A stretch of 32,016 bases of DNA. Origin: Bacteroidales bacterium. Lineage in GTDB: Bacteria; Bacteroidota; Bacteroidia; Bacteroidales; WCHB1-69. The stretch lies in assembly GCA_017506175.1 (NCBI GenBank), contig JAFVNW010000072.1, positions 1 through 32,016 on the forward strand, written 5' to 3'. Of the stretch, positions 1 through 32,016 are shown piece after piece. The notes under the pieces were generated by a model, which ran no database searches, had not been told where the DNA came from, and saw only the letters and a list, made by a program, of their open reading frames with translations. A program made the translations under genes and the position numbers. Numbering within the stretch: the first letter of the stretch is position 1; every line of letters begins with the position of its first letter.

Positions 1-2
1 GC

Positions 3-179
3 GAAATCACCGTCTATGACCTGTCGGGACGGGTGATGATGACGGCGAACGGCGGCATCGTAGAGACGTGCCATGGCGCGTCTCTACAGATGGATGTCTC
101 CTCCCTCCAAGGCGGTATCTACCTGCTGCGCGTGGTGACGGAGAAAGGCGTGGAAACAGGACGGTTTGTGAAGAATTGA
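3..179 (+). CDS. C-terminal fragment of a T9SS cargo protein (type A sorting domain)
   Basis: The open frame enters from the left edge and ends at TGA 177-179, leaving 58 residues. It reads as the last beta-sandwich of a type A T9SS sorting domain: the strand ITVYDLSGRVM, then SLQGGIYLLRVVTEKG, then a short basic end (GRFVKN). In this family the domain directs outer-membrane translocation through the Por/T9SS machinery and is removed or attached at the surface. The catalytic or adhesive part lies outside the window, so the function of the whole protein is unknown. About ten residues in the middle (VETCHGASLQ) are encoded by a 28-bp palindrome that looks inserted. The stop codon lies inside a 14-bp tandem repeat. 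Confidence 0.8.
   Translation, partial: EITVYDLSGRVMMTANGGIVETCHGASLQMDVSSLQGGIYLLRVVTEKGVETGRFVKN
60..87. repeat. 28-bp palindrome inside a coding sequence
   Basis: The arms GTAGAGACG (60-68) and CGTCTCTAC (79-87) are perfect inverted complements. The ten central bases continue the symmetry except for one T/G mismatch. It lies in frame within the sorting domain of the partial gene and so is translated. It resembles the intergenic palindrome at 31445-31473 in its GTAGRGAY arm and overall length. I infer a dispersed palindromic repeat family. Confidence 0.7.
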
Positions 180-206
180 AAATTGAGAATTGAAAACTGA
201 GAATTT
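173..206 (+). repeat. 14-bp tandem repeat across a stop codon
   Basis: Two copies of a 14-mer, GAATTGAAAATTGA then GAATTGAAAACTGA, are followed by a partial third copy (201-206). The TGA stop of the upstream gene lies in the first copy, and the TTG of the candidate promoter at 190 lies in the second. Confidence 0.7.
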
Positions 207-217
207 CATTACCTTTG
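190..217 (+). promoter_or_regulatory. Candidate Bacteroidota promoter upstream of cca
   Basis: The -7 box TACCTTTG (210-217) matches the Bacteroidota consensus TAnnTTTG. A TTG at 190-192 lies 17 nt upstream, in place of the -33 element. It would produce a leader of roughly 110 nt that crosses the octamer repeat at 229-276. A second -7-like box, TACTTTTG, lies at 286-293. Confidence 0.5.
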
Positions 218-228
218 CACGCGGGAAA

Positions 229-276
229 GAGATGAAGAGATGAAAGGATTAAAAGATTAAGGGATGAGGGGATGAA
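229..276 (+). repeat. Octanucleotide tandem repeat, six units
   Basis: GAT triplets recur at exactly 8-nt spacing (231, 239, 247, 255, 263, 271). The unit is RRGATKAA. The same unit recurs at 29567-29590 and 31384-31431. It lies in the leader between the partial gene and cca. Confidence 0.8.
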
Positions 277-285
277 AAAAAATAG

Positions 286-293
286 TACTTTTG
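286..293 (+). promoter_or_regulatory. Second candidate -7 box for cca
   Basis: TACTTTTG matches TAnnTTTG and lies about 40 nt before the ATG. I see no good -33 element at the expected distance; the octamer repeat occupies that place. Confidence 0.35.
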
Positions 294-333
294 CTTTTCG
301 AATCATTTGTTATCAACCATCAATCGTTATACT

Positions 334-1854
334 ATGTCAACTAACCTACTCGTTAAACTTTCCTCTCCGATTTACCAGCTCGTCGGCGAAGTAGCCGAGG
401 AGATCGGACTTGTTGCTTATGCTGTTGGAGGGGTGGTGCGCGATGTTTTCCTGAACCGTACCTCCAAGGATATCGACATCGTGGTGGTCGGTTCTGGTAT
501 AGAGCTGGCGAAAGCGGTGGCCCGCCGGATTTCGCCCTCGCTGCGGGTGAATGTCTATAAGAACTTCGGTACCGCGCAGTTCACCTACAAGGGCGAAATG
601 GTGGAGTTCGTGGGTGCGCGGCGTGAATCGTACAGCCACGACTCGCGCAAGCCCATTGTGGAAAACGGCACCCTCCAAGACGATCTCAGCCGCAGAGACT
701 TCACCATCAACGCACTGGCCATCGCACTCAACGGCCCGCAAAAAGGGCAGCTCATCGACATGTTTCACGGGCTGGCCGACTTGAAAGACAAACTTATCCG
801 CACCCCCCTCGACCCCGACGTCACCTTCTCCGACGACCCGCTTCGAATGCTGCGCGCCATCCGTTTCGCCACCCAACTCAACTTTACCATCGTACCCGAA
901 ACCTTCGCCGCCATCGTGCGCAACGCCCACCGTCTCGAAATCATCTCCCGAGAGCGTATCGCCGACGAGATGAACAAAATCATGCTCTCGCGCCAACCCT
1001 CCATTGGCATCAAGCTGTTGGAACAAAGCGGATTGCTCGTTCAGTTCCTGCCTGAACTGGTCGCGCTCAAAGGGGTGGAGGTGATGAAGGGGAAGCGACA
1101 CAAGGACAACTTCCTGCACACGTTGGAGGTAGTGGACAAAATCGCCGCTGTGACGGGCAGCGACAAGCTGTATCTGCGCTGGGCGGCACTGCTGCACGAC
1201 ATTGCGAAGCCGCGCACCAAGCGCTTCGACGACAAGGTGGGCTGGAGCTTTCATGGGCACGAGTTCGTAGGAGCGAAGATGATCCCCAAGATTTTCCAAA
1301 ACCTGAAACTGCCGACGAACGAGAAGATGAAGTACGTGCAGAAGCTGGTGGGACTCCACTTGCGGCCGCAAGCACTGGTGGATGACTGCGCCACCGACTC
1401 GGCCGTGCGCCGCTTGCTTTTCGACGCCGGCGATGACATCGACGACCTGATGTTGCTCTGCGATGCAGACATCACCTCCAAGAATCCCGAAAAAGTGCGC
1501 AAGTATCTGGATAATTTCCAGATCGTAAGGCGCAAATTGGTGGAGATTGAGGCGAAAGACAAACTGCGTAATTGGCGTCCCCCGATTGACGGCCTGCTGA
1601 TTATGAACACCTTCGAACTGCGCCCCTCACTGGCGGTCGGCGAAATCAAGGACGCAGTCTGCAACGCCATCCTCGACGGCAACATCGGCAACAACTATGT
1701 TGAGGCGTACCAGAAAATGATTGACGAAGGCATCAGCCGCGGATTGACGCCAAAGCATTTCTATTTCCAAGAGAAGGTGGAAAATACCGACGATGGGTGC
1801 ACCATCCGGGTGAACGTGAAGAGCTTGCAGCGGGCGATGCGTGGGAAGAATTGA
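334..1854 (+). CDS. cca: CCA-adding tRNA nucleotidyltransferase with HD domain
   Basis: Class II CCA tRNA nucleotidyltransferase / poly(A) polymerase family, which builds or repairs the 3' CCA of tRNAs. Numbering is from ATG 334. GGVVRD (32-37) is the flexible-loop motif, and DID (46-48) carries the two catalytic carboxylates. RRDFTINALA (120-129) and RMLRAIRFA (171-179) are the next conserved motifs of the head and neck. An HD phosphohydrolase-type domain follows, with H262 and HD at 288-289 before KPRTKRF. The length of 506 residues is normal for the HD-containing form in Bacteroidota. A TTG nine codons upstream (307) is also in frame, but ATG 334 is preferred because the match to the family starts just after it. 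The gene appears monocistronic. Confidence 0.95.
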   Translation: MSTNLLVKLSSPIYQLVGEVAEEIGLVAYAVGGVVRDVFLNRTSKDIDIVVVGSGIELAKAVARRISPSLRVNVYKNFGTAQFTYKGEMVEFVGARRESYSHDSRKPIVENGTLQDDLSRRDFTINALAIALNGPQKGQLIDMFHGLADLKDKLIRTPLDPDVTFSDDPLRMLRAIRFATQLNFTIVPETFAAIVRNAHRLEIISRERIADEMNKIMLSRQPSIGIKLLEQSGLLVQFLPELVALKGVEVMKGKRHKDNFLHTLEVVDKIAAVTGSDKLYLRWAALLHDIAKPRTKRFDDKVGWSFHGHEFVGAKMIPKIFQNLKLPTNEKMKYVQKLVGLHLRPQALVDDCATDSAVRRLLFDAGDDIDDLMLLCDADITSKNPEKVRKYLDNFQIVRRKLVEIEAKDKLRNWRPPIDGLLIMNTFELRPSLAVGEIKDAVCNAILDGNIGNNYVEAYQKMIDEGISRGLTPKHFYFQEKVENTDDGCTIRVNVKSLQRAMRGKN

Positions 1855-2053
1855 GCTCTTTTTGTGAAATGCAGCTATATGCCAGTCTCCTCCAAGATGC
1901 TTGCTGGTGCCTATGGCGTGTCCAACCTTTCCGCTCCTTACCCAAGCTGGATGCGAGTTGTTTCCCATCAAAGTTTAGGTCAAAGTAAAAGCCAATGTTT
2001 AATTATTTTTATTATTTTTGCGCTTTACATTTATTTACACTAAAATTCTAGAA
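1855..2053 (+). promoter_or_regulatory. Intergenic region with candidate promoter for the DUF6913-dapA pair
   Basis: No gene is supported in these 199 bases. TATTTTTG at 2013-2020 fits the TAnnTTTG -7 consensus and lies 33 nt before ATG 2054. The upstream sequence is AT-rich but has no clear TTTG at the right spacing. I see no convincing terminator after cca. Confidence 0.45.
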
Positions 2054-2590
2054 ATGAATTTTATAAAGAAGTATGTAACAAAGAGGTATGTGGCTGAAAA
2101 TAAACCAGTTAGGGATATTGTCGTTACCTCTTTGCAAAAAGCCAAGCGCGTGGGAATCCTATGTAAGATTACCGATGAGGACAGTTACAAGGACATTTAT
2201 GCCGTCTTTTCTTCTATACAGTCAGCCGACCGCTCCGTAAGTATGCTTGGTTACATCGATGACAAGGAAGTTCCTTTCTATTGCTTGCAACAATTCTCTG
2301 CCGACTATTTCTGTAATAAGGATTTGAATTGGTATGGTAAACCTGAGAAAGTACAGATTCATGATTTTATGAATCTTGATTTTGATATACTTATTGACTT
2401 TACGCATGAACCAGTGGACGTGATTCGTCTGATTCTTTCGCTTTCGCCAGCCCATTTTATCGTTGGCTCTGCACCGGAAAACAAAGATTTCTATGACTTG
2501 ATAATCAGCTCCGAAAGCCCTCTTTCCAATGCGGAACTTCTGAAAAACATCGAACTTTACACTAAGAACCTAACCGGAGGCGGAAAATGA
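2054..2590 (+). CDS. DUF6913-like small conserved protein coupled to dapA
   Basis: A 178-residue protein without signal peptide or membrane segment. It starts with a basic stretch (MNFIKKYVTKRYVAENKP), followed by alternating alpha/beta sequence (RVGILCKITDEDSY; DILIDFTHEPVD; HFIVGSAPENKDFYDLI). Overall shape and position resemble the Bacteroidota-restricted family usually labelled DUF6913; that assignment is from memory and moderate. The function is unknown. Its stop overlaps the dapA start in an ATGA arrangement (2587-2590), so the two are translationally coupled. ATG 2054 is chosen over the upstream TTG at 2018, which lies within the candidate -7 box. Confidence 0.8.
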   Translation: MNFIKKYVTKRYVAENKPVRDIVVTSLQKAKRVGILCKITDEDSYKDIYAVFSSIQSADRSVSMLGYIDDKEVPFYCLQQFSADYFCNKDLNWYGKPEKVQIHDFMNLDFDILIDFTHEPVDVIRLILSLSPAHFIVGSAPENKDFYDLIISSESPLSNAELLKNIELYTKNLTGGGK

Positions 2591-3468
2591 CAAATAGATT
2601 GAAAGGCACGGGGGTGGCCCTGATTACTCCCTTTTTAAAAAATGGGCAGATAGATTTTGCTGCCCTTGAAAAACTGGTCGAAGACGAGATTCAAAACGGC
2701 ATCGATTATTTGGTGGCGTTGGGTACAACCAGCGAGTCCCCGGCGTTGTCGCAAAAGGAGAAAGAGGAGGTGGTGAGGACGGTCGTGGCAGTCAATGCTG
2801 GACGCGTGGCGGTGCTTCGCGGTCTCGGCGGCCCCAACACCCTCGAGCTGGTAGAGCAGCTTCACACGCTTGACTTCACCGGCGTGGATGCCATCTTGTC
2901 GGTAACACCCTACTACAACCGCCCTTCGCAAGAGGGCGTTTACCGTCATTACCATACACTCTCCGACCACTCTCCGCTCCCGATTATTTTGTACAATGTA
3001 CCCAAACGCACGGGTTGCAATATCGAAGCCGATACTACGCTGCGCTTGGCCAACGACTGCCCCAACATCATAGCGGTGAAGGAGGCTTCCGGCAACCTCA
3101 ACCAGATTATGCGCATCGTCAAGCACAAACCCGCCGAATTCTCCGTGATTTCCGGCGACGACGCCATCACCCTCCCGCTCATCGCCGCTGGTGCCGATGG
3201 ACTGATTTCCGTGGTGGCTAACGCCTTCCCGAAAGAGGTCAGCACGATGGTGCGCTTGGCCCGCCAAGACAAAATCGCTGAAGCCCGCGCCATCCACCTC
3301 GCCCTCCTCGACTTCACCCAAGCCTGTTTCAAAGAGGGAAGCCCCGCCGGCATCAAGGCCCTGATGTGGCTCCAAGGCAAAATCCAAAACCAACTCCGCC
3401 TGCCGCAAGCCCCCGTCTCCGAAACATTGGTTGAGAAGTTCAAACTTCTATTGGAAGATCGGCAATAA
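2587..3468 (+). CDS. dapA: 4-hydroxy-tetrahydrodipicolinate synthase
   Basis: Condenses pyruvate with aspartate semialdehyde, the first committed step of the lysine and diaminopimelate branch. The 293-residue length is typical. Visible motifs are GTTSE (46-50) for pyruvate binding, SVTPYYNRPSQEG around Y109-Y110, LYNVPKRTG with the catalytic Y136 and R141, and AVKEASG with the Schiff-base K165. The start overlaps the stop of the upstream DUF6913-like gene by 4 nt, so both are read from one transcript. It is followed by about 90 nt without a recognisable terminator. All key residues are present, so I expect an active enzyme. Confidence 0.97.
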   Translation: MTNRLKGTGVALITPFLKNGQIDFAALEKLVEDEIQNGIDYLVALGTTSESPALSQKEKEEVVRTVVAVNAGRVAVLRGLGGPNTLELVEQLHTLDFTGVDAILSVTPYYNRPSQEGVYRHYHTLSDHSPLPIILYNVPKRTGCNIEADTTLRLANDCPNIIAVKEASGNLNQIMRIVKHKPAEFSVISGDDAITLPLIAAGADGLISVVANAFPKEVSTMVRLARQDKIAEARAIHLALLDFTQACFKEGSPAGIKALMWLQGKIQNQLRLPQAPVSETLVEKFKLLLEDRQ

Positions 3469-3558
3469 CTTGAAATACATGACAAAACGTAATAACAACA
3501 CTCAATAAAACTTCTCCTTTCTCTCTTGTTACTTCGTTCAATTATAAAAACTGAAAAA

Positions 3559-6183
3559 ATGAAAAAACAAATCCTCCTTGCATTTCTTTTCGCTCTCTGC
3601 GTGCTGCCTCTTTTCGGACAGAATACAGTGGACGAACTGATGAACAGTCCTTATAATTCATTGTATGTCAATACAATATTGAATTCCAAGGATGAAATAA
3701 ACAATCTTTCTCGCGATTTTTCGGTAGATGCGTGGCAGTATGACGAGCGGACTGGACAATATGTGGTGCGCGTGGCTTTGGCGCAGCAGGAGTACGCCTC
3801 CTTTGCCGCATTGAACTTGCCTTTTGAGATGATTCCATTTGAGGAAGAACGGGCAGGCATGGTGGCCACCACGCTGGCAGAACTGACTGGCAGCTGGAAC
3901 CAATATCCATCCTATCCGGTCTATGTGGAATTGATGCAGCAATTCCAAGCCAACTTCCCTGATATATGCAAAATTGACACGATTTTGCAGGTCGCCGGCA
4001 ACACCAACCGCCCGCACTCCATCCTCGCCGCCCACATTTCCACCTCCCTCGGACAGCAGACCACCAAACCCGCCTTCCTCTACTCTTCCACCATGCACGG
4101 CGACGAAGTGGTCGGCTTTTATATGATGCTCCGTCTCATCGACTACATCCTCAACAATGCAACCACTGATCCAGCAGTTCAAAACATCCTTGCCAACATC
4201 GACCTTTGGATTTGTCCGCTCGAAAATCCTGATGGCACCTATTATAGAAGCGATACACAGATAAGTTCTTCTTACTCACAGCGTTATAATTATAGAAATG
4301 TGGATTTGAATAGAAATTATCCCTTCTTGCCAGGCGTTTCGGGCAGTGCGAATGTGCAGGCGGAAACGCAAGCGATGATAGAGTTCGTGTCTGACAAATA
4401 CTTTGTGATGTCTGCCAACCTTCATGGTGGTGCGGAAGTTGCCAACTTCCCATGGGATTCATGGGCAAGCAATAGTAGAACCCATGCCGATGACGCATGG
4501 TTCCGCTATGTGAGTCAAAATTATGTGGATGCTTGTCAGGCGATGGATCCCACTTTTATGACCGGAAGCGGTGCCAATGCGGAAATCACCGAGGGAGGGG
4601 ACTGGTATGTGATTACAGGCTCTCGCCAGGACTACATGAACTATTACCAGCATTGCCGCGAGGTGACCATTGAAGTGGGGACGAGTAAAGTCGTCACCTC
4701 CAATTCCGAGCTGCCAACCTATTGGACCAATAGCAAGGATGCGCTACTCAACTATATTCTGGAATGCAACAACGGTTTCCATGGCATCGTGACGGACGCC
4801 GTTACCGGCGATCCCATCGAAGCCAAAATTTTTGTCCGAAACCACGACGAGTTCGGTTCGGAGGTCTATTCGCACCTTCCCACCGGCAAGTACCATCGTC
4901 CCATCAAAGGCGGTACCTATACCGTGGAGGTTTCCGCCGACTGCTATGAAACACAGACTTTTACGATAACAGCCACTGACGGAGCGGGGCTTACGCGCGA
5001 TGTGCAGCTTCAACCGCTGGTTGCTATGCCGACTGCTGATGACCAGCACATTTTCGCCGGCGAAACCGCCACTTTCACTGCCTCTTCCACGCACGACATC
5101 TACTGGTACAATACGCCGACTGCCACCTCCCCGCTTCATGTGGGCAACACCTATACGACACCTGCGCTGAATGAAACCACCACCTTTTATTTGGAAGAGG
5201 TCGCCACCGACAATGATGTCACCTGTCGGAGCGAGCGCAACAGTGTGACCGCCTTTGTATCCGTGGCCCCGATTGATACGGTGTATGGTTATTTGGAAGT
5301 GGGATCCTGCCCGCCCTTTACCTACGAAGGGCAGGTCTTCGCAACCTCCGGCATTTACCGTTTCCTCTATCCCGATGCCGGTGTGGGCGGACTTGACAGC
5401 GTTTTGTATCTCAACCTCACGATTTATCCGACTTACAATATGCCTATCTCGATAACCGTGGCTGAAGGCGAAACTTATATGATTGGAAATGAAGAATATA
5501 CGGCTCAAACCGCTGGGACCTATACCTACGACCGCGCCTTCCAGACCGTTCACGGTTGCGACAGTATCTGCCACTATTATGTGTATGTGACCTCCACCGC
5601 CGATGTCTATTCCGATTTGATTGTGGAAAGCTGCCCGCCCTTCATTTATGAGGGCGAGGTGTTGCCCGCCTCTGGCGATTATCCCTTCGTTTACAGCGGC
5701 GCGGCCCACACCGGCGGCGACAGCATTCTCTTCATCCATCTTACCATTTATCCAACCTACGACACCACCGTGAATGTGGAACTGACATTGGGTGAAACGT
5801 ATATGACTGGAAATGAGTTGTTTACAGCAAGCATCATCGGCGGATACCACATCACCAAACACCTCCAGTCCATCTATGGCTGCGATAGCATTGTACATTA
5901 TAATATTGAAGTGGGCAATCCGGTTTCTGTGGAGGAAATGAAGTCTGCACATTTTGCCGTTTATCCCAATCCAACCAACTCGTATTGCTGGATTGAATGT
6001 GGCGAAATGGACAAAAATGCAGTTGCTTTTATCTATGATGTTGAGGGTAAATGCGTTTCGACTTTCAAATTGACCGAAAAACGAACAAAAATAGATTTGA
6101 GGAGTTTAAATAATGGTTTTTATTTCATCAGGATTGCTGAAGAGGAGTATCCATCGGTGACATTGAAAATCATTAAACAATAA
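3559..6183 (+). CDS. Secreted M14 zinc carboxypeptidase with T9SS sorting domain
   Basis: An 874-residue exported metallopeptidase. Numbering is from ATG 3559, chosen because MKKQILLAFLFALCVLPLFG is a clean signal peptide; the in-frame ATG at 3526 would bury it. The M14 domain spans about 114-405. Zinc ligands are H180 and E183 in MHGDE and H289 in NLHGG; substrate residues are N251/R252 in DLNRNYPF; the catalytic glutamate is E372 in TIEVG. A carboxypeptidase regulatory-like beta domain follows (about 407-487), then an Ig-like domain (about 488-575). Next come four short 'CPPF.YEG / GCDSI' units (about 576-790), and a type A sorting domain from YPNPT to the end. It probably trims peptides at the cell surface. 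The GCDSI units also occur in the giant protein downstream. Confidence 0.93.
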   Translation: MKKQILLAFLFALCVLPLFGQNTVDELMNSPYNSLYVNTILNSKDEINNLSRDFSVDAWQYDERTGQYVVRVALAQQEYASFAALNLPFEMIPFEEERAGMVATTLAELTGSWNQYPSYPVYVELMQQFQANFPDICKIDTILQVAGNTNRPHSILAAHISTSLGQQTTKPAFLYSSTMHGDEVVGFYMMLRLIDYILNNATTDPAVQNILANIDLWICPLENPDGTYYRSDTQISSSYSQRYNYRNVDLNRNYPFLPGVSGSANVQAETQAMIEFVSDKYFVMSANLHGGAEVANFPWDSWASNSRTHADDAWFRYVSQNYVDACQAMDPTFMTGSGANAEITEGGDWYVITGSRQDYMNYYQHCREVTIEVGTSKVVTSNSELPTYWTNSKDALLNYILECNNGFHGIVTDAVTGDPIEAKIFVRNHDEFGSEVYSHLPTGKYHRPIKGGTYTVEVSADCYETQTFTITATDGAGLTRDVQLQPLVAMPTADDQHIFAGETATFTASSTHDIYWYNTPTATSPLHVGNTYTTPALNETTTFYLEEVATDNDVTCRSERNSVTAFVSVAPIDTVYGYLEVGSCPPFTYEGQVFATSGIYRFLYPDAGVGGLDSVLYLNLTIYPTYNMPISITVAEGETYMIGNEEYTAQTAGTYTYDRAFQTVHGCDSICHYYVYVTSTADVYSDLIVESCPPFIYEGEVLPASGDYPFVYSGAAHTGGDSILFIHLTIYPTYDTTVNVELTLGETYMTGNELFTASIIGGYHITKHLQSIYGCDSIVHYNIEVGNPVSVEEMKSAHFAVYPNPTNSYCWIECGEMDKNAVAFIYDVEGKCVSTFKLTEKRTKIDLRSLNNGFYFIRIAEEEYPSVTLKIIKQ

Positions 6184-6223
6184 CAAAAGCATCGACAACT
6201 TAGAAACTATCAAACACTTAGCT

Positions 6224-6718
6224 ATGAAGAAAGTTGAAGTCAAAACATCTGTAACTGTTTATGAAGATGAGAATGAATTGATGAAAGAGGATTATGACCT
6301 GTTGATGAAGGCACGTGCGGCTGCCGGACGGGCCTATGCCATTTATTCTCATTTTCAGGTGGGCGCAGCCATTTTACTAACGAATGGGGAAGTGATCACT
6401 GGAAACAATCAGGAGAATTCTGCTTATCCCTCAGGGTTGTGTGCGGAGCGGACAACGGCCTTTTATGCTTCGTCGCGTTACCCCAATGTCCCCTTTTTGA
6501 AAATCGCCATTACGGCCATCAACCGCAAGGAGAAGCTGACCAAACCCGTGACGCCTTGCGGTGCCTGCCGACAGGTGCTTTCCGAGTATGAGCAGCTATA
6601 CAAAAGCCCGATTCAGGTGCTTTTGGCTGGCGAAGAGGGCGAAGTGTGGAAAATCAACTCCATCGCTGAAATACTCCCCCTCTCCTTTTCCTCCGACTTC
6701 CTCCCCGACGGGAATTGA
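6224..6718 (+). CDS. cdd: Cytidine deaminase
   Basis: Deaminates cytidine and deoxycytidine to uridine forms in pyrimidine salvage. The 164-residue protein has the homotetrameric-type architecture: SHFQVGAAIL (42-51), NQENSAYPSGLCAERTT with zinc ligand C73 and catalytic E75, and PCGACRQVLSE with zinc ligands C112 and C115. The N-terminus has about 25 residues before the core, as is common in Bacteroidota. It starts 40 nt after the peptidase gene. No promoter is obvious, so read-through from upstream is possible. Confidence 0.95.
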   Translation: MKKVEVKTSVTVYEDENELMKEDYDLLMKARAAAGRAYAIYSHFQVGAAILLTNGEVITGNNQENSAYPSGLCAERTTAFYASSRYPNVPFLKIAITAINRKEKLTKPVTPCGACRQVLSEYEQLYKSPIQVLLAGEEGEVWKINSIAEILPLSFSSDFLPDGN

Positions 6719-6764
6719 TGAAAGAATCTTGGTTTATAGCTGATTATTAATCCTAATTATATAT

Positions 6765-7412
6765 ATGAAAAAATTTGCTGTAATATTGAATGGATGCGGT
6801 CCGCTTGACGGTTCTGAAATCCACGAATCCGTGATGACCATGCTGGCCATTGATAAAAATGGATGTTCCTATACGATTTTTGCTCCCGACAAGCCGCAAT
6901 ATCATGTGGTGAACCATCTGACGCGCGAGCCGATGGATGAGACGCGCAATATGATGGTGGAAGCCGCCCGAATTGCCCGCGGCGATATCCATGAAATCTC
7001 AACTTACGACCCGCACGACTTTGATGCATTGGTGTTGCCTGGCGGTTATGGTGCGGCTAAGAATCTCTTCACCTACGCTATCGACGGCATTGATGCTACC
7101 GTTCTGGATTCAGTGCGCAAGGCCATTGTGGAAACCCATAAACTCCATAAACCCATCGGCGCACTCTGTATCGCACCGGTTCTGCTCGCCAAGGTTTTGG
7201 GCGACATCACCATCACGGTCGGCGGCGAATCCTCCGCCGCACACGATGTGGAAAAAATGGGCGCTACCCATATCCAAACCCAGGAAACCGAGGTCATCTC
7301 CGATAAACAGAATATGATTTTCACCACGCCCTGTTATATGCTCGATGCTTCCATCGCCGATATCGCAGAAAGTGCCGAAAATCTCATCAAAACAATGTTG
7401 GATAATATTTGA
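6765..7412 (+). CDS. elbB: ElbB-type DJ-1/PfpI glyoxalase family protein
   Basis: A 215-residue member of the DJ-1/PfpI superfamily, closest to ElbB ('isoprenoid biosynthesis glyoxalase' in databases). Visible features are ILNGCGPLDGSEIHE at the N-terminus with the conserved glutamate E18 or E21, LVLPGGYGAAKN (89-100), and the nucleophile elbow GALCIAP with C135. Known members show weak glyoxalase activity; the physiological substrate is not settled. It stands 46 nt after cdd and 45 nt before rfbA on the same strand. These spacings allow, but do not prove, co-transcription. Confidence 0.9.
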   Translation: MKKFAVILNGCGPLDGSEIHESVMTMLAIDKNGCSYTIFAPDKPQYHVVNHLTREPMDETRNMMVEAARIARGDIHEISTYDPHDFDALVLPGGYGAAKNLFTYAIDGIDATVLDSVRKAIVETHKLHKPIGALCIAPVLLAKVLGDITITVGGESSAAHDVEKMGATHIQTQETEVISDKQNMIFTTPCYMLDASIADIAESAENLIKTMLDNI

Positions 7413-7457
7413 TGATTATCAGTTAAACAAGCAAATAATTCAATAATTAAGCAAAAT

Positions 7458-8330
7458 ATGAAAGGAATTATACTTGCTGGAGGATCTGGAACCCGTTTGC
7501 ACCCGCTTACCCTTGCTATGAGCAAGCAGTTGATGCCCATTTACAACAAGCCGATGATTTACTATCCGCTTTCCACGCTGTTGGCGGCCGGAATCCGCGA
7601 GGTGCTCATCATTTCCACACCTACCGATTTGCCGCATTTCGAACGCCTGCTCGGTGACGGAAGCCGGATTGGCTGTCGCTTTTCCTATAAGGTGCAGGAG
7701 GTCCCGAACGGGCTCGCTCAGGCTTTCGTTCTCGGCAAAGAGTTCATAGGCAACGACAAAGTGGCCTTGGTTTTGGGTGATAATATTTTCTATGGAAGCG
7801 CTTTTGAGAGCAACCTGCACCTCAACAACGACCCCGACGGCGGCATCGTTTTCGCCTACCACGTTTCCGACCCTCAGCGTTATGGCGTGGTTGAGTTCGA
7901 CAAGAACATGAATGCCGTATCCATTGAGGAAAAACCCCAGCATCCGAAGTCCAATTATGCCGTTCCTGGTCTCTATTTCTACGACAATTCTGTAGTGGAT
8001 GTGGCTGCGAACATCAAGCCGAGTGCGCGTGGTGAATATGAAATTACCGATGTAAACCGTTATTATTTGGAACATAAAAAATTGAAAGTCTGCAAGATAG
8101 ACAGAGGAACCGCTTGGCTTGACACCGGCACATTCCGCTCCCTGATGGAGGCCACCCAGTTCGTTCAAGTGGTGGAAGAGCGCCAGGGATTGATGGTGGG
8201 CTGCATCGAGGAAATCGCTTACAGAAAAGGCTTCATCGATGCCGACCAGCTTCGGAAAATCGCAGAACCGCTCCGCAAAAGTGGCTATGGCGATTATTTA
8301 GTCAAATTGATTGACAAAGAGTGCGCGTAA
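7458..8330 (+). CDS. rfbA: Glucose-1-phosphate thymidylyltransferase
   Basis: RmlA/RfbA makes dTDP-glucose from dTTP and glucose-1-phosphate, the first step of dTDP-L-rhamnose synthesis. The 290-residue length is standard. The nucleotide loop [13 protein letters not shown] (6-18), [12 protein letters not shown] (22-33), the metal-binding D108 in [12 protein letters not shown] and the late GTAWLDTGT motif are all present. The rfbB, rfbC and rfbD partners that usually adjoin it are absent from the window. It is therefore a detached copy or one whose partners lie elsewhere. Confidence 0.96.
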
Positions 8331-8344
8331 TATTGAAAAAATCG

Positions 8345-8352
8345 TATCTTTG
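8345..8352 (+). promoter_or_regulatory. Candidate -7 box for the universal stress protein gene
   Basis: TATCTTTG matches TAnnTTTG and ends 40 nt before ATG 8393. No strong -33 TTTG is seen at the usual distance; the TTG at 8333-8335 is too close. Confidence 0.45.
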
Positions 8353-8392
8353 CCATCGCATTTTCGATTATTCATCAAAAACATAGTAAATT

Positions 8393-9238
8393 ATGAAAAA
8401 CATAGTAGTGGGGATTGACTTCTCTAAAAATTCAGAAAACGCATTGCGTCATGGCGTTGCCGTCGCATTGAAAACAAATGCAAAACTCCATATCGTATGG
8501 GTTAAGAATCCTGCTTCAGGCGAAAAACTCGGGGCTACCGACGATAATCACATGCTTGAACTGGCACAAGCCAAATTGGCTGAACTTGAAAAAATCAGTC
8601 GTGCTGAGGCTCCCGGCCATGAAATCAACAGCGTGATTTTGGAAGGCAAGCCCTATCTGAAAATTGCGCAATACGCCGAAAACCTCCCTGAATCACTGTT
8701 GATTGTGGGCTCCCACGGTGCCTCCGGCTTTGAAGAGATGTTTGTCGGCAGCAACACCATGAAGATTGTGGGTCTGTCGAAAGTGCCCGTACTCATTATC
8801 GGAAGCCATGTCCAAATCAACCGCGACCTGACCAAGGTCCTCCTCCCGATTGACACCAGTTTTGAAACATTGCAGAAAGTCAAGTTCTCCTGCGAGATTG
8901 CCAAGGCTTTCTCCGCCAAGGTTTCCCTCCTCGGCATCTGTATGCCCTGCACGTCTGAAACCCGTCATATCATCAATGTCCAACTCAATAACGCCGCCAA
9001 TATCTGCGATGGCATGAATGTCCGTTATTCTGCCTCCACCATCGATGTACGCGGCTCTTTCGCCGATTCCGTTGTCACTTGGGCTAAGAACGAGGATGTG
9101 AACCTCATTGCCATCATGCGCGAGGAAGAAGACGATATCACTTCATTCTGGCTGGCCAGCAACACGCGTCAGTTGATGAACTTCGCTCCGATGCCGCTGC
9201 TCGTCATCCCGAATGTGAATCATGCCCCCGTTCGTTAA
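8393..9238 (+). CDS. Tandem-domain universal stress protein
   Basis: Two UspA folds in one 281-residue chain. Domain 1 begins KNIVVGIDFSKNSENALRHG (2-21) and has the nucleotide-binding signature GSHGASGFEEMFVGS (106-120), followed by VPVLII. That pattern suggests ATP binding. Domain 2 starts at KVLLPIDTSFETL (about 148) and ends MPLLVIPN, but lacks a clean G-2X-G-9X-G signature, so it may not bind nucleotide. Such proteins are cytoplasmic stress and persistence factors of poorly defined mechanism. It has its own -7 box and lies 27 nt upstream of the dipeptidase gene. Confidence 0.9.
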   Translation: MKNIVVGIDFSKNSENALRHGVAVALKTNAKLHIVWVKNPASGEKLGATDDNHMLELAQAKLAELEKISRAEAPGHEINSVILEGKPYLKIAQYAENLPESLLIVGSHGASGFEEMFVGSNTMKIVGLSKVPVLIIGSHVQINRDLTKVLLPIDTSFETLQKVKFSCEIAKAFSAKVSLLGICMPCTSETRHIINVQLNNAANICDGMNVRYSASTIDVRGSFADSVVTWAKNEDVNLIAIMREEEDDITSFWLASNTRQLMNFAPMPLLVIPNVNHAPVR

Positions 9239-9265
9239 TTATTCATCATTAATCCATCTAGCCTT

Positions 9266-11011
9266 ATGAAAAAAATCACCTTGTTTATTGTGTTGGTAAT
9301 CAGTGTGTTGCTTCCGATGCGACTCTCTGCCTGCACAAATTTCATCATCACGGGCGGTGCCAGCGCCGATGGTTCCTGTATGGTTTCCTACGCCGCTGAT
9401 TCACACACGCTTTACGGTGAACTCTATTATCGTCCGGCCAAAGATTATCCCGCCGGTACGATGATGGACGTGATTGAGTGGGACACCGGCCTTCGTCTCG
9501 GTCAAATTCCCCAAGTTGCCCATACCTATTCCGTGGTCGGAAATATGAACGAGCACCAATTGGCAATCGGTGAAACCACCTACGGAGGACGGGAGGAATT
9601 GCTGCAAGGCGTTGGCTTAATCGACTATGGTTCACTGATTTACATCACGCTTCAACGTGCCAAGAATGCCCGTGAGGCCATCAAGGTGATGAGCCAACTG
9701 CTTGATGCCTACGGCTATCATAGCGAAGGCGAATCCTTCTCCATCGTAGATCCCAACGAAGCCTGGATTTTTGAAATCATCAGCAAGGGTGCCGAAGTGA
9801 AAGATGCCAAAGGAAAAACCATGAAAGGCTGGTCTAACGGCGCCGTTTGGGTAGCTCGGCGCATTCCTGACGGCTATATTTGCGGTCACGCCAATCAAGC
9901 GCGCATCTCCACCTTCCCGCTTCGCGACGGCAAAACTTCCATCACCAATAAGGAAATAGACAAGGTGTTCCTCCCTACCGTGGAAACCGTGTATGCCTAC
10001 GATGTGATTTCCTACGCCAAGTTAAGAGGTTTCTATCCCAAGGACGCCCCCGATGCCCAATTCAGTTTCTGCGACACCTACAACCCGATTAATTTTGAGG
10101 GTGCCCGCTTCTGCGATGCCCGCGTCTGGGCAGGCTTCTATCGTTGCAATCCCGCTGAAATGGCCAAGTATGAGGATTATGCCCGCGGCGAAAACCTTCA
10201 GAACCGTTTTCCGCTTTGGATTAAACCCGACCATAGAATCTCCGTGCAGGATGTGATGCATCTTATGCGCGACCATTACGAAGGCACCTCGATGGACATG
10301 ACCAAGGACCTCGGTGCCGGCCCGTTCGCTTGCCCTTATCGCTGGAGACCGATGACATGGTCTTACAACGGCCAGGACTACATTCATGAACGTGCCACCG
10401 CTACCCAACAGACCGGCTTTTCTTTCGTGGCCCAATGCCGTCCGAATCTTCCCGATGGCTTTGGCGGAATCCTGTGGTTCGGCGTGGATGATGCCGGCTC
10501 GAACTGCTATATGCCTATGTTCTGCGGCATTCTTCGCGCTCCTTATGAACTCCAAGAGGGCAACGGATCTATGGTCGATTATTCTCCCACCGCCGCTTAT
10601 TGGCGTTTCACGAAAGTCAGCCAACTCGTTTACACCCGCTATTCCGATATGATAAAACACGTGAATGCCCGCCAGAACGAAATCGAGAGCGGCTTTGTGA
10701 ATGAGATTAAAGGAATGCAGGATAAAATGGTTCAGATGTACAAAAATAATCCTGCCGAAGCGCAAAGATATCTCACGGATTATTCCGCCAACGCAGCTAA
10801 AAAAGTTTGCGCCGAATGGGATCATCTGTTTGAATATCTGTTGGTTAAGTATAATGACGGCAATGTGAAGAAGGAAGCCAACGGCCAATTCCTGAAAACC
10901 AAATCTGCTATTCCGCAATGTGAGTCGCCCGAACATCCTACCTATCCTGAAAAATGGTACAAGATGATTGTTGACGACTGCGGCGACAACATCAAGAATC
11001 TTACAAAATAA
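9266..11011 (+). CDS. Secreted C69 family dipeptidase
   Basis: A 581-residue N-terminal-nucleophile hydrolase of peptidase family C69 (PepD-like). The signal peptide MKKITLFIVLVISVLLPMRL is followed by SACTNFIITGGASADGS. C23 should be both the first mature residue and the catalytic nucleophile. Further family landmarks are NMNEHQLAIGETTYGGRE and GYHSEGESFSIVDPNEAWIFE. The length is typical of periplasmic Bacteroidota members. There is no T9SS sorting domain, so it is probably periplasmic, or a lipoprotein if LSAC is read as a lipobox. It would cleave dipeptides, complementing the M14 carboxypeptidase. A hairpin terminator follows the stop. Confidence 0.92.
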   Translation: MKKITLFIVLVISVLLPMRLSACTNFIITGGASADGSCMVSYAADSHTLYGELYYRPAKDYPAGTMMDVIEWDTGLRLGQIPQVAHTYSVVGNMNEHQLAIGETTYGGREELLQGVGLIDYGSLIYITLQRAKNAREAIKVMSQLLDAYGYHSEGESFSIVDPNEAWIFEIISKGAEVKDAKGKTMKGWSNGAVWVARRIPDGYICGHANQARISTFPLRDGKTSITNKEIDKVFLPTVETVYAYDVISYAKLRGFYPKDAPDAQFSFCDTYNPINFEGARFCDARVWAGFYRCNPAEMAKYEDYARGENLQNRFPLWIKPDHRISVQDVMHLMRDHYEGTSMDMTKDLGAGPFACPYRWRPMTWSYNGQDYIHERATATQQTGFSFVAQCRPNLPDGFGGILWFGVDDAGSNCYMPMFCGILRAPYELQEGNGSMVDYSPTAAYWRFTKVSQLVYTRYSDMIKHVNARQNEIESGFVNEIKGMQDKMVQMYKNNPAEAQRYLTDYSANAAKKVCAEWDHLFEYLLVKYNDGNVKKEANGQFLKTKSAIPQCESPEHPTYPEKWYKMIVDDCGDNIKNLTK

Positions 11012-11033
11012 TTTTTCTTAACAATGAATATGG

Positions 11034-11074
11034 GTGACCTGTGAACCATTGAACTTTGCAGGTCACTTTTTTTT
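11034..11074 (+). terminator. Intrinsic terminator between the dipeptidase gene and folP
   Basis: The perfect 8-bp arms GTGACCTG (11034-11041) and CAGGTCAC (11059-11066) enclose a 17-nt loop and are followed by eight T residues. It closes the dipeptidase transcript. Because folP begins only 20 nt later, it could also act as an attenuator for folP. Confidence 0.8.
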
Positions 11075-11093
11075 GATAATTGGCTCAAAGTCC

Positions 11094-11927
11094 ATGTCAA
11101 AGTCTGAGAAAATCCAAATTAGAATAAAAGGGCAATTACGTGATTTTTCCACTCCTTGGGTGATGGGAATTTTGAATTTCACTCCCGACTCTTTTTTTGA
11201 TGGCGGACGTTATCATACTGATTTCCAATTGCTTGAACATGCAGAAAAGATGTTGAAGGAGGGTGCCGACGTGATTGATGTGGGTGCGGTTTCCACCCGT
11301 CCAGGAGCTGCTGACATTCCAATGGTGGAGGAGAGAGAGAAGGTAGAGCATCTGCTCTCGCTGTTAAGAAAAGAGTTCCCTGAAGCGGTTGTCTCAGTGG
11401 ACACATGGCGCGCCGAGGTGGCCGAAAGTGCCATCTTGGCCGGCGCCGACATTATCAACGATGTTTCGGGTGGCACTTTTGATGCCCGAATGGCGGAAGT
11501 GGTAGGACGATATCAGGTCCCGTATGTCCTGATGCACACCACTGCCAAACCGAACTGTATGCAACAACAGGTCATGGGTGAAAATCCTTTGGCAGAGATG
11601 ATGCAATTCTTTGGAAATCAGATAGATATTTTCAAAAAAGCCGGCTGTAAGGACATTATTCTCGACCCAGGTTTCGGATTTGGAAAAACGTTGGAGCAGA
11701 ATTATTTCCTCTTGCATAATCTTCACGCATTCAAGATTTTTGAAATGCCCATTCTGGTTGGAATTTCTCGTAAATCAATGATTTATAAACTGTTGGAAAC
11801 CACACCCGAACACGCTTTGAACGGCACGACCGTTTTGAACACCCTCGCTCTGCTGCAAGGTGCCAACATCCTCCGCGTTCACGATGTGCGCGAAGCCGTT
11901 GAAACAGTCAAACTTGTGATGAAATAG
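11094..11927 (+). CDS. folP: Dihydropteroate synthase
   Basis: Joins p-aminobenzoate to 6-hydroxymethyl-dihydropterin pyrophosphate in folate synthesis; the sulfonamide target. The 277 residues from ATG 11094 contain the full motif set: MGILNFTPDSFFDGG (24-38), GADVIDVGAVSTRPGA (57-72), VSVDTW (100-105), IINDVSGG (120-127), LMHTT (146-150), DPGFGFGKT (191-199) and GISRKS (223-228). The upstream ATG at 11034 is rejected because the intervening codons are the terminator hairpin. The usual Bacteroidota partner downstream, a diadenylate cyclase gene, is absent; a secreted nuclease gene follows instead. Confidence 0.96.
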   Translation: MSKSEKIQIRIKGQLRDFSTPWVMGILNFTPDSFFDGGRYHTDFQLLEHAEKMLKEGADVIDVGAVSTRPGAADIPMVEEREKVEHLLSLLRKEFPEAVVSVDTWRAEVAESAILAGADIINDVSGGTFDARMAEVVGRYQVPYVLMHTTAKPNCMQQQVMGENPLAEMMQFFGNQIDIFKKAGCKDIILDPGFGFGKTLEQNYFLLHNLHAFKIFEMPILVGISRKSMIYKLLETTPEHALNGTTVLNTLALLQGANILRVHDVREAVETVKLVMK

Positions 11928-12029
11928 AACAATTTATCAACTTATGAATCGTTTCAACACGTTAGTTATCATCGATTAGTCCATACTCCATTCCCTTTAT
12001 CCATTAGTCAAAACCAACATCAAAGTTTT

Positions 12030-13151
12030 ATGAAAAGGTCCGCCATTTTTCTGTTTTACATCCTCTTTTGCGGCGGCATGCTCTCCGCCCAAATTCCCAA
12101 CGGCTATTACGATGCCGCCATTGGGAAAAGCGGCGGGGCTTTGCGGGCCGCATTGCATTCCATTATTACAACTAATTATCATCCAATATCATACAATGGA
12201 TTATGGAGTGCTTTTGAAGAAACCGATGCGAAAAGCAACGAGATAGTTTGGGATATCTATTCCGATGTTCCAGGTGGTACGCCAAGTTACGAGTTCACCT
12301 TCAATATTGACAAATGCGGTAATTATTCAGGAGAGGGGGACTGTTACAACCGGGAGCACTCCATACCCAACAGCTGGTTTGGCGGTGTGGAGTCCTCGCC
12401 GATGTATTCCGACCTTTTCCACCTCTATCCTACCGATGGTTGGGTAAACAATAAGCGAGGTAATTTGCCCTACGGGGAAGTGGGAAGTGCGAATTGGATT
12501 TCCACAAACGGTTCAAAAACAGGAAGTTGCACTGTGAGTGGCTATTCCAACACCGTCTTCGAGCCGATTGACGCCTACAAAGGCGACCTGGCCCGCTCCT
12601 ATTTTTACATGACGGTGAGATACAGCGACCAGAATCTCGGGCAGACTTCCGAGTCGATGTTTCAAGGTGCAAACCTGAAAGCGTGGGCACAGCCGATGTT
12701 TGTCAACTGGCATGAGAATGACCCTGTAAGCGATAAGGAAATCAGTCGTAACAACGTGATTTACTATAATTTCCAGAACAATCGCAATCCATTCATCGAT
12801 TGTCCGGAGCTAGTGGATTTCCTGTTCGGAGAGCGAGTGGGCGAGGCATGGTATCCCTCTTGTGTGGATTGGGATTCCACAGCCATTGAAGAGTATCATC
12901 TTGCTGATTATCAACAAAGTATGATTTATCCCAATCCAGCATCCAATCATATTGAGGTGAAGAGCAATTATCTGCCCATCCAGAAAATCGAGATTTATGA
13001 TGTGGCTGGAAAGAGGATTCATGCTATCGATAATATTGAAGGAAAATTATTTCGAATTGATGTAAATGATTATAAATCAGGTTGTTATTTTATAAAAATA
13101 ATTACCCGAAATACCACTGAAACCATAAAATTCATCAAAAAAACCGAATAG
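12030..13151 (+). CDS. T9SS-secreted endonuclease I
   Basis: A 373-residue secreted nuclease of the EndA/NucM (endonuclease I) family. The signal peptide is about 1-20 (MKRSAIFLFYILFCGGMLSA). The catalytic region holds CYNREHSIPNSWF (105-117), with the His of REH as general base, followed by DLFHLYPTDGWVNNKRGN (128-145) for metal and phosphate binding. A type A sorting domain starts at MIYPNPASN (about 298) and ends TIKFIKKTE. It should degrade DNA or RNA at the cell surface for nutrient or phosphate recovery, or against extracellular DNA. The 102 nt upstream hold no clear TAnnTTTG box. Confidence 0.94.
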   Translation: MKRSAIFLFYILFCGGMLSAQIPNGYYDAAIGKSGGALRAALHSIITTNYHPISYNGLWSAFEETDAKSNEIVWDIYSDVPGGTPSYEFTFNIDKCGNYSGEGDCYNREHSIPNSWFGGVESSPMYSDLFHLYPTDGWVNNKRGNLPYGEVGSANWISTNGSKTGSCTVSGYSNTVFEPIDAYKGDLARSYFYMTVRYSDQNLGQTSESMFQGANLKAWAQPMFVNWHENDPVSDKEISRNNVIYYNFQNNRNPFIDCPELVDFLFGERVGEAWYPSCVDWDSTAIEEYHLADYQQSMIYPNPASNHIEVKSNYLPIQKIEIYDVAGKRIHAIDNIEGKLFRIDVNDYKSGCYFIKIITRNTTETIKFIKKTE

Positions 13152-13186
13152 GGACGCATTATATTGCGACCAGGGCGTCAATCTCC

Positions 13187-13642
13187 ATGTTAAAAACAAT
13201 GTCAATGACAACATCAAATCTCTTTCTGACCAAACATTTCACCTTTGAGATGGCCCATGCCCTATTAGGATACGAGGGTTTGTGCAAGAACATTCACGGT
13301 CATTCCTATCAATTGGAGGTGACGGTTGCTGGGGAGACGGTGGCTGGCGCGCCGGAGGGGATGATGATGGATTTCCACGCGTTAAAAGAGGTGGTGCAGA
13401 CGGCAGTGGTGGATATTTTCGACCATTCCTTGGTTTTGAGCGACCAGGCTGATGCCGAATTGATAGAGGTATTGCAAAAGAATTTCGAGCGGGTGAGGAT
13501 TATGCCCTATCAGCCCACCACCGAGAATTTGCTGGCCGACTTTGCACAGCGCATTTCCCCCTTGCTGCCGCATGGCGTTAAACTTTATTCTCTTCGTTTG
13601 CACGAGACGGAGAGTTCCTGCGGCGAACTGAAATTCAGTTAG
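13187..13642 (+). CDS. queD: 6-carboxytetrahydropterin synthase / PTPS family
   Basis: QueD converts dihydroneopterin triphosphate to 6-carboxytetrahydropterin in queuosine and 7-deazaguanine synthesis. The 151-residue sequence has zinc ligands H24 (EMAHAL), H37 and H39 (NIHGHSY), the catalytic C33 in GLCKNIHGH, MDFHALKEVV, DHSLVLSD with the catalytic His, and PTTENLLADF. ATGs at 13187, 13199 and 13205 are all possible starts; none has a convincing ribosome site and the choice changes only up to six residues. It follows the endonuclease stop by 35 nt. That gap holds an imperfect GACGC/GCGTC inverted repeat. Confidence 0.92.
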   Translation: MLKTMSMTTSNLFLTKHFTFEMAHALLGYEGLCKNIHGHSYQLEVTVAGETVAGAPEGMMMDFHALKEVVQTAVVDIFDHSLVLSDQADAELIEVLQKNFERVRIMPYQPTTENLLADFAQRISPLLPHGVKLYSLRLHETESSCGELKFS

Positions 13643-13929
13643 GAGAAAAGTCTGTTTATTCCGAATTCTATTTTTTTAACAAGCACAGATCAGCCCGATA
13701 CGTCCGTATGGGTCATGGCTCTTTGCTTTCTTCACATTGCCTTGTTCAAAAAAAAACGAAATTAAAAAAAAAATTGTGCGCTGAAATGAAAATTATTCTT
13801 ACTTTTGTCAGATTTTATATCATAGTGAATAAGTTGTTGAAAAGTCAGATTTTCAATTTATAAGATATTGGAAATAAATAGGTTAGAAAAATAGAAAAGA
13901 AAATTAATATCAAATCAAAATTATCATTT
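13643..13929 (+). promoter_or_regulatory. Leader and promoter region of the giant surface-protein gene
   Basis: No gene is seen in these 287 bases. A small hairpin (CCC-ATAC, loop, GTAT-GGG, with one bulged G) lies at 13694-13712. TACTTTTG at 13800-13807 fits the -7 consensus; TTG at 13774-13776 is a loose -33 candidate with 23-nt spacing. This predicts a leader of about 115 nt, rich in A and T, before ATG 13930. Poly-A runs at 13748-13757 and 13764-13773 are notable. Confidence 0.5.
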
Positions 13930-16900
13930 ATGAAAAAGTTTTACACTTTTGGACCGCAAAAATTCCATTTTTTCAGTAAGATGAGGAATTTTCTTGCCAT
14001 GGCATTGATGCTGCTATTGGCGGTAGGTAATGTAAAAGCAGAGGAAGTTACAATCGTTTTCGGAGAGGGAACGGGAGAAATCCACGCTACTTCCGGCACG
14101 ATTAACGATTACCTTTCTTTTACCACTGCGAGGAACGGAGGATCTACTAATCCTGCATACAATGCTGCAAGCGAGGAATTACGTTTGTATTATTCTTCGA
14201 CAGGAAACGGTGGTAGCTTGACGCTGAATTGCTTGGGCGGCATTACAATTACTGGCATTGAAATTACCGCTTCAGGTTCAGCCTATACTCCAACTGTAAA
14301 ATATAAAGTAGATGGAGGAACAGCAGTGACCGCCACCCGTAGCGGCGTGGTGTATTCCATCTCTGGCGTCAGCGCCAACAGCACGCTGATGTTCCAAAAT
14401 GCAAATACCACGAACACGCAGCTTCGCATCAAGTCCATCAAGGTGGCTTACGACCTTCCTTGTCAAGAAGTGACGGAGTTGGTTTCCGAGAATGTTACGG
14501 CAACCGGTGCTGGTTTGAAGTGGAAAAGCAATGCCACCGACTTCATGGCCCAGCTTGACGGCACTGACATTTCCGGTTTCACTTTCGCTACCAGCGGCGA
14601 TTATAAAACCTACACCGCTGAAGGTCTGACTCCGAACGCCGAACATACTTTTGCTATCAAGGCCACTTGCGAAGCAGACTATCACACTGTAACTTTCACC
14701 ACCGAGTGCAATGAATATAACATTCCCGCTGAAGTAGCAACCATTCCTGAAGGAGAGACCTACACTTGGGGTGGGGAATCCTACACGGAGTCAGGCAACT
14801 ATGTGCAAACTCTCTATGATCAATACGGCTGCGACAGCGTTCTGACGCTGAACCTGACGGTGGTCTCCAATGTCTATACGATTACCCCCACCACTTGTAT
14901 GGGTTTCCCCTATACCAACCCTTACACCAACGAAGTGATGTATGATGGTTCCGATATTGATGATATTGTATATATAAATTATAGTGATACCCTTCCGAAT
15001 GCAGCTTTTGGTGGTACCATGGACAGCATTCGTGTTATCAATCTGACGGTTTCACCTGAGTATGTAGTAACCGACACGAGAGACATCTGCATCAATGAGC
15101 TCCCGTTTGACATTCAGAACTATCATTTCGAAGACCTGGAGGCTGGTACTTACGATTATAACCTCCACCTGATGTCGCAGTACGATTGCGATAGCACGGT
15201 GCGCTTCACACTGAATGTGCATCCTATGAGTGACATCACCGTGGATGCCACCTTCTGTTCTAACGAGTTGCCGGCTCATGTGGGTGAAATCGAGATTCCG
15301 GCGACTGCCACTACCGGCGTCATCACCCAAACCTTCGCGTCGGCTTTCGGTTGCGACAGTACCGTTCACGTGAACCTCACTGTTTACCAAGCCTATCCCG
15401 ATGAAGTGGTTGAGGAGACCGTCTGCGATAACGCGCTCCCCTATACTTGGAGAGGCCATACTTTCGCCGAAGCGGTTACCGATACCGTCTTCACGGAAAC
15501 GACAGTCAACGGTTGCGACAGCATCGTGACTTTCTCTTTGAGCGTGAACCCGACCTACAATGAAGAGGTTTCCGCCGTCACGATCTGCGCCAGCGAGCTC
15601 CCCTACGATTTCAGAGGCCACAGCTTGACGGAAGCCAATACCTACACCTATAATGAGACTACGGTAGCTGGCTGCGACAGCATTGTCACCTTCACATTGA
15701 ACGTGAACCCGACTTACAATGAAGAGGTTCCTGCCGTCACCATTTGCGACAGCGAACTTCCGTACAACTTCAGAGGCCACGAGCTGACCGAAGCTGATAC
15801 ATATATCTATAATGAGACGACAGTGAATGGCTGCGACAGCATCGTTACCTTCACGCTGAATGTAGCCCCCACCTATAACGAAACCATCGAAGAGACGATT
15901 TGCGACAGCGAGCTGCCTTACAACTTCAGAGGCCACAACTTGACTGAAGCAGGTACCTATACCTACAATGAGACGACAGCAAACGGCTGCGACAGCATCG
16001 TGACTTACACGTTGAATGTCAATCCGACTTATAACGAAACGGATGCCGTCGCCATCTGCGTCAATGAACTTCCTTATACCTACAACGCGGGCAACGGCCA
16101 TACCACCGTATTCCCCGTTGGAACGACTACCCAAGACACAGCCCTGGTTTATGCCACCGCTTTAGGATGCGATAGCGTAGTTAACTTGACTTTGACAGTC
16201 AATTCCACCGATATGTGTTCATTTGAGATCACGCTTGAGGCTGGTGAAAATGGAACCATCACAGGAGCAACTACCGTAAACCATGGTGCCAATGAAACCT
16301 ACACCATCACTCCTGCCAGCGATTGCTACTACATCTCCTCCCTCACTTTGGATGGAATCGAACAGACAATCACTACTCCTGAAGGAATGACGTTCAATCT
16401 GGACAGCATAGTTGCCCACCACACAATTGCAGCTTCTTTTGAAGTTTATACCTACACACTCACTTCAAGTGTTGACGGCGAAGGCACGATTACCGCAACT
16501 TCTGTTGTGGACTGCGGTAGCGACACCACTTTCGCCATCACTCCGGCCGATGGTTACCATCTCGACTCCGTTGTTGTTGACGGTGTTAACCAAGGTGTTA
16601 TCGACACCTACACCTTTACGAATGTACACGCCGATGGCAACATCATTGCTTATTTCAGCATTAATCATTATACCATTAATATGGTAGTGAATGGCGCAAA
16701 TGGAACGGTTGATCCCGTCGGTGATCTGGATGTCGTTTACGGTGCAACACCTGCTTACACTTTTGCGCCTGTAGCTTGCTATGAACTTTCCTCCTTGTTG
16801 GTTGACGGTGAAGAAGTGGTTGACGATGTAGTTGATAATGTCTATACCTTCCCCGCAGTCGATGCCAACCACTCAGCAGTGGCTACATTCGACCACATCA

Positions 16901-19900
16901 TGTATCCTATTACGGTTAATAACACGGGTAATGGTGTTGGCACAGTCAATGGCTTGACCGATTATCCTGTTGGCGACACCATCACTTCCGTTACCTGTGG
17001 TACTGCCTATTTCTTCAACATGATGGCTGGCGAAGGCTCACACATCTCCGACTTCACTTGGGGAGGTGGCACGATGTCTTTCGATGGTCAAAGCCAAAAG
17101 ACCTTCCAAATGTGGAACGGCAGTGCCAACGCTACCAACAACACCATCACCGTTACCTTCAACTTGGATACGATGTATGTTACTTCTACCGTCCAAGACA
17201 ACATTGGCGGTACGGTTGATCCTGCCAACGGTTGGATTGAGTATGGTCAGGATTTCACCCTTAACATCACTGCCGATGCTGCCAATGGCTATCATATCCA
17301 AACCATTACCACCGGCAGCAATGTAGTTACGTTGGGCAACAATGAAGATATAAACTACGCTTATGTTCTGCAAAATGTAACCTCCGACACTTCCATTGTC
17401 GTTGAATTTGCATTGAATACTTATGAAATCACGGTTAATGGCGTAGGCAATGGAACCATAGTTCCCGGTACTCTCCAAATCACTCATGGTGAGGATACTG
17501 CATGCACGTTTACTGCTGCCGATTGCTATTTCATTGATTCCGTTGTTGTTGATGGCGTTAATCAAGGAGCCATCGCTACCTATGCTTTCAATGATGTGGA
17601 TGCAAACCACACCGTGACCGCCTATTTCACCATCCAGAACTTCACGATGACGGGTATTGCCAACACGACTGACGGAACCGTCACCAGCGGTACTGCTGAT
17701 TGCGGCACCGATTATACATATAATATTGAGGCAACCACCGAAGGTTATCACATTGATCACCTTGAATTGGATGGCACGACTGTTGAAACCTATACTGCCA
17801 ATGAAACAACGGCAACCTATACGGTTTCAGATGTGCGCGACAATCACACTTTGGAGGCATTCTTTGCCATCAATGAATATCCTGTAACTGCTACGGCTAT
17901 CAATGGTATGGTTACTCCCGCTAATGCATCCGTTGCACACGGCGGTTCTCAAACCTTCACCTTGGTTCCCGATTTCTGTCAAGAACTGACCGCACTCACT
18001 GTCAATGGTGAGGATTATATGGCTAATACAACAGCCGTTCCAGCCAATGTTACTGAGGTATTTACCGAAGACTTTTCCAGTGTTACTGATGCAAGCACTA
18101 ACCAACAATGTGATGCTTCTACTACGGCATTCAATGCTGCTAGATTCAATGCACAGCTGCCCGGTTGGAGCGGAACGAATGTTTATGGTGCAAATGGAAA
18201 GGTTAAATTGAGCTCTGGCAGTGCGGCTGGTACTTTGACGAGAACCTTCGATTTGTCTGCTAATGGTGGTCACTATACCATTGAGTTTGATGCCAAGGCT
18301 TGGGCAAGAAACGGCGAGTCAACCACGATGGAAGTTGTTGTGGGCTCGGAAACTCATCAAGTAACTGGTTTGTCCACCGCCACGGGTTGTGAATTGTCAC
18401 ACTTTGTTGTTGAGGGCGATGGTGGTACAGCTTCTACTCAAGTCACCTTCCGAGGTATTGGTGCTAATTCCAGATTCTTCCTTGACAACATCACCATTTC
18501 TGTCGGGCTGCCTGCCAGCAATACGGTCACGGTTTCCAACATTACTGATACTACCGAGATTGAGGCTGTCTTCTCCCCGATTCAATATACTATGGACTAT
18601 ACCACCACTGGTGAAGGTACCGTTACTCCGGATGCAACGACTGCCGATTGCGGAAGCACCTTCACTTACCACATCGAGGCTGCTGAAGGCTGGCATATTG
18701 ACAACTACACGATTGGCGGAACTACGACTACTCTGGGTTCCAATGCCGATGTGACTGCCGATGTTGAAGTATTCGTGGAAAGCGACACTACACTTGATGT
18801 TGTATTCGCAATCAATGGCTATACGGTTACGGTTAACGCTACCACTGGTCAAGGTTCATTTGACAATGTTGCACAAAACAACACTTACGCAGTTGAACAT
18901 GGCGACAACCAAACCATCAACATTGCTGCCGACAGCGTCAATGGTTACCATATCGCGAGCATCACTTGCGGGTCCGACGAAGTTGAGTTGGGCAACAATA
19001 CTGATTTGACTTACGCTTATACAATTACTAACATCGTTTCCGATACGACTGTTGATGTTGAGTTCGCTCTGAATGAATATCCGATCACCGTTACCCTCGT
19101 GGGCAACGGTAGTGTGGCTCCTGCCACTCAGGATTGGGAATATGGTGACGATGCTACGTTCGTGATCGAACCGGCTGAAGAATGCTACTACATTGATTCT
19201 ATCATTGTTGACGGCTCAGAGGCTGTCATCACCAACGTACAAGGAATGAACTTCACAATCGCCAATGTGGTTGAGCCCCATACGTTGCATGTAGTGTTCG
19301 CCGATTCCGTATTCCAAATGACGAAACGTATCTACTATCCTTACATGGGTACTGTTTCCGAAGGTGAAGCACATTGCGGCGGCAGCTACGATTATGAAAT
19401 CCATGCCAACGAAGGTTATCACATTTCATCCATCTCTTTGGACTATGCTACCGAACCGGCTATCGACTCTCTGAGAATTGCCGATTCTGTTGTTACGGTT
19501 ACTGATATTCACGCTAATCACCACATGATTGTTGACTTCGCTTTGAATACTTATGATGTGACTGTAAGCGCCAACGAATTTGGTACTATCACTCCTGACG
19601 GCGATTTGACTCCTTCTCATGGCGATGTCCTCACATTCACTCTCGCAGCCATGAACCCCTGCCATGAGCTCGTCACTCTGACTTTGAATGATGAAGACGT
19701 TACCGACCAAATCGTAGCCGATCAGTTCACTTGGACTGCCGACACCGATGCAGTCATCGTTGCTACTTTCGCTCCTATCATGTATGCAATGGATGTGGTT
19801 TACGATCCTGCCAGCACTGGTCTGGGTACTGTAAACGCTGGTACGGTTGAATGCGACTCAACTTACCAATACAATATCGTAGCCAACCACGGCTCTCATA

Positions 19901-22900
19901 TCGAAAGCTACACTCTCAATGGTGTTACTACCACCTTGGGCACGAACGATGATACGCTCGCTACCGTTGATATCGTAGCTGCTTCTCAAGATACCACTTT
20001 GACGGTTCTCTTCGCCATCAACACCTACAATGTAACTCTCTGTACTTTGGATCCTGCCGAAGGTTCTATGACAGCTGTTACAGCCACTGCTACTTATGGC
20101 AATCCGTATGATGTAACCGTTCGCGCCAACTATGTCAACGGTTATCATATAGAGACCATCACTTGCGGCGACAGCGTAGCTACCTACGGTGCCAACATCG
20201 ATACCGTTATCAACTACACGATTAACAGCATTACCTCCGATACTACTGTATGTGCTACCTTTGAACTTAATGAATACACCATCACCGCTACTGCTGGTGA
20301 CAACGGTACTATCGAAGTTGCTGGTGAAAATACCATCGTTTGGGGCAGCGACACTTCATTTGTCATCACCCCGGCTGAATGCTACTACATTGATGTTGTA
20401 ACTGTTGACGGAACTGAGATTTCTGGTTACGATACGACCGGATTCACCTACCCATTCACCAATGTGGTTGACAATCACACCATCGATGTTCAATTCGCAA
20501 TCTACACTTACAATTTGGCTTCTACAGTCAATGACGCCACGATGGGCACGGTTACCAGCGATCCTGCTGTCAACTGCGGCGATGCTTACGACTATGTCAT
20601 CAATGCAGCCCACGGTTATCATATCGATTCCATCTATTTGGATGGTGCTATGAATCAATCATTCACCTATTCAGAAACCAACTATGACACCACTTATACC
20701 GTGACGATCAATCCGGTTGACGCCGATCACGTTTTGGACGCCTTCTTCTCCATCAACACCTATACGATGCATGCAGAGAATGGTGCCAACGGAACAATTG
20801 ATCCTGTAGGAGATTCCGTTTTGAACCACGGAGATACAATTGTTTACACCGTCACTCCGGATGATTGCTATTATATTAGCGAGGTGCTGGTTGACGATGT
20901 TGACGTTCTTGGTGACGACAGCACTGCTTTCACCTATACATTTGCAGATGTTCAAGCACCGCACGCCATCGTTGCCAACTTTGCCATCTATGAATATGAA
21001 ATGGCTGAAACGCACACTGGCAACGGTACGGTTACCACTGCTACTGTCAACTGCGGTGATACTTACACTTATACCATCACTGCAGACCAAGGCTGGCACA
21101 TTGAAGAATATACTATCGCGGGTACGACTGTTCATTTCGGTACCAATGATGACAATACGGCTACTTACGTCATTACTCCTGCCAGACAAGATACCAGCAT
21201 CGATGTCGTATTCGCCATCGATACATTGGATGTAACGGTTTGCACGGTAGATGGCGGTACTTTGGTTGCCAATCCTGCTGTTGTTGACTACGGTTCTTCT
21301 TGCGATGTTACCATCACCGCTGATACTGTCAACGGATACCACATCCAAACCATCACTTGTGGCAGCGACGTGGTTACCTTAGGTCAGAACAGCGACGTTG
21401 TTTATACTTATACTTTGAACAGTGTTACTTCCGACACCACCATTTGCGCGACCTTCGAACTCAACAACTACACGATCACTGCAACTGCCGATGCCAACTC
21501 GAACATCACTCCTGCAGGCGTTACCAATGTTCGTTACGGTGATACGTTGGCAATCACAATGACCTCCAACGTTCCTTGCTACTACATCACCAATTACGAA
21601 GTTGACGGTGTTGCTACCACTGTAAACGACAGTGTTGCTCAAACCTATACCTTCGAATTCATCACTGCTGACCACACCATCGACGTTTACTCAGCCATCT
21701 ATACTTACAACTTGGCTTCTACTGTAAATGATGCTACGATGGGTTCGGTTACCAGCGACGACAGCGTTGACTGCGGTACCGATTACAACTACTTAATCAC
21801 TGCCAACTATGGTTATCACCTCGAAGCCATCTACTTGGACGGCGTTCTTGATCAAACCTTCCCGTACAGCGAGACCCTCTACACCACCGCATTCACTCGT
21901 ACCGTTACGAATGTGATGGCTGATCATCAATTAGATGCTGTATTCGCCATCAATACCTACACGATCGATGTGACCGTTGGTGCTAATGGCTCGGTTGAAC
22001 CTGGTGACGATGTTACATTGAACCACGGTGACAATGCAACCTTCGTTGTTACTCCGGATCCTTGCTACTACATCAGCGAAGTACTGGTTGACGGTACGGA
22101 TGTTCTCGGTGCAGACAGCACGACATTCACCCATACCTTCACCAATGTTGTCGCTCCTCATACTTTTGAAGCCAACTTCGCAATCTATGAATATGAGATG
22201 ACTGAAACGCACACAGGTATGGGTACGGTTTCCACAGCTACTGTAAACTGCGGTGACGACTACACCTATATGATTGATGCTGATACTGCTAATGGTTATC
22301 ATATCGAATCAGTTACCTTCAACGGTGTTACCACGACCTATGGCAACAACGAAGACATTCACGCTGAACAATTGGTTGAAGCTGTAAGCCAAGATACTAC
22401 GATTGATGTTGTATTCGCTATCAATACTTACAGCATCGATGTAACCGTCAATGGTAACGGCACAACCACTCCTGGCGACACTGCCGGTATCATTTGGGAC
22501 ACCAATGTTGATTACACGATTACTGCCGAACACGGTTACCACATCGCAAGCGTTCTGGCTGACGGTGTGAACGTATTCACTCCGAGTAGCGATCCTAACA
22601 TCGATAGCCTCTTCAACTACTCATTCACGAACATTCGTGAAAATCACACCTTAGTTGTGAACTTCGCCACCAATATCTACACTATCATCGCTTCTGCCGA
22701 TAGTGAAGGCACTATCGTTATGCCGGGTGAAAACCACGTGGCTTATAACAACAACATCGACTTCACCATCACTGCAAATGGTTGCTACCACATCAGTGCA
22801 ATCCTAATTGACGGTGTAGAGTCAGTTATTTTCGATGACAACACCAGCTACTATGTTTTCACATTTGAAAATGTAGAAGCTGACCACACCATCCACGCCA

Positions 22901-25041
22901 CCTTCGCTATCAACACTTACACTATCCACGCTGCTGCTGGTGCCAACGGTACCATCACGCCTGCTGGTGACACTACGGTTGATTGCGGTGCCAATGTGGT
23001 TTACACCTTCACTCCGGATGCTGGCTACGCTATCGAAGGTGTGGTTGTAAACGGTAACAATATCGGTGCTCCGACTACCTACACGGTTACTGACATCCAC
23101 AGTGATTACGACATTATGGTTACCTTCACCGATATCAACTACACGTTGACCTCATCTTCCTTCGGTCACGGAACCATTACTCCTGAAGGCACTGTGGTAG
23201 TTGCTGAAAACGGTACTCAGGTTTACACCCTTGTTCCGGATGATTGCTACACCGTTAGCGAAGTTCTGGTTGACGGCGTTTCCTACCTGAACGAACTTGA
23301 AGACAACACCCTGACTTTGGACAGCATCCAGTCTGATATGAACATCCAGGCTTACTTCCAAATTAAGACCTACAATGTTACGACGACTGCTGCTGAAGGT
23401 GGTTTCATCACTGAAGGCGGTGTTGTGAACTGTGGTTCCGATGTTGAACTCACCATCACGGCTGATGCATGCCACAACATTGATTCTGTGGTTGTAAACG
23501 GTGTCAATGCTGGCGCAGTTGAAACCTACACCATCTCCGCTATCGATACCGACTACACAGTAGCCGCTTACTTCTCCATCAAGACCTACACCATCACCTC
23601 TTCCGTAAATGATACTGTAATGGGTACGATTACCGCTTCCGACACCTTCGACTGCGGTGAAACCCCGACCTACGAAATCACTCCTAATGATGGCTACTAC
23701 ATTGTTGATGTTACTGTTGACGGTGTATCTCAAGGCATTATCACTTCTTACACCTTCGGTTCTTTGGATGCTGATCACACCATTGATGCTGAATTCGCTA
23801 TGTACACTTACACGTTGACCGCTACTGCTAACGTAGGCGTTACCTCAACACCTGCTCTCGGCGACACCGTGGTTGATTACAATGCAAGTGTTACTTACAC
23901 GTTCACTGTTGACTCTTGCTACGAAATCGCCGATGTTTTGGTTGACGGAGTTTCAATGGGTGCAATTACTACCTACACCTTCGATAGCATCACTGCCGAC
24001 CACATCATCGCAGTTAATGCTGTAGTGAAGACCTACACCATCACCTCTTCTGTAAGTGATGTTCTCGGTGGTACTGTTACTCCTCTCGGTGAAACCACTG
24101 TTAACTGCGGCGGTTCTCAAAACTACACCGTAACGGTTAACGCGGGCTATGTAATTGAAGACGTTCTCGTCAATGGTACTTCAGTGGGCGTTGTTAGCAG
24201 CTACTTCTTCGAAAATGTAACCGGCGACTCCACCATCGAAGTTGTCTTCCACGCTCTCGAAGTTGATACATTCCAAATCGTTGCTTCCGTACGCAGCGGC
24301 AATGGTACTATCAATCCTGCTGGCATCATCAACGTTGCTCGCGGCGCAAGCCAGACCTTCACGATGATTCCGGACGAATTCTACAGAGTATTCGAAGTAT
24401 ATGTTGACGGCGTTCCCGCTACCACCTCCAACACCTATACCTTCGGTAACGTTTCCGCTAACCACACCATTGAAGTTGTATTCGTTCCTGCCACCTGTCC
24501 GGTTCCGACCTATGCTTGGACTGAAGACATCGACTATACGAGCGCAACTCTGAACTGGACCGACATGAATGTCACTTCCTACACTGTACGTTACAAGAAG
24601 GCTTCTGACACCAGCGACTTCATCGAGGTTACCGGTATTACCGACAACTTCTATGAACTGAGCGGTCTCGATATGAATACTGACTACATCTGGAATGTCA
24701 AGTCCGTATGCATCGCTGACGAAGCTGAAAGCAACTGGAGTTCACAACAAACCTTCAGAACGCTTGAAGATATTAGCTCAGACACCACTGGTATCTACGA
24801 AATGACTCTCGGCGAGATGAACGTTTACAGCTACGGCAACGACATCTACGTGGTTAATAACGCTCAAGAACAAATCAAGGACATCCAAGTTTACGATTTG
24901 ATGGGTCGCGTAGTATTTGCCGGCAAGGCTCAGAGCAACCCGCAAGTAATCAACGTCAACGCCGCCAACGGCACCTACGTTGTGAGAGTTGTTACTGAAA
25001 ATGCAATCCGCAATTACAAGGTCAGCATTTCTCAAAGATAA
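13930..25041 (+). CDS. Giant 3703-residue T9SS surface protein with 33 divergent InlB-type repeats
   Basis: An unbroken 11.1-kb frame. Residues 1-37 form an extended signal peptide; M19 is an alternative start. Residues 38-177 form a beta-rich domain and 178-260 a short Fn3-like domain. Residues 261-762 hold nine 'ELPY.FRGH...GCDSIVTFTLNVNPTYN' repeats of about 55 residues. Residues 763-3522 hold 33 divergent InlB B-repeat-like domains (about 79 residues each, pattern YTIT...NGTI.P.G...YHI..V.VDG...YTF..V..NHTI...FAINTY). Repeat 8 is split by a domain at about 1378-1526. An Fn3 domain starts at C3523, and a T9SS type A sorting domain covers the last 80 residues. No catalytic domain is visible. 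I infer a long surface stalk or adhesin. The array has almost no Lys or Arg and often one Cys per domain. Confidence 0.92.
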   Translation: MKKFYTFGPQKFHFFSKMRNFLAMALMLLLAVGNVKAEEVTIVFGEGTGEIHATSGTINDYLSFTTARNGGSTNPAYNAASEELRLYYSSTGNGGSLTLNCLGGITITGIEITASGSAYTPTVKYKVDGGTAVTATRSGVVYSISGVSANSTLMFQNANTTNTQLRIKSIKVAYDLPCQEVTELVSENVTATGAGLKWKSNATDFMAQLDGTDISGFTFATSGDYKTYTAEGLTPNAEHTFAIKATCEADYHTVTFTTECNEYNIPAEVATIPEGETYTWGGESYTESGNYVQTLYDQYGCDSVLTLNLTVVSNVYTITPTTCMGFPYTNPYTNEVMYDGSDIDDIVYINYSDTLPNAAFGGTMDSIRVINLTVSPEYVVTDTRDICINELPFDIQNYHFEDLEAGTYDYNLHLMSQYDCDSTVRFTLNVHPMSDITVDATFCSNELPAHVGEIEIPATATTGVITQTFASAFGCDSTVHVNLTVYQAYPDEVVEETVCDNALPYTWRGHTFAEAVTDTVFTETTVNGCDSIVTFSLSVNPTYNEEVSAVTICASELPYDFRGHSLTEANTYTYNETTVAGCDSIVTFTLNVNPTYNEEVPAVTICDSELPYNFRGHELTEADTYIYNETTVNGCDSIVTFTLNVAPTYNETIEETICDSELPYNFRGHNLTEAGTYTYNETTANGCDSIVTYTLNVNPTYNETDAVAICVNELPYTYNAGNGHTTVFPVGTTTQDTALVYATALGCDSVVNLTLTVNSTDMCSFEITLEAGENGTITGATTVNHGANETYTITPASDCYYISSLTLDGIEQTITTPEGMTFNLDSIVAHHTIAASFEVYTYTLTSSVDGEGTITATSVVDCGSDTTFAITPADGYHLDSVVVDGVNQGVIDTYTFTNVHADGNIIAYFSINHYTINMVVNGANGTVDPVGDLDVVYGATPAYTFAPVACYELSSLLVDGEEVVDDVVDNVYTFPAVDANHSAVATFDHIMYPITVNNTGNGVGTVNGLTDYPVGDTITSVTCGTAYFFNMMAGEGSHISDFTWGGGTMSFDGQSQKTFQMWNGSANATNNTITVTFNLDTMYVTSTVQDNIGGTVDPANGWIEYGQDFTLNITADAANGYHIQTITTGSNVVTLGNNEDINYAYVLQNVTSDTSIVVEFALNTYEITVNGVGNGTIVPGTLQITHGEDTACTFTAADCYFIDSVVVDGVNQGAIATYAFNDVDANHTVTAYFTIQNFTMTGIANTTDGTVTSGTADCGTDYTYNIEATTEGYHIDHLELDGTTVETYTANETTATYTVSDVRDNHTLEAFFAINEYPVTATAINGMVTPANASVAHGGSQTFTLVPDFCQELTALTVNGEDYMANTTAVPANVTEVFTEDFSSVTDASTNQQCDASTTAFNAARFNAQLPGWSGTNVYGANGKVKLSSGSAAGTLTRTFDLSANGGHYTIEFDAKAWARNGESTTMEVVVGSETHQVTGLSTATGCELSHFVVEGDGGTASTQVTFRGIGANSRFFLDNITISVGLPASNTVTVSNITDTTEIEAVFSPIQYTMDYTTTGEGTVTPDATTADCGSTFTYHIEAAEGWHIDNYTIGGTTTTLGSNADVTADVEVFVESDTTLDVVFAINGYTVTVNATTGQGSFDNVAQNNTYAVEHGDNQTINIAADSVNGYHIASITCGSDEVELGNNTDLTYAYTITNIVSDTTVDVEFALNEYPITVTLVGNGSVAPATQDWEYGDDATFVIEPAEECYYIDSIIVDGSEAVITNVQGMNFTIANVVEPHTLHVVFADSVFQMTKRIYYPYMGTVSEGEAHCGGSYDYEIHANEGYHISSISLDYATEPAIDSLRIADSVVTVTDIHANHHMIVDFALNTYDVTVSANEFGTITPDGDLTPSHGDVLTFTLAAMNPCHELVTLTLNDEDVTDQIVADQFTWTADTDAVIVATFAPIMYAMDVVYDPASTGLGTVNAGTVECDSTYQYNIVANHGSHIESYTLNGVTTTLGTNDDTLATVDIVAASQDTTLTVLFAINTYNVTLCTLDPAEGSMTAVTATATYGNPYDVTVRANYVNGYHIETITCGDSVATYGANIDTVINYTINSITSDTTVCATFELNEYTITATAGDNGTIEVAGENTIVWGSDTSFVITPAECYYIDVVTVDGTEISGYDTTGFTYPFTNVVDNHTIDVQFAIYTYNLASTVNDATMGTVTSDPAVNCGDAYDYVINAAHGYHIDSIYLDGAMNQSFTYSETNYDTTYTVTINPVDADHVLDAFFSINTYTMHAENGANGTIDPVGDSVLNHGDTIVYTVTPDDCYYISEVLVDDVDVLGDDSTAFTYTFADVQAPHAIVANFAIYEYEMAETHTGNGTVTTATVNCGDTYTYTITADQGWHIEEYTIAGTTVHFGTNDDNTATYVITPARQDTSIDVVFAIDTLDVTVCTVDGGTLVANPAVVDYGSSCDVTITADTVNGYHIQTITCGSDVVTLGQNSDVVYTYTLNSVTSDTTICATFELNNYTITATADANSNITPAGVTNVRYGDTLAITMTSNVPCYYITNYEVDGVATTVNDSVAQTYTFEFITADHTIDVYSAIYTYNLASTVNDATMGSVTSDDSVDCGTDYNYLITANYGYHLEAIYLDGVLDQTFPYSETLYTTAFTRTVTNVMADHQLDAVFAINTYTIDVTVGANGSVEPGDDVTLNHGDNATFVVTPDPCYYISEVLVDGTDVLGADSTTFTHTFTNVVAPHTFEANFAIYEYEMTETHTGMGTVSTATVNCGDDYTYMIDADTANGYHIESVTFNGVTTTYGNNEDIHAEQLVEAVSQDTTIDVVFAINTYSIDVTVNGNGTTTPGDTAGIIWDTNVDYTITAEHGYHIASVLADGVNVFTPSSDPNIDSLFNYSFTNIRENHTLVVNFATNIYTIIASADSEGTIVMPGENHVAYNNNIDFTITANGCYHISAILIDGVESVIFDDNTSYYVFTFENVEADHTIHATFAINTYTIHAAAGANGTITPAGDTTVDCGANVVYTFTPDAGYAIEGVVVNGNNIGAPTTYTVTDIHSDYDIMVTFTDINYTLTSSSFGHGTITPEGTVVVAENGTQVYTLVPDDCYTVSEVLVDGVSYLNELEDNTLTLDSIQSDMNIQAYFQIKTYNVTTTAAEGGFITEGGVVNCGSDVELTITADACHNIDSVVVNGVNAGAVETYTISAIDTDYTVAAYFSIKTYTITSSVNDTVMGTITASDTFDCGETPTYEITPNDGYYIVDVTVDGVSQGIITSYTFGSLDADHTIDAEFAMYTYTLTATANVGVTSTPALGDTVVDYNASVTYTFTVDSCYEIADVLVDGVSMGAITTYTFDSITADHIIAVNAVVKTYTITSSVSDVLGGTVTPLGETTVNCGGSQNYTVTVNAGYVIEDVLVNGTSVGVVSSYFFENVTGDSTIEVVFHALEVDTFQIVASVRSGNGTINPAGIINVARGASQTFTMIPDEFYRVFEVYVDGVPATTSNTYTFGNVSANHTIEVVFVPATCPVPTYAWTEDIDYTSATLNWTDMNVTSYTVRYKKASDTSDFIEVTGITDNFYELSGLDMNTDYIWNVKSVCIADEAESNWSSQQTFRTLEDISSDTTGIYEMTLGEMNVYSYGNDIYVVNNAQEQIKDIQVYDLMGRVVFAGKAQSNPQVINVNAANGTYVVRVVTENAIRNYKVSISQR
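14710..16215 (+). repeat. Nine GCDS-type coding repeats
   Basis: Residues 261-762 of the giant protein. Units 5-8 are the most alike: each has [CA][ND][SN]?ELPY, FRGH or WRGH, a threonine/tyrosine strand, NGCDSIVTF and NPTYNE. Units 1-4 and 9 are diverged. The same type of unit occurs in the M14 peptidase (about 576-790). It is a beta-rich spacer module frequent in Bacteroidales surface proteins; its structure and binding role are not established here. Confidence 0.85.
16216..24495 (+). repeat. Array of 33 divergent InlB-type coding repeats with five-domain superperiod
   Basis: Residues 763-3522. Between repeats 4 and 28 the domains fall into five classes in fixed order. Class A has HIE.YT..GTTT..G.N; class B has VNGYHI.TITCGS; class C has CYYID...VDG; class D has GYHI..I.LDG; class E has C.ELVTL or CYYISEVLVD. 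Class A starts are residues 992, 1553, 1952, 2356 and 2755. The spacings are 561 (includes the inserted domain), 399, 404 and 399 residues. The last two full cycles are about 80% identical in DNA where sampled. Confidence 0.85.
18061..18507 (+). other. Domain inserted in repeat 8 of the giant protein
   Basis: Residues 1378-1526, about 149 aa, unlike the flanking repeats. It starts FTEDFSSVTDAST, contains LPGWSGTNVYGANGKVKLSS and FDLSANGGHYTIEFDAKAW, and ends SRFFLDNITISVG. Order and motifs suggest a carbohydrate-binding-like or jelly-roll beta-sandwich of the type found in secreted Bacteroidota proteins; this is inference. It has a normal Lys and Arg content, unlike the array. It separates the VNGEDYM strand of the repeat from its NTVTVSNITDTTEIEAVF closing strand. 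Confidence 0.7.
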
Positions 25042-25059
25042 TAATTGTCTATTTCAATG

Positions 25060-25089
25060 AAGAGAGGGGTCTGCAAAGAACCCTCTCTT
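25060..25089 (+). terminator. Terminator-like hairpin after the giant gene
   Basis: Perfect 9-bp arms AAGAGAGGG (25060-25068) and CCCTCTCTT (25081-25089) flank a 12-nt loop; there is only a short U-poor tail. The loop and arms resemble those of the hairpin at 28626-28658 after the FISUMP gene. Confidence 0.65.
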
Positions 25090-25187
25090 GTAAATATAAC
25101 GGATCGTTTAACTTAATCTAATATCAAGGCAACAATAACATTCATTTTATAGCATAATAGTAAGCGTTTTCGCTTCACTTCTGGTAA

Positions 25188-25322
25188 GATTGAAATCGGG
25201 AAATTTCGTAATACAGTACAGGAAGTAAGTGAGAATGTTTGCGGTTTCTACCGTAAACTTTCTTGTTTGTACTGTAGGTTTTCCCGAGCCTCAATCTCCA
25301 ACAAAGAGTTTGCGGTTTTTTT
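25188..25322. other. Nested hairpin element in the intergenic region before the FISUMP gene
   Basis: Four nested or stacked inverted pairs are visible: GATTGA 25188-25193 with TCAATC 25291-25296; TCGGGAAA 25196-25203 with TTTCCCGA 25280-25287; TACAGTACA 25212-25220 with TGTACTGTA 25268-25276; GTTTGCGGT 25237-25245 with ACCGTAAAC 25250-25258 (one G-T wobble, TTCT loop). A second copy of GTTTGCGGT at 25308-25316 runs into T residues and could compete for the same ACCGTAAAC arm, giving a terminator-like alternative. It may be a structured leader, a non-coding RNA or a small palindromic mobile element. The rest of the 346-bp gap shows no gene. Confidence 0.6.
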
Positions 25323-25387
25323 ATGCCTATTTTATAAAGATGAAAATGAAGACAATGAATATATATATCAATTAAAATCAATTAATT

Positions 25388-28300
25388 ATGAAGAAGTTTT
25401 TATTCTTAAGCCTGTTGCTTTTCTGTACATTGGCAGGAATTGCTCAAAGTCAGCAAGTAACATTGAAATTTATGGGGCAAAGTACTGACAGCGTTCGTAT
25501 CCAGATGGAGTATGTGGAGGTGAAAAACTTGTCAAGCGATTCAACGCTTTGGGTTGACAGTCTGGTTTTAGCGTGGCCTGATACGACACTGACCATGACC
25601 ACGCAGGATTCAGTGACCTCAGTACATGATTATGTAGCGGCTGAGGGTTTCGCTTTCACGCATACGGGTCCGAACCCGTTCAACGGCCAGACTGAGGTGG
25701 CGTTGCAGCTCCCGGAGAACGGTGATGTGCTGTTAAGAGTTTACGAACTGACGGGCAAAGAAGTGGCTGCTTTCAGCGGCAGTTTCCCGCAGGGGGTACA
25801 TCGTTTCCAAGTCAATGTCGCCCAGACACAAACTTATCTTGTTGTGGCACAATGCGGCACAAAACGAGCCAGTATCAAGTTGGTGAACGCTGGCCACGGT
25901 CACGGAAACAGGATCGCCTACCTCGGCTTGGCTTTTGGCGGTATGATTTCTCCCAAGATGGAGATGGAAAATGCCTTTCATTACGGCGACACGCTGATGT
26001 GCGCAGGTTATGTGCATTTTGGGGATTCGTTGTATGCCAGCGACACGGTTCTGTTGTTTATGGATCCATTGCAGGACTCTCTTCAAAACGTGGTACTGAC
26101 TTTCCCAGTGTCTCTGCCTTCGGTAGTGACTTGGATTCCTGATACTATCACTGATCATTCTGCTTATGTAGGAGGAACCGTCATCAATGATGGTGGTATT
26201 TTGGTAGGCGAGAGGGGTATCGTGTGGGCTACCCATCCCAATGTGACACTTGAGGACAACCGCATTCCCCTTGGCGACACACTGATTGCAGCTTCCGACA
26301 CGCTCTGGGGCATTCCCGGTGATTTTTCTACCGCATTGGATGCGCTCCAACCCAACACACCCTGCTTCGTACGCGCCTATGCGATGACGGGGTTCGGTCT
26401 GAGCTTCGGACAGGAATATGTCTTCGTCACCATTTCGCAGCTGCGTGACAACCAACCTTGCTCTGTGGCCAATGTGACGGATGCTGATGGCAATGTATAT
26501 GCTACCGTGCGTATTGGCCGTCAGTGCTGGACCCGCGAAAACCTCCGCACCACTCGCTACAACGATTCCGTGTCTGTCACCAATGTGAACGATTTGGAAG
26601 ACATGTATATCTATCATATAGACTCTCTTTTCGAGACACCTGATACCGTTTTCACATACGATACGACGATTATGATCGATAGCATCATCATCCCATACGA
26701 CACGGCTTACAATTCCTATTTTGATACGACGGTGTATATCCATCATCAGAACGATGTCTATTTGTTTGGAGAAATGTCTGTTGATGTTTTTGTGGATCAG
26801 AAGGATACTCTTTATAGCGCAGAGAGAGTGGATAGTCTCGTACAATATTTCATACCGATTACATTAGTCGATTCTGTGAATCAATCGTTTGTCGTTTATG
26901 ATCAGGCTGTCGTTGTGAACCAGCAGATACCAGCATCGGTTGAGGTCTTTATCAATGTACTGACAGACAGCACAGATATGGACAGTCTGGTTTATCAATA
27001 TGATACGGTAACAGTATTTAGTTATACTGATTCAGTAGCTCATAATGATACTATTGCATTGATTGACAGTCTTATACCCTATTTCAACTTGGACACTGTC
27101 ACGCATATTGCTTATCAGGGGAACATTTTGGTGGATGGTATCAGTAATTTTGATGTGAAGGTGGATATTACGGTCAGCCAGATTGACACGATTATCACCC
27201 GTCATTCCGACACATTGGCCCTGATTGACCATATCACCACCACGTACATCTCCACTCATAACGGCTATGTGCCTCATCACGACACTACTTTCGTCTATGA
27301 GGTGGTGTGGCCTGCCGACACTCTTTATGATACCCTTGTGAGCGTGGTGGACACCACCGTCAACTTCCTGTTCTCAGGCTTGGACACCACTGCCATCGAC
27401 ACCATCACGATCTATTCCGACACTATCGCGTACTGTTACTACCCTGACAGCACGGCGGTGCTGGCGGATGTGTATGGTTTGTTATACAACTATCGTGCAG
27501 CTTCTGGTGAATCTGAACGCTCTATTGCAGAACCCTCTGGTATCCGTGGCATCTGTCCGGAAGGATGGCATGTTCCCAGCATCGGTGAATGGGAACAACT
27601 CACTGGATATTTGGAAGGTCAAAGCACCTACCATGCCGGTGGCATCAGTACCAACATTGCCAAGGCATTAGCTTCCACCGACAATTGGCAACAGGACACC
27701 ACCTATACTTATTCGATTGGCAATGCACCGGAAAACAACAATGCCACTGGCTTTGCAGCTATGCCTGCCGGAGCTTATTCTGACAGCACAGGAGCTTATA
27801 CACGCTTCTGGAGCTGCTCTGGCGAACAGCCCACGGACATCGATGTTATTGGTCTTGGTTACGACTTGCCCATCGTTACTTTTGACATGCTGGCTCCTGA
27901 TTCCGTTGCCTCCGTGCGTTGCGTGCGTGATGATGAGGAAACTGCCGATGGTTTCGCTTGCCCTGGCATGCCCACAGTGACGGATGCGGACGGCAATGTG
28001 TATAACACGGTTCAGGTGGGCAGCCAGTGCTGGATGAAGGAAAACCTCCGCACTACTCGTTACCCTGACAATGCCATCCTTACTGAAGGTACTGAATTGT
28101 CGGACTCCATTGCCTATTACTATCTGCCCTCAACGGAAGAAAGTGAGATTGCACTCTATGGTGTATTGTATAATTGGACTGCGGCGGTGGCTGGAAGTGC
28201 ACAGGGCATCTGTCCTATCGGATGGCATGTTCCTACTGCTGATGAATGGATGGAATTGCATCGCTATGTCGCCTCGAAGTCCGAGTACCTTTGCGGTTCG

Positions 28301-28591
28301 GGTTCCAACAGCATCAGCAAGGCACTCGCGAGCAATTACGGATGGCGTCCATCCATCTCTTCATGCGATACGGGCGATACCACAACGGTTCATAATGCCA
28401 CGGGTTTCAGCGCACTGCCGACAGGTCGCTATCCCGACAACCACATCGGCGTTAATGCATACTTTTGGACATCCACAGAAGTGAGCAATGCCAATGCTAC
28501 GGTGAGATATCTGAACTATTCAACCTCCAACTTCTCAGAAGGTAGCATACGAAAAGAGTATGCAGCTTCTGTTCGTTGCTTAAAGGACTAA
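25388..28591 (+). CDS. Secreted protein with two FISUMP domains and an internal sorting-like domain
   Basis: 1067 residues with signal peptide MKKFLFLSLLLFCTLAGIAQ. Residues about 86-180 resemble a T9SS sorting domain (GPNPFNGQTEVALQLPENG; VYELTGKEVA; FPQGVHRFQVNV; RASIKLVNAG) but near the N-terminus. Residues about 246-348 form an Fn3-like domain (GGTVINDGGILVGERGIVW; LQPNTPCFVRAYAMTG). FISUMP domain 1 begins at 358 (CSVANVTDADGNVYATVRIG; QCWTRENLRTTRY) and resumes at 678 after an insertion of about 270 residues; FISUMP 2 spans 858-1067. Both carry GICP.GWHVP and end SVRC(V/L)(R/K)D. FISUMP domains are common in Fibrobacter and Bacteroidota surface proteins; their function is unknown. There is no C-terminal sorting domain. 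Confidence 0.88.
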   Translation: MKKFLFLSLLLFCTLAGIAQSQQVTLKFMGQSTDSVRIQMEYVEVKNLSSDSTLWVDSLVLAWPDTTLTMTTQDSVTSVHDYVAAEGFAFTHTGPNPFNGQTEVALQLPENGDVLLRVYELTGKEVAAFSGSFPQGVHRFQVNVAQTQTYLVVAQCGTKRASIKLVNAGHGHGNRIAYLGLAFGGMISPKMEMENAFHYGDTLMCAGYVHFGDSLYASDTVLLFMDPLQDSLQNVVLTFPVSLPSVVTWIPDTITDHSAYVGGTVINDGGILVGERGIVWATHPNVTLEDNRIPLGDTLIAASDTLWGIPGDFSTALDALQPNTPCFVRAYAMTGFGLSFGQEYVFVTISQLRDNQPCSVANVTDADGNVYATVRIGRQCWTRENLRTTRYNDSVSVTNVNDLEDMYIYHIDSLFETPDTVFTYDTTIMIDSIIIPYDTAYNSYFDTTVYIHHQNDVYLFGEMSVDVFVDQKDTLYSAERVDSLVQYFIPITLVDSVNQSFVVYDQAVVVNQQIPASVEVFINVLTDSTDMDSLVYQYDTVTVFSYTDSVAHNDTIALIDSLIPYFNLDTVTHIAYQGNILVDGISNFDVKVDITVSQIDTIITRHSDTLALIDHITTTYISTHNGYVPHHDTTFVYEVVWPADTLYDTLVSVVDTTVNFLFSGLDTTAIDTITIYSDTIAYCYYPDSTAVLADVYGLLYNYRAASGESERSIAEPSGIRGICPEGWHVPSIGEWEQLTGYLEGQSTYHAGGISTNIAKALASTDNWQQDTTYTYSIGNAPENNNATGFAAMPAGAYSDSTGAYTRFWSCSGEQPTDIDVIGLGYDLPIVTFDMLAPDSVASVRCVRDDEETADGFACPGMPTVTDADGNVYNTVQVGSQCWMKENLRTTRYPDNAILTEGTELSDSIAYYYLPSTEESEIALYGVLYNWTAAVAGSAQGICPIGWHVPTADEWMELHRYVASKSEYLCGSGSNSISKALASNYGWRPSISSCDTGDTTTVHNATGFSALPTGRYPDNHIGVNAYFWTSTEVSNANATVRYLNYSTSNFSEGSIRKEYAASVRCLKD

Positions 28592-28625
28592 AGATAGATT
28601 ATAAAGATAACTGACGATACGCAAC

Positions 28626-28658
28626 AAAAAGAGGGTTTCGCAAGGAACCCTCTTTTTT
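28626..28658 (+). terminator. Intrinsic terminator after the FISUMP gene
   Basis: The arms AAAAAGAGGGTT (28626-28637) and AACCCTCTTTTT (28646-28657) are perfectly complementary around an 8-nt loop (TCGCAAGG), and the 3' arm ends in a T run. It could work in both directions. Confidence 0.88.
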
Positions 28659-28669
28659 ATTGATTTTTA

Positions 28670-28698
28670 TTGGAATACAAGAAAAAAGAGTAATTTTG
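28670..28698 (+). promoter_or_regulatory. Bacteroidota-type promoter of the SDR gene
   Basis: The -7 box TAATTTTG (28691-28698) matches TAnnTTTG, with a TTG (28670-28672) 18 nt upstream. It lies just after the terminator and about 45 nt before ATG 28744. This is the best-formed promoter in the window. Confidence 0.65.
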
Positions 28699-28743
28699 CA
28701 AGTTGGATTTGATTGAATTGTACGATTGGATACTCAAAAAGTG

Positions 28744-29574
28744 ATGGATAAAACTTTCAAGAAATATTTATGGCCGGGCTGTACGGCTTTGGTCACGGGA
28801 GCGAGTTCGGGGATGGGATTGGAGTATGCCCGGCAGTTGGCGGCTTCGGGTTGTGGGGTGGTGATGGTGAGCAACCAGCAGCATGAGTTAGAACAATGTG
28901 CCGCCGAATTGAAAGCCGCATATTCTGCCGATATTCGCCCCCTTTTCTGCGATTTGTCGCGTCTTGAGGCCGCAGACGAGCTGGACTCCTATTGTGAGGA
29001 AAACGGCCTTAAAATCGATATTTTAATTAATAATGCTGGGATGTTCTTTTTTCATGAATTGAAAGGGGATTATTGCAGGAAGTCGGATATCATGTTGCGG
29101 TTGCATATATTGACTCCGGCGCGCCTTTGCGAGATTTTCGGCAATCGGATGAAGGAGCGGGGCGGGGGCTACATTCTCAATGTCTCTTCCGTGGCCGCCA
29201 AGATGCAGTTTCCAGGAATGGTTACGTATGGCTCGACGAAGGCTTTCCTCTACAGTTTTTCCCGCTCGCTGTATTATGAAATGAGGCCTTACCATGTGGG
29301 CGTTACCACGATTTGCCCGGGTGCGGTGGACACATCTTTGTACAGTGTCCTCCCGCAAATCGACAAGTTGTTCAAGCTTGGGAAAAAACTTGGGGTTGTG
29401 ATGACACCTGAAAAGTTGGTGCGTAAGGCATTGAGGGCGATGTTCCGGAAGAAACGCAGTGTCGTGCCGGGTTTCATCAATCATTTTTTCGCGCCCATTG
29501 TCAACCTGCTTCCTATTTGGGCGGTGAATCGCATTTGGAAGAAAATGTGGTTGGAGGAAGGAGGAAAGGATTAA
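28744..29574 (+). CDS. Short-chain dehydrogenase/reductase
   Basis: A 276-residue classical SDR. Numbering is from ATG 28744; an in-frame TTG (28726) and GTG (28741) are alternatives. The cofactor motif TGASSGMG is at 18-25, D70 lies in FCDLSR, NNAG is at 96-99, the catalytic serine is in NVSSVAA (146-152), and Y162-x-x-x-K166 completes the active site. PGAVDTSLYS follows. The 50-residue tail (KKRSVVPGFINHFFAPIVNLLPIWAVNRIW) is hydrophobic and typical of membrane-associated SDRs of the 17-beta-HSD/DltE-like group. The substrate is unknown. The final Lys, Asp and stop codon (from 29567) fall in an octamer repeat. Confidence 0.93.
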   Translation: MDKTFKKYLWPGCTALVTGASSGMGLEYARQLAASGCGVVMVSNQQHELEQCAAELKAAYSADIRPLFCDLSRLEAADELDSYCEENGLKIDILINNAGMFFFHELKGDYCRKSDIMLRLHILTPARLCEIFGNRMKERGGGYILNVSSVAAKMQFPGMVTYGSTKAFLYSFSRSLYYEMRPYHVGVTTICPGAVDTSLYSVLPQIDKLFKLGKKLGVVMTPEKLVRKALRAMFRKKRSVVPGFINHFFAPIVNLLPIWAVNRIWKKMWLEEGGKD

Positions 29575-29590
29575 AAGATTAAAAGATTAA
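29567..29590 (+). repeat. Octanucleotide tandem repeat, three units, spanning the SDR stop codon
   Basis: GAT at 29569, 29577 and 29585, exactly 8 nt apart, within AGGATTAA, AAGATTAA and AAGATTAA. The first unit contains the TAA stop of the SDR gene (29572-29574). Same family as 229-276 and 31384-31431. Confidence 0.75.
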
Positions 29591-29667
29591 GGAGTTATCT
29601 CTTTACCTCTTGTAAAAAAACGAAGCCTGTGATTATGAATACCCCAAGATTAGGGGGATGATTCCTA

Positions 29668-29763
29668 TATGCTCCCGAGGGAGCCATTTTCAATAACCCC
29701 GCACATCAGTGTGGGGAGAAAGCAGGTCGTACAGACAATGGCGTGCTATAGGCACGCGCTCTC
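29668..29763 (-). repeat. 96-bp three-hairpin REP-like element, left copy
   Basis: Read on the minus strand it begins GAGAGCGC and ends GGGAGCATA, the same ends and same 96-bp length as the right copy at 30004-30099. It holds hairpin 1 (29741-29757, GCGTGC/GCACGC), hairpin 2 (29697-29716, CCCCGCAC, ATCA loop, GTGTGGGG) and hairpin 3 (29671-29684, GCTCCC/GGGAGC). The copies are conserved mainly in the hairpins; the spacer between hairpins 1 and 2 has diverged. Confidence 0.75.
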
Positions 29764-29771
29764 GAAAATCG

Positions 29772-29936
29772 TCAGTCTTTGAGAAAATACTCCTCTTTGA
29801 TATCAATGCCATTTTCTATCAAAAATGCACGTTACTCTTCCTCAAAACCGACAATTTTGTGATGTTCTTTCTGATTTTGTATATAATTCACTATCATCTC
29901 CTTATCTCGTCCATTATATGAAATAGCGGCATATTC
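29772..29936 (-). pseudogene. Remnant of a REP-associated tyrosine transposase (C-terminal part)
   Basis: The minus strand reads EYAAISYN, IVNYIQNQKEHHK and, after one in-frame TAA (29832-29834), RAFLIENGIDIKEEYFLKD and a stop (29772-29774). The NYIQNQKEHH segment followed by a FEEEYRAFL-like stretch is characteristic of the C-terminus of Y1/RAYT transposases of the IS200-like superfamily. The TAA replaces what is normally a tyrosine codon (TAC or TAT). The catalytic HUH motif and tyrosine belong to the missing N-terminal part, so the element is inactive. It sits between the two inverted 96-bp elements, as RAYT genes often sit between REP sequences. Confidence 0.75.
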
Positions 29937-30003
29937 AATATGTGCGAAATACGATATGGTAAACAGTATGATGGATTAGATGTTGTAGTAGCAATTGTGT
30001 AAT

Positions 30004-30099
30004 GAGAGCGCATGCTTCCAGCATGCTTGGATTCACGAGGCATTGTGCAACTCCACATTGCATGCAGGGTTACGGAGAATTGCTCCCTCTGGGAGCATA
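30004..30099 (+). repeat. 96-bp three-hairpin REP-like element, right copy
   Basis: An inverted counterpart of 29668-29763. Hairpin 1 is GCATGCT, TCC loop, AGCATGC (30010-30026). Hairpin 2 (about 30051-30069) is partly decayed. Hairpin 3 is TGCTCCC, TCT loop, GGGAGCA (30081-30097). In hairpin 1 an A-T pair replaces the G-C pair of the left copy, a compensatory change that supports selection on the stem at some time in its history. Confidence 0.75.
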
Positions 30100-30136
30100 C
30101 GAATGTGGACAGATAAAAACATTGCAGCAAAACTAT

Positions 30137-31339
30137 TCACCTTCTTCGTCCTTTGGGACGAGGTTCTGTGTCCATCGTTTTTCTGAGGGGAGTAGGCACA
30201 CAATAGCCGCCGTATTTCCTGCCACCCACATGCTCAATCATCCCCAGTTTCCTGAGTTCAAGGAGGCAGCGGTCGATGGTGCTCTGTGAAAAATGCGTTT
30301 CGGCGATGATGTCCGCCGAATGGCAGTTGGGGTGGCTTTCTATGCAGGCAAGCACCTCCAAGATTTTATCATCCGGTGGGGTTATCGGTTTCCGTCTGCC
30401 TGTCCGACGGACTGTTTTCGCCTTGACTCTCTTTTTATCTGTCTTCGTTGGAGGGTTTTGAATACCTTTGTCTGACTCGGTGACATCATTTTGACTGCCT
30501 TTGTCATCTTGAACCTCCTCTTCCTCCACGGCTGAAAAGTTTTGAATACCCTCCCTAACCAGCTTGACCACCTCTTTACTGGTCTTGGGATCCAGTGTGA
30601 ATATGGTAGGGGATTCTTCCCACGGCATCTGTTTCATCATCACCTTGTCGTCTTGGCATGACTCGATGTATCGGAAAGGCACCAATAGATTTTTGGTTAG
30701 GCGGACGAACTCCTCTTTTCCCAACAACTGATCCAGATGCTTCATGGAGCCGAGCCGTGTGAAACGCTTGTTTTGCACCGTATAGACGATGGCGAAATTA
30801 TGTTGTTGGAGACAATAGAAGATGTCGTCAACGGGAACCAGCTGAACATTGCTGTCCTTGTCGGTGACATCCAGTTTGCGAAATTCCCGATAAACAACCT
30901 GCACCTCTTTTTCCATCAAAAATCGCAACTGCTGACGCTCCCTAAAAAGGTATGGGAAAAAATTCAGGGCAAGATTGCGCCCAAATGTAAAAAACAGGAT
31001 TGTTGAGAAAAAATTATAGTAGCCGGTATGTTGGATGAGCTGCGCATTGCATAACATGATATTGGGGAAAGCAATGGCAAGGTCAACAACAGCAACCGCT
31101 AAAGCGATGAAAACCACTGCCAAACAATAGATTACATACGAATACTTTTTGTAAATCTGCGGATAAAGCAGGAAATAATTGGCATACAAGGAACCTAATA
31201 CAAGAACCGCAGAGAGGGATTCCTTGAACAAACTTCCTGTATATGGGCGTAGAACTGAATTGCGAACAAAAAGCCAAATCGTGATGATGCAGAACAGGAC
31301 ATTCAGCAAAATAATGACAATTGTTTTCAGATGTTTCAT
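30137..31339 (-). CDS. Membrane-anchored LytTR-like regulator with C-terminal winged helix
   Basis: A 400-residue protein on the minus strand. Four hydrophobic segments (about 5-25, 42-60, 66-90, 108-130) resemble the sensor half of LytS/YehU-type kinases. A LytTR-like DNA-binding domain follows directly (about 160-228: DDIFYCLQQHNFAIVYTVQN, FTRLGSMKHLDQLL, FVRLTKNLLVPFRYIES). After an acidic (271-290) then strongly basic (298-318) linker there is a winged helix (324-378: ILEVLACIESHPNCHSADII, FSQSTIDRCLLELRKLGMI). No kinase or receiver domain is present, so it is presumably a one-component membrane regulator; signal and targets are unknown. It is the only intact minus-strand gene here. Confidence 0.85.
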   Translation of the reverse strand: MKHLKTIVIILLNVLFCIITIWLFVRNSVLRPYTGSLFKESLSAVLVLGSLYANYFLLYPQIYKKYSYVIYCLAVVFIALAVAVVDLAIAFPNIMLCNAQLIQHTGYYNFFSTILFFTFGRNLALNFFPYLFRERQQLRFLMEKEVQVVYREFRKLDVTDKDSNVQLVPVDDIFYCLQQHNFAIVYTVQNKRFTRLGSMKHLDQLLGKEEFVRLTKNLLVPFRYIESCQDDKVMMKQMPWEESPTIFTLDPKTSKEVVKLVREGIQNFSAVEEEEVQDDKGSQNDVTESDKGIQNPPTKTDKKRVKAKTVRRTGRRKPITPPDDKILEVLACIESHPNCHSADIIAETHFSQSTIDRCLLELRKLGMIEHVGGRKYGGYCVPTPLRKTMDTEPRPKGRRR

Positions 31340-31345
31340 AATTGT

Positions 31346-31361
31346 CTTATTCTAAAATAAG
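31346..31361. promoter_or_regulatory. Small palindrome upstream of the LytTR-type regulator gene
   Basis: CTTATT-CTAA-AATAAG, a perfect 6-bp inverted repeat 6 nt before the start codon of the minus-strand gene. It could be an autoregulatory operator or a chance AT-rich palindrome. No TAnnTTTG box is clear for either divergent gene. Confidence 0.3.
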
Positions 31362-31383
31362 TTGACACTTTGCCCCTGGGAAT

Positions 31384-31431
31384 GAGATGAAAGGATGAAA
31401 AGATTAAAAGATGAAAAGATGAGGGGATTAT
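31384..31431 (+). repeat. Octanucleotide tandem repeat, six units
   Basis: GAT triplets at 31386, 31394, 31402, 31410, 31418 and 31426, each exactly 8 nt apart, in the divergent intergenic region. Same RRGATKAA unit as at 229-276. Confidence 0.8.
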
Positions 31432-31444
31432 GAGAGGATGATTT

Positions 31445-31473
31445 GTAGGGATACCATAATATGACATCCCTAC
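31445..31473. repeat. 29-bp palindrome of the GTAGRGAY type
   Basis: Perfect 8-bp arms GTAGGGAT (31445-31452) and ATCCCTAC (31466-31473) around a 13-nt AT-rich centre. Arm sequence and length resemble the palindrome at 60-87. It lies 40 nt before ATG 31513 and could also form a hairpin in that leader. Confidence 0.65.
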
Positions 31474-31512
31474 GGATAAACGAATAAAAATCAACAATAA
31501 AAAATCGCCGTT

Positions 31513-31854
31513 ATGAAAAAACTATCACTATTATTTGCACTCTGCATTTTCGCCGCAACGATGCTGTACGGACAGAGCTATTGGTCGTTGTCGGGCAACA
31601 GTGCCAGCAGTAGCAATTTTATCGGCACCAACACACCGCAGGCGAAACTGACTGTGGACGGCAACGTGTGCGCCAAGGAGGTGCGTGTGTCGTTGAGCGG
31701 TTCTCCCTGCTGGCCCGACTACGTGTTCGCACAGGACTACGACCTGATGGAAATCAGTGATTTGAGGAATTATGTGCGTCAGAACCGCCACCTGCCAGGT
31801 GTGCCAAGTGCCGCCGAGGTGGGAGCCACACTCTCCCGCAAAACGGAAGAGTAG
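31513..31854 (+). CDS. Short secreted protein of the Bacteroidota tail-fibre-like family, C-terminally shortened
   Basis: 113 residues with signal peptide MKKLSLLFALCIFAATMLYG. The rest follows a pattern common in Bacteroidota secreted proteins: IGTNTPQAKLTVDGNVCAKE, then WPDYVFAQDYDLMEISDLR, then NRHLPGVPSAAEVG. In the usual family form the sequence continues through a helical coiled-coil region after this point. Here it stops at RKTEE, so the coiled coil is missing. The stop may be genuine or a recent truncation. The function is unknown; longer relatives are thought to be surface-exposed. Confidence 0.75.
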   Translation: MKKLSLLFALCIFAATMLYGQSYWSLSGNSASSSNFIGTNTPQAKLTVDGNVCAKEVRVSLSGSPCWPDYVFAQDYDLMEISDLRNYVRQNRHLPGVPSAAEVGATLSRKTEE

Positions 31855-32016
31855 GGTCTGATATAAGCGTTTCTCAAAAATAAAAAAGAAGCGATAGGTT
31901 GTAATTAATAATTAAGAATAGTGCTTAATATCGATTAGTGATATGTAAAACCGCGAAAAGATATCCAATAATGCGAAACAATATGTAATGATATGAATGG
32001 ATATGTAATATCATGA
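31855..32016. other. AT-rich intergenic end of window with ATATGTAA repeats
   Basis: No gene is seen. ATATGTAA-type words recur near 31942, 31981 and 32001, and GATATG words alternate with them. The right edge cuts the region, so its role is not visible. Confidence 0.4.

Follow-up and report, generated by a model that had tools for sequence, protein, structure and literature searches.

The B repeat of Listeria InlB is related in name to the domains considered here. It is described as having a beta-grasp-like fold that is rigid within itself and flexibly attached to the preceding internalin domain through a short, pivot-like linker (PMC8900821). The giant protein presented below resembles it in its related name and domain size; however, InlB has a single repeat placed after a leucine-rich domain, whereas 33 domains stand in tandem here, and disulfides are not mentioned in the passages of the InlB account used here (PMC8900821). 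Fibrillar adhesins, too, carry their tandem domains as a long stalk at the surface of the cell, and the terms Flg_new, InlB, disulf and cystein do not occur in the main text describing them (PMC8286594). The extender domains of RTX adhesins are alike in that rigidified linkers between tandem domains extend the protein, but they use calcium (PMC7493085), whereas the giant protein has apparent cysteine pairs, other domains and another export route. Disulfides outside the cytoplasm are also described in bacteria with a type IX secretion system (T9SS), where a cysteine of PorG is essential in the anaerobic P. gingivalis (PMC12635249); the disulfides of the secretion and gliding machinery join parts of the machine, while the putative ones considered below would lie between exported repeat domains.

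The window, that is, the whole stretch of 32,016 nucleotides that was analysed (contig JAFVNW010000072.1 of the Bacteroidales assembly GCA_017506175.1), encodes the giant protein whose features are collected in Table 1. Its array consists of 33 divergent InlB-B-repeat-like domains, R1 to R33, at aa 764-3522 (nt 16219-24495), which bears out the number of repeats counted in an earlier, sequence-only reading of this DNA. Regarding its family, the protein scores 123 bits with PF18998 (Flg_new_2, divergent InlB B-repeat) against a cut-off of 23.6 and is thus a member; in the genome search, the model matched eight places within the giant ORF at E <= 0.001, five of them over the cut-off. The C-terminal sorting domain is the one expected of type A T9SS cargo, and the 33 tandem domains are those expected of a fibrillar-adhesin stalk. 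No adhesive head was found in the giant protein, as aa 1-764 matched no Pfam family even at E 1. The PF09479 model had no match anywhere, its controls being equally silent, which makes this search uninformative, and sequence searches of the PDB returned nothing convincing (best E 0.1 in one search, and 0.17 for the repeats when the profile was used).

Preceding the array there is a distinct tandem repeat of about 53 aa (nt 15499-16038; more widely, aa about 260-763), having a period of 159 nt, 3.4 copies, a match of 77% and two cysteines per copy (IC..ELPY, GCDS). In another protein (L158), a domain of this 53-aa type stands directly after a domain with a C-site cysteine, as defined below. The insert in R8 has no convincing match in Pfam; its stretch matches ORFs about 600 aa long in congeners and in genome G031, and the ortholog of G010 (L040) has no gap at its place. 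Directly downstream of the giant gene, at 25388-28591 of the window, a protein of 1067 aa carries a FISUMP domain and a long Asp/Thr/Ser-rich middle, and other window genes with T9SS tails encode an M14 peptidase and an endonuclease I.

Table 1. Features of the giant protein, in positions of the window. Domain letters: C, cysteine at the C-site; N, cysteine at the N-site; B, both; o, neither.
Feature	Position (nt)	Strand	Basis and cysteines
Giant surface protein, T9SS cargo	13930..25041	+	ORF and translation, 3703 aa; sorting domain
Block 1, R1-R5, C N C N o	16219..17421	+	Cys pairs aa 799-862, 950-1023
Block 2, R6-R10, C N C N o, R8 insert inside	17422..19077	+	Cys pairs aa 1199-1258, 1350-1574
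Insert in R8, ~151 aa	18061..18513	+	Repeat boundaries; splits R8
Block 3, R11-R15, C N C N o	19078..20274	+	Cys pairs aa 1752-1816, 1911-1975; R15 own Cys 2038, 2108
Block 4, R16-R20, C N C N o	20275..21468	+	Cys pairs aa 2151-2216, 2313-2375; R20 own Cys 2438, 2506
Block 5, R21-R25, C N C N o	21469..22677	+	Cys pairs aa 2550-2615, 2712-2774
Array tail, R26-R33, C N C B N C N o	22678..24495	+	Cys pairs aa 2952-3019, 3106-3168, 3181-3242, 3330-3393
Fibronectin III-like domain, weak	24526..24741	+	20.8 bits, below cut-off 25
T9SS type A sorting domain	24844..25026	+	TIGR04183, 31.2 bits vs cut-off 23

A cysteine rule between neighbouring domains

Most cysteines of the array fall on two states of the domain profile: the N-site, at state 22 (VNCG), just before the central strand, and the C-site, at state 35 (DECYHI), just after it. 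Their placement follows one rule: the C-site of a domain carries a cysteine exactly when the N-site of the following domain carries one. The window protein reads C N C N o five times and then C N C B N C N o, its five-domain unit being two paired dyads, C-N and C-N, and a spacer. The array holds 39 cysteines; assigned by the repeat boundaries, 28 of them make 14 such pairs, two lie in the R8 insert and nine are extra, of which the spacers R15 and R20 have seven and R10 and R6 one each. R6, R10 and R15 each retain a cysteine without a partner, which speaks against a complete pairing. The same two sites are found in a paralog of 2982 aa that is cut by the contig end (L031:2347-11292, on G000:C23), with another plan of four cysteine-free domains, long runs of B domains and then alternating C and N domains; relatives of this paralog in congeners (L043, L044 and L046-L049) share that plan.

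Adjacent domains were tabulated as pairs with both cysteines, the C-site alone, the N-site alone, or neither. Across 83 proteins with 956 domains, the 831 adjacent pairs gave 371/0/0/460 for an exact C-site that was chosen after the exceptions had been seen, and a looser site window of one residue gave 320/5/0/413, with 5 one-sided pairs in 738; partner-site cysteines always occur together by the exact site, as expected of tandem domains linked across their boundaries. The first set, comprising 38 ORFs with at least two repeats from 42 sources (the window and L031-L071), had given 307/1/0/321 under the first definition, its single exception having the cysteine shifted by one profile state. Within this set, no association was seen between the cysteines of the same domain or of next-but-one domains; one did appear when the order of the neighbours was reversed, which runs and alternating domains would by themselves bring about. 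These counts alone would be compatible with cysteines that pair between chains, tying fibres sideways, but such a link would not require the next domain as partner, and the rule is strictly i to i+1 and free of the other two associations in the first set; this reading is therefore very improbable.

A second set, of 40 regions from other genera and families, gave 63/2/0/139, having been selected with the C-N profile, which favours the cysteine pair; its same-domain and next-but-one tables were weakly associated, with odds of 2.6 and 2.7. Paired boundaries altogether occur in 39 proteins from 37 sources, which belong to a single order and, within it, to three families and five genera. In addition, mutual information over 738 adjacent pairs of 80 proteins gave a z of 32.5 for state 35 and state 22 of the next domain, whereas the second of the 5329 pairs reached a z of 7.7, so that this is the strongest inter-domain coupling.

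It could be argued that the pattern is a by-product of copying two- or five-domain units, whose cysteines would be inherited together and have no joint function, given that blocks and dyads have been duplicated and that many of the counted pairs are related by descent. However, B domains give runs of many lengths. Of the 186 complete C B* N runs, 156 are dyads, and the longer ones comprise three (12 runs), four (2), five (4), six (2), seven (1), eight (3), twelve (3), thirteen (2) or fourteen domains (1); wherever a run is seen whole, it opens with C and closes with N. Such a range is not made by a fixed inherited dyad, whereas a rule that acts at each boundary can make it. Among disjoint nearest contrasts, boundaries at least 50% identical changed at both sites in 35 of 35 cases. 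Under the looser window, cluster representatives still gave 212/5/0/239 at 60% identity, 164/4/0/183 at 50% and 85/3/0/100 at 40% (188 pairs), and copying without joint function is thus held to be quite improbable.

As for the exceptions, none of the five one-sided pairs of the looser window has a cysteine at state 35; four read GC among otherwise cysteine-free neighbours, while for the fifth (L115_+6788) a genuine lone C-site, a little off register, is possible. Further, letters without a partner occur in 43 array segments, where an array is interrupted, ends or meets the edge of its contig. Within the main genus, the interruptions are explained by a divergent domain with the expected cysteine, by the R8 insert or by contig edges. 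Three arrays (L115, L117 and L120) begin with an N domain that follows a leucine-rich-repeat-like stretch having its own cysteine shortly before, in VW(T/I)PC, which is possibly a partner from outside the domain family. Five arrays outside the genus (L059, L123, L125, L134 and L146) start with an N or a B domain and have no clear partner domain, being possible exceptions to the rule at array starts.

The spacer, or fifth, domain often has its own cysteines on the first and last strands: in 25 aligned blocks, 12 spacers have both, 2 the first only, none the last only and 11 neither, the two exceptions having a cysteine two residues away. Over all domains of the pair set, this association is looser (13/12/2/849). 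A second cysteine pair inside the spacers is apparent from these alignments, but little is made of it here. When Block 4 was aligned with the 24 other blocks, the four cysteines of its two dyads were invariant.

Five-domain blocks and their age

The sequence-only reading had proposed that class-specific motifs return every fifth domain from about R4 to R28. A check of pairwise identities among the 33 repeats confirms this periodicity, with a mean identity at lag 5 of 0.399 vs a permutation mean of 0.295 (z 7.7, 0/2000 permutations); lag 10 reached z 4.0 and lag 15 z 3.2 (4/2000 permutations), and no other lag from 1 to 15 exceeded z 1. The lag-5 signal persisted at z 7.1 when both cysteine columns and two columns on either side were masked, and at z 4.4 (0/2000) when the permutation was made within cysteine types, lag 10 then falling to z 1.4. 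Since it survives both treatments, it indicates a block ancestry beyond the cysteines. The proposed range did not hold as well as the period, as the stretch of highest lag-5 identity runs from R8 to R24 and not up to R28. Several late pairs are low, namely R20-R25 (0.25, rank 20), R22-R27 (0.28, rank 16) and R23-R28 (0.29, rank 21), with higher values for R21-R26 (0.40, rank 5) and R27-R32 (0.42, rank 2), and the pairs R2-R7, R3-R8 and R6-R11, with ranks 14, 17 and 13, show a weak signal in the first two blocks as well. The cysteine pattern itself has an exact period of five from R1 through R25, a domain whose sequence is not of class B.

Two motif pairs lie 1197 nt apart exactly as had been read from the DNA, YNLASTVNDATMG at aa 2194 and 2593 (nt 20509 and 21706) and YEM[AT]ETHTG at aa 2356 and 2755 (nt 20995 and 22192). 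The spacing of class A domains had been put at 399-404 residues; the step from 992 to 1553 measures 561 residues, or about 410 without the insert of ~151 residues, slightly outside that interval.

The same five blocks are present in five of the six orthologs with fully readable arrays (L036, L037, L039, L040 and L041), the sixth (L042, from G008) having a shorter array with fewer domains. The first C-N dyad is absent in L036, L037 and L039, and the profile does not recognise the fourth domain of these three and of L041, which has diverged too far and falls in a gap, its cysteine being in place. In a further ortholog (L038, from G007), the detected array starts at the equivalent of R8, and the ORF runs off the contig. 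Misassembly as the source of the block boundaries is unlikely, because separately assembled congeners keep the same order.

The blocks had also been read as the outcome of growth by duplication, most recent at 19500-22900, and lag-5 identity could indeed be taken for recent growth of the gene by 1.2-kb duplications, the more so as the tree described below joins R17 and R22 of the window protein as a sister pair (support 0.965). The best lag-5 pairs, R17-R22, R18-R23 and R19-R24, have however only 65-66% DNA identity and 61-63% protein identity, and 46-55% of the codons of their conserved residues (R17-R19 vs R22-R24) are identical vs 42% expected from codon usage. Their synonymous positions are near saturation and the duplications are old, and the same blocks recur in five of the six readable orthologs, so that recent growth has a very small probability. 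The 19500-22900 region is therefore the most recent in relative terms only.

A tree of 175 domains, from 25 positions (R9-R33) in seven species, shows that the domain classes recur in the orthologs of all seven. Class A (R9/14/19/24) forms one clade with 28/28 domains (support 0.77), and class B (R10/15/20) another with 21/21 (support 0.86). For class D (R12/17/22), 16/21 domains are in the clade, and classes C and E are intermixed (8/21 and 11/21) but jointly complete at 42/42 (support 0.77). Single positions are monophyletic in 10 of 25 cases (R11, R13 and R26-R33), so that each position of the tail R26-R33 is monophyletic across the seven species and the rest of the periodic part is mixed. 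In the periodic part, the best match of an ortholog keeps its position in 84 of 150 comparisons, indicating a poor position-by-position orthology, and the mean identity is 0.464 for the same position in orthologs vs 0.490 for the best paralog inside the window protein. Because six of the seven within-species sister pairs lie five positions apart, the tree supports a probable later, lineage-specific exchange or re-duplication at lag 5, although the R18/R23 sister pair of the window protein has a support of only 0.34. The duplication reading was thus right in kind: growth by five-domain blocks stands as an ancestral process, seen in the class clades and in the permutation within cysteine types, and not as a recent one.

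As to their origin, the blocks would have arisen by an old five-domain duplication, followed by partial homogenisation through lag-5 exchange, and the cysteine pattern would have been kept because a lone cysteine is not tolerated. The repeated structural super-unit that had been predicted for the stalk seems to exist in an unforeseen form, as a block marked by cysteines that co-occur across domain boundaries. It is the rule of cysteine placement that says what the five-domain unit is, and this is more important than the duplication story.

Putative linkage of the stalk and reach of the rule

The placement of the cysteines suggests a fibrous stalk, exported by the T9SS, whose neighbouring domains are joined at chosen boundaries by putative interdomain disulfides, which we consider probable. 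The disulfides reported from other T9SS bacteria, an anaerobe among them (PMC12635249), are in keeping with this. The C-site cysteine of domain i would pair with the N-site cysteine of domain i+1. As the two sites flank the same strand, they would be at opposite poles of the domain, which suits a head-to-tail stacking. Four kinds of domain would then be distinguished, C starting a run, B continuing it, N ending it and o being free, and arrays would read (o | C B* N)*. The counts and the tree show that the cysteines co-occur, in which direction they do so and that the classes recur; we infer that the pairs are disulfides formed within one chain, which would stiffen the stalk, and that lone cysteines are selected against. 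A bond across a boundary would remove the freedom that a pivot-like linker gives, so C-N boundaries would be locked and the others would act as hinges. The window protein, with two locked dyads and a spacer, would thus have short rigid segments parted by hinges, and the paralog on G000:C23, with its long locked runs, would form longer rods.

Two known oxidases that a disulfide-linked tandem protein might call for, VKOR and DsbB, were not found in the lineage, as their models each matched none of the 13 congeneric genomes, 7 of which are at least 90% complete. Among the controls, the two models matched 3 and 6 of 14 genomes, respectively, and the VKOR model matched 9 of the 149 genomes of the order. 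These missing matches count against the disulfides and, in bacteria that are probably anaerobic, would favour another explanation, in which the paired cysteines bind a metal or cofactor lying between the domains or take part in other two-thiol chemistry. Against a metal site, however, no column of H, C or D/E beyond the pair shows strong enrichment at paired boundaries (largest difference 0.16), and a metal would be poorly held by just two thiols. We give metal, cofactor or other thiol chemistry little probability and prefer interdomain disulfides. A further proposal is that cysteines at two positions per domain, following (o | C B* N)*, set which boundaries of the giant fibre are locked and which are hinges, in locked runs of 2 to 14 domains, and that a lineage in which VKOR and DsbB were not found uses another oxidant for its cell-surface disulfides; taken as a whole, this proposal is tentative and stands slightly below an even chance.

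Through the cysteine rule, a vague higher-order repeat becomes a readable code, and the probably locked boundaries can be predicted from the sequence alone. With it, one can test directly how the stiffness of very long surface proteins is set by bacteria; it also provides two-domain modules for building rigid rods, and it raises the question of how cargo is oxidised in these T9SS bacteria without the usual membrane oxidases. No account of such a rule was found among the results listed by a search of a literature collection with few subscription papers.

Regarding its reach, 40 regions picked from the best PF18998 matches in the phylum contained 57 profile-recognised domains, none with a C-site cysteine and one with an N-site cysteine; the 18 ORFs with at least two domains gave 0/0/0/32, which neither supports nor breaks the rule. 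Nine remote named relatives contributed seven ORFs with 1/0/0/22, that is, one paired boundary of 23; among these relatives is L158, where the domain after a C-site belongs to another type. Because the phylum sample has no C-site cysteines and the remote relatives have a single paired boundary, the rule is confined to a subset of the PF18998 family. A second subfamily, marked by GYxFxxW, gave 3/0/0/89 in 43 ORFs, all three pairs being in one protein. This protein (L034:3060-5342, on G000:C54) has 760 aa and a T9SS tail, and its four GYxFxxW domains read C B B N, so that, judging from these letters, the same rule appears to operate in another subfamily.
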